A stretch of 62,576 nt of DNA, taken from Bacteroidota bacterium (lineage in GTDB: Bacteria; Bacteroidota; Bacteroidia; Chitinophagales; UBA10324). Location of the stretch: NCBI GenBank assembly GCA_014190575.1, contig BJGQ01000016.1, positions 1-62,576 on the forward strand, written 5' to 3'. The translations under genes were made by a program, and so were the position numbers. Positions 1 to 62,576 of the stretch are shown here, one piece after another; within the stretch, counting starts at the first letter, position 1; each line of letters begins with the position of its first letter. The notes under the pieces were generated by a model that worked only from the letters and a program-made list of their open reading frames with translations, did no database searches and was not told the DNA's origin.

Positions 1-41
1 TTGAATTGCTGTATCATGCCTGCTGCAAATATTTTTAACGC

Positions 42-2222
42 ATGGCAAAGAAAAACACCAAACCGGCTGAACAAAAAAAACCGGACATAAAAACCCGAAA
101 CCCGAAACAAGAAACCCGAAACTATCCCTGGTGGGCAAAAAATTCAGGTGCTTTCTTTCTTATCACATTAGTCACATTTGTTTTATACTTCAACACACTG
201 CATCATAAATATTCGGTTGACGATGCCATTGTAATTACCGAAAACATGTACACTCAACAGGGGGCAAAAGGCATTTCAGATATTCTGACTCACGATACCT
301 TCTTAGGATTTTTTAAAGTAGAAAAAAATTTAGTAGCCGGCGGTCGTTATCGTCCGCTTTCGCTGGTGACTTTTGCACTGGAGAAAGAATATTTCGGCGA
401 CTCGCCGCATACCAGTCACTTCATAAATGTATTGCTGTATGCGCTGTGCGGAATTTTTATTTACCTGATGCTGCAGCAACTATTTAAAAATGCAGATGAA
501 CGGATTTCGAAACTGCAATTGCTACCGCTGATAACGACACTGCTATTCATTGCTCACCCGATTCACACTGAAGCAGTAGCGAACATAAAAGGGCGCGATG
601 AAATTATGAGTATGCTTTTTTGCTCCATTGGTTCGTGGCTTTTGTTGCAATACATGGATTCAGGAAAGTCGATGATGAAAATGATTTTGTCGTTCGTTTG
701 TTTTTTTCTCGGTATGTTATCGAAAGAAAATGCTGTTACTTTTTTTCTTGTGATACCGATGATGTGGTGGCTATTCCGGAAAGCTGAAATGAAAAGTATT
801 ATTCAGTTAATGATTCCACTTGCAGCTGCAACTGTTATCTTTTTAATTCTCCGTCAATCGTTCACACACACTTCAATTAATAAAGAAGTGAATGAGATAA
901 TGAACAATCCATTTTTTGGAATGACGGTTTCACAAAAATTTGCAACCATCATTTTCACTTTCGGAAAATATTTATGGTTGTTGCTGGTTCCATTAAAACT
1001 TACTTCAGATTATTATCCGTTTGAAATCAAAGTTCAATCATTTAGTTCAGTTTGGGTAATCGTAACTCTTTTAATATCAGTTGCTGCAATTGTTATTGCA
1101 ATTATGCAATTGAAAAAGCAACCACTTATTTCGTTCAGCATTATCTTTTTCGGTTTAACATTTTCAGTGGTGAGTAATCTTGTTTTTCCAATCGGAACAT
1201 TTATGAACGAACGGTTTCTGTTCATGCCTTCATTGGGATTTTGTTTGTTGCTTGGCTATGGCATCATTCGTTTTTCAGAATTTTTATTAAAGAGAGAAAA
1301 TTTGAGTTATTCAAATCCATTTCACCTAGCACAATTTTCATTGGCAGCTTTTTCAATTATGATGCTGGGTTATTCCGGAAGAACCATTGCGCGAAACCCT
1401 GCATGGAAAGATAATTTCACTTTATTTATGACCGACATTCACAACTCACCTAACAGCGCTAAAATAAATAATGCAGCAGGTGGTGAGTTAATTGCACAAT
1501 CAGATAAAGACACTGACCCAAACGAAAAGAAAAAGAAAATTAATCAGGCAAAAATTTATCTGAAGAAAGCATTGGAGCTATACCCAAAGTACAGCAATGC
1601 ATATTTGTTATTAGGCAATGCTTATTTTAAAGGCGATAAAGATTACGCAAAATCATTTCATTATTACAAACAGGGAATGGTAATGTATCCCGGTTACACA
1701 CTGGCTTATAATAACATGAAGATCCTGATGGGAAATTGGAAAGATTACAATGCCCAACGCGATTCAATAATGAGTTATTTAAAAGAATCTCCCAACGATC
1801 CGGTACCTTATTATTTCCTTGGTTCATTGATGGAAAATTTAAACAAACCTGATTCTGCATTGCTGCAATATAAAAAAGCATTAACACTTGTACCTGGTTT
1901 TGCCGAGGCACTTTTACAAACCGGAATGATTTATGGAAAATATTTTAACAAGCTCGACTCCTCCGTTTTCTATCTGGAAAAATCAATAAAAGCAAATCCG
2001 GATATTGCTGAGTCGTATGAAAACTTAGGAACGGCGTATGGTATGCAGCAAAACCTCGGAGCCGCAATTACAATTTTAAATGAAGGGTTAAAAAGATTTC
2101 CAAACGATTCAAAATTGTATTACAACCTTGGTGTTTCTTACCAGATTTCAGGCAATACAGCAAAAGCAAAAGAGTGCATGGATAAATCAAAACAGTTAGA
2201 GCAATCGATAAAAACTCAGTAA
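42..2222 (+). CDS. TMTC-like multi-pass membrane protein with C-terminal TPR repeats (DUF1736 type)
   Basis: The 726-residue protein has a Lys-rich cytoplasmic N-terminus, about ten hydrophobic membrane segments (residues ~30-460) and a soluble tail (~470-726) of tetratricopeptide repeats such as YSNAYLLLGNAYFKGD. The segment AHPIHTEAVANIKGRDE (~168-185) matches the DUF1736/TMTC signature, and the early Asp pair in YSVDDAIV fits the first-loop acidic site of GT-C glycosyltransferases. TMTC relatives transfer mannose from a lipid carrier; the donor and acceptor here are unknown. The ATG is the only sensible start, as the next Met lies inside the first loop. A heptameric DNA repeat is embedded in the N-terminal coding region. 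Family assignment is fairly sure, substrate is not. Confidence 0.8.
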   Translation: MAKKNTKPAEQKKPDIKTRNPKQETRNYPWWAKNSGAFFLITLVTFVLYFNTLHHKYSVDDAIVITENMYTQQGAKGISDILTHDTFLGFFKVEKNLVAGGRYRPLSLVTFALEKEYFGDSPHTSHFINVLLYALCGIFIYLMLQQLFKNADERISKLQLLPLITTLLFIAHPIHTEAVANIKGRDEIMSMLFCSIGSWLLLQYMDSGKSMMKMILSFVCFFLGMLSKENAVTFFLVIPMMWWLFRKAEMKSIIQLMIPLAAATVIFLILRQSFTHTSINKEVNEIMNNPFFGMTVSQKFATIIFTFGKYLWLLLVPLKLTSDYYPFEIKVQSFSSVWVIVTLLISVAAIVIAIMQLKKQPLISFSIIFFGLTFSVVSNLVFPIGTFMNERFLFMPSLGFCLLLGYGIIRFSEFLLKRENLSYSNPFHLAQFSLAAFSIMMLGYSGRTIARNPAWKDNFTLFMTDIHNSPNSAKINNAAGGELIAQSDKDTDPNEKKKKINQAKIYLKKALELYPKYSNAYLLLGNAYFKGDKDYAKSFHYYKQGMVMYPGYTLAYNNMKILMGNWKDYNAQRDSIMSYLKESPNDPVPYYFLGSLMENLNKPDSALLQYKKALTLVPGFAEALLQTGMIYGKYFNKLDSSVFYLEKSIKANPDIAESYENLGTAYGMQQNLGAAITILNEGLKRFPNDSKLYYNLGVSYQISGNTAKAKECMDKSKQLEQSIKTQ
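94..121. repeat. Heptameric tandem repeat CCCGAAA x4 inside coding sequence
   Basis: Four back-to-back 7-nt units: CCCGAAA, CCCGAAA, CAAGAAA, CCCGAAA. It encodes part of the hydrophilic N-terminal tail of the TMTC-like protein (residues TRNPKQETRN). Because 7 is not a multiple of 3, successive copies are read in different frames, so the protein shows no obvious repeat. Other tracts of the same period but other words occur in this window. Confidence 0.8.
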
Positions 2223-2294
2223 TTTTTCTACTCCGTATACTCTGACATAAACTCTCTTCGATTTTTTTCGTTAAATAAAAACAAACAATTACTC

Positions 2295-2717
2295 ATGAAA
2301 TTTTCAATTCATAAATTAACACTTCTTATATTTTCTGTTACCTGCATTCTTGCTTCTTGCAGTAAAGCGCCGAATAAAATATTGCCAAAGAAAACCGGGA
2401 AGTGGAATGCAAATATTACTTCGCATGTAACTGCCACAGGTTATGATGTAACAACTACAAAAACAGTTGCTCTGACTTTTGATAAAGCAGGAACAGGAAT
2501 TTATTCTGATTCATCGGGTGCAGCAGTCAACTTTACCTGGTCATACGCTAAAGACTCCAAAAAAATAACTTACCAGAAAACAGGTTCGGGTGTAATTGTT
2601 TTTGATGTATCTGCAATGGAAAAGACTACGGAGCAATGGCACAATGTATCGCTTGAAATTATTGCTTTTGATACACAAACAACCGACCTTACTATAGATT
2701 TAACAAGAGCCGATTAA
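2295..2717 (+). CDS. Hypothetical lipoprotein, lipocalin-like size
   Basis: A 140-residue protein with a lipoprotein signal peptide: basic start, hydrophobic core, and lipobox LASC with Cys at ~22. The mature part is rich in Thr and Ser with alternating beta-strand patterns (WNANITSHVTATGYD, VALTFDKAGTGIYSD), as in small lipocalin-like or DUF5004-type Bacteroidota lipoproteins. I do not recognise a specific family. It follows the TMTC-like gene by 72 nt and ends just before a strong terminator, so the two may be co-transcribed. Confidence 0.7.
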   Translation: MKFSIHKLTLLIFSVTCILASCSKAPNKILPKKTGKWNANITSHVTATGYDVTTTKTVALTFDKAGTGIYSDSSGAAVNFTWSYAKDSKKITYQKTGSGVIVFDVSAMEKTTEQWHNVSLEIIAFDTQTTDLTIDLTRAD

Positions 2718-2739
2718 TAATTAAAAAAATATTTTCAAA

Positions 2740-2766
2740 AGCGCAGAAAAATTCTGCGCTTTTTTT
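2740..2766 (+). terminator. Rho-independent terminator after the lipoprotein gene
   Basis: Perfect stem AGCGCAGAA / TTCTGCGCT with a 3-nt A loop, followed by a run of seven T. It lies 23 nt past the lipoprotein stop codon. Confidence 0.85.
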
Positions 2767-2910
2767 ATTTTATTAAAGGTGATATGTCAAATTCATCGCA
2801 TTAATATTCCCACTCAGAAATAATTACTGCTTACTACATTGATGATCCTTATTTTTAAGTCATAATAAATGACTGTTCGTTGTAAATTTTAATACAAAAT
2901 TTTTCTGCTC

Positions 2911-5900
2911 ATGAAATCAACATCTGCTTTTTTAAAAACATTATTTTTCTTTTTTCTTTTTTCTTCAATTGGGAATGAAAAAATCTACGCACAATACGGA
3001 CTTTTATTTAATGGAAGTAGCCAGCGTGTAACATTTGGCGCAGCTGCAGGGCTGGGTGTTTCCAATTTTACTTTGGAGTGTTGGTTCTATAAATCAGGAA
3101 CCGGAGTTGGGGCAAGTACAGGAACAGGAGGAATTTCAAGTGGTATTCCTTTAATTGCTAAAGGTAGAGGTGAGGCTGACGGAAGCAATCTTGATATGAA
3201 TTATTTTCTTGGTATTAATTCATCAACCAATGTTTTGTGCGCTGATTTTGAAGAAGGAACTGGACAAGCAAGTCCCGGATTAAATCATCCGGTTTATGGC
3301 ACAACTACTTTATGTAATAATGTTTGGTATCATGCAGCAGTTACTTATGATGGTTCCACCTGGAAAGTTTATCTGAACGGAAATTTAGAAACAACACTGG
3401 TTGTTAACCGATTACCACAATCATTGAGCATACAACATGCATCACTTGCAACCGCCTTAAATTCAACAGGTGTTGCATCAGGTTATTTTAATGGCAAAAT
3501 GGATGAAGTTCGTATCTGGAACTATGCACGCACACAAACTGATATTCAAAATAATCTTTCACTCGAAATTACGAGTGCTACTGGCTTGGTTGGCAGGTAT
3601 AATTTGAATGAAAACACCGGAACTGTTGCCGCAAATACCGGTTCTGCTGGAACCTCAGTAAATGGAACATTGGTAAATACTCCAACATGGATTACCGGTT
3701 CAACTTTCACAGCACTTAACAGCAATTCATCTTTACAATTTGGAGGGACAAATTCTTATGTCACCTTCGGAAATAATACAGCACTGGGATTGTCTCAATT
3801 TACTTTGGAATGCTGGTTCAGAAGAGAAGGAACTGGTACGACCACAACAACAGGAACCGGAGGTGTTACCGCAATTCCAATAATTTCAAAAGGTAGTGAT
3901 GATGGAAACGGGACAACAAATGACATTAATTATTTTCTTGGTATTCAGTCAAGTGACAATAAAATAGTTGCTGATTTTGAAGAAGGAATAGGACAAACAA
4001 CTCCGGGTTTAAATCATCCGCTAACCGGAACAACAGTAATTCAAAACAATACATGGTATCATGTTGCTGCAACCTATGATGGAGTGAATTGGAAAATTTA
4101 CCTGAATGGAATACTTGAAACCACTCTTGCAGTAAACCGAATTCCACAATCGGCGAGTATCGAACACGCCGGTATTGGGACAACAATGAACTCAACCGGA
4201 ACAGCAAGCGGATTCTTCAATGGAAGAATTGATGAAGCAAGAATCTGGAATTCTGCAAAAACTATTTCTGAAATTCAAAATAACATCAACACACAAATTA
4301 CAACAACACAAACCGGATTAGTTGGCAGGTGGGGTATGAATGATAAATGCGGTACAACCGCTGCAGGGGTTGGAACCACAACCATTAACGGAACAATCAC
4401 CGGCAGTAATTGGAACTGGAACAGCGGAGCGCCATTTAATATCACCTTTGGATGTTCAACACCTTTAACACTTTCAACTTCATCTATCACTTCAAATTCT
4501 GCAATTTTAAATTGGGGTGCTGTTGCATCAGCAATTTCATACAATATTCAATACCGAATTGTTGGTGCCGCCACATGGACCAGCACTACTTCTGCTACAA
4601 ATTCTAAATCAATTACAGGGCTTTCTGCCACATCAAATTATGAGTGGCAGGTGCAAACAGTTTGCGCTTCAGGTTCAACTGCGTTTACCTCTTCATCCAC
4701 TTTCACCACACTATCAGCATGTGATATAGCTACTTCGCTAACAACAACTTCAATTACATCAACCTCTGCAATTTTAAATTGGGGTGTTGTTGCTTCAGCA
4801 ACTTCATATAATATTCAATATCGTATTGTTAGTGCCGCTACATGGACCAGCACTACTTCTGCCACTAATACTAAATCAATTACTGGACTTTCTGCTGTTT
4901 CAAATTATGAGTGGCAGGTGCAAACAATTTGTGCTTCCGGTTCTACTGCGTTTACTTCTTCTTCCACTTTCAGTACAACAGCGCTTGCTGCGTTTACTGA
5001 TTCATTAGTTACTACAAATGCTGTTTGGAAATATCTTGACAATGGAACAAATCAAGGCACTGCCTGGACTTTAACTTCTTTCAATGATGGAACATGGGCA
5101 TCAGGGGCAGCACAATTAGGTTATGGTGATGGCGACGAAGCAACAGTAGTTAGCTATGGTCCAAGTTCAACAGCAAAATACATTACCACTTATTTCAGAA
5201 AATCATTTTCAGTTACCAATCTTTCTTCGTACAATTTTTTAAAAATGCAATTGATGCGCGATGATGGGGCAGTAGTTTATATAAACGGAACTGAAGTTTT
5301 CAGAAGCAATATGCCCACCGGAACAATAACCTATACTTCAGTTGCCAGTGCTGCTGCTGCAGGTACCGATGAATCAGCCTGGTTTAGCGCCAATTTAAAT
5401 ACTTCATCAATTATTAATGGCACAAATGTTATAGCAGTTGAAATTCACCAGAATGTAGCTACAAGCTCAGATATCAGTTTTAAATTACGATTGATGGCTG
5501 GATACACGAATGCTGCCTCATTGGTTCGTAGTGCCTATTTAAATTCTGTTTCACCAAGTGGAATTGTTGTTCGATGGAGAACTGATTTGGCAACCGACAG
5601 TAAAGTTTCATTTGGAACTACATTAGGTACATATACAAGTTCAATTACAAATTCCTCAGTAACCACTGAACACATTGTTCAGCTTACCGGGCTTTCTGCG
5701 GCAACAAAGTACTATTATCAGATTGGCAGCACTACTGCTGTATTACAAGGTGATGCTGAAAATTATTTCTCGACTTCTCCTGTTTCCGGAAGCACATCTC
5801 CTGTTAGAATCTGGGCACTTGGTGATTTTGGTGCCGGAACCACCATTGAATCAGCAGTACGGGATGCATATATGACTTATACAGGAAGCACATACACTAA

Positions 5901-7029
5901 TCTTTTTATATGGCTGGGTGATAATGCTTACGAAACAGGAACAGATGCAAATTATCAAACAAATGTTTTTGGTTATTTCGGAAGTCAGTTTAAACATTTT
6001 CCGGTAATGCCTGCTCCAGGAAATCATGACTATGCAAATGTTGGTTATCAAAGTGCTTCTGCTCTAACAACCAATTGGCCTTATTACGACAACTTTACTA
6101 TGCCTACTGCAGCTGAATCTGGTGGTGTTGCATCCGGTTCTGAAAAATACTATTCATACAATTATGCGAATATTCACTTCATAACTTTAGATAGTTATGG
6201 CGCATTAAATAATTCATCAAGTCCAATGTATCAATGGCTGAATTCAGATCTTGCGGCTAATACTCAGCGATGGACCATCGTTTATTTCCATCACTCTCCT
6301 TACACCATGGGTTCACATAACAGTGATACTGAAGCTGAATTAATTGCAATGCGACAAAACATTGCGCCATTACTTGAGCAATATCATGTTGACCTTGTTT
6401 TGAATGGCCACTCGCATGTGAACGAAAGAAGTTATTTAATAAAAGGTCACTTTGGTTTGGCGAACACATTTACTACTGCTATGAAAGTGAGCACTGCAAC
6501 TAACGCCTTTACAAAATCCCCTCCTTACGATGGAACCATTTATGTTGTGGCAGGTTCGGGAGGAAAAGCAGGTGGAACATCTCAAACCGGCTGGCCCATG
6601 CCGTGTATGTACTTCTCCAACAAAACCCTTAATTGCAGCGTGGTAATTGATGTAACCAGCGACAACCTTTCCTGCAAGTTCATTGCAACTGATGGAACCA
6701 TTCCCGACCAATTTACCATGACCAAAACAGGAGCTGCTCGTTACAGTGCAACGGACGGAGAAAGTTTATTGGGATTAAATGTTTATCCGAACCCATCCAA
6801 CGATGAGTTTACTGTGTTTTATGAGCAGATGGAGGAAGGTAATGTAACCATGAAACTGCTGGATATTACAGGAAGATTAATTAGCGGAAGCGAACATGCT
6901 GTTTATCAGAATGCAGGTGGATACCAAATGAATTTTAATAAAAATCAACTACAACTATCAAGTGGAATTTATCTTTTACGCATATCTGTTAATGAAAAAC
7001 AATATGTAACAAAAGTGATTGTTGAATAG
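2911..7029 (+). CDS. Secreted multidomain metallophosphatase (purple acid phosphatase type) with T9SS sorting domain
   Basis: The 1372-residue secreted protein has, in order: signal peptide (1-28), two LamG/concanavalin-like domains (~30-215 and ~270-470), two near-identical fibronectin III domains (~515-600 and ~605-690), a beta-sandwich carbohydrate-binding-like domain (~700-860), a PAP-type N-terminal FN3 (~865-955), a calcineurin-like phosphatase domain (~965-1200) and a type IX sorting domain (~1290-1372, LGLNVYPNPSNDEF). The phosphatase motifs are all visible: GDFG, GDNAY, GNHDY, YFHHSPY and NGHSHVNE, which supply the metal ligands. The Tyr in GDNAY is the purple acid phosphatase ligand. 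It probably acts on phosphoesters outside the cell or on the surface. Phosphatase and T9SS export are well supported; the binding targets of the LamG domains are unknown. Confidence 0.88.
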   Translation: MKSTSAFLKTLFFFFLFSSIGNEKIYAQYGLLFNGSSQRVTFGAAAGLGVSNFTLECWFYKSGTGVGASTGTGGISSGIPLIAKGRGEADGSNLDMNYFLGINSSTNVLCADFEEGTGQASPGLNHPVYGTTTLCNNVWYHAAVTYDGSTWKVYLNGNLETTLVVNRLPQSLSIQHASLATALNSTGVASGYFNGKMDEVRIWNYARTQTDIQNNLSLEITSATGLVGRYNLNENTGTVAANTGSAGTSVNGTLVNTPTWITGSTFTALNSNSSLQFGGTNSYVTFGNNTALGLSQFTLECWFRREGTGTTTTTGTGGVTAIPIISKGSDDGNGTTNDINYFLGIQSSDNKIVADFEEGIGQTTPGLNHPLTGTTVIQNNTWYHVAATYDGVNWKIYLNGILETTLAVNRIPQSASIEHAGIGTTMNSTGTASGFFNGRIDEARIWNSAKTISEIQNNINTQITTTQTGLVGRWGMNDKCGTTAAGVGTTTINGTITGSNWNWNSGAPFNITFGCSTPLTLSTSSITSNSAILNWGAVASAISYNIQYRIVGAATWTSTTSATNSKSITGLSATSNYEWQVQTVCASGSTAFTSSSTFTTLSACDIATSLTTTSITSTSAILNWGVVASATSYNIQYRIVSAATWTSTTSATNTKSITGLSAVSNYEWQVQTICASGSTAFTSSSTFSTTALAAFTDSLVTTNAVWKYLDNGTNQGTAWTLTSFNDGTWASGAAQLGYGDGDEATVVSYGPSSTAKYITTYFRKSFSVTNLSSYNFLKMQLMRDDGAVVYINGTEVFRSNMPTGTITYTSVASAAAAGTDESAWFSANLNTSSIINGTNVIAVEIHQNVATSSDISFKLRLMAGYTNAASLVRSAYLNSVSPSGIVVRWRTDLATDSKVSFGTTLGTYTSSITNSSVTTEHIVQLTGLSAATKYYYQIGSTTAVLQGDAENYFSTSPVSGSTSPVRIWALGDFGAGTTIESAVRDAYMTYTGSTYTNLFIWLGDNAYETGTDANYQTNVFGYFGSQFKHFPVMPAPGNHDYANVGYQSASALTTNWPYYDNFTMPTAAESGGVASGSEKYYSYNYANIHFITLDSYGALNNSSSPMYQWLNSDLAANTQRWTIVYFHHSPYTMGSHNSDTEAELIAMRQNIAPLLEQYHVDLVLNGHSHVNERSYLIKGHFGLANTFTTAMKVSTATNAFTKSPPYDGTIYVVAGSGGKAGGTSQTGWPMPCMYFSNKTLNCSVVIDVTSDNLSCKFIATDGTIPDQFTMTKTGAARYSATDGESLLGLNVYPNPSNDEFTVFYEQMEEGNVTMKLLDITGRLISGSEHAVYQNAGGYQMNFNKNQLQLSSGIYLLRISVNEKQYVTKVIVE

Positions 7030-7097
7030 AATTTTGCTATGCTATTTTCCAGTGCTTTCAATTATCAGATTTTTATAATGACAAATGATAAAAGCAA

Positions 7098-7134
7098 TAA
7101 AAAACCAAGGGCCACCTCTTTCGAAGCAGCCCTT
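7098..7134 (-). terminator. Terminator of the alpha ribosomal operon
   Basis: Read on the minus strand, AAGGGC and GCCCTT form a stem enclosing an inner CTTCGAAAG hairpin, followed by GGTTTTTTATT. It sits 28 nt after the rplQ stop and also faces the convergent phosphatase gene. Confidence 0.65.
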
Positions 7135-7161
7135 ACAAAATTTATTTAACTATTTAGAATA

Positions 7162-7656
7162 TTATTCTTCAGATTTCTCTTCAGCACCACCCTCTTTAGC
7201 AGCAGCCGTTTTCTTGGCTGCACCACCTGCTCGACGAGTACGCTTTTTAGGTTCAGCACCAGAAGTAGTTTTTGTAGTTGAAGACTTGCCCGGAGACAAA
7301 CTGAAATCAACCAACTCAATCAATGCCATATCAGCGGCATCACCACGGCGGGGAGCAATTTTAATAATGCGGGTATATCCGCCCGGGCGAGTTCCTATTT
7401 TTTCGGCAATTTCTCCAAATAAAGTTTTTATACTTTCCTTATCCTGCAGGTAAGCAAAACACATACGACGGTTGTGTGTAGTATTTTCTTTTGTGCGGTT
7501 GATCAATGGCTCAATGTAAGTACGCAATGAACGCGCTTTAGCCTGAGTAGTAAATATCTGCTTGTTCAGAATTAATGCGTTCGCCAGGTTTTTCATCAAT
7601 GCCTTACGATGCGAAGCGGTTCTTCCGAGGTGATTAACTTTATGTCCGTGTCTCAT
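7162..7656 (-). CDS. rplQ: 50S ribosomal protein L17
   Basis: L17 lines the large-subunit exit tunnel region. The N-terminus [20 protein letters not shown] is diagnostic. At 164 residues it is longer than the ~127-residue E. coli protein: the core ends at ~118 (MALIELVDF) and is followed by a low-complexity tail of Lys, Ala, Gly and Glu. Such tails are common in Bacteroidota L17. It is the last gene of the alpha operon and is separated from rpoA by a gap carrying a heptameric repeat. Confidence 0.97.
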
Positions 7657-7665
7657 ATTTAAATT

Positions 7666-7700
7666 CAGTTGACAGTTGGCAGTTTACAGTAGGCAGTGTT
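7666..7700. repeat. Heptameric tandem repeat CAGTTGR x5 between rpoA and rplQ
   Basis: Five 7-nt units: CAGTTGA, CAGTTGG, CAGTTTA, CAGTAGG, CAGTGTT. It begins 9 nt upstream of the rplQ start, so it is in the transcribed leader of that gene. The same CAGT-based word family recurs at 29375-29424. Confidence 0.85.
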
Positions 7701-7731
7701 TGCCGGTAACTGTGCTGCAACCATTTTGTTT

Positions 7732-8724
7732 TTAATCTTCAATTTTAAATTTAGAAAGGTCCATTCCGAAGTGCAATCCTTTCTCGTTAATCAAGGCTTC
7801 AATTTCCATCAAACTCTTGCGACCGAAATTGCGGAACTTCAATAATTCGTTGGTATCGTACTTCACCATTTCGGCAAGACTGCCAATCTTCGCAGCTTTC
7901 AAACAGTTATAAGCACGAACGCTCAAATCTAAATCTTCCAAAGGAGTCTTCAGTAATTTGCGCATGTGCATTACATGTTCATCAACAACATCTTCTTCAA
8001 TTTTTTCTTTTGAATCAAATGAAATGTTTTCGTCAGAAATCAACATCAGGTGCTGAATCAAAATCTTTGCTGCTTCTTTTATTGATTCTTCAGGATGAAT
8101 GGTTCCGTCAGTTGTTATTTCGATAATGAGTTTTTCGTAATCGGTCTTTTGTTCAACACGGGTATTTTCAACTGCATATTTTACATTCTTAATCGGAGTG
8201 TAAATAGCATCAGTTGCAATTGTACCAAGTGGAGCTTCTTTCAGTTTCTGATCTTCAGCAGGCAAGTAACCTCTTCCCTTCGAAACATTTAATTCAATAT
8301 CAAATTTTACATTCTTCTCTAAGTGACAAATCACTAAATCAGGATTCATGATTTTAAAACCTGAAGTTGATTTTTCAATATCGCCTGCAGTGAATTCATC
8401 TTTTCCTTTTACAGAAACTAATATTTTTTCAGATGAAATTTCTTCGTCGCTTACTTTTTTGAAACGAACTTGTTTCAAATTCAAAATGATTTCGGTTACA
8501 TCTTCAGTTACACCTTTGATTGTGCTGAATTCATGTTCCACTCCACTTATGCGAACCGCGTTGATGGCATATCCTTCCAACGAAGAAAGAAGTACACGGC
8601 GAAGCGCGTTTCCGATGGTTACACCGAATCCCGGCTCCAATGGACGGAATTCAAACAGTCCTTCGAAGTCAGTTGCCTTCTGAAGAACAATTTTGTCTGG
8701 TTTTTGGAAAGTGAGTATGCTCAT
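7732..8724 (-). CDS. rpoA: DNA-directed RNA polymerase subunit alpha
   Basis: The alpha dimer is the scaffold for core RNA polymerase assembly. With the start at [12 protein letters not shown], the protein is 330 residues. I prefer this over a start 18 codons upstream because the longer form overlaps rpsD and adds residues foreign to the family. The N-terminal assembly domain (~1-230) includes [20 protein letters not shown], and the C-terminal domain (~250-330) includes [16 protein letters not shown] and [12 protein letters not shown], the helix-hairpin-helix that binds UP elements and activators. It lies in the usual place between rpsD and rplQ. Confidence 0.97.
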
Positions 8725-8755
8725 TATGCTTTTGTGTATTTGTTCAGTTATTGGT

Positions 8756-9364
8756 TTACTTAGAGTACAATTCAACAATCAGTTGCTCCTTGATGTTTTC
8801 AGGAATCTGATCACGCTCAGGGAAACTGAGGAAGGTACCTTTCATTGCTTCGCCGTTCCACTCTAACCATGGAAAGCGACTAACATTTTTTACATTGAGT
8901 GAAGCTGCAATTGCTGGATGTGTTTTTGAATTATCACGAACGCCAACAACATCACCTGATTTTAATGAATAGGATGGAACATTTACTGAACGGCCATTCA
9001 CTGTGATGTGACGGTGTGAAACCAATTGGCGCGCACCGCGACGAGTAGGCGCAATGCCTAAACGATACACAGTGTTGTCCAAACGGCTTTCCAATAATTT
9101 TAATAAGTTTTCACCGGTAACACCTTTTTTGCGAACCGCTGTTCCGTATGTTTTAGCAAACTGACGCTCCAACAAACCGTAAGTCAATTTTGCTTTTTGT
9201 TTTTCTTTTAATTGAGTACCATACTCTGAACCCTGCTTTCTTCTTTTAGAAGTTCCGTGCATACCGGGAGCATGAGGTTTCCGCTCAAGAGCTTTGCTGA
9301 AACCCATAATAGGTTCACCAAATTTTCTTGCAACTTTTGATTTAGGACCGAGATATCTTGCCAT
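8756..9364 (-). CDS. rpsD: 30S ribosomal protein S4
   Basis: S4 starts assembly of the small-subunit body and guards decoding accuracy. The 202-residue protein starts [18 protein letters not shown] and carries the S4 RNA-binding domain at ~95-155 ([40 protein letters not shown]). The zinc-binding Cys of some S4 proteins are absent, so this is the Cys-free form. It is 33 nt from rpsK in the alpha operon. In E. coli S4 represses its operon; whether that holds here cannot be seen. Confidence 0.97.
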
Positions 9365-9397
9365 TGTATTTTTATTACTGTTTGTGGTTGATTGGAA

Positions 9398-9790
9398 TTA
9401 TACTCTTCTCTTTTTAGGAGGGCGACAACCGTTGTGCGGCATTGGAGTAATATCGCGAATGATAGTTACATCAATTCCAGAAGAACCGATGGCGCGGATA
9501 GCAGCTTCGCGACCTGAACCAGGACCCTTCACGAAAACTTCTACTTTGCGAAGACCTGAATCATGTGCAACTTTTGCGGCTTCAGATGAAGCCATTTGTG
9601 CTGCATAGGGAGTGTTCTTTTTTGAACCTTTGAAACCAACCTTTCCCGCTGAACTCCAGGAAATCACATTACCATTTTTATTAGTGAAGGCAATAATGAT
9701 ATTGTTAAAACTAGCCTGTATGTGCGCCTCTCCTTCCGGATCAGCCTTGATCGTTCTTTTTTTTGCTCCTACTTTTTTTGCGTCTGCCAT
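9398..9790 (-). CDS. rpsK: 30S ribosomal protein S11
   Basis: S11 forms part of the platform that contacts the codon-anticodon region in the E site. The 130-residue protein has a basic N-terminal tail and the conserved core ([37 protein letters not shown]) and ends in [15 protein letters not shown], the standard S11 C-terminus. Length and operon position are typical. The gap to rpsM upstream holds a heptameric repeat. Confidence 0.97.
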
Positions 9791-9808
9791 GCTTAATTGT
9801 TGTTCGTT

Positions 9809-9850
9809 CTTAGTTGTTCACTTATAACTGATAACTTATCACTTATAACT
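9809..9850. repeat. Heptameric repeat around TATAACT in the rpsM-rpsK gap
   Basis: Reading on the plus strand, successive 7-nt units are CTTAGTT, GTTCACT, TATAACT, GATAACT, TATCACT, TATAACT. The last four are clearly related, the first two are degenerate. It nearly fills the 62-nt gap between rpsM and rpsK and is therefore transcribed with the operon. Confidence 0.7.
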
Positions 9851-9852
9851 TT

Positions 9853-10236
9853 CTATTTCTTAGCTGCTACTTTTTTCTTTCCAGCTACTGTCTTGCGCTT
9901 TCCTTTACGGGTGCGCGAGTTAGTACGGGTGCGCTGACCGCGAACAGGCAATCCTTTACGATGGCGAATGCCACGGTAAGAACCAATGTCCATCAAACGC
10001 TTAATGTTTAATTGAATTTCTGAACGCAAAGCACCTTCAACTTTATAGTCTTCGGTGATAGTGGTACGGATACCATTCAAATCATTGTCGTCCCAGTCTT
10101 TTACTTTTTTTTCAGGATTAACACCTGCTTTCAAAAGTATTTTGCGTCCTGCTGAACGACCTATTCCAAATAAATAAGATAGACCGATATCGCCTCTTCT
10201 GTTTTTTGGTAAATCAACACCTGCTATTCTTGCCAT
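9853..10236 (-). CDS. rpsM: 30S ribosomal protein S13
   Basis: S13 sits in the head of the small subunit and touches the P-site tRNA and the intersubunit bridges. The 127-residue protein begins [20 protein letters not shown] and contains [20 protein letters not shown] (~92-111), the conserved C-terminal motif, followed by a Lys/Arg-rich tail. It is the third gene of the alpha operon after infA and rpmJ. Confidence 0.97.
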
Positions 10237-10254
10237 TGATGGTTTATGGTTTTT

Positions 10255-10371
10255 TTAACCTTGTCTTTGTTTAAAACGGGGATTCTTTTTGTTAATCACA
10301 TACAGCTTGCCTTTTCTGCGAACTATTTTGCAATCAACACTGCGTTTTTTTATTGCTGCTCTTACTCTCAT
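10255..10371 (-). CDS. rpmJ: 50S ribosomal protein L36
   Basis: This 38-codon gene encodes [20 protein letters not shown] and then [18 protein letters not shown], which is L36 in full. The Cys in VDCKIVRR is retained, but the usual second zinc-ligand Cys/His set is replaced by Val, Tyr and Asn. This is therefore the zinc-free (C-minus) type common in Bacteroidota. It lies between infA and rpsM, the standard location. Confidence 0.95.
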
Positions 10372-10379
10372 TGCTTCTC

Positions 10380-10598
10380 TTATTTAAAACGATAAGTAAT
10401 TCTTCCTCTTGTTAAGTCGTAAGGACTCATTTCCACTGACACTTTATCTCCGGGTAGAATGCGTATGTAGTGCATGCGCATTTTTCCTGAAATGGTGGCT
10501 AAAATCTCGTGCCCGTTCTCCAGTCTGACTCTAAACATGGCGTTTGAAAGCGCTTCTGTTATTGTTCCATCCTGCTTAATCAGGTCTTGTTTTGCCAT
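10380..10598 (-). CDS. infA: Translation initiation factor IF-1
   Basis: IF-1 blocks the ribosomal A site during initiation. The 72-residue protein is a single S1-like OB fold: [20 protein letters not shown] at the N-terminus, then [20 protein letters not shown] and a basic end. Length and sequence are standard. It is the first gene of the operon here and is preceded by its own promoter rather than by secY or map. Confidence 0.97.
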
Positions 10599-10642
10599 CC
10601 GGTTTTGTAAAAAATGAGGCCTCCCTTTAAAAAGAAGGGACG

Positions 10643-10673
10643 CAAAAGTAAAAAGTTAATTGATATTAACAAG
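10643..10673 (-). promoter_or_regulatory. Predicted housekeeping promoter of the alpha operon
   Basis: On the minus strand a -33 TTG (complement of 10670-10672) and a -7 element TACTTTTG (complement of 10643-10650) are 19 nt apart. This matches the Bacteroidota sigma-A consensus TTG-N19-TAnnTTTG. It leaves a leader of about 40 nt before infA, which contains a small hairpin (CCCTT / AAGGG at ~10622-10640). Confidence 0.65.
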
Positions 10674-10781
10674 TTAATGTTTAAAGTAATGCAATGGGTT
10701 TTTAACTATTAAAATAATCAGCAATCCTACACCTTTATAAGTTTCAATTAATGGTTATAATAATGTATAAAAAAATCCTTT

Positions 10782-10789
10782 TATTTTTG
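10782..10789 (+). promoter_or_regulatory. Candidate -7 element of the mscL promoter
   Basis: TATTTTTG fits TAnnTTTG and lies 20 nt before the mscL ATG. No clear -33 TTG is visible at the expected distance, so support is partial. Confidence 0.35.
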
Positions 10790-10809
10790 CAAAACTAAAA
10801 ATAAACACT

Positions 10810-11208
10810 ATGGGAATGATGAAAGAATTTAAGGAGTTTGCCATGCGCGGAAGCCTTGTTGATACTGCTGTTGCATTTGTAATGGGTGCTGCATTCGGAA
10901 AAATTGTATCATCATTTGTTGATGGAATGGTAATGCCGGTTGTTGGGTTACTCACCAGCGGCCAGGATTTCTCACAGCTGAGATATATTTTAAAAGAAGC
11001 AACAACAGACAAACCTGAAGTGGCAATTATGTATGGCACTTTTTTAACAGTGGTGCTTGATTTTATTATTGTAGCCTTTGCAGTATTCATGGTAATTAAG
11101 GCATTGAATGCTTCAAAGAAAAAAGAAGCGGCCGCACCGGCAGCACCTCCTGCGCCAAGCAACGAAGAAAAATTATTGATGGAAATTCGTGATGCACTGA
11201 AGAAGTAA
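10810..11208 (+). CDS. mscL: Large-conductance mechanosensitive channel
   Basis: MscL is a homopentameric inner-membrane valve that opens under membrane tension and releases solutes on hypo-osmotic shock. The 132-residue protein has the amphipathic N-terminal helix (MKEFKEFAMRGSLVDTAVAF), TM1 (~15-45, with VAFVMGAAFGKIVSSFVDG), a periplasmic loop, TM2 (~70-98) and a C-terminal helix bundle (EEKLLMEIRDALKK). An Ala/Pro-rich linker (AAAPAAPPAPSNEE) joins TM2 to that helix. It is a single gene divergent from infA. Confidence 0.95.
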   Translation: MGMMKEFKEFAMRGSLVDTAVAFVMGAAFGKIVSSFVDGMVMPVVGLLTSGQDFSQLRYILKEATTDKPEVAIMYGTFLTVVLDFIIVAFAVFMVIKALNASKKKEAAAPAAPPAPSNEEKLLMEIRDALKK

Positions 11209-11336
11209 ATCATTATTAATATTTCTTAGAAATCATTGCTTTAAATAAGCAGTGATTAAAATTTTATTTCTGACTTATCTCATCATTTGAATTTGTGAGA
11301 TGAGTTGTTTTATTTGCAATTCTTAAAATCATTATC

Positions 11337-12275
11337 ATGCGTAAATTTTTTTTACTGTCAATCATTTTTATTTCTTGTACATCAGCATTCGCTCAAACTG
11401 TTAAAGATACAAGCTGGAAAAAAGGTGGGTTCTTCGCTCTCAACCTATCACAAACACAATATAACAACTGGGCTGGCGGAGGCGAAAACTCATTAGCCAT
11501 AAATGGAATGCTCAATGCGTTTTATAATTACAAAGTTGAAAAAACAACATGGGAAAATTCACTCGACCTTGGGTATGGAATGGTTAAACTTTCGAATAAT
11601 CCGTTGAGAAAGAGTGATGATAAAATGGAATTGAATTCGAAGTATGGTAAACTAGCAAAAGGAAAATTCTTTTACAGTGGTATGTTAAATTTCAAATCAC
11701 AGTTTACTCCAGGTTATAATTATCCGGATGATACCAACGCGATTTCAACTTTCCTTGCTCCGGCTACAGCAATAGTTGCACTTGGAATGGATTACAAACC
11801 ATGCGATTATTTTTCGCTGTTCCTCTCTCCAGCAACGGGTAAATTCACCTTTGTTAATAATCAAGATATTGCTGATTCAGGATTATATGGAAATAAACCT
11901 GCGTATTTGGATTCAACAACCAATACAATTGTTCATGGAAAAAAATCGCGGGCAGAGTTCGGTGCGTCACTCAGTGCAAAATTCCAAAAAGATATTTTTA
12001 AGAATGTAAATCTTCTTGCTAAATTGAATTTGTTCGACAACTACACTGATGAAGTTTCAGCCAACCGTGGAAACATTGATGTGAACTTTGAAGGGTTGCT
12101 TACATTAAAAGTGAACAAATTACTTTCAGCAAGTATTTACGGAAATATTTTGTACGACGATAATATTCTGATTCCGTTATACTCTGATGTAAACGGAGTA
12201 AAAACTCAAACCGGCAGTGGTAAGAGGGTACAGATTAAAGATGTGATTGGTGTTGGGTTTGCTTATAAATTCTGA
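11337..12275 (+). CDS. DUF3078 family outer-membrane protein
   Basis: The 312-residue protein has a Sec signal peptide ending near SAFAQ (residue ~20). The mature part begins DTSWKKGGFFALNLSQTQYN followed by NWAGGGENS, the hallmark of DUF3078. The rest is rich in alternating beta-strand stretches and ends in an aromatic residue (VGFAYKF), as in outer-membrane barrels. Function is unknown; a structural or porin-like role is only inferred. Confidence 0.8.
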   Translation: MRKFFLLSIIFISCTSAFAQTVKDTSWKKGGFFALNLSQTQYNNWAGGGENSLAINGMLNAFYNYKVEKTTWENSLDLGYGMVKLSNNPLRKSDDKMELNSKYGKLAKGKFFYSGMLNFKSQFTPGYNYPDDTNAISTFLAPATAIVALGMDYKPCDYFSLFLSPATGKFTFVNNQDIADSGLYGNKPAYLDSTTNTIVHGKKSRAEFGASLSAKFQKDIFKNVNLLAKLNLFDNYTDEVSANRGNIDVNFEGLLTLKVNKLLSASIYGNILYDDNILIPLYSDVNGVKTQTGSGKRVQIKDVIGVGFAYKF

Positions 12276-12420
12276 TAAGTATTTTTTTAGAAATTGAATT
12301 AATAACTCCTTTCAATTATTCCGATCTGAAAAGTTGATTTCAACTTTTTATTTCGAAGTTTCTTTTACATTCGTTTCCATTGAGATTACAACTGATTAAA
12401 AGTTGAAACCTCATTTTTTT

Positions 12421-14334
12421 ATGGATGAATCAATTGAAATAATTCAACAAAAACTTTCATTAACCACTAAACAATATAAAACTGTAACACTTTTTATATG
12501 TGCAATTTTATTTTTCATTTTACCAATTGCAAGTTTTCAGGTTGGCATTCCGGGCGATGAACCAATAGATACTCAATATGGTATTGAATCATTAAATTTT
12601 TATAAAAGTTTAGGTAGCGATACTTCATTCGTAACCCTAACTGCACTGAACAAACAAACTTTTCCTTATCAAAAATATTATGGTTCATTATTCGAAGCAG
12701 GAAGCGTTGAAATTTCATTGCTTTTGGGAACACCGATTTATAAAACGCGACATATTCTAATAGCCCTTTGCGGTGCAATATTGATATTATTCACAGTGCT
12801 TTTTACTGCTGAATTAAATGGATGGATGGCAGCTTTCATTTCTGTATTGTTACTTATTTCTTCCCCAACTTTAATTGGCAATAGTTATTTTAATTCAAAA
12901 GATATTCCAATGGCTATGGGATTTATAGCGGCTCTATATTTTTTTATAAAATTGTTAAAACAACTCCCTTCCTATTCTTTACTCACTATAACTGGTTGCA
13001 TAGCGGGCATTGCATTTACAATTGGAATTAGAATAGGTGGTTTTATGCTGGTTGGTTATCTGATAGTATTCCTTCTTTATTTTATTTCTGATAATGATGA
13101 AGTTCGAAAGCAATTAGTTTCTTCTCCAAAAAAAATTATCCGATTTCTCTTCACAATATTTATGATTTGTTTTTTAGGATTGTTCATTGGCTGTTTATTT
13201 TATCCGAATTTTTTTCTTCATGGATTCAATCACATCAGTGAGGCCATGTCAATTGCAAAAAGATTTCCGGTAAAAATTCTAATGCTCTTTCGTGGCGAAT
13301 TAATTTATGCAAACGAAATAAAATGGAATTACCTGCCAATATCTATGGGAATTACTTTCCCAATTACTGTATTGATTGGGATTTTAATTTTTTATATTCT
13401 GGTATTTATCCGTCGCAAAATATTTTCATGGCAAGATTTTATTCTTGTTTACTGTGTTTTGTTTTTATTGGTTTATGTAGCTGTAACTCATCTGCTGATT
13501 TATAATAGTTGGAGACATGTCATGTTTATTTATCCTGTAGTTATTGCAACCGCAGCAATAGGATATTCCCGCTTTTATTTATCAATAAAAAAAACAACTC
13601 TTCGTGCATTACTAATATTATTTTTTGCAGCAATGACAATAAAAACATTAGCCTGGATGGTGATTAACCATCCATACGAATACATTTATTTTAATGAAAT
13701 TGAAGGTGGAGTTAAAGGTGCTTATGGAAATTATGATACCGATTACCAGCAACTTGCCTCTTCTGAATCTTTTCAGTGGCTATTACATTCCAAAGAATTT
13801 ATGAACGACACAGTAAAAAACAAAATTCTATTAACTAATAACATTGCATTGATGTGTGTTCCTCAATATTTAAAAGATTCAATTGAAATAAAACAAACAA
13901 GTTTTTTGCGAATGAATTACCGACCGATGAATTATGCAATTCTTTCCACAATTTATCTTGAAAAAGATTTAATTAAAAATTTCTTTCCACCAAAAAAAGT
14001 CATTCATGAAGTGAAAGTGGATGGTGTTCCAATATCGGTTGTAATAAAAAGGGAAAACAATTTTTTGATAAAAGGGAAGTACTATTTCGATCAGTCACAA
14101 CTCGATTCTGCCTTTAATTATTTGTTGAAAGCAAATGCGTATGATGATAACGATTTTAGAATATGGCCGTTACTAGGTCATTGTTATTTTCTGAAAGGTT
14201 ATCCCCATTATGCGCTGGACTTGACTAATCGGTATATTCATTATTTTCCCGATGACTCAGAAGTTCTTCATGAATTGAATTTAATTCATGAAAAAGCAGA
14301 CAGCGCAATGGGAATAAATAATAACAGACAATAA
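12421..14334 (+). CDS. GT-C fold glycosyltransferase-like membrane protein with C-terminal TPR-like helices
   Basis: The 637-residue protein has a long hydrophobic part with about ten membrane helices (residues ~20-420). The first periplasmic loop contains VGIPGDEPIDTQYG, whose acidic pair resembles the catalytic Asp/Glu of ArnT/PMT (GT39) and related GT-C enzymes. A soluble C-terminal part (~430-637) ends with two TPR-like helix pairs (YYFDQSQLDSAFNYLLKANA). A start six codons upstream would use TTG; the ATG is preferred. The lipid-linked sugar donor and target are unknown. It resembles the TMTC-like protein at the start of the window in layout but not closely in sequence. Confidence 0.65.
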   Translation: MDESIEIIQQKLSLTTKQYKTVTLFICAILFFILPIASFQVGIPGDEPIDTQYGIESLNFYKSLGSDTSFVTLTALNKQTFPYQKYYGSLFEAGSVEISLLLGTPIYKTRHILIALCGAILILFTVLFTAELNGWMAAFISVLLLISSPTLIGNSYFNSKDIPMAMGFIAALYFFIKLLKQLPSYSLLTITGCIAGIAFTIGIRIGGFMLVGYLIVFLLYFISDNDEVRKQLVSSPKKIIRFLFTIFMICFLGLFIGCLFYPNFFLHGFNHISEAMSIAKRFPVKILMLFRGELIYANEIKWNYLPISMGITFPITVLIGILIFYILVFIRRKIFSWQDFILVYCVLFLLVYVAVTHLLIYNSWRHVMFIYPVVIATAAIGYSRFYLSIKKTTLRALLILFFAAMTIKTLAWMVINHPYEYIYFNEIEGGVKGAYGNYDTDYQQLASSESFQWLLHSKEFMNDTVKNKILLTNNIALMCVPQYLKDSIEIKQTSFLRMNYRPMNYAILSTIYLEKDLIKNFFPPKKVIHEVKVDGVPISVVIKRENNFLIKGKYYFDQSQLDSAFNYLLKANAYDDNDFRIWPLLGHCYFLKGYPHYALDLTNRYIHYFPDDSEVLHELNLIHEKADSAMGINNNRQ

Positions 14335-14437
14335 GATTTTAAAATAAGAAAAGACTTTCTAAAAATTTCTGTTTTTTTAAAAGTGAAAATGCAATCGTTA
14401 AGCTGCGCATGCAAATGAAATTGATGCAGAAATAAAA

Positions 14438-15430
14438 TTAACTATTCAATGTGTTCCAAATCATCTCTTTCATTTTATCTATGCCTTCCTTTTTATAAGC
14501 TGAAATAAAAATATGAGGAATTTTTTTAGGCAATTCTTTTTTAACAAGTTTTAATATTTCTTCATCAGCTAAATCGCATTTTGAAATCACGAGCATCCGT
14601 TGTTTGTGAAGTAACTCAGGATTGTATTGCTCCAGCTCGTTTAACAATATTTCGTACTCAGCTTTAATGTCATTGCAATCAACCGGCACCACAAAAAGCA
14701 ACATCGAATTTCTTTCAATGTGGCGCAGAAAGCGATGACCTAAACCCTTGCCTTCATGCGCGCCTTCAATAATTCCGGGAAGGTCGGCCATCACAAAAGA
14801 TTTATTGTCTTTGTACTGAACCATACCCAGATTGGGAACAAGAGTGGTGAATGCATAATTGGCAATCTCCGGTTTGGCGGCACTCACAACAGAAAGCAAG
14901 GTTGACTTACCTGCATTCGGAAAACCTACCAACCCAACATCAGCCAATAATTTTAATTCCAGAATTTTCCAACCTTCTTCCAAAGGTTCACCGGGTTGTG
15001 CGTGTCGCGGAGTTTGCTTGGTTGGCGTTTTGAAATTGTAATTTCCTAAGCCGCCTCTTCCTCCTTTCACTAAAATTCTTTTTTCTCCTTCCTTAGTTAT
15101 TTCAAAAAGAATTTTTCCAGTATCGAAATCTTTTGCAACTGTTCCGAGCGGAACATCGAGAATAATATCTTTCCCCGAAGCACCGGTACTTAAATTGGAA
15201 CTACCCGGTTCACCATCATCGGCATGAATGTGCTTGCGATATTTTAAATGCAATAAAGTCCACAACTGCTGATTGCCTCGTAAAATAATGTGCGCGCCGC
15301 GACCACCATCACCACCATCGGGCCCGCCCATAGCAGTGTTTTTATCACGACGCAAATGCGAAGCGCCTGGTCCACCAGCTCCGCTTCTGCAAAATATTTT
15401 TACATAATCAACGAAATTGCTTCCTTCCAA
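14438..15430 (-). CDS. obg: GTPase Obg (CgtA), ribosome assembly
   Basis: Obg is a GTPase that binds the 50S subunit late in assembly and links growth to the stringent response. The 330-residue protein has the Gly-rich Obg domain (~1-158: [27 protein letters not shown]) and a G domain (~160-330) with P-loop [25 protein letters not shown] for switch II, and SKCDL as G4. The C-terminal OCT domain is absent, as in many Bacteroidota. It lies 5 nt downstream of adk, so the two form an operon. Confidence 0.95.
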
Positions 15431-15435
15431 TTTTT

Positions 15436-16017
15436 CTAAGAGAGTTTATTCATCTCGTCGCAAAGGTGCGCGAATATTTCGTCAATAGTACCGACACCTC
15501 GAATGGAAATAAATTTTTTCTGCGCGAGATAGAAATCAGCAAGGGGGGCAGTTTGATTATAATATACTTTCAATCGATTACGAACTACTTCTTCATTTGA
15601 ATCATCACTTCTTCCACTTGTTAATCCTCGATTGATTAATCGTTTCACTAATTCTTCATCATTTACTTCTAACGACAACACAACATTGATGCTTGAATTT
15701 TTCTTTTCAAGAAATTCATCTAATGCCTCGGCTTGCGGAACAGTACGCGGAAAACCATCAAAAATAATTCCCTGCATTTCTGAAGTAAGGTTGCTATCGG
15801 CATAATTACCGAGCATGCGAATCGTTAATTCGTCAGGTACCAATTTACCTGCATCTAAATATTGTTTTACTTCTTTACCAATTGCAGTTTCATTTTTTAT
15901 TTCACTTCGGAATATATCGCCGGTGCTGATGTGCAACAGCTTAAAGTGTTCCCTGAGCAATTGTGCCTGGGTTCCCTTTCCACTGCCCGGAGGTCCGAAT
16001 AAAATAATGTTCAACAT
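15436..16017 (-). CDS. adk: Adenylate kinase
   Basis: Adk catalyses ATP + AMP to 2 ADP in the cytoplasm. The 193-residue protein has the P-loop [10 protein letters not shown] (~7-16), the AMP-binding segment STGDIFRSE, the [10 protein letters not shown] motif (~88) and the LID region [14 protein letters not shown]. The LID is the short zinc-free kind, which explains a length below the 214 of E. coli. It is the first gene of an adk-obg operon, an arrangement typical of Bacteroidota. Confidence 0.95.
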
Positions 16018-16020
16018 GTA

Positions 16021-16430
16021 AATTGATTAAATGCAAATGTGTTCAGACAATTTCAGAATTCAAAGGTCAAAAGTCAGAAAGAGAATAAATATTTTTTTTA
16101 AGCATTGGAAATTTGTTGAGAATGAGTTTGCCAATGAGCCATAAAAAATACAGATAGGCACTGAAAGTTTCATTTGTAACAAATGAGCAATTTTCCGTTG
16201 TAATAAAGAATGAGGAACTTAAACTGTGTTATTGTTGCCAATAGTATTGGGATGAATGCTGTTATGATTTTAATCAACCTGTATAGCGTTATCTTCACCG
16301 ACTGGAATACTAGTAGAAATCAAAAGCAATCCAATTGAAATCTGAAATACTATATTCACCAACAGAATTGTTCTTCTTTTTTATAATTGATAAAGAAACA
16401 CAATCTGAAAATTAACTTCAATTTTCATTA
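16021..16430. other. Intergenic region between adk and the desaturase
   Basis: A 410-nt divergent gap. It holds a heptameric repeat near adk (16053-16080), the inverted repeat TCATTTG-TAA-CAAATGA (16170-16186) and a 42-codon ATG frame (16210-16338) for which I see no homology. No RNA gene or strong promoter stands out. Regulatory function for the inverted repeat is possible but unproven. Confidence 0.4.
16053..16080. repeat. Heptameric tandem repeat TCAAARG x4 upstream of adk
   Basis: Units TCAGAAT, TCAAAGG, TCAAAAG, TCAGAAA follow each other without gaps, 36 nt from the adk start. It has the same period as five other tracts in the window but a different word. Confidence 0.7.
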
Positions 16431-17558
16431 ATGGAATTTACAGCAGAAAATAAACCAACTACCCCCAATCTCAAATTCGCTCATTCTTCGAATGAATTTT
16501 ATTCCGAAGTAAAAAATCGGGTTCATCAGTATTTTCAAAAAAATAACCTTTCCACTCATGCTGATTATCGCATGGTAATTAAATCGGTCGTTTTATTGGG
16601 AACATTTATAGGGACTTATCTTTTATTTTTTACCGGTTGGATGAATGGATGGCAGGCACTCATTGCCTGTTTTGTACTCGGAATCAGTTCAGCCGGAATT
16701 GGTTTTTCGGTTGCGCATGATGCAATTCACGGCGCTTATTCTTCTAATTCAAAATTGAATTATGCCCTTGGCTTAACAATGAATTTGATAGGAGGAAACA
16801 AATATGTATGGAGCATCACTCACAATATTATTCACCATACTTATACCAATATTCATGGTTATGATGAAGACTTAGAAGTTTTTCCTGCTGCAATCAGAAT
16901 GTCAACAAATCAGGAGCGTAAACCAATTCATCGTATTCAGCATTTTACTGCTTTTATACTTTATGGATTTGCCGTTATTTTTTGGGTGCTTTTTAAAGAT
17001 TTCAAAAAAATCTCGCAAGAAAGTATAGGCCCATATAAAATTAAGAAACATCCAAGAACCGAATTATTGGTTTTGTTTTTAACAAAAGCAATTTATTACA
17101 CCTACATTTTTGTTTTGCCTTTAGTGTTTCTGCATTATACCTGGTGGCAATTTCTTATTGGGTACCTCAGCATTTATTTAACTGCTGGTATGATTCTCGG
17201 AATTGTTTTTCAGATGGCACATGTAGTTCAGGATTTAGATTTCCCAATGCCAAAAAATAATGGAGTGATTGATAATAATTGGGCAATTCATCAAATGCAC
17301 ACCACTGCAAATTTTGCAATGGACAGTTTTATAGTAAACTGGTTTGTAGGCGGATTAAACTTCCAGGTGGAGCATCATCTGTTTCCGAAAGTTTGCCATG
17401 TGCATTATCCGGTCATCAGCAAAATTGTGCAACAGACTGCGAAAGAATATAAAGTGCCGTATCACTACAACCGCACTTTCGCTGATGCCATTCGCTCGCA
17501 TTACAGAATGCTGAAGGAATTGGGAAGACCTGTTCCGAAGACTGTTACAGCAGTTTAG
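16431..17558 (+). CDS. Membrane fatty acid desaturase (acyl-lipid or acyl-CoA type)
   Basis: The enzyme introduces a double bond into a fatty acyl chain with a membrane di-iron centre. The 375-residue protein has the three His boxes: HDAIH (96-100), HNIIHH (131-136) and QVEHH (312-316). The Q-x-x-H-H third box is typical of front-end (delta-6-like, linoleoyl-CoA) desaturases. Four or more hydrophobic segments lie between the boxes. There is no cytochrome b5 domain, so electrons must come from a separate donor. Regioselectivity cannot be read from the sequence. The two small genes behind it run in the same direction, 10 nt apart. Confidence 0.88.
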   Translation: MEFTAENKPTTPNLKFAHSSNEFYSEVKNRVHQYFQKNNLSTHADYRMVIKSVVLLGTFIGTYLLFFTGWMNGWQALIACFVLGISSAGIGFSVAHDAIHGAYSSNSKLNYALGLTMNLIGGNKYVWSITHNIIHHTYTNIHGYDEDLEVFPAAIRMSTNQERKPIHRIQHFTAFILYGFAVIFWVLFKDFKKISQESIGPYKIKKHPRTELLVLFLTKAIYYTYIFVLPLVFLHYTWWQFLIGYLSIYLTAGMILGIVFQMAHVVQDLDFPMPKNNGVIDNNWAIHQMHTTANFAMDSFIVNWFVGGLNFQVEHHLFPKVCHVHYPVISKIVQQTAKEYKVPYHYNRTFADAIRSHYRMLKELGRPVPKTVTAV

Positions 17559-17568
17559 TTCTTAGAAA

Positions 17569-17904
17569 ATGAAGTTGACTGAAAAGTTTACGATAGAAAT
17601 ACCGGAGAAGAAAATTATCGGATATGTTCTTTCGATGAGTCGCAAATTGGGAAGTCACAAAGCAAATTATTTCAAATCGTATGGTTACACTTCGAAAAAT
17701 TCATTTGAATTTATTCAGGCTATAAAAAATCTTGTTGACGAAAATGAAATTGTTTCTGAAACCCAAAATAAATTTGGGGTTAGTTATGTGGTGGATGGAA
17801 AAATAAAATCTCCATCTAAAAAAATGATTGTATTAAGAACCGCCTGGATAGTGGAGAAGAAAAGTAAAGTTGCGAGATTGATTACAGTTTTTCCGAAAAA
17901 ATAA
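17569..17904 (+). CDS. DUF6883-like small protein
   Basis: The 111-residue cytoplasmic protein matches what I recall of DUF6883: a start with KIIGYVLSMSRKLGSHKANY, a middle YGYTSKNSFEF, then GVSYVVDGKI and an end with RTAWIVEKKSKVARLITVFP. DUF6883 proteins have no established biochemical function; they occur alone, fused to larger toxins, and beside DUF4926 genes. The gene lies 10 nt after the desaturase and 16 nt before a DUF4926-like gene. The pair resembles a two-gene cassette, which is inference. No signal peptide or membrane segment is present. Confidence 0.6.
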   Translation: MKLTEKFTIEIPEKKIIGYVLSMSRKLGSHKANYFKSYGYTSKNSFEFIQAIKNLVDENEIVSETQNKFGVSYVVDGKIKSPSKKMIVLRTAWIVEKKSKVARLITVFPKK

Positions 17905-17920
17905 ATTTAATTTTACATCC

Positions 17921-18148
17921 ATGATAAACGAACTTGATGTTGTGATATTAAAAGTTGATTTGCCGGAGCATCATCTTACCACTGGTGACTTAGGCACTGT
18001 AGTTCATGTATATCAAAAACAAAAAGGATTTGAAGTGGAGTTTACTGCAACTGATGGTTCCACTCTCGCTGTTGTTACACTTCTTCCAACTCAAATCAGA
18101 TTAGCTTCTGCTAAGAAGGAAATATTTCATGTCAGGAAAGTTGCCTGA
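17921..18148 (+). CDS. DUF4926-like small protein
   Basis: The 75-residue protein fits DUF4926: ELDVVILKVDLPEHHLTTGD, then GTVVHVY, an acidic beta-strand segment (FEVEFTATDGSTLAVVTL) and a variable tail. The fold is probably a small SH3-like barrel. The family is often next to DUF6883, as here with a 16-nt gap, and has been suspected to be a partner or immunity-type protein. Its role is not demonstrated. Confidence 0.65.
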   Translation: MINELDVVILKVDLPEHHLTTGDLGTVVHVYQKQKGFEVEFTATDGSTLAVVTLLPTQIRLASAKKEIFHVRKVA

Positions 18149-18168
18149 GTTTATTTATTGAGTTCAAT

Positions 18169-19899
18169 TTAAAAATTCACTACTCTAACAACCGGATAGC
18201 GGTTATAAGAATTCTCAAAATATTGTGAATGCTTGTAAATAAAATCCAATTGCATTGCCGGAGTTTTTATGAAGTCGGGATTGTTTTTCTTTTCCTGTTC
18301 GAATAAATTTTTCAATTGCGCATCGGACTGTAACAGTTGAAATGCTTTATCCTCCCACACATAATCGCTGAAGTATTCTTTTTGCGCCAACACTCCATCA
18401 AAATAATTCCAGGCGAAAAATCCATCGCTGCTTTGTGGCTCCAATGTTTCAACAATGAATTTATTCGTGGGTTGATTCACTTTCACCATTACATCTCCTG
18501 CATACAGACGAATCATTTGCGTGTCTTTCATCACTGTAACAGAATGATGCATGTAGTGCGACTCGTACGGATGATCAGTTGATTTGTAATCGGTGATGTA
18601 GTACACCTCCACTTTCATTACTGTGTCTTTCGAAATTTCCTGCATCAGAACTCCGTTATTTTGAGAAATAGAAATCAGTTTTTTACTGTATTGCGGAATG
18701 ATGTATGCAATTGGTTTTTGAATTTCCTCTGTAGGTATAAATGTATTGAAAAACGGAATTTGTTTAGTGAAAGGTTTATCCCGGTTGTAAAATAATCGGG
18801 GCGCACCTGTTACATCACTTGGCTTGTGTTCGGCTTCGTAACCTTTAAATGGAATAGTGGTGACAGAAGTGAAATCAGGTTTGTAATTCATTTCAAACAA
18901 TTGTTGCTGCTTCACCGCATCATCAGCTTTTTGGTGTAACAGTCGTATTTGTTTGTAATCGTCATTCGCTTTTTGCATCCAGCAATTCAGAAAAGCATAA
19001 GTTGAATGCACACGCTGTGCAAATGGTTTGAGCATGTGTGTTTCAGTTACAAATCCAATGCAGTTGAACAACGAAGCATAACCGGTAGAAAATTTAGGAG
19101 ATTCTAAAAACTCCACAATGCCTGAATCGGGAGATTCTTTTATTTCATTTACATACGGACTCATCTCGAAATTCTTTTTAATCATTTCCGCATTCATGTA
19201 TGGCACTAAAATTTTTTGTTCGTAGTCAGCAAGTAATGGTTGCAGTTTGTTGTGCTGAGTCGCGATGTAGGTCATGGTGTATTGATAATCGGCGCCATCG
19301 CTTACATGTGTATCCACAAACCAATCGGGTTTCCATTCGGTAAAAATATTTTCGAACGAAAAAGTTTCTGCTGCATCGTTCTTAATAAAATCGCGATTGA
19401 GGTCGAGGTTTTGAATGGTGCCGCGAAAACCTGATTCTTCGGGTCCATCCTGATTGGCGCGCGAACAACAACTTCTGTTCAATGCGCCACTGATATTGTA
19501 AACCGGAATGATGAGCAACACCACATGTTCAAGCAGCGGTTGCATTTCTTTCTTCATCACTAAATCGCGAGCGAGCATCATACACGCATCCACGCCATCA
19601 GGTTCGCCTGGGTGAATTGCATTGTTGATGATCAGCACAGCTTTATTATTTCTGTTTACTTCCGATGATTTTGAAATTGCTTCCTTAGAAACAACAACCA
19701 GATTCAGCGGCTTACCAATACTCGTGGTTCCATACTGTAACACTTTCACTTCATTTGAAAATGAACTGAGTTGTTTATAGTAGGCAATGCACTCCTGATA
19801 AGTTGCAGATTGTTTGCCTCCGCTTTTTTCGAAAGGAGTTTTTAAAGAGTCGATTGGATTTGTAAGGAATAACGAGGAAAGGAGCAGGAGGAAATTCAT
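18169..19899 (-). CDS. Secreted zinc carboxypeptidase, M14 family
   Basis: M14 enzymes remove C-terminal residues from peptides using one zinc ion. The 576-residue protein begins with a short signal peptide (MNFLLLLSSLFLTNP). The catalytic domain (~35-310) carries the zinc ligands His96 and Glu99 in NAIHPGEPDG and a later His in FVDTHVSDGAD (~198). NRDFIK and the Arg nearby fit the substrate carboxylate pocket. The C-terminal half (~340-576) is a beta-rich domain seen in Bacteroidota homologues. Substrate, protein or peptidoglycan, is unknown. The stop is 20 nt from the DUF4926-like stop, so the genes converge. Confidence 0.82.
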   Translation of the reverse strand: MNFLLLLSSLFLTNPIDSLKTPFEKSGGKQSATYQECIAYYKQLSSFSNEVKVLQYGTTSIGKPLNLVVVSKEAISKSSEVNRNNKAVLIINNAIHPGEPDGVDACMMLARDLVMKKEMQPLLEHVVLLIIPVYNISGALNRSCCSRANQDGPEESGFRGTIQNLDLNRDFIKNDAAETFSFENIFTEWKPDWFVDTHVSDGADYQYTMTYIATQHNKLQPLLADYEQKILVPYMNAEMIKKNFEMSPYVNEIKESPDSGIVEFLESPKFSTGYASLFNCIGFVTETHMLKPFAQRVHSTYAFLNCWMQKANDDYKQIRLLHQKADDAVKQQQLFEMNYKPDFTSVTTIPFKGYEAEHKPSDVTGAPRLFYNRDKPFTKQIPFFNTFIPTEEIQKPIAYIIPQYSKKLISISQNNGVLMQEISKDTVMKVEVYYITDYKSTDHPYESHYMHHSVTVMKDTQMIRLYAGDVMVKVNQPTNKFIVETLEPQSSDGFFAWNYFDGVLAQKEYFSDYVWEDKAFQLLQSDAQLKNLFEQEKKNNPDFIKTPAMQLDFIYKHSQYFENSYNRYPVVRVVNF

Positions 19900-20016
19900 T
19901 TCCGAAAAATGGAGAAATAAAAATTAAGAATGAAAAATACTTAGCTATTCAAAAGATAAATCAGCAAAGAAAAAATCGTAAACAAGCAAAGGCGCTAGGA
20001 GTTTCTAATAAAAATT

Positions 20017-20343
20017 TTATTTCAACTTTTCATTTTGCTGATGCCTTTCAGCATCACGATTACTTTTTTTCTCGAAATTTTTTTTTAGTGCTTCTTCCAG
20101 ATTAATTCCGGTTTGATTGGCGATGCAGATTAATACGAACAACACATCTGCCAATTCATCACTGAGTTCTTTGTCTTTATCAGTTTCTTTGAATGATTGC
20201 TCACCATATTTTCTCGCCATAATTCTTGCCACCTCTCCTACTTCTTCAGTGAGCATTGCCATATTAGTAAGCTCGTTGAAGTAACGGACTCCAGTGGTTT
20301 TAATCCATTCGTCAACTGATTGTTGTGCTTCGATAATTGTCAT
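20017..20343 (-). CDS. MazG-like nucleotide pyrophosphohydrolase
   Basis: MazG-type enzymes hydrolyse NTPs or dNTPs to the monophosphate and pyrophosphate. The 108-residue protein shows the all-alpha fold with metal-binding motifs EEVGE (~32-36) and DELADVLF (~61-68), the EXXE and EXXD pattern of the superfamily. One domain only, similar in size to dUTPase-like RS21-C6/MazG relatives. It lies 10 nt downstream of the GT87 gene, so it is probably co-transcribed. Substrate is not predictable. Confidence 0.85.
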   Translation of the reverse strand: MTIIEAQQSVDEWIKTTGVRYFNELTNMAMLTEEVGEVARIMARKYGEQSFKETDKDKELSDELADVLFVLICIANQTGINLEEALKKNFEKKSNRDAERHQQNEKLK

Positions 20344-20353
20344 GATTCAAATA

Positions 20354-21634
20354 TTAAATAAGTTGCTTGGTTAGAAAAGCTTCCTTTTCTGGTTTCGATA
20401 AATAGAGTGGAATTATCAGAATGATGGTACCATAAGAAATGAGTTTAAAATAGTTAGCCACATCAGATAAATGCCTGCCAATAATTCCATCGGTTGTTAA
20501 AGTTGTTAATATGAATGATGCCAGCAGAAACGAAAAAATAATTCTGACTTTCATTACTTCATTTTTGTTTTTCCAATTGAGCATTAAATAACGAATGATG
20601 AATGCTACAGCAGGAGCTATTAATACAAATGCATATTTCTGTTGATGCGGAAAAATCAGTGGGGTGATTAATAATAGGTAGCTCAACTCCCAGTTCATTT
20701 GAATTCCATTTGATCTTTTTCTAAATGGAAATGATTTTATAAATAGCAAAGTGATTGCAACAAATACTAACCTAAGAATAGTAGTTGCCCAGTTCAATTC
20801 AGAAGCATTCATCTCACAAATATTTCGGGTGATGTTATACCGTTGAGTTTCATTGGTAAAAAGTGCTGCACACAGCCCCGATAATCTCTGAACGCCTTCG
20901 TGTTCGCTGTTTTCATTTGAAACAAATGTTGTGTTGGTCGGATTAATTACATTCCACCAACTGTGATATAAACCAGAAACATAATCACCATTAAAAAAAA
21001 TATATGGCGCAATAAAAAACAAGGCAATAAATAAAACAGTACCAATGGATTCTTTATAGTAAGACCTGTAAATCAGGTACGGAATTAAAATGACCGGGAG
21101 TATTTTAATTGAAACTCCCAATGCAAGCAACAGTGAACCTGCAATCCATTTTTTATTTTGAAACCAATTGAAACCTTCCAGACACACATACAATAAAAAA
21201 ATTGTCATCTGTGCTTCTCCGAAATTGTAAAGAATGAATCGGAAAGAAAAACCATAAGTAAAAATCACAATCAATTCCTTTTGCAATTCTGTAAGACGAG
21301 TTGAATTAAGCTGAACAGACAAAATTTTAATGCAGCGATAAATGAAAAACACATTCAGCAATAACCATAAGTACTCCATTACATTTCCATTAAAAAAAGA
21401 AACAGGTATCAATAGCAACGCGAAGAACGGACTGTAACTATACTCCTGACTAATATCTTTAATAATTGGAATGGGATGGTTGTAAATATTTATCTGATGA
21501 TACAGAAGTTGCGATGCTCCTAAAAATAAATGCATCATACCACCATCATGAACACATTGGATACTTTTTATAATAATTCCAATGCTTGTTAAAGCAAAAA
21601 AAAACAAAAATGCATATCGCTTTCTTCTAATCAT
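20354..21634 (-). CDS. GT87 family (DUF2029) polyprenyl-phosphate mannosyltransferase-like membrane protein
   Basis: GT87 proteins are GT-C enzymes, best known in mycobacteria as mannosyltransferases using polyprenyl-phosphomannose. The 426-residue protein has about ten membrane helices. YNHPIPIIKDISQEYSYSPF is the first-loop signature seen in many DUF2029 proteins (Y.ysPf.allL), followed by LLIPVSFF and the conserved KILPVILIPYLIYR segment. Sugar and acceptor are unknown. It starts a two-gene unit with the MazG-like gene. Confidence 0.72.
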   Translation of the reverse strand: MIRRKRYAFLFFFALTSIGIIIKSIQCVHDGGMMHLFLGASQLLYHQINIYNHPIPIIKDISQEYSYSPFFALLLIPVSFFNGNVMEYLWLLLNVFFIYRCIKILSVQLNSTRLTELQKELIVIFTYGFSFRFILYNFGEAQMTIFLLYVCLEGFNWFQNKKWIAGSLLLALGVSIKILPVILIPYLIYRSYYKESIGTVLFIALFFIAPYIFFNGDYVSGLYHSWWNVINPTNTTFVSNENSEHEGVQRLSGLCAALFTNETQRYNITRNICEMNASELNWATTILRLVFVAITLLFIKSFPFRKRSNGIQMNWELSYLLLITPLIFPHQQKYAFVLIAPAVAFIIRYLMLNWKNKNEVMKVRIIFSFLLASFILTTLTTDGIIGRHLSDVANYFKLISYGTIILIIPLYLSKPEKEAFLTKQLI

Positions 21635-21772
21635 TCTTTAAAAAGCGGAAATTTAAGTAGTGTTTATGTGTATGTGGTAAATAGCTTTTAACATTGAATC
21701 ATTTCAAATTAATTTCGTATTGAATTGCAATTTTATGAGGGATTACTTATTAAATATCCAATTAAAAATAAA

Positions 21773-21802
21773 AAAGGCGGCTAAATTTTTTCAGCCGCCT
21801 TT
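21773..21802 (-). terminator. Terminator of the RND efflux operon
   Basis: Stem AAAGGCGGCT / AGCCGCCTTT, 10 bp, with a 10-nt AT loop. On the minus strand it is followed by TTTTATTTTTAATT. It lies 18 nt past the RND gene stop. Confidence 0.85.
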
Positions 21803-21819
21803 AAATCAAAAGAAATTAT

Positions 21820-24800
21820 TTATTCAATATCAATGAAACCTGTATTTGCTTTTTTTTCTTTCGGCTCACCGCGCATTCTTGCTTTAATATTTATTCCAAT
21901 CATGTACATGCAAGGAACAAGAATGAGAGAAATGAAAGTCGCAAAACTCAAACCGAAAATAATGGTCCATGAAAGCGGCCCCCAGAAAGCAACACTATCA
22001 CCACCAAACCAGATGTGCGGATTCAGGTGTGTGAACATGGTTACAAAATCTATATTCATTCCAACTGCCAATGGAAATAATCCAAGCATGGTTGCAGTGG
22101 CTGTAAGAATTACAGGAGTCATACGGGTTTTTCCGGCTTCAATAATTGCTTCACGAGTTTTCATTCCCTGGGAACGAAGGAGATCAGTGAATTCGATTAT
22201 CAGAATTCCGTTTCTGACCACGATACCAGCTAGTGCAACTATTCCAACCCCGGTCATTACTACTGAAAACGACATTCCTGTAATTGCTATTCCAAGTAAA
22301 ACTCCAATGATGCTGAAAAATATTTCGCTGAGAATGATAAGCGTTTTCCCGAATGAATTAAATTGTATAACTAGTATTAAAACCATCAATAAAATGGAAA
22401 GCATTAAAGCCGTACCGAGAAATGTTCCGGTTTCTTTTTGTTCTTCCAGCTCACCTGTAAGATTGATTGACACATCTTTTGGTAATTTATAAGCTGCAGC
22501 TGCTGCTGTTACATTGCCTACAACTTCCTGCGCATTAAATCCGGTAAGAATATTTGAGTAAACAGTTACAACGCGTTTTTGATTACGACGAGTAATGCCG
22601 CCGTATGTATTTGTATATCTAATGCTTGCAACTGAACTCAGTGGCACACTGCGAATGGCGCCGCCCATATTCATATCGCGATATGTAATTTTTAAATTTA
22701 ACAGTTCGCTGATGTTGTTCCTTTGTTCATCAGCAAGGCGCAGCATAATCGGATATTCATCATTTGCTTCTTTAAATTTAGAAACCTCTTTTCCATACAA
22801 TGAATTTCGCAATGCCATTCCAATTTGCGCAGTGCTAATACCTTCGCTGTTTGCACGCTCACGATCAATATCAATAACCACTTCCGGTTTACTGATTACT
22901 AAATCAGATTTTAATTCTTCAACTCCGGGAATTTGTAATGAATCGAGGTAGTGAATCATTCCTTGAGAAACTGCAATCAGTTGATCAAAATCATCGCAAC
23001 CGATTTCAATGTTAATTGGTTTTCCTACGGGTGGGCCATTGGCTTCCTTGTCAACAGTTATTTGTACACCCGGAATCCCTTTTACTACTGCACGAATACT
23101 ATCAAGCACTTTGCCTGATGAGGCACCGTTTCGTTTTGCAATGTCAACAAAAGCCACAGTCACTTTACCCTTATTTGACGAAACACTTTTATCGCCACTG
23201 CTCGGATCAGTTGCACCAACAGCCACATTTGAAATAACCGATTCAACAATCGGGTTGTGTTCGCCAATAACGGAGTAAACTTTTTTCTCTACCAATCTAG
23301 TGATGGAATCAGTGACAGATTGATGCGTTCCCACTGGCATGTTAATATACACATAAGCAAAATGAGGTTCGCCCGCAGGAAAAGTTTCTACCGGAACATT
23401 ACGCATGATGAGTGCAATTACAGAAAGAACTAATAAAATAACTGTTCCACCTAAAAGCAAGGCAGGTCTGATTCCTAATAAACACCAAGTGATAACGCGC
23501 TTATAAAAATTCTGAACACGCGGCCATGTTTTCTCCATGAAATTTCCAGTGACTTTGTGTAATACAAATCGATTGAGCAAAACCAACAACCATAAAAAAA
23601 CACCAAAATTTCCAACACCAAAATTTCCACCAATGTAAAATAAAAGTGAGATGGCTAAAAGAATGATAGTTGTTACACGAAGGTTTTTATTTTTTTTCTT
23701 AATCACTTTCGGATCGTTATCGTCTTCATGCGGTTTCATAAAACTGACTGCAAAAACCGGATTGATAATATAGGCTACTACCAATGAAGCGAGCAAGGTT
23801 ATAATAAGTGTGATTGGTAAAAAGAACATGAATTTACCAATGATGCCGGGCCAGAATGCTAAAGGTAAAAAAGGTGAAAGTGTAGTTAATGTGCCGGTGA
23901 GTACGGGAACAAAAACTTCCCCTGTTGCAATTTTTGCTGCTTGCTTAATCGGAACTTTTCCATTGTCGAATATGCGGTGTGTATTTTCAATTACCACAAT
24001 AGCATCATCAACTACAATACCTAATGCAAGCAGGAAACTGAACAACACAATCATGTTTAACGAAAATCCAATGCCTGGTAAAATCAAGAACGCAAGAAAT
24101 ACTGAGAGCGGAACTGAAAGTGCAACAAAGAATGCATTAGTAACTCCCATAAAAAACATAAGGACAATTAATACCAATAGAAAACCAATGATGATGGTAT
24201 TTATTAAATCATGAAGTGTTGTTCTTGTTGATTCGCTTTGGTCGCCGGTGAGTGTAATTTTTAAACCTGACGGAAATGAATTTTTTTGCAAGTCATCAAC
24301 AATCTCCCGAACTTTATCTGATGCATTAATCAAATTTTCGCCGCTGCGTTTTATGATGTTGAGTGTGATTACATTTTTATGTTCGAGGCGAGCGTAACTT
24401 TCTTTTTCGGCAAACGCATCTTTCACTTCAGCAACATCTTTTAAAAACAAAGTTGCACCGGACATGCTTCGCAAAACGATGTCTTGAATCTGCTTCACAT
24501 TTTTAAATTCTCCGGAAACGCTGAGTGATCGCTTCATTCCATCCATAGAAATGTTTCCACCGGAAATAGTCATGTTTTCAAAAGCAATGGCACGGTCAAT
24601 ATCATCCAATGTTAAATTGGCTGCCTGCATTTTAAACATATCTACATTCACTTGAATTTCGCGATTCAATGCACCAACAATATCTACGCGTGTAATTTCT
24701 TTCAACCCCTCAACACGATCTTTAATTTGATCGGCGTATATTTTTAGTTTGTTCAAATCATAATTGCCGGAAATATTTACATACATAATCGGCATTTCAG

Positions 24801-25224
24801 AAAAATCTATTTCCTGAACTGTGGGCGGATTTTTTAAATCGGATGGTAAATCAGCTTTCGATTTATCTACTTCATCTTTTACTTTTTGTTTAGCAATTGC
24901 TACATCAACATTTGCATTAAATTCAATTACAATGTTGCTGAAATCCTGTATGGAATTGCTCGTCATTTTTTTCACACCATTGATACTCTTGATGCGTTTT
25001 TCCATTTGTTTGGTCACCAGGTTTTCCATATCGGCTGGTGAGGCACCCGGATATATTGTACTTACAAATATTGTAGGTATTACAATATCAGGGAATTGTT
25101 CTTTCGGGATATTGATGTATGAAAATATTCCGGCGAGTGTAATGATTACTGTCAGTACATAAATACTCGTGCGGTTATCAATAGCCCATGAACTGGCGAA
25201 AAATTCTTTGTTAGTGTCTTTCAT
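21820..25224 (-). CDS. RND efflux pump inner-membrane permease (AcrB/HAE1 type)
   Basis: This is the proton-driven permease of a tripartite efflux pump. The 1134-residue protein has TM1 near residues 15-33, a large porter/docking loop, a membrane block (~340-500) with the proton-relay acidic motif LGIVVDDAIVVIENTH in TM4, a second large loop and a second membrane block (~930-1110). It is about 90 residues longer than AcrB; a hydrophilic insert (PHEDDNDPKVIKKKNKN) and extra hydrophobic segments follow the first membrane block. It is the last gene of tetR-tolC-MFP-RND. Substrate (drug, lipid or metal) cannot be told; the metal-binding Met clusters of CusA are not evident. Confidence 0.93.
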   Translation of the reverse strand: MKDTNKEFFASSWAIDNRTSIYVLTVIITLAGIFSYINIPKEQFPDIVIPTIFVSTIYPGASPADMENLVTKQMEKRIKSINGVKKMTSNSIQDFSNIVIEFNANVDVAIAKQKVKDEVDKSKADLPSDLKNPPTVQEIDFSEMPIMYVNISGNYDLNKLKIYADQIKDRVEGLKEITRVDIVGALNREIQVNVDMFKMQAANLTLDDIDRAIAFENMTISGGNISMDGMKRSLSVSGEFKNVKQIQDIVLRSMSGATLFLKDVAEVKDAFAEKESYARLEHKNVITLNIIKRSGENLINASDKVREIVDDLQKNSFPSGLKITLTGDQSESTRTTLHDLINTIIIGFLLVLIVLMFFMGVTNAFFVALSVPLSVFLAFLILPGIGFSLNMIVLFSFLLALGIVVDDAIVVIENTHRIFDNGKVPIKQAAKIATGEVFVPVLTGTLTTLSPFLPLAFWPGIIGKFMFFLPITLIITLLASLVVAYIINPVFAVSFMKPHEDDNDPKVIKKKNKNLRVTTIILLAISLLFYIGGNFGVGNFGVFLWLLVLLNRFVLHKVTGNFMEKTWPRVQNFYKRVITWCLLGIRPALLLGGTVILLVLSVIALIMRNVPVETFPAGEPHFAYVYINMPVGTHQSVTDSITRLVEKKVYSVIGEHNPIVESVISNVAVGATDPSSGDKSVSSNKGKVTVAFVDIAKRNGASSGKVLDSIRAVVKGIPGVQITVDKEANGPPVGKPINIEIGCDDFDQLIAVSQGMIHYLDSLQIPGVEELKSDLVISKPEVVIDIDRERANSEGISTAQIGMALRNSLYGKEVSKFKEANDEYPIMLRLADEQRNNISELLNLKITYRDMNMGGAIRSVPLSSVASIRYTNTYGGITRRNQKRVVTVYSNILTGFNAQEVVGNVTAAAAAYKLPKDVSINLTGELEEQKETGTFLGTALMLSILLMVLILVIQFNSFGKTLIILSEIFFSIIGVLLGIAITGMSFSVVMTGVGIVALAGIVVRNGILIIEFTDLLRSQGMKTREAIIEAGKTRMTPVILTATATMLGLFPLAVGMNIDFVTMFTHLNPHIWFGGDSVAFWGPLSWTIIFGLSFATFISLILVPCMYMIGINIKARMRGEPKEKKANTGFIDIE

Positions 25225-25229
25225 ATTTA

Positions 25230-25264
25230 TAGCTGTTAGCTTTTAGCAATTAGCTGTTAGCATT
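25230..25264. repeat. Heptameric tandem repeat TAGCTGT x5 between MFP and RND genes
   Basis: Units TAGCTGT, TAGCTTT, TAGCAAT, TAGCTGT, TAGCATT start 6 nt upstream of the RND gene and fill part of the 90-nt gap after the adaptor gene. The tract is inside the efflux operon transcript. Confidence 0.85.
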
Positions 25265-25314
25265 TTTGATTAATAATTTATTTCTGAAATTTTTTACACT
25301 GGATAACTACCAAA

Positions 25315-26430
25315 TTAAAATTTTAAGAACTCGCCATCTTCCACATCCTGATAACCCGTGGTAATGAGTGAGTCGCCTTCTTTCAATCCTTCCAAAATTT
25401 CAATTTGCCCTTTATAATCTCTGCCGGTTTTTACCATTTGCTTGTGGGCCACCGATTTCCCTTTTTCATTTTTAACAGATAGAAAAACATAGTATCCGTT
25501 TTCAGAATTCTGAACCACATTTAATGGAATAACAATTGAACTTAAAGTTTGATAGTCAACAATATTCAAATGCGAAATCATATTGGGATGCAAATCAGGA
25601 TCAGCAGGAACATTTACCTGTACAGAAAAAGTACGGTTCATACTATTTATCACACGACTTACGAATGAAACTTTTAAATCCATAGTTTTATTCATATCCG
25701 GAAACTCAAGAAGTACAGAATTTCCTTCGCGAATTTTTCCAGCATAACTTTCTGCAATGTCAGCTTTCACTTTCAATGAATTCATATTCACCACGCGAAC
25801 AGCAGGTAAACCGGGCGCAGCAATTTGGCCAAGTTTTAAACTCACTTCATCCACTGTCCCGTTAATTGGCGATTTTATTTTATACATATCCAACTGTTCA
25901 TTCATGGTTTGCATTTTCTTTTCCATCGCTTCTTTATTATTTTTTGCAGAAAGAAATTGCACTTCACTTCCGATTTTCTGATCCCAAAGATTTTTTTGTT
26001 TGTTATATAAATCAGATGCAAACGCCAATTGATTTTTTAATTCTTCAATTCCCTGCCGCATTACTGCATCATCTAATTCGGCAAGAATTTGCCCGGCTTT
26101 AACATTATCGCCTTCTTTTACATAAATGGATTTTACAGTGCCGCCCATTTGCGCGCTTACATTTACATTTTCATCTGCATCTAATTTTCCTTGCACCTGC
26201 ACATAACTTTTAAATGGTATAGCAGCAACAGGAGTAACTTCAACATCCAGCATTTTTATTTTGGTGGTAGTATCAGATGCAGCTATTTCTGTTTCCAGTT
26301 TTTTTATTTTGTCAGAAAGAGTTGCTTCTTCCTTTTTTAATTTATCCAATTCCGATTTTTTGTCGGGAGCAGAACTTCCGCAGCCAAAAAACAAAATTGA
26401 AATTGCAAGTAGTATTAAAATGTTCTTCAT
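25315..26430 (-). CDS. RND efflux periplasmic adaptor (membrane fusion) lipoprotein
   Basis: The adaptor links permease and outer-membrane channel. The 371-residue protein has a lipoprotein signal (lipobox FFGC, Cys at 17), a short coiled coil (~25-50, KKEEATLSDKIKKLETEI), a split lipoyl half-motif (VKEGDNVKAGQILAELDD and KIKSPINGTVDEVSLKLGQI), an alpha-hairpin between them, then beta-barrel and membrane-proximal domains (~200-371). Order and spacing fit HlyD/AcrA. It lies between the permease and TolC genes in one operon. Confidence 0.92.
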   Translation of the reverse strand: MKNILILLAISILFFGCGSSAPDKKSELDKLKKEEATLSDKIKKLETEIAASDTTTKIKMLDVEVTPVAAIPFKSYVQVQGKLDADENVNVSAQMGGTVKSIYVKEGDNVKAGQILAELDDAVMRQGIEELKNQLAFASDLYNKQKNLWDQKIGSEVQFLSAKNNKEAMEKKMQTMNEQLDMYKIKSPINGTVDEVSLKLGQIAAPGLPAVRVVNMNSLKVKADIAESYAGKIREGNSVLLEFPDMNKTMDLKVSFVSRVINSMNRTFSVQVNVPADPDLHPNMISHLNIVDYQTLSSIVIPLNVVQNSENGYYVFLSVKNEKGKSVAHKQMVKTGRDYKGQIEILEGLKEGDSLITTGYQDVEDGEFLKF

Positions 26431-26475
26431 AAGAAATGATAGTTTATCGGGGTTGAAATTTTTTTGTTTGTTGAA

Positions 26476-27819
26476 TTATTTTATTTGACCGGTTGCATTT
26501 AAATAATCATTTTGTGCAATCATGGCATCGTACAATGCACTTAAATAATTTGTCTGTGCTTCTTTTAACGATGACTGAGCTTCGAGCAAATCGGTATTTG
26601 AACCTACTCCTTGTTCGTATTTAGATTTTGTAGCGTTATAAACTTTTTCTGCCAGCTTCATATTATCTTCCTGCGATTGCAATGACTGAGTTGCATTTTG
26701 CAATTGTGTTTTTGCATTCATGTATTGCAAAGTCAATCCATTATTTAAATTCAATTGGTCATTTGCATTCTTATCGAGATTTAATTTTCCCTGCTGAATT
26801 TTCCGTGCTTTCTGCAATCCATCAAAAATCGGAACTGATAATTTCAAACCGATGATTCCGGTTGGATACCACTTTTGATTCGAACCAAACAAATCAAACT
26901 TGTTCGATTGCGCCTGGTAGCTGTATGAACCAAAAGCATAAACACTCGGGAAGTAGGCAACTTTATTCCGGCGGATATCTAACTGATAAAGTGCTGCAGC
27001 ACTGTTTAATAATTGCATTTCAATTCTGTCCTGCGGATTAAAACTAGCCGACAATACTGATTCAAAATTCATTGGCTTTAATGTATCAGTCAAAGAGAGC
27101 TTTGAATTCACATCCATTCCCATTTGGTACATTAATAAATACCTACTCAGGTCAACGAGTTTTGAAATTTTATCTTGCTCGGTTTTTAAATTAGTATTCA
27201 GAATATTGATTCTATCCAAATCAAGTTGCTCAATAAAACCGTTGTCGAACATTACCTTGCTGTCGCTTGCCAATTTAGCTATGCGGTCAACATTTGAATT
27301 CAGTAAATCCATCCGTTTGTTTGCTATCAATGCATTGTAATATGCTTTTGTAACGGTGGTAATTGTTTCAATTTTTGTTCGCTCTGTACTTTTTGAGGTG
27401 AATTCCTTCAGTGCTTTTGTGGCCTGAATAGCTACGAAATATTGACCGTCGGCCACCAACTGCCCTATTTCTAATCCGCCGCTTGCGCTGTATTGCGTTC
27501 CGAATTTTACAGGAATATAAGTTCCTGCCGGTGCACCGAAAACTTCACCCGGTAAAAGGCTGGTTGGAATTTCAATGTAATCATTCAAGCCGCCACTCGC
27601 ACTTATTTGCGGCATCGACAAGCCTAAAATTTCCTGCACTTTTCTTTTTGAAATCTCTTCATCAATCTGCGCATTCAGGTAAGCTGATTGATGTTCAAGT
27701 GCATAATCAATACACTGTTGCAAACTGAATTTGAATTCTTCCTCTGAAGATTGCGCTTTCAGATTAAAAGTGAGTGAGAGAAAAAGGAGAGAAAATAAAA
27801 CGGGTTTGAATTGCTTCAT
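26476..27819 (-). CDS. TolC family outer-membrane efflux channel
   Basis: TolC proteins form the trimeric outer-membrane exit duct. The 447-residue protein has a signal peptide ending near LKAQ (~23), followed by two repeated OEP halves of long coiled-coil helices (~30-230 and ~245-447) with the typical KYEQGVGSNTDLLEAQSSLK near the C-terminus. SLQQCIDYALEHQSAYLNAQ is the usual N-terminal helix. Its start overlaps the tetR stop by 4 nt (ATGA), so translation is coupled. Confidence 0.92.
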   Translation of the reverse strand: MKQFKPVLFSLLFLSLTFNLKAQSSEEEFKFSLQQCIDYALEHQSAYLNAQIDEEISKRKVQEILGLSMPQISASGGLNDYIEIPTSLLPGEVFGAPAGTYIPVKFGTQYSASGGLEIGQLVADGQYFVAIQATKALKEFTSKSTERTKIETITTVTKAYYNALIANKRMDLLNSNVDRIAKLASDSKVMFDNGFIEQLDLDRINILNTNLKTEQDKISKLVDLSRYLLMYQMGMDVNSKLSLTDTLKPMNFESVLSASFNPQDRIEMQLLNSAAALYQLDIRRNKVAYFPSVYAFGSYSYQAQSNKFDLFGSNQKWYPTGIIGLKLSVPIFDGLQKARKIQQGKLNLDKNANDQLNLNNGLTLQYMNAKTQLQNATQSLQSQEDNMKLAEKVYNATKSKYEQGVGSNTDLLEAQSSLKEAQTNYLSALYDAMIAQNDYLNATGQIK

Positions 27820-28436
27820 ACTTTTTGTTTTTTCTTATTGAGTTTCGATAAATATTTATTGATGAGTTGATGGCCTTTCAAAGTTGTGATTCCATACATG
27901 TATAGTTTCATTGATTGGTCATGCACTGATTGCATGTTGAAATGACTGGCAGGAAAAAGTTCATGATTGAAAACACATTCCACCTGCTCCATTCTTAATC
28001 GTGAAACAATGTTTACATTCAAATCAGGATGAAATAATTTTTCCTTAATTCCCCTCTTTAGATTGTCTTCGATACTTTTTCTAAGAAAATTTTCTTTGTG
28101 ATGGGTGAAATGTGCCCATGCCTTAGAATAATATTTCTGTAAATCATGAAAGGCAATGGGATTCCGTTGCGAGAAATAAATATTCATGAATTCCAGAATC
28201 AGAATCATTTCCTCTACGGCATTCTCCGCCTTCTTTCTGAAATCCAGGCAATTTTGTTCAGTGATTTTAACCTGCGCTTTTACAATGGTTTCCACCAAAT
28301 CATCTTTATCAGTGAAGTGTTGATACAAAGTTTTTTTAGAAATAGACAGATGTCTTGATACATCATCCATCGTAACACTGCGGATACCCTGGCGCGTAAA
28401 TAATTCTGTAGCCTTCTCTAAAATGTGAACCTTCAT
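27816..28436 (-). CDS. TetR/AcrR family transcriptional regulator of the efflux operon
   Basis: The 206-residue protein has an N-terminal helix-turn-helix (~1-55: ATELFTRQGIRSVTMDDVSR, LSISKKTLYQHFTDKDDLVE) and an all-alpha ligand domain with no specific family mark. It is the first gene of the tetR-tolC-MFP-RND operon and overlaps tolC by 4 nt, which strongly suggests that it represses its own operon and is relieved by pump substrates. The upstream region has an inverted repeat that may be its operator. Confidence 0.9.
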   Translation of the reverse strand: MKVHILEKATELFTRQGIRSVTMDDVSRHLSISKKTLYQHFTDKDDLVETIVKAQVKITEQNCLDFRKKAENAVEEMILILEFMNIYFSQRNPIAFHDLQKYYSKAWAHFTHHKENFLRKSIEDNLKRGIKEKLFHPDLNVNIVSRLRMEQVECVFNHELFPASHFNMQSVHDQSMKLYMYGITTLKGHQLINKYLSKLNKKKQKV

Positions 28437-28455
28437 AAACGGGGCGCAATACTAA

Positions 28456-28483
28456 GGAAACATTTTTCATTTCCAAAGTTTCC
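28456..28483 (-). promoter_or_regulatory. Candidate TetR operator upstream of the efflux operon
   Basis: GGAAAC and GTTTCC face each other with 16 nt between, 20 nt from the tetR start. A nested TTTCC also pairs with the first arm at shorter spacing. Position fits a repressor site; the arms are short and the assignment is inference. Confidence 0.35.
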
Positions 28484-28534
28484 ACTGCTTTTTTATACTT
28501 TATTTTCTGTGTCGGATAATTGGGGTGGGATATT

Positions 28535-29347
28535 TTAAGCTGAACCAATAATTCTTTCCACTATTACTAAAATTCCAATCATCAGAATCACATATCCGGC
28601 AATCACTTTTAATTTATCAGCATGAATTTTTTTGGCGATGCTCCAGCTAACTATCATTCCAATCACAGTAAGAAAAGTATAAATCAATAAAAAATTCCAA
28701 CTGTAAACTTCATGCGATGTGTCAGCCGAAAAAGAAATAAGTGAGTTAAGTGTGATTAACCAAAGCGAAGTTCCGACTGCAACTTTCATATCCAAATTGA
28801 AATAAATTACCAGCACCGGAACAATTAAAAACCCTCCGCCAATTCCTAACAATCCGATTAAGATTCCGACAACAATTCCTGCAATGATTGCAGGTAAAAT
28901 ATTTTTTGAATGAATAACAACCGCATCAATTTTTCTTGGCCGAATCATATTTCTTGCAATTATGATTAACAGAATTGCAAACAATAACATCAGGTACGAA
29001 TCTTTACTGATGATAATTGAAGAAGAAAAATTTATTGAAGCAGGAAGCAATGGAACTAAGAACCGTCGGGTTACGAGAGCTGCTATCACAGATGGAATTC
29101 CCAAATACAAAACCGGCTTCCATGCAACTTGTTTTTTCATTAAATTATAAAGTGCGCCTGCAAATGATGTAACTCCAACAACAAAAACAGAATCAGGAAT
29201 TGCTTGCGTAGGTGCAATTCCCATAAAATAAACCAGCACCGGAACTGTGATAGCGGAACCACCACTACCCAATAATCCTAAACTCAACCCAATGACGAAG
29301 GCGAGTAATAATCCAATGATGTGAAACAGTGAATCGAAGGGGAACAC
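28535..29347 (-). CDS. TauE/SafE family membrane transporter
   Basis: Family members export sulfite, sulfonates or related anions, or act as permeases of unclear direction. The 270-residue protein has about eight membrane helices in two related halves. Each half starts with the family motif: LGLLGSGGSAITVPVLVYFM (~24) and IGLLGIGGGFLIVPVLVIYF (~153). No substrate-specific feature is visible. It is separated from the tetR start by about 100 nt and may have its own promoter. A heptameric repeat lies just upstream. Confidence 0.88.
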   Translation of the reverse strand: MFPFDSLFHIIGLLLAFVIGLSLGLLGSGGSAITVPVLVYFMGIAPTQAIPDSVFVVGVTSFAGALYNLMKKQVAWKPVLYLGIPSVIAALVTRRFLVPLLPASINFSSSIIISKDSYLMLLFAILLIIIARNMIRPRKIDAVVIHSKNILPAIIAGIVVGILIGLLGIGGGFLIVPVLVIYFNLDMKVAVGTSLWLITLNSLISFSADTSHEVYSWNFLLIYTFLTVIGMIVSWSIAKKIHADKLKVIAGYVILMIGILVIVERIIGSA

Positions 29348-29374
29348 GAATCTGAAATTGCGTGCGAAAGTAAT

Positions 29375-29424
29375 CAGTCGTCAGTAAATCAGTAGGCAGT
29401 TGACAGTCGGCAGTATGCAGTCTA
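29375..29424. repeat. Heptameric tandem repeat CAGTNNN x7 upstream of tauE-like gene
   Basis: Seven units beginning CAGT: CAGTCGT, CAGTAAAT (one extra base), CAGTAGG, CAGTTGA, CAGTCGG, CAGTATG, CAGTCTA. The words match those between rpoA and rplQ (CAGTTGA and CAGTAGG occur in both). It lies in the 165-nt gap between the transporter and a small secreted protein gene. Confidence 0.85.
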
Positions 29425-29461
29425 TAATAATTCTCCTTCTAATATGTCTCTTTCAAAAAAC

Positions 29462-29492
29462 AAAAAGACGACACATTGCTGCGCCGCCTTTT
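29462..29492 (-). terminator. Possible terminator after the small secreted protein gene
   Basis: On the minus strand AAAAGGCGGC pairs with GTCGTCTTTT (with two G-T pairs) around a loop, then TTGTTTTTTG follows. It lies 21 nt after the stop of the gene at 29513-29866. Confidence 0.5.
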
Positions 29493-29512
29493 GTTTGATG
29501 GTTTCGTACTCA

Positions 29513-29866
29513 TCATCTCGATGGGCCACCACCGGCCTCTCCCTCAGTACCGGCAGAGCCTGACGAAACCATATTTTTCTTATCCATTGCCTGAATCTTT
29601 TGTTGGATGCGATGAGCCAACTGTACAAGCGGATAAATCACTGTTTCTTCTGATTCTTTCTGGAGTATGTCCAGCACATTTTGCGTTTTATTTTCTGTTT
29701 TGATTTCGGTTTGCATGGCTGTTTTGCTGCAATCGTTTGTGACCAAAACTATTTTCACTTCAGTTGTTTGTGTTTTCTTATTGTTTCTTCCATCTCCTGT
29801 TTGTGCGAAGGTCATTGCCGGAGCAATTGCGAGGAGAACGATTAAAATAGTTGCGAATTTTTTCAT
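29513..29866 (-). CDS. Small secreted hypothetical protein
   Basis: From the ATG at MKKFATILIVLLAIAPAMTF the product is 117 residues with a clear Sec signal peptide cleaved after FAQ. A start 10 codons upstream exists but would add a hydrophilic stretch before the signal. The mature part is basic then helical (ESEETVIYPLVQLAHRIQQK) and ends in a Gly/Ser-rich tail. I do not recognise a family. It lies downstream of the PspC gene on the same strand, with a 81-nt gap. Confidence 0.55.
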   Translation of the reverse strand: MKKFATILIVLLAIAPAMTFAQTGDGRNNKKTQTTEVKIVLVTNDCSKTAMQTEIKTENKTQNVLDILQKESEETVIYPLVQLAHRIQQKIQAMDKKNMVSSGSAGTEGEAGGGPSR

Positions 29867-29947
29867 CGGAGAGAAATTCTTTTTTGTTGTGTTCATGAGC
29901 TAAGCGTGGATGGGTTACTAAAAGTTACAGCTGATTTAAAATTATTT

Positions 29948-31612
29948 TTAGTCAACATTGATTTCATAATTAATACCATGTATTCTTTTCTTCTTTTTGG
30001 GTTGGTCGTTCGAGAAATCTTTGCATTCCAATCCGTCCTTTGTCATCAGCCAGGTGTGACCACCCATTTCCCAATCGTAAGTGTCGGTTGTGTTTTGCAC
30101 ATCCGATAAAATCATTCGCGCATCTTTCTCTAAGTAAACTGATTTACCTACAGGTAATTTCAGAATCATATCTACATTTTGTCCGCGGAATTTATTGTCG
30201 GTTTCAATCAGACAAACCGGTGACAGCGTTAAAGTATTTCCACTCATTACATAATGATATTCTGTTTCGCCTGCCAGGTTTCTTGCTTCCATTGAAGTGC
30301 TTCCGCGTGAGCGACGAATAATCACCAATTCTGCAGAATCAGTTTTCGAAGGTTGAATATCGAGTGATACAGTTCTGATGTAAAGCGAATCTTCTTTGTC
30401 GGTCAAATAAATGCCATGAAAAAATTCGCTGTATTCTTTTTCCTTTTCGCGCCATTCGATTCTATTCGGACTAACATCTAATTTCAAAGTATCACCAACC
30501 ATTGTGAGCGTAGTTGCCTCACGATTGCTTCCTTCTTTCGCAAATTCTTTTCCGAGTTTCACTCCCTGGTAAGTTGCCATTCCCACACCAGCGAGCCAGA
30601 AAATCAGCATCACCAATCCAACACTTTTAAGATGAAGATTTACATTGAATAAAATCCGGATTCCATTTAATAATAAAAGCACGAGCGGAATTCCAACGAC
30701 CAAAATTGAACCGGTGATAAGCCATCCTAAATCAACATTGGAAAAAAGCATGTGGGTGAAAACTGCTGGAAGAGCAAACGAAAAAACTCCGAACAAACTG
30801 AACACTGCAATCGTTAGCCCAACCAATAATGCTATACTTATTAGTGTAATAAAAAATCCGAAAATTTTTCCAATCACCTGAAAAACACGAGTGAAAACTT
30901 CACCTATAAAAGAGCCAACACGCGCTGAATTATTTCTGATTTTCTGGCGAGTGTTTTCTGAATTCATTTCCTTGCCGAATTCCTGCACGCGGTCTTTTAC
31001 ATTATTCATTTCTTCACGAATATTTTTTTCGATGTTCGAAATGTTTACGCGCTCGCCACGCATTTCTAATTTTTCCGCAGTGGTTCTTGCAGCAGGAATA
31101 ATCAACCACAAAATCAGGTACAAAATCAAACCTGTTCCTGCGAAGAAGAATGAAAGTGCAAAAGCCAATCGCAACCATATCGGGTCGAAATCAAAATATG
31201 CTGCGATGCCTGAGCAAACACCTCCGAATACTTTTTCATCAACATTCCTGTAGAAGCGTTTGTTGCCACTTGTTGTATAAGTAGTTCCTGTTGTTGAAGA
31301 TGAAGAAGACGATTGCGATGATGACTGCGAAGATTGTTGAGTGCTTTCGGCACCTGCAACTTCTTCCGGATTTCCCATTGCCTCAATCACAGCATTCACT
31401 TCATCGAGTGTGATTACATTTTTTGCTTCAGAAACTTTTTCTGAAAACATTTCTGCAATGCGGCTTTCAATGTCGTGAATGATTTCGTCATTACCCTGAG
31501 TCGAGCTGAAATGACTTTTTAATTTTTCGAGATATTGCTTCAGTTTGTCGTAAGCATTCTCATCTATATGGAAAACAATTCCACTTAGGTTGATGGTGAT
31601 AGTTCTGTTCAT
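29948..31612 (-). CDS. PspC domain membrane protein with extended N- and C-terminal domains
   Basis: PspC proteins act with envelope-stress systems. The 554-residue protein has an N-terminal region (~1-90) starting MNRTITINLSGIVFHIDENA with acidic helices, a Ser/Thr/Gln linker (~92-117), the PspC domain (~118-178: RFYRNVDEKVFGGVCSGIAA, YFDFDPIWLRL), then four more membrane helices (~235-345), and a long soluble C-terminal domain (~350-554) that resembles a beta-helical DUF2807-like or adhesin head. The stop of the PadR gene is 3 nt upstream, so the two are one operon. This PadR-PspC pairing is frequent in Bacteroidota. Confidence 0.88.
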   Translation of the reverse strand: MNRTITINLSGIVFHIDENAYDKLKQYLEKLKSHFSSTQGNDEIIHDIESRIAEMFSEKVSEAKNVITLDEVNAVIEAMGNPEEVAGAESTQQSSQSSSQSSSSSSTTGTTYTTSGNKRFYRNVDEKVFGGVCSGIAAYFDFDPIWLRLAFALSFFFAGTGLILYLILWLIIPAARTTAEKLEMRGERVNISNIEKNIREEMNNVKDRVQEFGKEMNSENTRQKIRNNSARVGSFIGEVFTRVFQVIGKIFGFFITLISIALLVGLTIAVFSLFGVFSFALPAVFTHMLFSNVDLGWLITGSILVVGIPLVLLLLNGIRILFNVNLHLKSVGLVMLIFWLAGVGMATYQGVKLGKEFAKEGSNREATTLTMVGDTLKLDVSPNRIEWREKEKEYSEFFHGIYLTDKEDSLYIRTVSLDIQPSKTDSAELVIIRRSRGSTSMEARNLAGETEYHYVMSGNTLTLSPVCLIETDNKFRGQNVDMILKLPVGKSVYLEKDARMILSDVQNTTDTYDWEMGGHTWLMTKDGLECKDFSNDQPKKKKRIHGINYEINVD

Positions 31613-31615
31613 GAC

Positions 31616-31951
31616 TTAATGGGATTTTTTTGTGGTTAATGAAACAGCCGCTTCCAGTTCGGTCCAGGTCTTTTGCAATTCTTTCAGAAATTTTTCGCCA
31701 AGCCCTGTGAGCTTGTAGTATTTCCGGGGTGGTCCGCTCTTACTCTCTACCCATTGGTAGGTGAGGTAACCATCGTTTTTGAGGCGCGTGAGAATCGGGT
31801 ACAGTGTTCCTTCCACCACCAGCAACTTGGCAATCTTCATCTTCTCAATAATTTCTGAAGCATAGCATTCGTCGTCGCTGTAAATGATGGAGAGAATACA
31901 GAACTCCAGGATTCCCTTTCGCATCTGCGCTTTAGTATTCTCGATGTCCAT
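31616..31951 (-). CDS. PadR family transcriptional regulator
   Basis: With the start at MDIENTKAQMRKGILEFCIL the product is 111 residues, the normal size for the short PadR group; a TTG or ATG start 15 codons upstream would add an unrelated tail. The winged helix spans ~8-90 (LVVEGTLYPILTRLKNDGYL is the recognition helix and wing), and the C-terminal helix mediates dimer formation. It sits directly before the PspC gene (3-nt gap), which it probably regulates, along with itself, through a palindrome just upstream. Confidence 0.93.
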   Translation of the reverse strand: MDIENTKAQMRKGILEFCILSIIYSDDECYASEIIEKMKIAKLLVVEGTLYPILTRLKNDGYLTYQWVESKSGPPRKYYKLTGLGEKFLKELQKTWTELEAAVSLTTKKSH

Positions 31952-31975
31952 GATTTGAAATTTTGTTTGACGATG

Positions 31976-32015
31976 CAAATATAAATACAAAACCATGAAC
32001 TATGCAATACATAGT
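31976..32015 (-). promoter_or_regulatory. Promoter and palindromic operator of the PadR-PspC operon
   Basis: The 17-bp inverted repeat ACTATG-CAATA-CATAGT (31999-32015) lies 47 nt upstream of padR. On the minus strand it overlaps the TTG of a -33 element, and TATATTTG (complement of 31976-31983, fits TAnnTTTG) lies 21 nt on. A PadR dimer bound to the palindrome would block the promoter. Confidence 0.6.
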
Positions 32016-32220
32016 ACCATTTATTTTTTAGTAGTGGCTTTAGAACGGTAGTGGGTTAAGAATTTATTTTCATCATTTCTCCAATGAAAAGTCGGGTTTT
32101 ATTAGTTTAGAAATTCGTTGAAAAATAATTTAAAAATTCTTTAAAATATTTTTTTGAAAAGGCAGAAAAGTGGTTTGGAAGGAAAAAAGTATCTTCACAA
32201 AAATTGAAAAATCAGATTTC

Positions 32221-32742
32221 ATGGTAACCTCTTTAAACAAAAAATTAAGTGTAACAGTATTTATTTCTATCGTTTCAATAAGTGCAGCAACTATTTTATG
32301 TTATAAATATTTTAAGACGAAAGAGGAATTGAACACTATGACTCAGCAATATCACGAACTGATTCAGTTGAATGCTTCGAAAGAAAAACAAATTGAAACC
32401 AATGATTTCAGTAAGCAATACGACAGTGAAATTGAAACTGTTAAGCGAAACCTGAACAGCAATCTTCGGGTGGTGACAGATGGGTTTGATGTGAAGCCGC
32501 TTGGCGGAATTTATAATGCTTATATAAAAGTGATTAACAATACCGACTACCAGATGGAATCAATTGAGATGCGTGTTTCATACCTGAACGAAAAAGGCGC
32601 TGAGGTAGATTACTTAACCGGACCCTATTATAAAATACTTCCGAACTCAGCAAAGCGAATTCAAATCAGAGATTCGAAAAGAGGAACACAATTGAAAGCC
32701 GCTATTACAAAAGTTTATTGTGCGGCTTTGGGATTGAATTAA
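32221..32742 (+). CDS. Hypothetical single-pass membrane protein
   Basis: The 173-residue protein (start at MVTSLNKKLSVTVFISIVSI; a start 17 codons upstream is possible but adds a charged tail) has one N-terminal membrane segment (~9-29), a coiled-coil stretch (~33-70, KTKEELNTMTQQYHELIQLN) and a C-terminal domain (~80-173) with beta strands such as GGIYNAYIKVINNTDYQMES. That segment resembles FxLYD-type beta domains, where an N-terminal strand carries a solvent-facing motif. Function unknown. It precedes lspA by 36 nt. Confidence 0.6.
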   Translation: MVTSLNKKLSVTVFISIVSISAATILCYKYFKTKEELNTMTQQYHELIQLNASKEKQIETNDFSKQYDSEIETVKRNLNSNLRVVTDGFDVKPLGGIYNAYIKVINNTDYQMESIEMRVSYLNEKGAEVDYLTGPYYKILPNSAKRIQIRDSKRGTQLKAAITKVYCAALGLN

Positions 32743-32778
32743 GATGTAAAATTGCACTCTGATAAATTCATTCCGAAA

Positions 32779-33303
32779 ATGAAACCCTGGTTAAAAATAG
32801 TTTTTTTCTGTATTGCTGTTTCTTCGTTTGTTGGTTGCGACCAGGTGACAAAGAATTTAGCGAAAACACATCTGATGGATGGTCACATTGTTTCATATCT
32901 TAACAACACTTTTGTGTTGAAGTATGCTGAGAACACCGGCGCATTTTTAAGTATGGGAAACGAACTTTCTGATACAGTAAGTTTCTGGATTTTTATTGCA
33001 CTGCCGATTATTTTCCTGATTGGATTATTTGTTTTTGTGTTGCTGAAATTACGCGAGTTGAGTTTGATGAAACTGCTCGGTTTCGCTTTAATTCTCGCCG
33101 GCGGAATGGGCAATGTGATTGACCGCATTTTATACGACCGACATGTAACTGATTTTATGATTCTCGGCATTCAGAATGTGCGCACCGGCATTTTCAATTT
33201 TGCCGATTTATTTGTTTCGGTTGGCGCAGTTACACTCCTGCTTTTTTATCGCACCAAAAAAGAGGAGAATCTGAAAGTGTCAGATAACCAGCCGACAGAA
33301 TAG
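32779..33303 (+). CDS. lspA: Lipoprotein signal peptidase (signal peptidase II)
   Basis: LspA cleaves the signal peptide of prolipoproteins after lipid attachment to the Cys. The ATG gives a 174-residue protein; a TTG nine codons upstream would extend it. The aspartyl-protease dyad motifs are intact: GNVIDRILYDRHVTDF (first Asp region) and FNFADLFVSVGAV (second Asp), and NTGAFLS is the conserved early motif. Four membrane helices. It is the most likely processor of the many lipoproteins in this window. Confidence 0.95.
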   Translation: MKPWLKIVFFCIAVSSFVGCDQVTKNLAKTHLMDGHIVSYLNNTFVLKYAENTGAFLSMGNELSDTVSFWIFIALPIIFLIGLFVFVLLKLRELSLMKLLGFALILAGGMGNVIDRILYDRHVTDFMILGIQNVRTGIFNFADLFVSVGAVTLLLFYRTKKEENLKVSDNQPTE

Positions 33304-33351
33304 CACGACGGTTTCATAGCTTTTACTTTAGCGAAATAAATTCATCTGCTG

Positions 33352-33381
33352 CCCAACCATTCAGATATCATTTCTCGTGTA
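33352..33381 (+). promoter_or_regulatory. Predicted ECF-type promoter of the T9SS/sigma/barrel operon
   Basis: CCCAACCATTCAG followed by TCGTGTA, with 17 nt between AACC (33355-33358) and CGTGTA (33376-33381). An almost identical element with identical spacing lies at 36541-36570. The AACC/CGTnTA layout is that of ECF-sigma promoters. The leader to the first gene is about 35 nt. Confidence 0.6.
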
Positions 33382-33420
33382 TGCAGGTAGAGTGCTAATT
33401 CAAATTAAAAATTGAGTGAA

Positions 33421-34347
33421 ATGAAATTAAAAATTTTAGTTCTGTTCCTTGTTTGCGCTTTGTTCGCATTCAAATCACAGGCACAGCTTTTTTTTACTGT
33501 TTCCGGTCAAATTTCAAATACAAATTTTGCGACTGTTGCAATCGCTATTGAACATTCTGATTCAATGGGATTTCCAATGGTTGATAGCACGAATACAGAT
33601 ACAGGAGGATTTTTCACATTCACATTTTTCCTAAATTCATTTGATTCAATTAAATGCAGTTATAATAATTGTATTGGTGTTGTAACTGATACAATCTTTC
33701 CTACTTTCGGTTCTATTCAAGCAATTTGGAATTCAGATTACTGTCCACCTATTCCTCCACCCGATTCATGCACTGTTATATTCACTTCAAACTACTGTAC
33801 TTGTAACGATACTTTTTTTCTTGAGTTGGATACATCCGGATTGGGTACTAAAACTTTACTCTGGAATTTTGGTGATGGAAATTCTTCTGTTCAAACTTAT
33901 CCGTATCATGAATTCAGTTCACTTGATTTATTTGATGTATGTCTCCAAGTAATTTCAGTAACCAATCAGGATACAGTTTGCAGTTTTTGTCATCAGATTG
34001 GTTTTGATAACAATGGAAATGTGGTGACACGAACAGAAAGGTCGGGTTTGATTATAAAAGTGATTGCTCCGGGAACAAAAATTATTGATGAAGCTCTTTC
34101 TAATTCCATTGCTGTTTTCCCAAATCCTTCGGGAAATAATGCGAGTGTGAATTTTTATACTGATGAAGAAAATATTTACGAATTGAAAATTTTCAACTTA
34201 ATTGGTCAGGAAGTAAAATCATTTTCGGAAAAAGCAGTGAAAGGAAACAATATCTACCATTTTAATTTGAATGAACTCGCCGCCGGAAATTATTTTATCA
34301 CTGTAAAATCCGGAGGAAAAAGATTGACGACTGTGTTTGCTAAATGA
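33421..34347 (+). CDS. Secreted PKD-like protein with T9SS sorting domain, first gene of the sigma-factor operon
   Basis: With the start at MKLKILVLFLVCALFAFKSQ (a TTG three codons earlier is unlikely) the product is 308 residues. Order: signal peptide to about residue 21, a beta-rich N-terminal domain (~22-115), a PKD-like domain (~120-195) with LLWNFGDGNSSVQTYPYHEF, and a C-terminal type IX sorting domain (~230-308: SIAVFPNPSGNNASVNFYTD, LAAGNYFITVKSGGKRL). It is exported across the outer membrane and probably anchored at the surface. The stop lies 4 nt before the sigma-factor gene, which is unusual and ties the secreted protein to the regulator. Confidence 0.82.
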   Translation: MKLKILVLFLVCALFAFKSQAQLFFTVSGQISNTNFATVAIAIEHSDSMGFPMVDSTNTDTGGFFTFTFFLNSFDSIKCSYNNCIGVVTDTIFPTFGSIQAIWNSDYCPPIPPPDSCTVIFTSNYCTCNDTFFLELDTSGLGTKTLLWNFGDGNSSVQTYPYHEFSSLDLFDVCLQVISVTNQDTVCSFCHQIGFDNNGNVVTRTERSGLIIKVIAPGTKIIDEALSNSIAVFPNPSGNNASVNFYTDEENIYELKIFNLIGQEVKSFSEKAVKGNNIYHFNLNELAAGNYFITVKSGGKRLTTVFAK

Positions 34348-34351
34348 ATGA

Positions 34352-34918
34352 ATGACGGAACAATTAATCAATAACGAACTGATTAAATCCTGCATTAATC
34401 AGGACCGAAGAGCACAAAACATGCTTTACAAAAATTCCTATGCCCGCCTCATGAACATCTGCCGCCGCTATGCACGCAACAGCGAGGAAGCGAGGGAACT
34501 TTTCACAATAGGGTTTCTGAAAATTCTGAACAACTTAGAGAAGTATCAATCACAAATGCCGTTCGAGTCCTGGATTTCGAGAGTGATGATTAACACCATA
34601 ATTGACGAACACCGCAAGCATTTAAATTTCAATCAGCATCATCAGTTTATTGACAGTGATGAACTGGAATTTAAAAATGCGGCGGATATAAATGAATACG
34701 AAAAACAAATGAATACCGAGCAGGCATTGAGCATGCTCAAACAATTACCCGAAGCAACACGCAAAGTTTTTTCGCTTTTTGCCATTGACGAATACACCCA
34801 CAAAGAAATAGCTGCAGCGCTTGGCATTTCAGAAAACACCAGCAAGTGGCATGTGAGTGATGCGCGGAAAAAACTGATGAAACAATTGAGTACAACTTTT
34901 AAAACAGAACAAGTCTGA
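34352..34918 (+). CDS. RNA polymerase sigma factor, ECF type
   Basis: ECF sigma factors recruit RNA polymerase to special promoters after a signal. The 188-residue protein contains region 2 (~25-90: YARLMNICRRYARNSEEARE, WISRVMINTIIDEHRK) and region 4 (~125-180: LKQLPEATRKVFSLFAIDEY, THKEIAAALGISENTSKWHV), with the HTH for the -35 element. No region 3 is present. The stop codon overlaps the ATG of the next gene by one base (TGATG), so it is co-translated with its likely anti-sigma partner. Its probable targets carry the two CCCAACC/CGTGTA sites in this locus. Confidence 0.92.
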   Translation: MTEQLINNELIKSCINQDRRAQNMLYKNSYARLMNICRRYARNSEEARELFTIGFLKILNNLEKYQSQMPFESWISRVMINTIIDEHRKHLNFNQHHQFIDSDELEFKNAADINEYEKQMNTEQALSMLKQLPEATRKVFSLFAIDEYTHKEIAAALGISENTSKWHVSDARKKLMKQLSTTFKTEQV

Positions 34919-36525
34919 TGGAAAACAAAAAGAAAAATCCACTCGACGAATTGTTCAGACGAAAGCTGAATGAAGAGCAGCTTGCGCCCGACGATTTGTT
35001 GTGGGATGAAATTGAAACAAAACTGGAAACGAAAAAAACAAGCCGTCGTTTTGGATTATGGGTTTTGATTGGTGCGCTTTTGTTGTGCGGAGTTGCGTCG
35101 TACTTCGCGTTCTTCAATAATCATTCTTCCGTTTCTCCTGTTGTAGCTAAGAAAGTTGCTTCAACTGAAAATAAAATTTCAGGTAATGAAATTCCATTGA
35201 ATTCAACCTCTTCTTCAACTTCCACCTCAACTAATTCTGTTCCTTATAATAACTCTTCAACTACAAATTCAACTTCAACTTCATCTTCAAACAGTAACGA
35301 TTCAAAATCAAATTCAAGTTCTGCAAATAAAAATTCATCCGTAGAAAAAAATAATTCTTCAGTTGTAAATAAAACAACCGAACCAAAAAATTCTTCTTCT
35401 AGAAATCAAACAACTATTGTAAAAAATTCTCCTTCCGAAAATTTATCTGCTTCAAGTAAAAATACTGATAAGCCCATTGAAAAAAAATCATCGAATGAAA
35501 TAAAGAAGAATGAATATTCTTTAATCACAAATTCAAATTCAGTGAGCAATGCAAAAACTGGAATTGATAACTCTCAGAAAGAAATTTCTAATCCCGTTTC
35601 AAATTCAAAGAATGAAACTGCGAATCCTGTTTCGGAAAATTCAGATTCACCTACCGGGAATATTTCGAACGATTCAATAACACAAATTCAAAATACAAAT
35701 CCAACAAACACTGAGATTACTGCTATTACTGACGATAAAACTCTACCTGATACTGCTGCAATTGTAAAACCTATAACACCTGTTGCAGCAAACCCAACTC
35801 CGGTAGCACCTGAAAAAAAATCAAAATGGTTTGTTGAAATCGGAAGCAGTTATCTGAATAATACTCAAGGGCTCGGCAATCACAATTCGTTTTCAAATTC
35901 AGTAGAACAACAGATTGATACTTTATATTATCAGGCAAGATACAAGAATGAAAAATCAGCAGCCACTTTTAATTACAATTTCAATATCGGAATGAAGGTG
36001 AAAAATTTTCAATTCAAATCAGGAATTGATGTAATGCGCTTCGGAGAAAATATACAGTACGACAATCGTGGATTGTGTTTTACCATTGAGGGAAATCCTG
36101 CTCTTGGGTACGATACTTTGCAAGTTCACTCACAAGTTAATAATGCAATTAGTTCGCGCAATGGAAAATCAGTAAATACTTATCTCGGTATTCCGCTTGA
36201 GGTGAATTATTCCATTCCATTAAAAATTCTGAAACTGCAATTTGGGTTGGGCGGATTTGCTTCTACTCCTTTAAAATGGAATTCATACTACCTGAATAAA
36301 ACTGTTACAGGTTTAGAAAATCCTTTCGATTTGAAAATGATTAAATCCATTGTTTTAGGTTATACATTCAATGCCGGTGTTACTGTTCCGATTTCAAAAC
36401 ATTTTGATGCAGTGCTCAATTATGATTTCAGGCAAACAATGAGTCCGATTGAAAAAACAGAATACGGAACTAAAAAAGTTTATAAATCATCAGGCGCGAT
36501 TCTCAGTTTGCGATACAATTTCTAA
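34918..36525 (+). CDS. Probable anti-sigma membrane protein with C-terminal outer-membrane beta-barrel
   Basis: The 535-residue protein has a cytoplasmic N-terminus (~1-42, NPLDELFRRKLNEEQLAPDD, LLWDEIETKLE) of the type found in Bacteroidota anti-sigma or sigma-linked proteins. One membrane helix follows (~45-66, FGLWVLIGALLLCGVASYFA), then a Ser/Asn/Thr-rich low-complexity stretch (~70-295, about 225 residues). The C-terminal domain (~300-535) has alternating strands and ends in LSLRYNF, the aromatic terminus of outer-membrane barrels. No signal peptidase site follows the helix. Inferred: one end in the cytoplasm, the other in the outer membrane, joined by a long linker through the periplasm. 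It is translationally coupled to the sigma gene. Confidence 0.75.
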   Translation: MENKKKNPLDELFRRKLNEEQLAPDDLLWDEIETKLETKKTSRRFGLWVLIGALLLCGVASYFAFFNNHSSVSPVVAKKVASTENKISGNEIPLNSTSSSTSTSTNSVPYNNSSTTNSTSTSSSNSNDSKSNSSSANKNSSVEKNNSSVVNKTTEPKNSSSRNQTTIVKNSPSENLSASSKNTDKPIEKKSSNEIKKNEYSLITNSNSVSNAKTGIDNSQKEISNPVSNSKNETANPVSENSDSPTGNISNDSITQIQNTNPTNTEITAITDDKTLPDTAAIVKPITPVAANPTPVAPEKKSKWFVEIGSSYLNNTQGLGNHNSFSNSVEQQIDTLYYQARYKNEKSAATFNYNFNIGMKVKNFQFKSGIDVMRFGENIQYDNRGLCFTIEGNPALGYDTLQVHSQVNNAISSRNGKSVNTYLGIPLEVNYSIPLKILKLQFGLGGFASTPLKWNSYYLNKTVTGLENPFDLKMIKSIVLGYTFNAGVTVPISKHFDAVLNYDFRQTMSPIEKTEYGTKKVYKSSGAILSLRYNF

Positions 36526-36540
36526 ACTAAAAAATTTTAA

Positions 36541-36570
36541 CCCAACCATTCAGTAATAAATCTTCGTGTA
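36541..36570 (+). promoter_or_regulatory. Second predicted ECF-type promoter, before the large PKD protein
   Basis: CCCAACCATTCAG and CGTGTA with 17 nt between AACC (36544-36547) and CGTGTA (36565-36570), as in the element at 33352-33381. It lies 15 nt after the barrel gene and 80 nt before the next gene. Confidence 0.6.
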
Positions 36571-36650
36571 CATAAATAAGAAGACATTGAAGCTTCAATC
36601 AGAAATAAAAAACTTAAAAATTCTAACTCTACTTTTAAAACCTTAATAAA

Positions 36651-38657
36651 ATGAAAATGAAACACACAACCACTATTAGAAACTCACTTGCGAAATTCTT
36701 TTCTCTTGCTACCATCATTTCTCTGTTTGCCTTTGCTCCAATGAAAACTTCAGCGCAATTGCTTTGCAATGCAGGATTTCAATATTCAATTTCAGGTACA
36801 ACCGTTCAGTTTTGGGATAGCTCCTACTCGTTAAACGGATATACTTGTCAATGGAATTTTGGAAATGGAACCAGTTCTACTCAGTATTTTCCTACTGTAA
36901 ATTATAATTCATCAGGTTCATACTATGTGTGCCTTACCATTACTGATTCGATTAATGGATGCACTGCAACAACTTGTGATAGTATTTATATCAACTCTGG
37001 AGGTGGCGGTTGTTATTGCTATTATAATTCAACAGTGGTTGGTGACACTGTTAATTTTACAGATGCTTCTTCGTCAGGAACCAATTCATGGATTTGGGAT
37101 TTCGGTGATAATTCAACTGGCACAGGTACCAACCCTATTCACATTTATTTGAATTCAGGATACTATAATGTTTGTTTGTATACCACAGATACGGCTGGGT
37201 GTTCAAATGCATATTGCAGTTATGTTTATATCAGTGGAACGAGCGGAAGTTGTCTTGCAAGTTTTAGTTCAGCAAATAGTTCTGGCAACACCTTTACTTT
37301 CAGTAATACTTCAAGCGGAACTGGGGCTTTCACTAATTATTATTGGGATTTTGGTGATGGTTCAAATTCTTATCAAATGAACCCATCGCACAACTATACT
37401 TCATCAGGAGGTTATGTTGTTTGTTTAACAATTGTTGATTCAATAAATAATTTTTGTACAGATACATATTGTGATAGTGTTTATGCAAATGGTACTTCAA
37501 GTTCATGCAATGCCTCCTTCACATTTAACGCTAATGTTAATACTGTATCATTTGTTAATACTTCGACCGGAAATTATACAAATGCTCAATGGAGTTTTGG
37601 CGATGGCACTGGTGCTACAGGGTTAACAGGTGCTACTCATACTTATTCTTCAAATGGCCCATGGAATATTTGCTTAACAATTAGTGATAGTTCAGGAACA
37701 TGTCAGGATTCTTATTGTGTTACACTAACTTTAGGTGTACCAAACAACAATTATTTTATTACAGGAATGATATTCGGAAACAACAGCCCAATTGATTTTG
37801 CAAAAGTTTACCTGATTCAATATGATTCTTTAACTCAAGCGTTAAATCTTATCAGTACCTATGAAGTGAGTATGTTTGATTCTTCAAATTACATTTTTTC
37901 AAATCTTGCGGCGGGTTCATACTTGGTAAAAGCTGCTGCTGATTCGATGGCTGTTAATTATTCTACTTTGATTCCTACTTACTTTAATAATTCATTGTTC
38001 TGGAGTTCAGCATCGTTTGTGAATGTTGGGCCAAGCCAATATGGTGTGAACATAAATTTGATTCAGGGAGTAAATCCGGGTGGCCCTGGATTCATAGGTG
38101 GCTTGGTTTCTCAAGGAGCAAACAAAATGGAAGCTGAAGGCGATCCGCTTTCAGGAATTCAAATTATGTTGCTGGATATGAGTAACACTGCGGTAGCAAA
38201 TACTTACTCTGATGCAAATGGCAATTACAGTTTTGCAAACATTGCTTACGGCACTTATAAAGTATATGCAGAGATGCTTAACAAAATTACCTATCCTGCC
38301 ATTGTAACGATTGATGCAACTGCTCCTTCGGTTACAAATGTTGCGGTGGTTGTCAATACAAATGAAGTAACTACTTATGCGCCTTATCTTGATATCACGA
38401 ATATTGAATCAGCATTGATCTATCCGAATCCGGCAAAAGGAAGTGCAACATTGAATCTGAATTTAACTCAGTCAGGTGATTACACTGTTCAGATTACTGA
38501 TATGACCGGAAGGTTAATTAATACTGAAACTGTTTCAATGATTCAAGGAGAAAACTTAATCAAACTTTCGGTTCAGAATTTTGATGCAGGATTATACCTG
38601 GTTCGTGTATCAGATGCAATCAGTAACTTTAACATGAAACTTACTGTTATAAAATAA
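36651..38657 (+). CDS. Large secreted PKD-repeat protein with T9SS sorting domain
   Basis: The 668-residue protein has a signal peptide (to ~35), four PKD-like domains (~38-355) each with the W-x-F-G-[DN] core (WNFGNGTSS, WDFGDNSTG, WDFGDGSNS, WSFGDGTGA), two prealbumin-like or Cna-B-like beta domains (~365-560, with SYLVKAAADSMAVNYSTLIP and GNYSFANIAYGTYKVYAEM), and a type IX sorting domain (~590-668: ESALIYPNPAKGSATLNLN). Such proteins are surface adhesins or scaffolds; no catalytic site is seen. Unlike its neighbours it has its own promoter, and it is a likely target of the upstream sigma factor. A 19-bp hairpin follows it. Confidence 0.85.
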   Translation: MKMKHTTTIRNSLAKFFSLATIISLFAFAPMKTSAQLLCNAGFQYSISGTTVQFWDSSYSLNGYTCQWNFGNGTSSTQYFPTVNYNSSGSYYVCLTITDSINGCTATTCDSIYINSGGGGCYCYYNSTVVGDTVNFTDASSSGTNSWIWDFGDNSTGTGTNPIHIYLNSGYYNVCLYTTDTAGCSNAYCSYVYISGTSGSCLASFSSANSSGNTFTFSNTSSGTGAFTNYYWDFGDGSNSYQMNPSHNYTSSGGYVVCLTIVDSINNFCTDTYCDSVYANGTSSSCNASFTFNANVNTVSFVNTSTGNYTNAQWSFGDGTGATGLTGATHTYSSNGPWNICLTISDSSGTCQDSYCVTLTLGVPNNNYFITGMIFGNNSPIDFAKVYLIQYDSLTQALNLISTYEVSMFDSSNYIFSNLAAGSYLVKAAADSMAVNYSTLIPTYFNNSLFWSSASFVNVGPSQYGVNINLIQGVNPGGPGFIGGLVSQGANKMEAEGDPLSGIQIMLLDMSNTAVANTYSDANGNYSFANIAYGTYKVYAEMLNKITYPAIVTIDATAPSVTNVAVVVNTNEVTTYAPYLDITNIESALIYPNPAKGSATLNLNLTQSGDYTVQITDMTGRLINTETVSMIQGENLIKLSVQNFDAGLYLVRVSDAISNFNMKLTVIK

Positions 38658-38673
38658 ATCTTGGTTCGCGGTT

Positions 38674-38715
38674 AAACAGAAAGGGCATCTTCTTTTGAAG
38701 ATGCCCTTTCTGTTT
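38674..38715. terminator. Bidirectional terminator between convergent genes
   Basis: A perfect 19-bp stem beginning AAACAGAAAGGGCATCTTC with a TTTT loop. It is flanked by T-rich and A-rich DNA, and serves the PKD gene (plus) and the LamG gene (minus). Confidence 0.85.
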
Positions 38716-38763
38716 ATGTGTGAATTCAAATAGCTAAACTGAGTATTTCTCCCTATCCGAATT

Positions 38764-39996
38764 TTATCTATTAATTACAAACGAATGCAATTCGTTTTTT
38801 CCGTTGTCGTCAATTGCTCTTAAGAAATAAATACCTGATGAAAGAGAACTGATATTTATTTCAGTAGAAGAACTAACCAAATGAATAGGTTTGAATTCAA
38901 TTTGCCCCATTGAATTTACTACACTAATATTCCGTGGGCTTGAATTTCTAAATATCACTTGAATATTGTCTGATGCCGGATTTGGAAAAATATTTATTCC
39001 GTTTAACAAAACATCTTCAATTCCATTTTCAACCGAGCAATCTATAAAAGTGATATTTAGATTATCTGATGCTAAACAACCATGACCAGTTTCAGCATTT
39101 AAGTTAATGTTTATTGTACCGATTCCAGTTCCAGAACTATCAATAGTAACACTTTGCGTGGTTGCTCCTGTACTCCATTGATAAGCAGAATAACCCGCAG
39201 GATTAAGTGTAACGGAATTGCCAGAGCATAAAGTAATATCAGGTCCTAAATAAATTGATGAAGAAAAGAAATCTGATGGCATAATCATTAACGCATTAAG
39301 TTCAGATACAGAAAGTGCGCGATGATAAAAACGAAGGTCATCAATTATACCATTGTAATAATAAGTTCCGGCCTGAACATCTACCATCCCTGAAGAACCA
39401 TCGTTTAAATTGTATGCAAGTGCACCACCTGCGCCGCTATATGTTCCACCATCATTTGCACAATCCACCCAGATATCCATATCAGCAGGTCCACGGATTA
39501 TGGCAGCAATAAAATGCCATTGATTATCATTCACATTTGTTGTTCCGATTTTAGATCTGCGGTGAGCAGGATTAGTTCCTACTACCCCATCACCATAACC
39601 AATTGATAAAGCACCACCAGAAGTTGAATTTACCTGAACAATCAAACCAGTATAAGTATCTACTGTGTTGTCATTCATAAATACACTTCCAAAGTCGGAA
39701 GAGTTACCTTTTATCCAAGTTGTTATAGTGAATGGAAATGTTGTAGAATGAAAATTATTTCCATTGTGAAAGCTTACATATTGATTAACACCATTGAATT
39801 GATATGCAGAATTTGAATTACCCAATCTGTCGTTACATGGTATAGCACCATGATTTGTTCCGTTATTCCCATTGGTTGTCATATCATTTACATTTCCATC
39901 CATTGGGTAGTAGGCAATAAGCGAATCATTAAATGTTTGACTGTATGAAATCTCAAAACTGACAATGATCAATACAGCCGTAAATATATTTTTCAT
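38764..39996 (-). CDS. Secreted LamG-domain protein with T9SS sorting domain
   Basis: The 410-residue protein has a signal peptide (MKNIFTAVLIIVSFEISYSQ, cleaved near residue 20). A LamG/concanavalin A-like domain spans ~25-240 (DSLIAYYPMDGNVNDMTTNG at its start, GIIDDLRFYHRALSVSELNA at its end). A short beta segment (~255-320) follows, and the C-terminus (~330-410) is a type IX sorting domain (GINIFPNPASDNIQVIF, SGIYFLRAIDDNGKNE). It probably binds glycans at the surface; no enzyme domain is seen. It converges on the PKD gene. Confidence 0.85.
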   Translation of the reverse strand: MKNIFTAVLIIVSFEISYSQTFNDSLIAYYPMDGNVNDMTTNGNNGTNHGAIPCNDRLGNSNSAYQFNGVNQYVSFHNGNNFHSTTFPFTITTWIKGNSSDFGSVFMNDNTVDTYTGLIVQVNSTSGGALSIGYGDGVVGTNPAHRRSKIGTTNVNDNQWHFIAAIIRGPADMDIWVDCANDGGTYSGAGGALAYNLNDGSSGMVDVQAGTYYYNGIIDDLRFYHRALSVSELNALMIMPSDFFSSSIYLGPDITLCSGNSVTLNPAGYSAYQWSTGATTQSVTIDSSGTGIGTININLNAETGHGCLASDNLNITFIDCSVENGIEDVLLNGINIFPNPASDNIQVIFRNSSPRNISVVNSMGQIEFKPIHLVSSSTEINISSLSSGIYFLRAIDDNGKNELHSFVINR

Positions 39997-40169
39997 GATT
40001 TTTTATTTTGTTGAAACAATAATAAATAATAAAACAGAAATGATTCTAGAGAAAATTTTTAGTCTGCCTTCTCTTCAAAGAGAAGCCCAGTCCAAATTCA
40101 CCTTTGTATCAGATTTGATATATTTAGATTTGAATTAAATAATTTTATCTTCAAACCTGAATTTACATA

Positions 40170-40910
40170 ATGCGTCAAATTTTATTTTTAGTTTCTATTC
40201 TTATTCTCAATATTTTTTCTGGAACAGCGCAAATACCTGATAGCGGGAAAATTAAACTGACTATCTATCCATCAGATTGCATCGTTGAGATTGATGATTC
40301 TGTTTAACATCATATTTCACCTTTACAAACTATGATAACCGGTAAACATGAAATAAAAATATGGTCTCCAAAACATGAATTTATTGATACAACAATTACA
40401 GTGATTTAAGACTCTACATTATCACTTCGATTTATTTTACATTATACAGATGATTATAAGACTTTTGTTCATACTGATGTGAAAGCATACCAATCTAAAA
40501 AATTCAACCTTCTGGTTTTACCTAAACTCACCTACCCAATTGATTTAATTTTTTTCACAAGTATGGCGTTGCTTTCCAAAAAGCAACGGCCAATAAATTA
40601 TGAAAAAGCAATGTTTCAGTTAAGTATATATAAAACCGGTTTAAGTCAGGGCATAATTGATTCCTCTAGAAACAATTTTGAAATGTATAAGAGACGATAT
40701 AACAGAAATATTATAACAGAATATAGTAGTTATATTGGAATGGGGATTTCTACCGTATTGTTTACTTATTGGGATATTAGGGCGCGATCAAAGTTTCTTA
40801 AAATTCCATATCCTGAATTTATAGAAGATCCAAAGTTGAGTTTTACACCTTCATTTCGTTTTAATAATCATTCAAGCAGTGCACAATTTGATTTAACATT
40901 TAAATTTTAA
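40170..40910 (+). pseudogene. Broken PEGA-domain gene with two in-frame TAA stops
   Basis: From the ATG at 40170 the frame gives a signal peptide (MRQILFLVSILILNIFSGTA), then a PEGA-like domain (KIKLTIYPSDCIVEIDDSV; the later TGKHEIKIWSP is the G-x-H-x-I-x-I strand of PEGA). It is interrupted by TAA at 40305-40307 and again at 40407-40409. After the second stop the same frame runs on for ~170 codons with hydrophobic segments and a beta-rich end (SSAQFDLTFKF). No frameshift is needed to join the parts, and both stops are one base from CAA, GAA or AAA. Recent decay by point mutation is the simplest reading; function unknown. Confidence 0.75.
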
Positions 40911-40922
40911 AAATCATTTAGA

Positions 40923-41333
40923 ATGAAAAAAAATATATTTCTAATCCTTTTGTTTGCTTTCGGAATCACATTTGGTTCCTGTATAAAAAATGAACTAAAA
41001 GGAATTCAATTAAATACAAATCCATTTGACAGTTTAGGTCCTAATAAAAATATAATTGAAAGTGTTGGAGACACAATTATTTACAATCAGTTTTCTGATA
41101 AAGCAACCGTTTGGTTATCGTTTTCAATCATTCCCGAAGTAAATGGTTCTTTTAATCCTGATTTTTACAGAATATATTTCAATGGCCAATTTAAGTTATA
41201 CAGGCAAATGAATACTCCTTATTTTCATGATCAGGAAAAAACCGGTGGCAATTACAAATATGAAATTCAATTGGTAGAAAACAGTGGTGCTGGCGCAAGC
41301 CGCTTATATATTTTGAATGAAATTTCTATGTAG
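40923..41333 (+). CDS. Hypothetical lipoprotein downstream of the broken PEGA gene
   Basis: The 136-residue protein has a lipoprotein signal peptide (MKKNIFLILLFAFGITFGSC, Cys at 20). The mature part is beta-rich (KATVWLSFSIIPEVNGSF, FYRIYFNGQFKLYR, GGNYKYEIQLVENSGAGASR). No family is recognised. It lies 12 nt after the broken gene in the same direction, so they were probably co-transcribed, and it may also be losing its role. Confidence 0.5.
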   Translation: MKKNIFLILLFAFGITFGSCIKNELKGIQLNTNPFDSLGPNKNIIESVGDTIIYNQFSDKATVWLSFSIIPEVNGSFNPDFYRIYFNGQFKLYRQMNTPYFHDQEKTGGNYKYEIQLVENSGAGASRLYILNEISM

Positions 41334-41367
41334 AAAATTATAATCTGATTGATTAAAATTATAAAAT

Positions 41368-42519
41368 TTATTTCAAACTCTGCGCAAGAATATTTTCCAA
41401 TTCCTTCCCTCTTAAATTAGAAGCTATAATTTTTCCGTCTTTATCAATCAGGTAATTTGTTGGGATTGCATTGATACCAAACTCATGAACAATGTTAGAT
41501 TCCCAACCTTTCAATTCGCTCACATGATATTGCCAAGCAAGTTTATCTTTTGCAATGGCTTGTTTCCACTTGTCTTTATCATCATCTAATGAAATGGAAT
41601 AAACTGTAAATCCTTTGTCCTTATAATTGTTATAAGCTGCAACCACATTCGGATTTTCCGCCCGGCACGGCCCACACCACGATGCCCAGAAATCAACCAA
41701 GACATATTTTCCTTTCAGCAAAGCGAGCGAAATATTATTTCCGTTTACATCCGCCATATTTATTTCGGGCAACTGAGTTCCATTGGCAAACAACGGCTCA
41801 CCTTCCTTTCGATTCATTTTTTTAAATGCGATGTCAACATCTTTTGCAAAGTCATTCACCATGGGCACATCAGTATATTTTGATTTTGCTTTCACTACAA
41901 ATTTTTCAAAAGTTTCTTTATCCATATCCGGATTCAGAAAATTACTCAGTGCAAATACGGCAATTACCGGATTGCTCACAGTGTCAATATAATTGCTAAT
42001 CCATTTTCTTCCTGCATCTGTTCTCATTTGAATTTCATCATTGATTTCTTGTTTCGCTGAATCAGTTAATGCAACAGTTGAATCATTTAATTTCGTTGAC
42101 ACTTCATTAATTGATTTATAAATCGCGCTCACATCAGTAAAAAATTTCAGAAACTGTTCAGATGAACCAGAACCTTTTACCGAATATGGTTTCACAAAAA
42201 AATCAGAAGTGTCGGCTTCCACTTCAATGGCTGCTGAATTTTTATCCAATACCAGAAAAACTGAATTTTTATTGTTGTAACGAATGCGATACAATCCTAA
42301 GTGAGAAAGAAATCCTTCGAAACGAAATTGGCCTTCGGCACCAATTGCAGCAGTATCCAGTGTTGTGACTTTGTTGTATTCTAATTCATCAAAATAAATT
42401 TTTGAACCCACAGGAATATTCAACAGCTTTCCTGTGATGACATATCCTTCCTGTTTTTTACAGGAATTTATTGAAAGAAAATAAATGGCGAAAAGAAGAA
42501 GAGAATATTTTTTTTTCAT
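41368..42519 (-). CDS. TlpA-like thioredoxin lipoprotein with N-terminal DUF4369 domain (paralogue 1)
   Basis: TlpA-like proteins reduce disulfides in the periplasm. The 383-residue protein has a lipoprotein signal (lipobox INSC, Cys ~20), an N-terminal DUF4369 domain (~25-115, YVITGKLLNIPVGSKIYFDE), a helical linker (~130-230) and a thioredoxin-fold domain (~240-383) with DFWASWCGPCRAENPN, both redox Cys present. The cis-Pro is in NAIPTNYLIDKDGK. It is one of two tandem paralogues on the same strand 127 nt apart; both keep the CGPC motif and identical surrounding residues. Confidence 0.9.
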   Translation of the reverse strand: MKKKYSLLLFAIYFLSINSCKKQEGYVITGKLLNIPVGSKIYFDELEYNKVTTLDTAAIGAEGQFRFEGFLSHLGLYRIRYNNKNSVFLVLDKNSAAIEVEADTSDFFVKPYSVKGSGSSEQFLKFFTDVSAIYKSINEVSTKLNDSTVALTDSAKQEINDEIQMRTDAGRKWISNYIDTVSNPVIAVFALSNFLNPDMDKETFEKFVVKAKSKYTDVPMVNDFAKDVDIAFKKMNRKEGEPLFANGTQLPEINMADVNGNNISLALLKGKYVLVDFWASWCGPCRAENPNVVAAYNNYKDKGFTVYSISLDDDKDKWKQAIAKDKLAWQYHVSELKGWESNIVHEFGINAIPTNYLIDKDGKIIASNLRGKELENILAQSLK

Positions 42520-42645
42520 TAATGAATCGTATGAATTACAAAGATTTTATTTTAAGTATTGAATCTGTACTCGAGAAACCCTTAAACGAATTGGATATAG
42601 AAAACGCTGCGACAAAATTTTTTTTCTAAAATGATCTTTGATAAA

Positions 42646-43779
42646 TTATTTCTTATCGAAAACTTGTTGCAGCATATCATCCAATGATTCTCCTCTAAGA
42701 TTTGTACCAATTACTTTCCCGTCCATGTCGATTAAAAAGTTGGAAGGAATAGATTGAATTTTCCAAGGCTGACAAATTTGTGATTGCCATCCTTTTAATT
42801 CACTCACATGATATGGCCACGCGAGTTTATCTTTTTTTATAGCGCCAATCCATTTGTTGCGGTCGCTATCCAAAGAAATACTGAACACAGTAAACCCTTT
42901 GTCTTTGTATTTATTATATGCAGCCAACACATTCGGATTTTCAGCACGACAAGGGCCGCACCACGAAGCCCAGAAATCAATCAACACATACTTACCTTTC
43001 AAATCAGTGAGATGAATTTCTTTTCCGCTTGTATCTTTCAATGCAATGTCGGGAACAGCTGTTCCAATTGGAAAAGCAACCGGCGGTTCCATTTGTTTTT
43101 TTATTTCTTCAGCATGCATCACAAAATCACGAACGAGTGAAATGTCTTTGTGATTATCGTACAATCTTTTTTCAAGTTTGGTAGCAAATGCAACATTGCT
43201 CTTTACATCAAAGAAACTTAATCCGCCAAAAGCACCAACTACTGGATCGCTGATTGTATCTAAAAACTGAGTTACATATTGTTGCGCCAAGCTGTTATAA
43301 TAATTGTACTGCATTTGTTTTACCTGCTTAACAGAATCGGGAAGCGACGGATTTTGTAACTCGGTTCCTAAAGACTGAACCATGGCGTATTGTTTATTCG
43401 CATTGATAACAAAGTCGCGAACTTGCTCTGTAGGTTTTGAACCTTCAATGTTGTAATCGAAATTAACAAGGCGATTAATATCAGATTCAATTTTTATAAT
43501 TTTTGTATTCGAGTCTGCAATGACCAGAAAATTTATCTGATCGGTTATTCTTATTCGGTACAAACTTTCTTCAAGTGTCGTGTCTTTGAAAATAAAGCCC
43601 CCATCTTTTGCCACATTGAATGTGTCAATTGATTTTACAAATGAATAATTTAATTTCTCATAAATAAGCGGAGCACCTTCAGCCAAACCGGTAATGTGTC
43701 CGGTAATGGTAAAAGTTTTTTGGGCGAAAGAAAAAGTTACAGATAAACTAATGAGGAGACAAAGTATTATTTTTTTCAT
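42646..43779 (-). CDS. TlpA-like thioredoxin with N-terminal DUF4369 domain (paralogue 2)
   Basis: The 377-residue protein matches paralogue 1 in layout: DUF4369 (~22-110), linker, and thioredoxin domain (~235-377) with DFWASWCGPCRAENPN and the cis-Pro region QSIPSNFLIDMDGKVIG. It differs by a plain signal peptide (MKKIILCLLISLSVTFSFAQ) without a lipobox Cys, so it is a soluble periplasmic form. The gene is upstream of paralogue 1 on the same strand, consistent with tandem duplication. It lies next to the 90-nt repeat array. Confidence 0.9.
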   Translation of the reverse strand: MKKIILCLLISLSVTFSFAQKTFTITGHITGLAEGAPLIYEKLNYSFVKSIDTFNVAKDGGFIFKDTTLEESLYRIRITDQINFLVIADSNTKIIKIESDINRLVNFDYNIEGSKPTEQVRDFVINANKQYAMVQSLGTELQNPSLPDSVKQVKQMQYNYYNSLAQQYVTQFLDTISDPVVGAFGGLSFFDVKSNVAFATKLEKRLYDNHKDISLVRDFVMHAEEIKKQMEPPVAFPIGTAVPDIALKDTSGKEIHLTDLKGKYVLIDFWASWCGPCRAENPNVLAAYNKYKDKGFTVFSISLDSDRNKWIGAIKKDKLAWPYHVSELKGWQSQICQPWKIQSIPSNFLIDMDGKVIGTNLRGESLDDMLQQVFDKK

Positions 43780-43845
43780 CGGGGTAAATTATTCTAGATT
43801 CAAGTTTTGGTAAAAGTAATTTCTTGTTTTGAATAATACATTAGG

Positions 43846-44035
43846 ACACTGATTCATACTGATATTACTGATAATAACGGATTTAAAAATCAGTGTGAAT
43901 CTGTTTCATCTGTTTTAATCCGTGTCCTATGAAACTTACATCTTTACATTGATTCGCACAGATATTACTGATTGGAACAGATTTTAAATCTGTATGACTC
44001 CGTTCCATCTTTTTCAATCCGTGTCCCATGAAACT
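43846..44035. repeat. Two tandem copies of a ~90-nt element
   Basis: Copy 1 (43846-43936) and copy 2 (43946-44035) begin exactly 100 nt apart and share ACAYTGATTC, GATATTACTGAT, the middle AACNGATTT and the end AATCCGTGTCCYATGAAACT. Each copy has a weak fold-back: its start (ACACTGAT) pairs with its end (ATCCGTGT). Copy 2 reaches into the gatB stop codon. The copies look like intergenic repeat elements found widely in environmental Bacteroidota; I did not check this. Confidence 0.75.
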
Positions 44036-45479
44036 ATGAGTTCAATTTTTTAATCAATAATTTATTCGTCAGCTTCGGGTCCGCTTTTCCTTTCGAAAGT
44101 TTCATCACTTCGCCCATGAACAAACTGGCGATTCCGGTTTTGCCACCTTTAAACTCAGCCACCTTCTCCGGAAATTTTGCAAGTGCTTCGTCAATGTATT
44201 TCAAAATCAAACCTTCATCACTCTGTTGAATCAGGTTCATTTCTTCCGCTAATTTTTTCGGATTCGATAAAGGGTTTTTCAATAACTCAGGAAATAATTT
44301 TTGTGAAGCGATGGAAAAATTCATTCCGCCTTCATCAATCATTGCAATCAAATCAGAAATTGTTTTTGCAGGAATAGAAAAATCAGAAATAGAAATCGCT
44401 TGCTCATTACAAAAAGATTTCACAGGACCCATTACCCAGTTCACTGCGGCTTTTGCATTTTTAGTTTCACTGCAAACAGCCATAAAATAATTTGCCGTTT
44501 CTTTTTCTTCAGTTAAAACAGATGCATCATATTCTGATAATCCCAATGAAATAAATTGTTGTTTCAGTTGTTCGGGCAATGATGGCATTGCTGATTTTAC
44601 TTTCTGCACATATTCTTCCGAAACAATAATGGGTGGTAAATCAGGTTCAGGAAAATAACGATAATCATTCGCAGCTTCCTTCGAGCGCATAGAAGTGGTA
44701 GTGCCTTTCAATGCATCAAAACTTCTGGTATCCATATCAACACGATCACCTTTTTCTATTAAATCTATCTGCCTGATAATTTCATGTTCAATGGCGCGCT
44801 TCACATTGCGTATGGAGTTCATGTTTTTCACTTCCACCTTCTGTCCGAATTCTTTTGCGCCTTTTAATCGAACAGAAACATTCGCATCACAGCGCATACT
44901 TCCCTCCTCCATATTTCCATCACATATATCTAAGTAGCGAACAATTTTTCTTATTTCACTTACATAAGTATATGCTTCATCAGCAGTGCGCAAATCCGGC
45001 TCGCTCACAATTTCTATCAGCGGAATTCCGGCCCGGTTCAAATCAATCAATGTAAAATACGGATCCTGGTCGTGCATACTTTTTCCCGCATCTTCCTCCA
45101 TGTGTATGCGCGTGATTCCGATTTTTTTTTCGTAGCCCTCCATCTTCAGCACTAAAAATCCTTCAGTACAAAGAGGTGTTGTGTGTTGAGTAATTTGATA
45201 ACCCTTCGGTAAATCAGGATAGAAATAATTTTTGCGCGCCCACTGATTTTCGCGGCGGATGTTACAGTTCGTCGCCAGCCCAATCTTCACCGCATATTCC
45301 AGTGCTTTCCGGTTAAAGCGCGGCAAGGTGCCCGGATGCCCGATGGTAATCACACTCAGTTGTGTGTTGGGCGCGGCGCCATATAAATTCGCGTCGCTCG
45401 AAAATGCCTTACTCTTCGTCAGCAACTGCACATGCACTTCCAACCCGATAACCGCTTCGTATTTTTCGTTTGAGTTCAT
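44034..45479 (-). CDS. gatB: Aspartyl/glutamyl-tRNA(Asn/Gln) amidotransferase subunit B
   Basis: GatB, with GatA and GatC, turns Glu-tRNA(Gln) into Gln-tRNA(Gln) by transamidation in the cytoplasm. The 481-residue protein has the kinase-like catalytic domain (~1-300: YEAVIGLEVHVQLLTKSKAF, DLNRAGIPLIEIVSEPDL, GSMRCDANVS) and the helical YqeY-like tail (~320-481) with VNWVMGPVKS and GKADPKLTNKLLIKKL. The stop codon lies within the edge of a repeat copy. It is 15 nt downstream of alaS on the same strand, so they are probably one transcript. Confidence 0.96.
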   Translation of the reverse strand: MNSNEKYEAVIGLEVHVQLLTKSKAFSSDANLYGAAPNTQLSVITIGHPGTLPRFNRKALEYAVKIGLATNCNIRRENQWARKNYFYPDLPKGYQITQHTTPLCTEGFLVLKMEGYEKKIGITRIHMEEDAGKSMHDQDPYFTLIDLNRAGIPLIEIVSEPDLRTADEAYTYVSEIRKIVRYLDICDGNMEEGSMRCDANVSVRLKGAKEFGQKVEVKNMNSIRNVKRAIEHEIIRQIDLIEKGDRVDMDTRSFDALKGTTTSMRSKEAANDYRYFPEPDLPPIIVSEEYVQKVKSAMPSLPEQLKQQFISLGLSEYDASVLTEEKETANYFMAVCSETKNAKAAVNWVMGPVKSFCNEQAISISDFSIPAKTISDLIAMIDEGGMNFSIASQKLFPELLKNPLSNPKKLAEEMNLIQQSDEGLILKYIDEALAKFPEKVAEFKGGKTGIASLFMGEVMKLSKGKADPKLTNKLLIKKLNS

Positions 45480-45494
45480 GAATCTATTTCTTGA

Positions 45495-48131
45495 TCAGCT
45501 AATTGATAGTGATAAAACTTTTTCTCTTGCTTTTTGAATTGCAAAAGTCAATCCTTCTATATTAGTTCCTCCCGCAGTTGCAAAGTGCGGCTGACCGCCG
45601 CCGCCGCCATTTATATCAGCAGAAATTTCTTTAATGATTTTTCCGGCATTCAGATTTTTTGTCTTCACCAATTCTTCAGCAATCATCACGGCAATCATTG
45701 CTTTCCCCTCTGCTTCCGTTCCTACCACCATGAAAAGGTTTTTAATTTCATTCTTCACATCGTAACACAATTTTTTCAGCGCATCCATCGAAGGCACACT
45801 CACCTCACCGCTCACCACATTCATTCCATTGAATAATTCAGCATTTTTCACTAATGAATCTTTCACGACTGAAACCTGCAGGTTTATGTATCGCTCAATT
45901 TCCTTTTTCAGTTTTTCATTTTCATCCTTCAGCAATGAAATGGAAGTCACCACATCTTTCGGATTGTTAAGTTGCGTTTTTATTGCATCAACAGTTTGCA
46001 CTTGCGCACGAATAAATCTTTCTGCTGCTGCTCCGGTGATTGCTTCTATTCTCCGCACACCTGCAGCCACTGCAGTTTCAGCAGTGATAATGAAGAATCC
46101 AATTTTGCCTGTACTGCTTGCATGATTTCCTCCGCATAATTCGACTGAATAGTTTTTATCAAAAGTTATCATGCGAACAAAGTCGCCATACTTCTCACCG
46201 AACAAAGCCATTGCTCCGGTTTCGGTTGCCTGCTTGATTGGAACATTTCTTTTTTCATCGAGATGAATATCCTCACGGATTTTTTCATTCACTATGCTTT
46301 GCACTTTCTCTAATTCTTCCTCCGTCATTTTTGCGAAATGAGAAAAATCAAATCGCAGATAATCAGGTGCAACGAGCGAACCTTTTTGTTGCACATGAGT
46401 GCCCAACACTTTTCGTAATGCTGCATGAAGTAAGTGAGTCGCACTGTGATTTAAAATAGTTGCGCCTCTTAATGTTGCATCAACCTTCGCTGTTACACTT
46501 CCGTCAATCTTCACCGGAAGTTTATTGACATACAAAATATTCAGGTCGTTTTCTTTTTTCGTATCGAGCACTGAAATTTTTTCTCCGCTGAAATCCAGCA
46601 TGCCTTTATCACCAACCTGTCCGCCACTCTCTGCATAGAAAGGTGTCTTGCCCAGCACCAACTGAAAAACTTTTTTGTCTTTCACTTTTTGTTCTCTGTA
46701 TTTCAGTACAACAGTTTCTGCTTCCAGAAAATCATAACCGATAAATTCAGTTCGGTCTGCATCATTCAGAATTATCCAGTCACCTGTTTCACTCGCTGCA
46801 TCTTTTCGCGAACGATTTTTTTGTTGCGCCATTTCTGAATTGAAACCATCTTCATCCAGCTTCCAGTTTTTTTCTGCAACAATTAATTTAGTGAGGTCAA
46901 GCGGAAAACCATAAGTATCATATAATTCAAAAGCAGTTTTTCCATCGAGCGTAAAACCGTTCGCGACTTTTTCTTCGAGTGTAGAAATCCGTTTCAATCC
47001 TGCATCTAAAGTTTTTAAGAAAGAAGTTTCTTCTTCTAAAATAACTTTCTGAATAAAATCCTGTTGCGCTTTCAACTCCGGAAACACGCCATCAAATTGT
47101 TCAGCAAGCACCGGAACCAATTCATTCATGATGGGCGATTCAATATTCAGATAACTGTATGAATAGCGAACGGCACGGCGAAGAATTCTGCGAATCACAT
47201 AACCTGCGCCTGTGTTCGATGGAAGTTGCCCATCTGCAATTGCAAAAATGATAGCGCGAATGTGGTCGCTCATCACGCGCATCGCGATGTCAGATTTTTC
47301 TGAAGCGCCATATTTTATTTTACTCTTCTGCTCAATAAAATTTATCAGTGGAGTAAAAACATCCGAATCATAATTGCTTCGCTTCTGTTGTAACACCCGC
47401 ACCAATCGTTCGAAACCCATTCCGGTGTCCACATGTTTTGCAGGCAGTTGTTCGAGCGAGCCATCTGCTTTGCGGTTGAACTGAATAAATACATTGTTCC
47501 AGATTTCAATTACTTCCGGATGACTTGCATTCACGAAATTTTTTCCATCACCTTTCTTTCTCTCTTCTTCCGGGCGAATGTCAACATGAATTTCAGAACA
47601 CGGTCCACACGGACCAGTTTCTCCCATCTCCCAGAAATTATCTTTCTTGTTTCCGTTAATTATACGCGATTCATCAATCAGATTCGACCATATAGTATAT
47701 GACTCATTATCTTTTTCTAATTTCTCTTTCGCATCGCCTTCAAAAATCGTTACATACAATTGCTCCTTCGGAATTTTATAAACTTCAGTCAGTAATTCCC
47801 AAGCCCACTCAATTGCTTCCTTCTTAAAGTAATCACCGAAACTCCAGTTGCCAAGCATCTCGAACATCGTGTGGTGATAAGTATCAATGCCCACTTCTTC
47901 CAAATCATTGTGCTTGCCTGATACGCGCAAACATTTTTGTGTATCAGCAATGCGCGGTGCAGTTGGCGTTTGATTGCCAAGAAAAAAATCTTTGAACTGA
48001 TTCATTCCCGCATTTGTGAACATGAGTGTCGGGTCATTCTTCACCACAATGGGTGCTGATGGAACGATGAGGTGATTCTTCGATTTAAAAAATTCGAGAA
48101 ATGTTTTTCTGATTTCTTTTGATGTCATCAT
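45495..48131 (-). CDS. alaS: Alanyl-tRNA synthetase
   Basis: AlaRS charges tRNA(Ala) in the cytoplasm. The 878-residue protein has the class II catalytic domain (~1-240: FTNAGMNQFKDFFLGN, GMGFERLVRVLQ), the tRNA recognition domain (~250-460), the editing domain (~560-720: HSATHLLHAALRKVLGTHVQ, ELCGGNHASSTGKIG with the zinc-binding Cys and His) and the C-Ala domain (~750-878), ending GGGGGQPHFATAGG. A second Met follows immediately (MMTSKE), so the start may be either. It diverges from the M23 gene with 145 nt between, an arrangement common in Bacteroidota. Confidence 0.97.
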   Translation of the reverse strand: MMTSKEIRKTFLEFFKSKNHLIVPSAPIVVKNDPTLMFTNAGMNQFKDFFLGNQTPTAPRIADTQKCLRVSGKHNDLEEVGIDTYHHTMFEMLGNWSFGDYFKKEAIEWAWELLTEVYKIPKEQLYVTIFEGDAKEKLEKDNESYTIWSNLIDESRIINGNKKDNFWEMGETGPCGPCSEIHVDIRPEEERKKGDGKNFVNASHPEVIEIWNNVFIQFNRKADGSLEQLPAKHVDTGMGFERLVRVLQQKRSNYDSDVFTPLINFIEQKSKIKYGASEKSDIAMRVMSDHIRAIIFAIADGQLPSNTGAGYVIRRILRRAVRYSYSYLNIESPIMNELVPVLAEQFDGVFPELKAQQDFIQKVILEEETSFLKTLDAGLKRISTLEEKVANGFTLDGKTAFELYDTYGFPLDLTKLIVAEKNWKLDEDGFNSEMAQQKNRSRKDAASETGDWIILNDADRTEFIGYDFLEAETVVLKYREQKVKDKKVFQLVLGKTPFYAESGGQVGDKGMLDFSGEKISVLDTKKENDLNILYVNKLPVKIDGSVTAKVDATLRGATILNHSATHLLHAALRKVLGTHVQQKGSLVAPDYLRFDFSHFAKMTEEELEKVQSIVNEKIREDIHLDEKRNVPIKQATETGAMALFGEKYGDFVRMITFDKNYSVELCGGNHASSTGKIGFFIITAETAVAAGVRRIEAITGAAAERFIRAQVQTVDAIKTQLNNPKDVVTSISLLKDENEKLKKEIERYINLQVSVVKDSLVKNAELFNGMNVVSGEVSVPSMDALKKLCYDVKNEIKNLFMVVGTEAEGKAMIAVMIAEELVKTKNLNAGKIIKEISADINGGGGGQPHFATAGGTNIEGLTFAIQKAREKVLSLSIS

Positions 48132-48276
48132 AATGAAAAGATAAAACTACTATTGCTTAAACTTTTGTTTTTATTAATTTGCGTTTGAAAATTGGAAGCG
48201 ACAAAAGTAATAAATCATACCTGCATAGCGGAAAACAGCAACAGGTTTTAAGTAGAAAAGAAAACAGTAAGAGCGA

Positions 48277-49248
48277 ATGAAAAAAATTAAGTACTACTAT
48301 AATCCCAAAAACCTTCGATACGAAAAGTATGTGGAGAGTGCCTGGAAAAAATTCAGGATTGTACTTGGCTTTCTTTCTGCAGCAAGTGTGTTTGCATTCA
48401 TCATTGTATATCTCGCTTACACTTATTTAGATTCTCCGAAAGAAAAAAAACTGAAGCGTGAATTATCACAACTGCAATATCAATATGATGTATTGAATGA
48501 TAAGTTAGATGAAATGGGTGATGCGCTCGTTGATTTGCAAGACAGAGATGACAATATATACAGAGTGATTTTTGAAGCAGAGCCAATTCCATCAAGCATG
48601 CGCGATGCAGGTTATGGTGGTTCAAATCGGTTTGAAGAGTTGAATGGTTATGATGATGCTGAGTTAATGAAAAGCAGTTGGTTGAAGCTGACACAGACTC
48701 GATACAAAATGTACATACAATCAAAATCATATGATGCGTTAGCGAAATTGATTCAGAATAAAACTGCAATGCTTTCTTCCATTCCAGCCATTCAACCTGT
48801 TGCGAATAAAGATTTAAAAAGAATCGGTTCGGGTTTCGGTGTGCGCATTGATCCGATTTATAAAGTGCCTCGCATGCACGAAGGAATAGATTTCACTGCG
48901 CCAATCGGTACTCCGATTTATGCAACCGGAAATGGAACAGTAAGTTTAGTTGATTACGGAAGTCGTGATTATGGCAATCATGTTATTCTTACACATGGTT
49001 ATGGTTATCAGACTTTGTATGGTCACATGAGCAGAGTGAAAGTGAAGATCGGACAAAAAGTAAATCGTGGTGATGTGATTGGTTATGTAGGCAATAGCGG
49101 AAAATCAACCGGACCTCATTGTCATTATGAAGTTATAAAAAACGGACGGAAAATAAATCCAATCAATTTCTTTTATAGCGATTTAACGCCTGAAGAATTT
49201 CAGCAGATGTTGGAGTTAGCCGAACGCAACGGTCAATCACTCGATTGA
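48277..49248 (+). CDS. M23 family metallopeptidase (LytM-type, membrane-anchored)
   Basis: LytM-type peptidases cut peptidoglycan cross-bridges, or act as regulators of other amidases. The 323-residue protein has one N-terminal membrane segment (~29-48), a coiled coil (~58-100), and a peptidase domain (~195-305). Metal ligands are visible in MHEGIDFTAPIG (His, Asp), LYGHMSRVKVKIGQ and GPHCHYEVIKNG. All zinc ligands are present, so it is probably active. It is divergent from alaS. Confidence 0.9.
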   Translation: MKKIKYYYNPKNLRYEKYVESAWKKFRIVLGFLSAASVFAFIIVYLAYTYLDSPKEKKLKRELSQLQYQYDVLNDKLDEMGDALVDLQDRDDNIYRVIFEAEPIPSSMRDAGYGGSNRFEELNGYDDAELMKSSWLKLTQTRYKMYIQSKSYDALAKLIQNKTAMLSSIPAIQPVANKDLKRIGSGFGVRIDPIYKVPRMHEGIDFTAPIGTPIYATGNGTVSLVDYGSRDYGNHVILTHGYGYQTLYGHMSRVKVKIGQKVNRGDVIGYVGNSGKSTGPHCHYEVIKNGRKINPINFFYSDLTPEEFQQMLELAERNGQSLD

Positions 49249-49598
49249 TTTAATAATTTTTATTTTTCTTGTTACTTCTGTTTTTGTTTCAAGATGCTTG
49301 AGTTTTCTTTTAGAAAATATTTTCAAAAATATATTTTCATTCAAAAAAATATTTCGCTTTTTATTTTTTGAAATTGTGTTTTCTGAATTTTTAATTTTTT
49401 ATAAAATCAAATTCAATTGCTTTTTTGACTGAATGCTTTTCATTCCTCTAAAGAAATATATTATCATAATGATTTTTATTTCAGCAGTCCTGGAAAGAAT
49501 AAAAATTTTTTTTGCTGATATGATTTTTGATTTCTCATTGGGAAAATAACTGTTTTAATAAAACATAAAATATAAATCCGTGACTTCTATAAAAAACT

Positions 49599-49621
49599 AA
49601 AGGGCACCGTTGGTGCCCTTT
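49599..49621 (-). terminator. Terminator of the Lys/Ala micro-gene
   Basis: AAAGGGCACC / GGTGCCCTTT, a perfect 10-bp stem with a GTT loop. On the minus strand it is followed by TAGTTTTTT. It lies 24 nt past the stop of the 24-codon gene, a strong sign that the gene is transcribed. Confidence 0.85.
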
Positions 49622-49645
49622 GAGTTCTTCAAGAGAAAAGAAAAT

Positions 49646-49720
49646 CTATTTCTTTTTCTTAGCCGCTTTTTTCGCCTTCTTAGCAGGTTTCTTAGCAGCT
49701 TTTTTTGCTTTTGTAGCCAT
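49646..49720 (-). CDS. 24-residue Lys/Ala-rich histone-H1-like peptide
   Basis: The ATG at 49720 opens a frame of 24 codons starting MATKAKKAAKKPAKK and closing with four Lys and a TAG. Thirteen or so residues are Lys, most of the rest Ala with one Pro, as in the tail of histone H1-like proteins and AlgP. Mixed use of AAA/AAG and GCT/GCG/GCA codons argues against simple repeat expansion, and a strong terminator lies just beyond. Such small basic proteins probably bind DNA or RNA; this is inference. Confidence 0.65.
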   Translation of the reverse strand: MATKAKKAAKKPAKKAKKAAKKKK

Positions 49721-50264
49721 AGTTAAAAAATTTTGGTATCACAAGTCTAACAGTATTCATTGATATGAGTTAGTTATTTTGATTCCTTTATTCACATGAG
49801 TTTGTGAATAGCGAATAACAAAATGAAAATTTTCATTGACGATGAACAAAAATATTTTCATTCATCATTCATTCATGCGTTAAATCAATTATGTTTTTCA
49901 TGTACTGAAATTCATATTGAAGCAATAAATTAAAATTTTAATTGCTCTGTAACATGCCGTAGGCGGGTGTTTCAGCTAACTGCAATAAATTATATTTTTG
50001 AAACAGAAATTAATTTCAACTGAAATAAAATGTTGAAGTGTGAAATAATATTTTCGAATTCAATAAATAATTTCATTTGAAATTATGTTCACTAATCAGC
50101 ACAAAAAATATTTTAATTTTAAAATTAAAATAAAATTTCTTTCACATTGATGTTGTGAAATCAAAAAATGAAATCATAAAAATGAATTTATGTTTAGGTT
50201 GAACATGGATTTTCTCAATGAAAATCTATTTGTAATAAATAAATGAATTGAAAATTTAGAAAAA

Positions 50265-50903
50265 TTAATCTTCCAAAATTTTTTCGAGCAACGGCGATTC
50301 AAATAATTGTTGAGGCGAAATACATAATTCTGTCAATGGAATTTTGCTGTGATACTGTTCTTCCAATTTTGTTTTTACTTCCGGCGATGTTAAATCAAAA
50401 GTTTTAAGTGCAACAGGTTTTGATAATTCCAAGCCGGTTGTGTAGTAGTAAATTTTATAAACGAGTTCGGAACAATACATTTTTTCATTGCTCCAGTTGA
50501 ATGCCTCATCGTATGGTTTTCCAATTTGTTGTGAAGCAATTTTTTTCATCTTACTTAAAATTCCTTTCGATAAAATGTTTTGTGAATTTTTTAAACGGCA
50601 ATCAACAAAATGTTTGTCTTCTCCCTTTTTTATCCATTCTTCCAATGGAGTTTTTGAAACAAGTTGTATTGCTTCAATCACAAATAAATTTCCTGTGCTA
50701 TCACTTAATACTAAACCACAATGACTGAACTTAGAATGTGTAGCTTCTTGAATGGCTCTGCTTTGTTCTGACAAAGAAGTTTGAAATATAATATCGCCAT
50801 CTTTTACAACGGATAAATCAGGAGAGCAGGAAGAGAAAAATAATTGAATCAGAAATAAACTGAAAAGCATAGTTGAATAATAAATTGAAAAATATTTTTT
50901 CAC
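50265..50903 (-). CDS. YiiX/YebB-like NlpC/P60 superfamily lipoprotein (permuted papain-like)
   Basis: YiiX-type enzymes are circularly permuted NlpC/P60 hydrolases thought to act on lipids or cell-wall amides. The 212-residue protein has a lipoprotein signal (lipobox FSSC, Cys ~26), KDGDIIFQTSLSEQSRAI as the family start, a His in HSKFSHCGLVLSD (~58-64) and a Cys in EKMYCSELVYKIYY (~145-150); these are the catalytic pair of this fold. It is 8 nt from the neighbouring secreted protein gene, so the two may form an operon. Confidence 0.8.
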   Translation of the reverse strand: MKKYFSIYYSTMLFSLFLIQLFFSSCSPDLSVVKDGDIIFQTSLSEQSRAIQEATHSKFSHCGLVLSDSTGNLFVIEAIQLVSKTPLEEWIKKGEDKHFVDCRLKNSQNILSKGILSKMKKIASQQIGKPYDEAFNWSNEKMYCSELVYKIYYYTTGLELSKPVALKTFDLTSPEVKTKLEEQYHSKIPLTELCISPQQLFESPLLEKILED

Positions 50904-50911
50904 TGAATAAA

Positions 50912-51322
50912 TTATAAAGCGGCTTTGTAATAAATAATCAATGTGCGGGCATCATCATTTTGCTGAAGCACTAACTCATCTGTCGTGAGTTTTATGATTT
51001 TCATTTTGTAGGAAGTCTTGGTGCTTTTATCAGTGATGGTAATGCTGGAACCGGTTTCATCCAATTGCCAGGTGCCGGGAATAAAACCATCGGGTGCTAA
51101 ACCTTGCTGCACTGTTAAATCTTTATTGAAGATTAAGCGATATTCTTTTTGCGCTTCATCAGCCACCTGTGTTTTTGTTCCGTCTTCAATTTTTGCTAAG
51201 CCCCAACTTTTACAAAGTCGAGCTTGCATTACATCCGTTGTGCCTTGTGCTTTTGTATTGAATGAAAGAAAGAGAAATAAAATAATGACACTTGCTTTTA
51301 TTGATTGATTGAAATTCTTCAT
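50912..51322 (-). CDS. Small secreted lipocalin-like protein
   Basis: The 136-residue protein has a signal peptide cleaved near NTKAQ (~26). The mature part (WGLAKIEDG, YRLIFNKDLTVQQG, GTWQLDETGSSITITDKSTK, DELVLQQND) has the strand pattern of Bacteroidota lipocalin-like proteins in which a small barrel measures W-x-L-x-x-x-G. The ligand is unknown. It lies between hppD (24 nt) and the YiiX-like gene (8 nt), all on the minus strand. Confidence 0.6.
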   Translation of the reverse strand: MKNFNQSIKASVIILFLFLSFNTKAQGTTDVMQARLCKSWGLAKIEDGTKTQVADEAQKEYRLIFNKDLTVQQGLAPDGFIPGTWQLDETGSSITITDKSTKTSYKMKIIKLTTDELVLQQNDDARTLIIYYKAAL

Positions 51323-51346
51323 GGTGTTTTTTATGATTGGTACTGA

Positions 51347-52471
51347 TTATAAATTTCCTCTGAGTTCTTGTTCGCGTTCAATGGATTCAAACAATGCTTT
51401 GAAATTTCCTTTGCCGAAAGATTGTGCGCCCTTGCGTTGTATGATTTCAAAAAATAAAGTTGGTCGGTCTTCCACCGGTTTTGAAAACAACTGTAACAAG
51501 TAACCTTCATCATCGCGGTCAACTAAAATGTTCAGCTTTTTCAAAATCTGAATTTCTTCATCTATGCTACCAACTCTTGCAGTCAGTTCTTCATAATAAG
51601 AATCAGGCACGCTTAAAAATTCAACACCGCGCTTCCGCAATTCTGTAACAGTCTCAATAATATTATCAGTAGCCATTGCAATGTGCTGAACTCCCTGCGA
51701 GTGATAAAATTCCAGGTACTCTTCAATCTGCGATTTCTTTTTTCCTTCAGCAGGTTCGTTGATTGGGAATTTTACATAACCATTTCCGTTGCTCATTACT
51801 TTACTCATCAGCGCGGAGTACTCAGTAGAAATATCTTTATCATCAAACGATAAAATATTCCGGAAGCCCATCACCTTTTCATAAAAGTCCACCCAGGTAT
51901 TCATTTCGCCCCAGCCAACATTTCCAACGCAGTGGTCAACATGTTTTAAGCCAACTGATTTTGTTTCGAAAGTTGAATTCCATGCTTTGTAACCCGGAAG
52001 AAAAATGCCCTTATAATTTTTTCGTTCAATAAAAAGATGAACTGTATCACCATATAATTGAATGCCCGACATGCGCACTTCACCATTATCATCTTTCAAA
52101 GTTTTTGGTTGCAGGTAAGCAATTGCACCTCGCTTGGTAGTTTCTTCAAAAGATTTGTATGCATCATCTACCATCAACGCAAGTACCTTCACACCATCGC
52201 CATGTTTCTCGATGTGTTGCGAAATTTCATTTCCGGGGTGTAACGGTGTGGTTAAAACCAAAGTGATTTTATTCTGGCGCAGCACATAACTCGCACGGTC
52301 GCGCATTCCTGTTTCTGGTCCTGCATAAGCAAGCGCGCTGAACCCAAAAGCTGAACGATAGAAGTACGATGCCTGCTTTGCATTTCCTACATAAAATTCT
52401 ATGTAATCAGTTCCGTTGAGCGGAAGAAAATCTTTATCAGTTGCGTTGGTTGGTTTGGTTAGCGTTTCCAT
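51347..52471 (-). CDS. hppD: 4-hydroxyphenylpyruvate dioxygenase
   Basis: HPPD converts 4-hydroxyphenylpyruvate to homogentisate, the second step of tyrosine breakdown, in the cytoplasm with non-haem iron. The 374-residue protein has an N-terminal VOC domain (~18-150) and a C-terminal VOC domain (~170-345). Iron ligands are visible as His180 (HVDHCVG), His263 (GVQHIAMAT) and Glu342 (LFFEIIQRKG). FSKPVEDRPTLFFEII is the family signature. Homogentisate dioxygenase is not in this window. Confidence 0.95.
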   Translation of the reverse strand: METLTKPTNATDKDFLPLNGTDYIEFYVGNAKQASYFYRSAFGFSALAYAGPETGMRDRASYVLRQNKITLVLTTPLHPGNEISQHIEKHGDGVKVLALMVDDAYKSFEETTKRGAIAYLQPKTLKDDNGEVRMSGIQLYGDTVHLFIERKNYKGIFLPGYKAWNSTFETKSVGLKHVDHCVGNVGWGEMNTWVDFYEKVMGFRNILSFDDKDISTEYSALMSKVMSNGNGYVKFPINEPAEGKKKSQIEEYLEFYHSQGVQHIAMATDNIIETVTELRKRGVEFLSVPDSYYEELTARVGSIDEEIQILKKLNILVDRDDEGYLLQLFSKPVEDRPTLFFEIIQRKGAQSFGKGNFKALFESIEREQELRGNL

Positions 52472-52500
52472 TTAATTAAATGTATTCTAATTTCAGTTTT

Positions 52501-52508
52501 CAAATTTA
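52501..52508 (-). promoter_or_regulatory. Candidate -7 element of hppD
   Basis: On the minus strand TAAATTTG fits TAnnTTTG and lies 30 nt before the hppD start. The matching -33 TTG is not at the expected distance, so it is weakly supported. Confidence 0.3.
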
Positions 52509-52564
52509 TAGCTTCAATTCAATTGGTGCATTGTTATTCTGTTTAATCCTTACGAACTCAACAA

Positions 52565-53224
52565 TCAATTCAAATTCATTTCCGGAATTTCTCCTTCCAC
52601 AATTAATCGCCCTGCTGTTTTTGATTTTATTTCTTCAATTGAAACTCCGGGAGCGCGTTCAACTAATTTGAATCCATCAGGTGTAACATCCACTACTGCT
52701 AAATCAGTTACAATTCTTTTCACACAATGAACTCCAGTTAATGGCAAATCACATTTCGGCAATAGTTTCGATTCGCCTTTCGGATTCGTGTGCATCATGG
52801 CGACAATTATATTTTGTGCAGATGCAACTAAATCCATTGCACCACCCATTCCTTTAACCATCTTGCCCGGAATTTTCCAATTGGCAATATCACCTTGTTC
52901 CGAAACCTCCATTGCACCAAGCACAGTCATATCAATTTTTCCTGCTCGAATCATTCCGAAACTTTCTGCTGAATCAAAAAAACTTCCACCTGGAAGAAGT
53001 GTAACAGTTTCTTTTCCGGCATTAATCAGGTCGGCATCAATTTTATCTTCAGTCGGATAAGGTCCCATTCCGAGAATTCCGTTTTCTGATTGCAACATGA
53101 TTTTCATTCCCGCAGGAATATAATTTGCAACGAGTGTTGGAATTCCAATTCCCAAATTCACATTGTATCCATCGCGCAATTCCTGTGCGATTCGTTTTGC
53201 TATTTGATATTTATCGAGCGCCAT
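52565..53224 (-). CDS. scoB: 3-oxoacid CoA-transferase subunit B
   Basis: With ScoA it moves CoA from succinyl-CoA to acetoacetate. The 219-residue protein begins with [20 protein letters not shown] and carries the SENGILGMG motif whose Glu47 is the catalytic residue that forms the acyl-CoA ester. [20 protein letters not shown] and [18 protein letters not shown] are further family signatures. It follows scoA by 5 nt. Together with HMG-CoA lyase 4 kb away, it suggests use of acetoacetate from leucine or tyrosine. Confidence 0.95.
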
Positions 53225-53229
53225 AATTT

Positions 53230-53928
53230 TTACTTTTTAATTGCTATAGTTCTTCTTTCAATTCTCTTTTCATAATTTTTCCCTTCGAAAATTCTGTTCA
53301 CATAAACTCCTGCAACATCAATTTCTTCAGGACCAATTTCACCGGGCTCAACTAAAGTTTCTACTTCAGCAATTGTAATTTTTCCTGCCTTCGCCATTGA
53401 GGTAGAAAAATTTTTTGTGGTTTTATTGAAAACTAAATTTCCGTACTTATCTCCTTTCGATGCTTTCACAATAGCAAAATCTCCACTGAGTGCCATCTCC
53501 ATCAAATATTTTTTTCCGTTGAAATCACGAATTTCTTTTCCAATTGCTATTTCAGTTCCGTAACCTGCCGGGGTAAAAAAAGCAGGAATGCCCATTCCGG
53601 CCATTTGAATTCGTGTAGCGAGTGTGCCTTGCGGAACTAAATCAACCTCAAGTTCGCCACTAAGCATTTGTCGTTCGAATTCTGCATTCTCACCAACATA
53701 ACTAGAAATCATTTTTTTTATCTGGCGCGTATGTAACAATAATCCCAAACCGAAATCATCAACTCCTGCATTGTTGCTCACGCAGGTCAATCCTTTTATT
53801 CCTTTGCGAACCATTTCAGCAATGCAATTTTCCGGAATTCCATTCAATCCAAAACCGCCTAATAATATGGTCTGATTATCTTTTAAATCGAAAAGTGCAC
53901 TTGCTGCATCTTTATAAACTGTAGTCAT
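53230..53928 (-). CDS. scoA: 3-oxoacid CoA-transferase subunit A
   Basis: Subunit A binds CoA and completes the ScoAB enzyme. The 232-residue protein carries the Gly-rich segment [16 protein letters not shown] near residue 20, [20 protein letters not shown], and [16 protein letters not shown], all typical. The stop is 5 nt from the scoB start. It is the first gene of scoA-scoB. Confidence 0.95.
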
Positions 53929-53987
53929 TTGAATTTTTGTGGATGGCGAAAATAGAAAAATTGAATGTTTGAAGTACTTATAAAACT

Positions 53988-54428
53988 CTAAAGTACTTTT
54001 TTTTGAGATTTAAATTTTCGAAGCATTTGGTTGCGAAGACTGTCTTTATATACCGATGTGTCTGAAAGAACTTTTAATTCTGGAGATTTTAAAGCCTGGC
54101 TTTGTAAAGTCGTTATTCTTGAAACCAATTCGCCGTAAGCGGAATCCAGTAAAGCCGGGTTAGCCAAATAATAATTGTAAGTGCTGAAAAAATCTTCCGG
54201 AATCACAGAGTGTTTTTTAAATATAGAGGAATACTCATTTAAAATTGTTGAGTCAGCAGCTTTTTTATTTCTATCTATAACATTAAACGAAGCTTCAGCT
54301 AAATGAATATCAATTAATACTTCAACCATTTTTTCTTTAGAAATTTTTTCTTTTGAAAAAGATGGTGAAACTGTAGTATTACAGGCAGATAGTAATAATA
54401 TTAATAGTGCAGTGATTTTAGATTTCAT
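53988..54428 (-). CDS. DUF4296 family lipoprotein
   Basis: The 146-residue protein has a lipoprotein signal (LLSAC, Cys ~16). The mature helical part carries EKMVEVLIDIHLAEASFNVI followed by HSVIPEDFFSTYNYYLANP, the signature of DUF4296, where a conserved helix pair is repeated. Function is unknown. It diverges from yggS. Confidence 0.8.
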   Translation of the reverse strand: MKSKITALLILLLSACNTTVSPSFSKEKISKEKMVEVLIDIHLAEASFNVIDRNKKAADSTILNEYSSIFKKHSVIPEDFFSTYNYYLANPALLDSAYGELVSRITTLQSQALKSPELKVLSDTSVYKDSLRNQMLRKFKSQKKVL

Positions 54429-54441
54429 TCGAATAACATCA

Positions 54442-54449
54442 CAAAAGTA
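54442..54449 (-). promoter_or_regulatory. Candidate -7 element of the DUF4296 gene
   Basis: On the minus strand TACTTTTG matches TAnnTTTG, 13 nt upstream of the ATG. No matching -33 element; weakly supported. Confidence 0.3.
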
Positions 54450-54473
54450 GTTTTTGAAAGTAAAAGAACATCT

Positions 54474-55154
54474 ATGGATAGTAATTACTTAGAAATAAAA
54501 AAATGGTGCAATGAACGCAAGGTGAATTTAGTTGCTATAAGTAAAACACATCCTGTAGAAAGCATCACTCTTTTATATAAAGAGGGACAACGGATGTTTG
54601 GCGAAAACAAGGTGCAGGAGATTATGATGAAGGAATGTCAGTTGCCGCCCGATGTGCAGTGGCACTTAGTTGGTCATTTACAAAGCAATAAAGTAAAATT
54701 TATAGCACCATTTATATCGCTTATTCACTCGGTGGACAGTTTGAAGCTGTTGCAGGAGATAAATAAGCAGGCACTGAAAAATTCCCGGATACAAAATGTG
54801 TTGTTGCAGGTTTTTATTGCAGACGAAAACACCAAATTCGGATTGAGCAAAGAAGAATGTTTTTCTCTTTTTGAAAATAAGGAAACTGCAAAATTGAAAA
54901 ACATCCGAATTGAAGGTTTAATGGGAATGGCAACTAATAGTGATGATGAAAAAAAAGTAAGAAAAGAATTTAAAGGATTGAAAAAAATGTTTGACACAAT
55001 CGCCAAAAAATATGCGTCAGATAATATTGAAATGAAAACCTTATCAATGGGCATGAGCAGCGATTATAAAATTGCAGTGGAAGAAGGAAGCAACATGGTT
55101 AGGTTGGGAAGTGTAATTTTCGGGGAACGGAAAGCACCCATTACTTCGTTGTAA
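54474..55154 (+). CDS. yggS: YggS/PROSC family pyridoxal-phosphate homeostasis protein
   Basis: YggS carries PLP and buffers free PLP in the cytoplasm. The 226-residue single-domain protein has the fold III barrel: VNLVAISKTHPVESITLLYK, whose Lys (~23) forms the Schiff base, GENKVQEIMMKECQLPPDVQ, WHLVGHLQSNKV and SMGMSSDYKIAVEEGSNMVR near the end. All are standard, and FGERKAPITS closes the family pattern. It is slightly shorter than usual owing to a trimmed N-terminus. Confidence 0.93.
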   Translation: MDSNYLEIKKWCNERKVNLVAISKTHPVESITLLYKEGQRMFGENKVQEIMMKECQLPPDVQWHLVGHLQSNKVKFIAPFISLIHSVDSLKLLQEINKQALKNSRIQNVLLQVFIADENTKFGLSKEECFSLFENKETAKLKNIRIEGLMGMATNSDDEKKVRKEFKGLKKMFDTIAKKYASDNIEMKTLSMGMSSDYKIAVEEGSNMVRLGSVIFGERKAPITSL

Positions 55155-55263
55155 TTTATTTTTCGGGAAAACTTTCTATTAAAACATATTTTGTCTGTTG
55201 ACAGAATTCAGTACTCCATTTCAATTTGCCTGTTAAGTTCGCCGAACACAAAAAAAATAATTT

Positions 55264-56894
55264 ATGAAATTATTAAAACGAATTACATCAACGCTGATTG
55301 CAGTAACTCTTTTTTCAGCAGTGGAAAAGCACAAACACTTTCGCTCGAAAAAATTTATGAGATAACTGGAAAAGCCAATCGTGGCTATATAGGAAATATA
55401 AATATTGATGAAGCGAGTAACCTGATAGAGTTGACTTATGTAACAAAAGCAAATGATACAAAAGCGAAATTCGAAACTTATCAGTTCGATACAAAATTCA
55501 ATTTTATAAAAGTAACTGCTGATGAAATTGAATTTGAAAAAGCAAGTGTGAAGTACACCTGGTTTAAATTCAAGGGAGAAAATTATACAGTTGAAGCAGT
55601 TTCGGTTGAAGGAAATTTAATGGGAACATTAGTGTTGAAGCGCAAACAAATTACTTACAAATGGAATTGGTGGTGGGGCGGATATGACATGTATGTAAAA
55701 CTATTGGAGAAACTGAAACCAAAATCTGACGAAGGAAATAAATATTATGTTTATTCAAAAGTAGAGAACGATGTAACCGGTGATGTAGTGGTATTGGTAG
55801 GAGAGAAAGCGAAAATTCAAAAAGGTACAGACCCATTCTTGTACATGAAAAAATTTTACTTCTTAAGAATCACAAAAGATTTGGATTTTGTTCAGGATAG
55901 TCCGTTTGAATTTGAAAATCCGCAGGTGATTGTATAGTCACAATTGATAGCCGATGAAGGCGCTGATGATGAAGACGAAGATACATCGGCAAGTAATCTC
56001 GGAATTTTATTTGCACCTGCAGGTGGCGCAGGATTCAGTAAAGCTGCTGATGCAGATGCAAAGCATTACACATTTATAAGTTGTAATCCGCTTGGAGTTA
56101 TTGATACTAAAGTAAGTTTCACTTCGGGCATGTCGGTGTGGGGAGTGAATGCAATGGTGAATATTCAGGGGAGCATTGTGATTTTTGGTCCGTCAAAAGG
56201 CGATGAAAAATATTTTAATCAGGTGATGACCGCAGGTCTTGATCCTGAAACTTTGAAGTGGGATCATTTTCAAATTATGAAAATCACTACCGGACAAGTT
56301 GCATGGATAAACGCTATTACTATTGATGAATTTGAAAATAAATTGCAAACTCCACCATCGCAAAAAAAATCGCCCGCTTATAAAGAAAAGAAATTTTCGT
56401 TCTCGAATGTTTCGTACACAACATCGGGTAACATATTTATAATGGGACAAAATTTTTCGTTGAATCAGGATAAAGTCCGCAAGTATGAAGATCCACCGAT
56501 GTTTCAATTTGACAATGGCGGAAGATTGAAAGCGCAATTCGGCGTGCATCGTGATGAGAATAATAAGTATGCTGAAATGGCGCCATGCGCAATGAATTTA
56601 ATTGAAACCAACGATGGCAAAAGCGCTTACTGGATGATTGCTGAAATAAAAGGAATGAGAACTGAAACTGAATTAGGCGCATCGAAATATAAAATGCTGG
56701 TGTATCCTTCAGTTGCTAAAATAAATATTACAGGAGCCACCATTGGCGATTTTGCCGGATTTGGTCAGGATACTTATTATCTGAACAATCGCTTTATGTT
56801 TTTACCAATGGATGAAAAAAATTCAATCGTGTTTTTTGGTGAAACCAAGAATGGAAGAACACTTTGGTTTGGAAAAATGCCTGTGACGAATTAA
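55264..56894 (+). pseudogene. Broken secreted protein gene: one frameshift and one in-frame TAG
   Basis: The ATG at 55264 gives a signal peptide (MKLLKRITSTLIAVTL), but the frame ends wrongly. The body continues in another frame from SSGKAQTLSLEKIYEITGKA; one extra T in the T6 run at ~55310-55315 would join them (TLFFSSGKAQ). In-frame TAG at 55935-55937 then interrupts the body, and the same frame goes on to 56894 (SQLIADEGADDEDEDTSASN), with no further shift. TAG is one change from CAG. The repaired protein would be ~540 residues, secreted, with a Trp-rich segment (KWNWWWGGYDMYVK) and an acidic linker. No family recognised. Confidence 0.7.
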
Positions 56895-56918
56895 TCTTTG
56901 AAATTATTTTTTTGTAGA

Positions 56919-56948
56919 GGCAGCAGATTTTTCTGCTGCCTTTTTTTT
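56919..56948 (+). terminator. Terminator after the broken gene
   Basis: GGCAGCAGA / TCTGCTGCC, a perfect 9-bp stem with a TTTT loop, followed by eight T. It lies 24 nt past the end of the broken gene and faces the HMG-CoA lyase gene. Confidence 0.85.
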
Positions 56949-56958
56949 GATAAATTTT

Positions 56959-57831
56959 TTAATGAGCAGAATATTTTCCGAATAAATTATCTGCTTCTGA
57001 AATTGCATCGACAAGTTTTGAATCGTCAAGATTCAAATCGAATTTTTTCTCATTGAAATACTGAATCATATTTTCGGTAGGCATATTTCCCGTGAGTTCA
57101 TCATCAGCCATTGGACAACCACCATATCCTTTTAGTGCTCCATCAAATCTTTTGCATCCATTAGTATATGCAGCATCAATTTTTTCTTTCCATTCATTTG
57201 GTTTTGTATGAAAGTGTCCACCAAATTCTATTAGTGGAAATTCAGGAATTAAATGTTTATACAGGCTTGAAATATCTTCTGGCTTAGCAATACCAACAGT
57301 ATCAGCGAGCGAAATAATTTTTATTCCTATCTGGGCCAATCGTTTTGTCCATTGTAAAACAATATCCGCATTCCATTTATCGCCATACGGATTTCCGAAA
57401 CCCATACTCAGATATACCACTAATTGTTTTTTATTCTGTTCACAAATATTCCAGATGCTTTCCACTGACTTAAGGGATTCTTCAATAGTTGCATTTGTAT
57501 TTCGCTTTTGAAAAGTTTCGGAAATAGAAAACGGAAAACCCATAAATGAAATCTGTTCAAACATATTCGCTTCTCTCGCACCGCGAACATTTGCAATGAT
57601 GGCTAACAAATTTGTTTTAGAATTATCTAAATCCAGTTTCGGAAGCAGCAAGGCAGTATCAGCCAATTGAGGAATTGCATGAGGTGAAACAAAACTTCCA
57701 AAGTCAAGTGTATCAAACCCAACTTTCAATAATGTATTGAGATAAGCGATTTTTTCTTCAGTTGGAATAAATGCTTTCAACCCTTGCATTGCATCACGCG
57801 GACACTCAACTAATTTTATTTCGTTTGTCAT
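56959..57831 (-). CDS. Hydroxymethylglutaryl-CoA lyase
   Basis: HMG-CoA lyase cleaves HMG-CoA to acetyl-CoA and acetoacetate in leucine breakdown. With the start at MTNEIKLVECPRDAMQGLKA (a TTG four codons upstream is less likely) the product is 290 residues. It is a DRE-TIM barrel: VECPRDAMQG replaces the usual E-x-x-RDG-x-Q, SFVSPHAIPQLADTA is diagnostic, and GGHFHTKPNEW and GGCPMADDELTGNMPTE carry the metal-binding His pair and the catalytic Cys segment. RDA instead of RDG is normal in the Bacteroidota group. The scoAB genes nearby could take the acetoacetate. Confidence 0.88.
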   Translation of the reverse strand: MTNEIKLVECPRDAMQGLKAFIPTEEKIAYLNTLLKVGFDTLDFGSFVSPHAIPQLADTALLLPKLDLDNSKTNLLAIIANVRGAREANMFEQISFMGFPFSISETFQKRNTNATIEESLKSVESIWNICEQNKKQLVVYLSMGFGNPYGDKWNADIVLQWTKRLAQIGIKIISLADTVGIAKPEDISSLYKHLIPEFPLIEFGGHFHTKPNEWKEKIDAAYTNGCKRFDGALKGYGGCPMADDELTGNMPTENMIQYFNEKKFDLNLDDSKLVDAISEADNLFGKYSAH

Positions 57832-57963
57832 TTCAGAACACAAAGAAAGTTAACCAAATTAAAATCTGATTGCTTTCAATAATTATAAAAATATTTCTGA
57901 ATTACACGACACGAAAAAAAAGCAATCAAAATTTCTGAAGAATAAAATCTTTAAGCAGAAAAA

Positions 57964-58488
57964 TTATTTCCCGAACAACTCTTTAATTTTTTCTTCCAGT
58001 AAAAACTCATCCCCATCTACATATCCTGTATGAGTTTCAACAATGTTTCCGGCTTGGTCTATAACCAAAGTATAAGGTGGTGCCTGAAAATTCAATGCAT
58101 GCATTAAATCCTGATTCGGGTCCAGCATAATTGTGAATGGCCATCCGGAACCATCAACGGTGGTTTTCACTTTCGCTGAATTTTTTGAATCATCAATGCT
58201 CACGGCAATAAATTCAACTTTATATTTTTCTTTCCACTCAGGATACATTTCCGCAATATTATTTAATTCTTTTTTACATGGCACGCACCAGGTAGCCCAA
58301 AAATCTATCACGACAATATTTCCTTTTCCAACCAACGTGCTGATGTCAACCTTTTCTCCCTTCATATTGGTGACATTTATTGAAGGAAGTTTTTTTCCGT
58401 CTTGTGCGAATGATTGATTGAGTGAAACTGAAAGTACAATCAACAAGGCGAGTAGTTTGTTTTGGAAATTGCTAACGAACATTTTCAT
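57964..58488 (-). CDS. TlpA-like periplasmic thioredoxin
   Basis: The 174-residue protein (start at MKMFVSNFQNKLLALLIVLS; a start 20 codons upstream lacks any signal) has a Sec signal peptide cleaved after SFAQ (~30) and one thioredoxin domain (~35-174). The redox motif is FWATWCVPCKKE and the cis-Pro lies in QAPPYTLVIDQAGNIV. It differs from the two DUF4369 paralogues at 41-44 kb in having no N-terminal domain. It diverges from a DUF6029 barrel gene whose neighbour is an Omp28 thioredoxin-like lipoprotein, so the cluster may serve envelope redox or export. Confidence 0.88.
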   Translation of the reverse strand: MKMFVSNFQNKLLALLIVLSVSLNQSFAQDGKKLPSINVTNMKGEKVDISTLVGKGNIVVIDFWATWCVPCKKELNNIAEMYPEWKEKYKVEFIAVSIDDSKNSAKVKTTVDGSGWPFTIMLDPNQDLMHALNFQAPPYTLVIDQAGNIVETHTGYVDGDEFLLEEKIKELFGK

Positions 58489-58645
58489 AGAATTTATTGT
58501 GGTTTGGGGATTTGATTTTTCAATTATGATGCCATCAAAGAAAACCAAATGTAAGCAAGCAGTTATTATTTCAAAATTGGTTGTAATTCACATCTCACTA
58601 AAATCATATTGATTCTTATATATTTATCGCCTCAAATTCTTCAGC

Positions 58646-60232
58646 ATGAAAAGAGCCATACTGCTTCTCTTACTTTCAATCATTTCGTTCCGCAACTTTG
58701 CACAACAAGGCGGTCAATTGAGTGGCAATCTTCAATTGAATTCTTATTTCTTCATGAAGGATTCTGTCATTGGTGCTAACGGCACTCCATTATATGAGCA
58801 CTATTTAACTTCTGATGAATCATGGCTCAATCTCAATTACAGTATCATGGGATTTACTGCCGGAATAAGAGCAGATTTTTTTCACAACTCTAATTTGTTC
58901 AATCCGCTTTCATCTTATTCTGATCAGGGGTTGGGCTTTTGGTTTATCACCAAGGAAGTAAAAAATTTAAAAATCACAGCCGGAAATTTTTACGATCAGT
59001 TCGGAAGTGGAATTGTTTTTCGCAGTTACGAAGATCGCGGACTCGGTGTTGACTATGCGGTAATGGGTTTGAAACTCGATTATAAAATAAATGATCATTG
59101 GAAAATAAAAGGATTCACCGGTCGCCAGAAAAATCAATTTCTCACCTACAAACCAATTATGAAAGGATTAAATCTGGAAGGTGATGTTCCGATCGGCGAT
59201 AACATTCGATTGATTCCAGGTATTGCTTACATGAACAGAACCATAGATCAGGAAAACATGAACAGCATTGTAAGTACCATTAATACTTATGATTTGGAAC
59301 AACGCTTTTGTCCAATGTATAATGTATATGTAATGTCGGCTTACAATACTTTGAATTATAAAAACCTGTCGTGGTATGCAGAGTATGCGTACAAAACTCA
59401 TGAAGCAATTTATACTGCTTCTTCAAAGCTAGAAGACAAAAGCGGCAATGTTGCATACACCACTTTATCCTATTCGAAAAAAGGTATTGGAATAACAGGG
59501 CAATACAAGCGCACCGAAAATTTTGTGTTGCGCACTTCGCCGAATGAAGCATTGTTGAATGGTGTACTCGATTATCTGCCATCATTAACAAGGCAAAATA
59601 CCTTGCGCTTGTTATCACGCTACAATGCAGCGGCGCAATATTTAGGTGAGCAGGCTTATGAAGGCGATGTGATTTTCACTCCTAAAAAAGGAATAACTGT
59701 TACACTCAATTATTCGAAAGTTGATGATTTAAAAAACACTAATCTGTTTCAGGAAATTTATGGAGATGTGGAATTTGCTGTATCGAAAAAGTTTAAACCA
59801 CAAATCGGATTTCAAACCGTTACCTACAATCAGGAAGTATATCAGAACGAACCCGGTGTGCCTGTTGTAAAAACAATGACTCCGTTTGCCGAAGCAACTT
59901 ATAAAATCAATAAGAAAAAATCATTGCGGGCAGAGTTGCAATACCTTTCTTCTGATCAGGATTATGGCAGTTGGGCCTTTGGTTTAATGGAATTCACCAT
60001 TGCTCCGAAATTTTCTTTTTCGGTTTCTGATATGTATAACATCAAACCTAATCCTGAAAAAAATCCGAATAAATTAAATTACTATAATTTCTTTTTTGGC
60101 TTCACACAGAACGCAACCCGTTTTTCAATTAGTTATTTAAAACAGGTGGAAGGATACAATTGTACAGGTGGCGTTTGTCGTTACGAACCTGCTTTCAGCG
60201 GAGTAAAAATGGGAATCACTTCAACCTTTTAA
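58646..60232 (+). CDS. DUF6029 family outer-membrane protein
   Basis: The 528-residue protein has a signal peptide cleaved near RNFAQ (~20). The mature part has alternating strand stretches throughout (GNLQLNSYFFMKDS, LNLNYSIMGFTAGIRADFF, TAGNFYDQFGSGIVFRSYED near residue 115) and ends in an aromatic residue (KMGITSTF), as expected of a large outer-membrane barrel of DUF6029 type. The NFYEQFGSG-like segment is the family signature. Function is unknown. The next gene starts 12 nt later, so they form an operon. Confidence 0.78.
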   Translation: MKRAILLLLLSIISFRNFAQQGGQLSGNLQLNSYFFMKDSVIGANGTPLYEHYLTSDESWLNLNYSIMGFTAGIRADFFHNSNLFNPLSSYSDQGLGFWFITKEVKNLKITAGNFYDQFGSGIVFRSYEDRGLGVDYAVMGLKLDYKINDHWKIKGFTGRQKNQFLTYKPIMKGLNLEGDVPIGDNIRLIPGIAYMNRTIDQENMNSIVSTINTYDLEQRFCPMYNVYVMSAYNTLNYKNLSWYAEYAYKTHEAIYTASSKLEDKSGNVAYTTLSYSKKGIGITGQYKRTENFVLRTSPNEALLNGVLDYLPSLTRQNTLRLLSRYNAAAQYLGEQAYEGDVIFTPKKGITVTLNYSKVDDLKNTNLFQEIYGDVEFAVSKKFKPQIGFQTVTYNQEVYQNEPGVPVVKTMTPFAEATYKINKKKSLRAELQYLSSDQDYGSWAFGLMEFTIAPKFSFSVSDMYNIKPNPEKNPNKLNYYNFFFGFTQNATRFSISYLKQVEGYNCTGGVCRYEPAFSGVKMGITSTF

Positions 60233-60244
60233 AAGCAAGCAATC

Positions 60245-61069
60245 ATGAAATCATTGATAAAAATTTTTACTGCACTTTTAATTTTATTGCTTTCAACCAT
60301 TTACTTGATGGGGTGTAAGGAAACTTGTCCAGAGATTGATAAATCGCAACCAAATAGAAATGTTTTGATTGAGGAATTTACAGGAGTTCGTTGTGTAAAT
60401 TGTCCTCAAGGACATCAACTTGCAGCGTCACTTCAAGAATCATATCCAGAAGGAAGTGTTATTGTTGTGGCTATCCATTCAGGGGCATTAGCTGGTCCTT
60501 ATCCTTTTGGAACGCATAATTTCCTTACTACACATGGAAGTGAAATTGATGCACAAATTGGACCGTCAGGATTTTGGCCAAGTGCTGATATTAATAGAAA
60601 ATTATTTTCTGGTGAAACAGAGAGATATTTAGATAAAGCCAAATGGCCTGGTTATGTTGCTCAGGAATTAACTGGTTCGGATCCTAAAGTTCGAATAGAA
60701 GAGGAACATCAATTTAATGATACTTCAAGGTTACTAAATTTAACAGTAAAATTATTCTATAATGAAACGGTCAATAACAATAATAATTTAAGTGTAATGC
60801 TTACAGAAAGCGGGTTAATTGAACCACAACTTGGTCAATCCGGAATAGATACATTTTATGTTCATAGACATGTGTTGCGAGATATGATGACTCAATCACT
60901 TGGAGATCCAATTGACGGTACAAAAGATATAAACCACCCCTTAAATATTTCACTACCTTCTTTTACAATTCCGGCTTCATGGAATGCTGACAGTGTACAC
61001 ATCGTAACATTTGTAACTGATACTGATAGTTTGAATGTATTACAGGTGATTGAAAATAAGTTGAAGTAA
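60245..61069 (+). CDS. Omp28-family thioredoxin-like lipoprotein
   Basis: Omp28 was named from a P. gingivalis outer-membrane protein. The 274-residue protein has a lipoprotein signal (lipobox LMGC, Cys ~24), NVLIEEFTGVRCVNCPQGHQ with a CxxC motif (~48-51) as in the thioredoxin-like Omp28 fold, then a beta-sandwich domain (~150-274: RLLNLTVKLFYNETVNNNN, DSVHIVTFVTDTDSLNVL). Redox activity is possible but unproven. It lies 12 nt after the DUF6029 gene. Confidence 0.82.
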   Translation: MKSLIKIFTALLILLLSTIYLMGCKETCPEIDKSQPNRNVLIEEFTGVRCVNCPQGHQLAASLQESYPEGSVIVVAIHSGALAGPYPFGTHNFLTTHGSEIDAQIGPSGFWPSADINRKLFSGETERYLDKAKWPGYVAQELTGSDPKVRIEEEHQFNDTSRLLNLTVKLFYNETVNNNNNLSVMLTESGLIEPQLGQSGIDTFYVHRHVLRDMMTQSLGDPIDGTKDINHPLNISLPSFTIPASWNADSVHIVTFVTDTDSLNVLQVIENKLK

Positions 61070-61080
61070 AAAACGCAAAT

Positions 61081-62576
61081 GAAAATTAGCTGGAACTGGC
61101 TCAAAGAATATTTACCTACTGATATTGATGTAAACGAAGCCGCCGATATTCTCACCCGAATAGGGTTGGAAGTTGAAGATATTATTAAGCACGAATCCAT
61201 TCGAGGAGGACTTGCAGGATTGAAGGTTGGCTTTGTAAAAGAAGTTGCTGCGCATCCAAATGCTGATAAACTGCGAATCACAAAAGTGGATGTTGGTGGT
61301 GTAACAGATTTGCAAATTGTTTGCGGCGCACCGAATGTTGCTGCCGGACAAAAAGTTATTGTGGCGGTTGATGGCACAACTGTTCATCCTGTAACAGGTG
61401 ACCCATTCAAAATAAAAAAATCAAAAATTAGGGGAGAAGTAAGCGATGGAATGATTTGCGCTGAAGACGAAATTGGTTTAAGCGGAAGTCATGAAGGCAT
61501 AATGATTTTGCAGGAAGATGCAAGTGTCGGAAGTGATGTAAAAGATTTATTCAACCTGAAAGATGATTACGCATTGGAGATTGGATTGACTCCGAATCGT
61601 TCCGATGCTTTTTCTCACATTGGTGTTGCGCGCGATTTACGAGCGTGGTTAGTCACTCACAAAAATTATTCGCAGCAACTGAATATTCCTGCAACATTTT
61701 TTTCAGATGAAAAAAATCTGAAGCCCTCACCAATTGAAATTACTGTTGAAGATTCGATTGCATGTCCGAGATACATGGGTTTGTTGCTCACAGGTGTAAC
61801 AGTTCGCGAATCACCTGAATGGTTGAAGCATCGGATTGAAAGTATTGGTTTGCGCTCTATTAATAATGTGGTGGATATTACCAATTTTGTGTTGCACGAA
61901 TGCGGTCAGCCGTTGCATGCTTTCGATATAGATTGCATTGCCGGAAATAAAGTGATTGTAAAAAAACTTCCGGAAGGAACTCCATTCATCACATTGGATG
62001 AAAAAGAAATAAAACTTTCGAAAGATGATTTGATGATTTGCAATGCAACGGAAGGAATGTGCATTGCCGGAGTTTTTGGTGGGAAGAAAAGTGGCGTGAC
62101 TGACACAACAAAAAATATTTTTTTAGAGAGCGCTAATTTTCATTCAGGCACTATTCGCAAAACAGCCGTCCGACATAATCTTCGTACCGATGCAGCTATT
62201 CACTTTGAAAAAGGAATTGATATTTCGCTTACTGAATATGCCATTCGTCGTGCAGCTTTATTGATGCAGGAATTCGCCGGAGCAAAAATTGAATATCAGA
62301 TTGTTGATGTTTATCCTTCAACTGTAACAGTTAAGAAAGTAGAACTGAATTATTCGCGATTGAATGAGTTGGCTGGTTACAATCTGAATGAAGCACAGGT
62401 TGATAAATCACTTTCGTCATTGGGATTTATTCAGTCAGAAAAAAATTCAGCGCAATCAACCTGGTCGGTTCCTTCGCATAAAATTGATGTGGAATTGTTT
62501 GAAGATGTTGCAGAAGAAATTTTGCGCATCACAGGGTTCGAGCAAATTCCTTTTCCCGGATACATTCATTCCAGCA
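61081..62576 (+). CDS. pheT: Phenylalanyl-tRNA synthetase beta subunit (partial, runs off the window)
   Basis: PheT with PheS charges tRNA(Phe). The frame opens at MKISWNWLKEYLPTDIDVNE and runs on without a stop to the edge (498 codons, about 60 percent of the usual ~800). Visible domains: B1 (~1-40), OB-fold tRNA-binding (~40-155: VGFVKEVAAHPNADKLRITK), B3/B4 editing (~205-400, HECGQPLHAFDID, RKTAVRHNLRTDAAIHFEKG) and the start of B5 (~405-498, ELNYSRLNELAGYNLNEAQV). The ATG follows the Omp28 stop by 11 nt. Confidence 0.95.

Follow-up and report, generated by a model that had tools for sequence, protein, structure and literature searches.

An ECF sigma factor locus with a Dma-type anti-sigma candidate and a shared putative promoter element at genes for T9SS surface proteins in Chitinophagales

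Why should one promoter-like element stand before two genes for secreted proteins, one of them heading the operon of an ECF sigma factor? The locus that raises this question lies in a window (the whole stretch of DNA analysed) of 62,576 nt, positions 1–62,576 of contig BJGQ01000016.1, from a Bacteroidota bacterium (Chitinophagales; UBA10324; GCA_014190575.1, assembly size 3.19 Mb). All features of the locus are on the forward strand. CCCAACCATTCAG-N11-CGTGTA is present at 33352–33381 (site 1) and again at 36541–36570 (site 2), and the equal spacing that an earlier note had claimed for the two elements is confirmed, as CCCAACC-N17-CGTGTA. Site 1 lies 39 nt before the ATG of the gene for cargo 1 (33421–34347), a 308-aa secreted protein with a T9SS type A sorting domain and a weak PKD match. 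After a gap of 4 nt comes the ECF sigma factor gene (34352–34918; 188 aa, regions 2 and 4), the stop codon of which is overlapped by the ATG of the adjoining gene for a 535-aa protein (34918–36525), a Dma-type trans-envelope anti-sigma candidate. Site 2 is 80 nt before the ATG of the gene for cargo 2 (36651–38657), a 668-aa T9SS protein. The sigma factor is 80–99% identical to those of loci L097, L098, L099 and L100, and in these loci the first gene of the operon is of the same type (cargo 1) as in the window. Among the best 25 of 115 NCBIfam rows for the sigma factor, only sigma70-ECF scores above its cut-off.

We asked how specific the element is. The bare form AACC-N-CGTNTA occurs 3 times in the window versus 0.99 expected, and 9 of 100 shuffles reach 3. 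The literal AACC-N16..18-CGTNTA was rejected as a genome-wide signal of a T9SS regulon (30 matches, and 106 when the pattern is reversed); of these 30, 24 fall inside ORFs of at least 60 aa, and 4 are intergenic outside the window. Thus the bare AACC/CGTNTA layout, put forward earlier, does not stand as a signal on its own, being at chance level both in the window and in the genome. The longer pattern CCCAAC[CT]-N15..19-CGT[GT]TA has 2 matches in the assembly, both at the locus (reversed pattern, 3). A weight matrix built from 14 sites outside the window scores 41.0 at site 1 and 34.1 at site 2, and nowhere else in the window above 4.5; its core columns are fixed by selection, since most of the 14 sites were picked by this same pattern. 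A match with 2 mismatches on contig C25 falls within a 670-aa ORF and was discarded. The element does not mark a general T9SS regulon: the genome has 2 sites but at least 150 matches to T9SS tails (150 of 308 candidates scored). A sigma-70/terminator scan found nothing beyond chance (19 versus 20.1 and 1 versus 3.4, respectively).

Across orthologous loci (5 for site 1, 6 for site 2), each site keeps 11 of its 12 core columns invariant; for the remaining columns the figures are 30 of 127 and 30 of 114. The chance frequency of the short form might invite the reading that the locus holds a fortuitous repeat, two similar 13-mers such as an AT-rich genome may throw up. The sites are conserved in 5 and 6 orthologous loci and again at the level of the order, which contradicts this, and we regard such a coincidence as next to impossible. 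Six genus genomes, including the window's own, contain 17 motif matches versus 14 for the reversed-pattern control; because these raw counts barely exceed the control, the argument from the genus rests on position and conservation. Four matches precede cargo 1, 5 precede cargo 2, 4 precede the gene for an unlinked SprB-repeat protein of ~1055 aa, 1 precedes a lipoprotein-like gene, and 3 are coding. Hence 13 of 17 precede three T9SS protein families, and in the genus the expectation that the motif occurs mainly at T9SS genes holds. Orthologs of the third cargo, the SprB-repeat protein (at least 68% identity), are found only in the four genomes that have its motif. The genus genome that has no match to the sigma ortholog or to the cargo 2 core has 0 motif matches.

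The genome of the window also encodes at least two further sigma/Dma-like pairs. The elements could therefore be promoters for another ECF sigma, such as one of the paralogs on contigs C32 and C11, with the local sigma gene merely a target. The C32-type sigma is found in the same five genus genomes as the motif, so that co-occurrence in the genus cannot separate the two sigma factors. However, neither paralog in this genome has a CCAAC element within 260 nt of upstream sequence, and in 18 of 32 loci across the order the motif, its spacer being 16 nt, stands before the leading gene of the operon that encodes the ortholog of the local sigma. We consider control by another sigma improbable. The same motif is present in 2 of 158 control regions, and spacings of 9–15 and 17–23 yielded 0 occurrences in the same 32 loci. 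Near-identical loci inflate these locus counts; clustering at 70% sigma identity gives 22 clusters, of which 11 have the motif within 400 nt and a further 3 have it farther off or with a spacer of 15. The patterns used found no motif in 10 of the 32 loci (L151, L156, L159, L162, L165, L170, L171, L174, L178 and L181), two of which have short upstream sequence (288 nt for L156, 18 nt for L159). In one genome (G006), one contig carries sigma (L151) and another a gene of the cargo-core family (L278), and the motif is at neither gene. Among 31 order genomes the motif has 18 matches and its reversed form 2; of the 18, 9 lie at the operon of sigma and 3 at unlinked T9SS genes of the PKD or SprB type.

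It could also be argued that the elements bind a regulator other than a sigma factor, or are a feature of an RNA, and owe their conservation to something else, given that nearby TACTTTAG and TACTTTTA boxes (33324 and 36630) resemble the housekeeping -7 box. The position of the motif follows the sigma operon in the order loci, and an Rfam search of 33000–39000 gave no match. In addition, we take the two-block AAC/CGT layout with a fixed spacer of 16/17 to be ECF-like, which counts against this explanation as well; it seems to us even less probable than recognition by a different sigma. Overall, footprinting, the position of the motif in the genus and its presence before orthologous operons across the order support the earlier proposal that the sigma factor controls its own gene along with those of two T9SS proteins.

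Both cargos carry T9SS tails, with PF18962 at 41.2 bits (cargo 1) and 48.3 bits (cargo 2; cut-off 27) and TIGR04183 at 43.7 and 42.6 bits (cut-off 23), as well as N-terminal signal peptides, as judged by eye. The description of cargo 1 as a T9SS/PKD gene is secure for the tail only, the PKD match being too weak for Pfam's cut-off (18.2 versus 27 bits). Cargo 2 fully merits it, with four PKD domains in addition to the sorting domain. The earlier note knew no description of such a circuit with the cargo gene at the head of the operon; this order is not unique to the locus, for in 12 of 32 order loci the gene immediately before sigma has a T9SS tail, as counted with a profile seeded from the window's own family (a profile seeded partly from the tested genes gave equal counts). 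Cargo 2 also contains a conserved core module (residues 366–583; 37746–38399) common to sigma-adjacent T9SS cargos of relatives: an HMM built from three sequences (window, L098 and L099) matches 10 of the 12 sigma-adjacent T9SS-tail genes and 0 of 205 other ORFs. The two without the module are in L150 and L170. The cargo-core family is present in 72 of 396 order genomes. It was rejected as a strict partner of sigma, as 17 of 20 further loci, taken from about 100 matches listed, are without sigma in the stretch examined, some of these being short contigs. The motif is upstream of 2 of the 3 cargo-core genes with adjoining sigma and of 0 of the 17 with no sigma seen in the stretch.

The membrane partner of the circuit in the earlier note is retained, now as a candidate for a class already described. 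The 535-aa protein has one hydrophobic segment (residues 44–67, Kyte-Doolittle 2.19), predicted to be a TM helix, preceded by an N-terminal portion of ~43 aa in which W29 is invariant in 38 aligned proteins including the window's. The full-length model is poor (pLDDT 32), so an anti-sigma fold of this portion is putative. A low-complexity tether rich in S/N/T/K follows (~69–300; 67% S/N/T/K/E/Q), and is probably disordered, in line with low model confidence over residues 69–300. The last 240 residues (296–535) are modelled as a barrel with pLDDT 80.7, whose best matches are OmpA and other small barrels (9a2m, itself a model, Z 16.8, rmsd 2.8 over 169; 9fzc, Z 15.8, rmsd 2.9 over 163). The OMP_b-brl_2 profile (PF13568) matches 22 of the 38 aligned proteins and gives no match in the window's protein. 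Overall, the protein resembles the dual membrane-spanning anti-sigma factors of the Dma type, with a predicted C-terminal outer-membrane barrel.

In FecI/FecR-type surface signalling, an event at the outer membrane is relayed to an ECF sigma, and the barrel receptor and anti-sigma are separate proteins. The locus would share the relay with that scheme, but here one polypeptide appears to be both barrel and anti-sigma. A further likeness is to Das/Dma of Bacteroides thetaiotaomicron, described as an ECF21 sigma with a dual membrane-spanning anti-sigma, where loss of Dma2 strongly raises das2 and adjacent genes (PMC13088901). The sigma gene there is beside that of an anti-sigma with an N-terminal domain, one TM helix, a disordered tether and a C-terminal barrel (PMC13088901), much as the sigma gene of our locus adjoins that of a candidate with one predicted TM helix, a probably disordered tether, a predicted barrel and a putative N-terminal domain. 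However, the work on Das/Dma deals with vesicles and PULs, and the main text of that paper lacks the terms 'T9SS', 'type 9' and 'motif' (PMC13088901), whereas the predicted targets at our locus are T9SS surface proteins and a candidate promoter element is defined. A T9SS-tail protein is also linked with an ECF sigma in Porphyromonas gingivalis: PorA (246 aa) acts upstream of SigP, which in the proposed PorA-PorXY-SigP model raises its own gene; the signal there passes via a two-component system to genes of T9SS components, and the paper reports porA homologs from Porphyromonas only (PMC7712824). At our locus, the local sigma has its own anti-sigma candidate. Finally, the list of targets for the SM6 promoters of Flavobacterium psychrophilum has machinery genes in it (GldN, PorU) and no dedicated cargo family, and the sigma behind them is not settled in that account (PMC9723704).

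Judging by computed gene order, motif conservation and position, predicted barrel fold and cargo homology, the locus is very probably an ECF sigma/Dma circuit that regulates itself and is reserved for a few surface proteins of the T9SS. In such a circuit, sigma would recognise CCCAAC[C/T]-N17-CGTGTA (N16 in more distant relatives); site 1 would drive the operon of cargo 1, sigma and anti-sigma, and site 2, just 3' of the operon, would drive cargo 2, the surface protein that carries both repeats and the conserved core module. The anti-sigma candidate of 535 aa would cross the inner membrane once, span the periplasm with its disordered tether and end in an outer-membrane barrel, its cytosolic N-terminus keeping sigma at the inner membrane. 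A surface cue on the barrel would release sigma, and freed sigma would make more of its own operon and of the cargo genes. We infer sigma–anti-sigma binding and autoregulation from relatives, and a closed circuit, meaning feedback of cargo on sigma, is a conjecture. Comparison with dozens of relatives indicates a putative self-activating switch, the targets of which would be a small, conserved set of surface-displayed proteins.

As a tentative idea, rather doubtful at present, co-regulated cargo with the core module might act on the Dma-type barrel as its ligand or its gate, the anti-sigma reporting display of an adhesin-like protein to RNA polymerase. If true, this would be a secretion gauge that works across both membranes and matches expression of surface proteins to T9SS export. 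Dma proteins are a recently described class, and gene order, the promoter element and a shared cargo family tie one branch of it to T9SS. The barrel thereby gains a candidate partner, and its activity a sequence from which a reporter could be built; a regulon is predicted for a large group of environmental Bacteroidota. The tie also suggests that some T9SS cargo is under a dedicated sigma factor rather than controlled together with the secretion machinery.

The locus opens with the first candidate ECF promoter element, CCCAACCATTCAGATATCATTTCTCGTGTA (33352-33381, forward strand, as are all genes and elements of the locus), located before cargo 1, a gene for a 308-aa protein with a T9SS sorting domain (33421-34347). 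The ECF sigma gene (34352-34918) begins 4 nt after cargo 1, and its stop is overlapped by the gene for a 535-aa protein (34918-36525), a candidate anti-sigma factor of the Dma type. The second element, CCCAACCATTCAGTAATAAATCTTCGTGTA (36541-36570), precedes cargo 2 (36651-38657), whose 668-aa product carries four PKD domains as well as a T9SS sorting domain. Coordinates and spacing of both elements had been read correctly in an earlier note. Its description of both cargos as T9SS/PKD proteins holds for the sorting domains and for the PKD domains of cargo 2, but the PKD match of cargo 1 is under the cut-off. Two sequences, TACTTTAG (33324-33331) upstream of promoter 1 and TACTTTTA (36630-36637) immediately 5' of the cargo 2 start, resemble TAnnTTTG, reported in PMC9723704 as the Bacteroidota housekeeping -7 box; they are partially conserved in alignments A6 and A7 and may point to a basal promoter. 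On its 3' side, cargo 2 is flanked by an inverted repeat (CAGAAAGGGCATCTTC/GAAGATGCCCTTTCTG, 38677-38712) that looks terminator-like by eye and is absent from the listing of the terminator scan.

The short pattern (AACC-N-CGTNTA) is no more frequent than chance, either in the window (three matches versus 0.99 expected) or genome-wide (30 matches versus 106 for the reversed pattern; 24 within ORFs, four intergenic outside the window). The longer pattern (CCCAAC[CT]-N15..19-CGT[GT]TA) matches only the two window elements in the 3.19 Mb assembly (reversed pattern, 3). With the second block loosened to CGT[AG] and N16-17, there are four matches (reversed pattern, 6): the two window elements, one site in coding DNA and an intergenic site for which no gene stands out. 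The latter, CCCAACTATTTTGATTAATTATTTCGTA (L184, G000:C32:33033-33060), has an AT-rich 3' flank and no clear secreted gene nearby, and may be a weak promoter or a chance match. Separately, at the end of a contig (L005 and L006, G000:C2:198513 and 198882), a long open frame holds repeats spaced 369 nt that contain an AACC-CGTGTA look-alike within coding DNA.

We found orthologous loci (L097-L100) with sigma identity of 80-99%. In L097-L099, cargo 1 is followed by sigma, a gene for a 535-aa-type protein and then cargo 2. L100 shares the genes up to the 535-aa-type protein as well as the second element; its cargo 2 frame is uncalled, and N runs are present there. CCCAAC and CGTnTA are kept in the aligned upstream regions: 11 of 12 core columns are invariant before cargo 1 (versus 30/127 other columns, 5 loci) and likewise before cargo 2 (versus 30/114, 6 loci). 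Across six genomes of the genus, the window's own included, the longer pattern gives 17 matches, hardly above the 14 of the reversed control, but their places are telling: four before cargo 1, five before cargo 2, four before an SprB-repeat gene (product 1052-1064 aa) unlinked to the locus, one before a lipoprotein-like gene and three within coding DNA. Among the matches listed, three of the four SprB-repeat proteins (1052, 1057 and 1064 aa) carry a T9SS tail, in a scan that covered part of the genus cargo orthologs; orthologs of this protein (≥68% identity) were found only in the four genomes with the motif before its gene. The sole genus genome without a close sigma match has no motif match either. 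A fifth genome, G004, likewise gave no sigma; since the barrel end of a 535-aa-type protein sits there at a contig end, directly upstream of cargo 2, the sigma was probably lost to an assembly gap.

Close sigma relatives (E ≤ 1e-38) are present in 36 of 396 genomes of the order. With the window genus and its sister genus set aside, 32 matches (31 genomes) remained, and all were analyzed. We counted CCAAC[CGT]-Nn-CGT[AG] (n = 8-24) in the 400 nt preceding the first gene of the operon. A spacer of 16 is present in 18 of the 32 loci, spacers of 9-15 and 17-23 in none, and spacers of 8 and 24 in one locus apiece; as a control, the regions preceding other genes at these loci gave 2/158, one of the two lying in front of a gene that itself immediately precedes a sigma. 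Hence the window's group has a spacer of 17, and the other loci one of 16. Four further loci have the strict element more distant or with a spacer of 15, and ten have no element. In the 31 genomes, CCCAACC-N16-CGTGTA has 18 matches versus two for the reversed pattern. Nine lie at the sigma operon; the others precede three unlinked T9SS genes (two of them encoding five PKD domains, the third SprB repeats) and, by eye, two lipoprotein-like genes, a barrel-like gene (at 231 nt) and a recQ-like gene (at 220 nt), with one lacking a nearby gene and one coding.

A same-strand ORF of at least 120 aa ends within 320 nt upstream of sigma in 16 of the 32 order loci. With a tail profile whose seeds came from the window's family, T9SS tails are overrepresented among these ORFs (12/16 versus 7/201 other ORFs; Fisher test, P-value = 5e-12, which overstates independence, as the loci are related). 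In an independent Pfam scan of 21 upstream proteins, some not directly adjacent to sigma, 14 had the tail. A cargo 2 core profile (residues 366-583, PKD and tail excluded; three genus sequences) matches 10 of the 12 sigma-upstream T9SS-tail genes, versus 0 of the remaining 205 ORFs at the order loci. The window's cargo 2 is thus a member of the family found cargo-first in relatives; within the window's genus, its gene is located 3' of the operon and has a separate copy of the element. The cargo-core family, present in 72/396 order genomes, is not tied to sigma everywhere. At 20 further core loci, sigma and Dma-type genes adjoin the core gene in three, two of which have the motif upstream of it, versus none of the remaining 17 (three with <250 nt of upstream sequence). 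The motif thus goes with sigma rather than with the cargo. In G006, where sigma and the core gene are on different contigs, the motif is at neither.

The 535-aa protein itself has no Pfam match; 22 of 38 aligned proteins match OMP_b-brl_2. It has a single hydrophobic segment (residues 44-67), a tether of ~230 residues rich in S/N/T/K and a C-terminus ending in RYNF. The full-length structure model is poor, but a model of the C-terminal 240 residues, built with 38 sequences, is a barrel (pLDDT 80.7, pTM 0.76) with ten strand segments, two of which fall where confidence is low, around residues 81-120. It best matches OmpA and further small barrels (Foldseek E 2.4e-8), and VIA gives Z 16.8 to 9a2m (itself a model) and Z 15.8 to 9fzc; on the small-barrel matches, the C-terminus is predicted to be an eight-strand barrel. 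This predicted organization is that described for Dma proteins in PMC13088901. Two further sigma/Dma-like pairs occur in the same genome (L069, G000:C32:16000-28000; L070, G000:C11:62000-74000), with sigmas 34% and 31% identical to the window's. In neither case do the 260 nt examined upstream contain a CCAAC element; at L070 a second ECF-like sigma gene and its own candidate partner come next. In the order loci (L152-L181), the Dma-type gene is followed within 250 nt by a same-strand ORF of at least 150 aa in 24/31, many of these ORFs starting lipoprotein-like by eye. Four were scanned: L160 and L174 have PKD_4 over the cut-off, L153 and L158 nothing. The ORF is possibly another envelope partner.

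ECF control of T9SS genes is already known from SigP (PMC7712824) and SM6 promoters (PMC9723704), as are ECF autoregulation and the Dma class. In the literature covered, with most subscription papers outside its scope, we found no study linking a Dma-type pair to T9SS cargo or describing the promoter of such a pair. Gene order, motif, predicted barrel and cargo homology are the results of computation. Mechanistically, the 535-aa protein would sequester sigma, a surface event acting on the barrel would free it, and the freed sigma would transcribe the cargo genes along with the operon that encodes it. Loss of Dma2 in B. thetaiotaomicron is reported to raise das2 (log2 4.54) and adjacent genes (2.48-6.00) (PMC13088901), supporting release of an autoregulating sigma. 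The cargo itself is a tempting candidate cue: its adjacency is conserved, and there is a precedent in PorA, a small protein with a T9SS tail that is reported to act upstream of SigP (PMC7712824).
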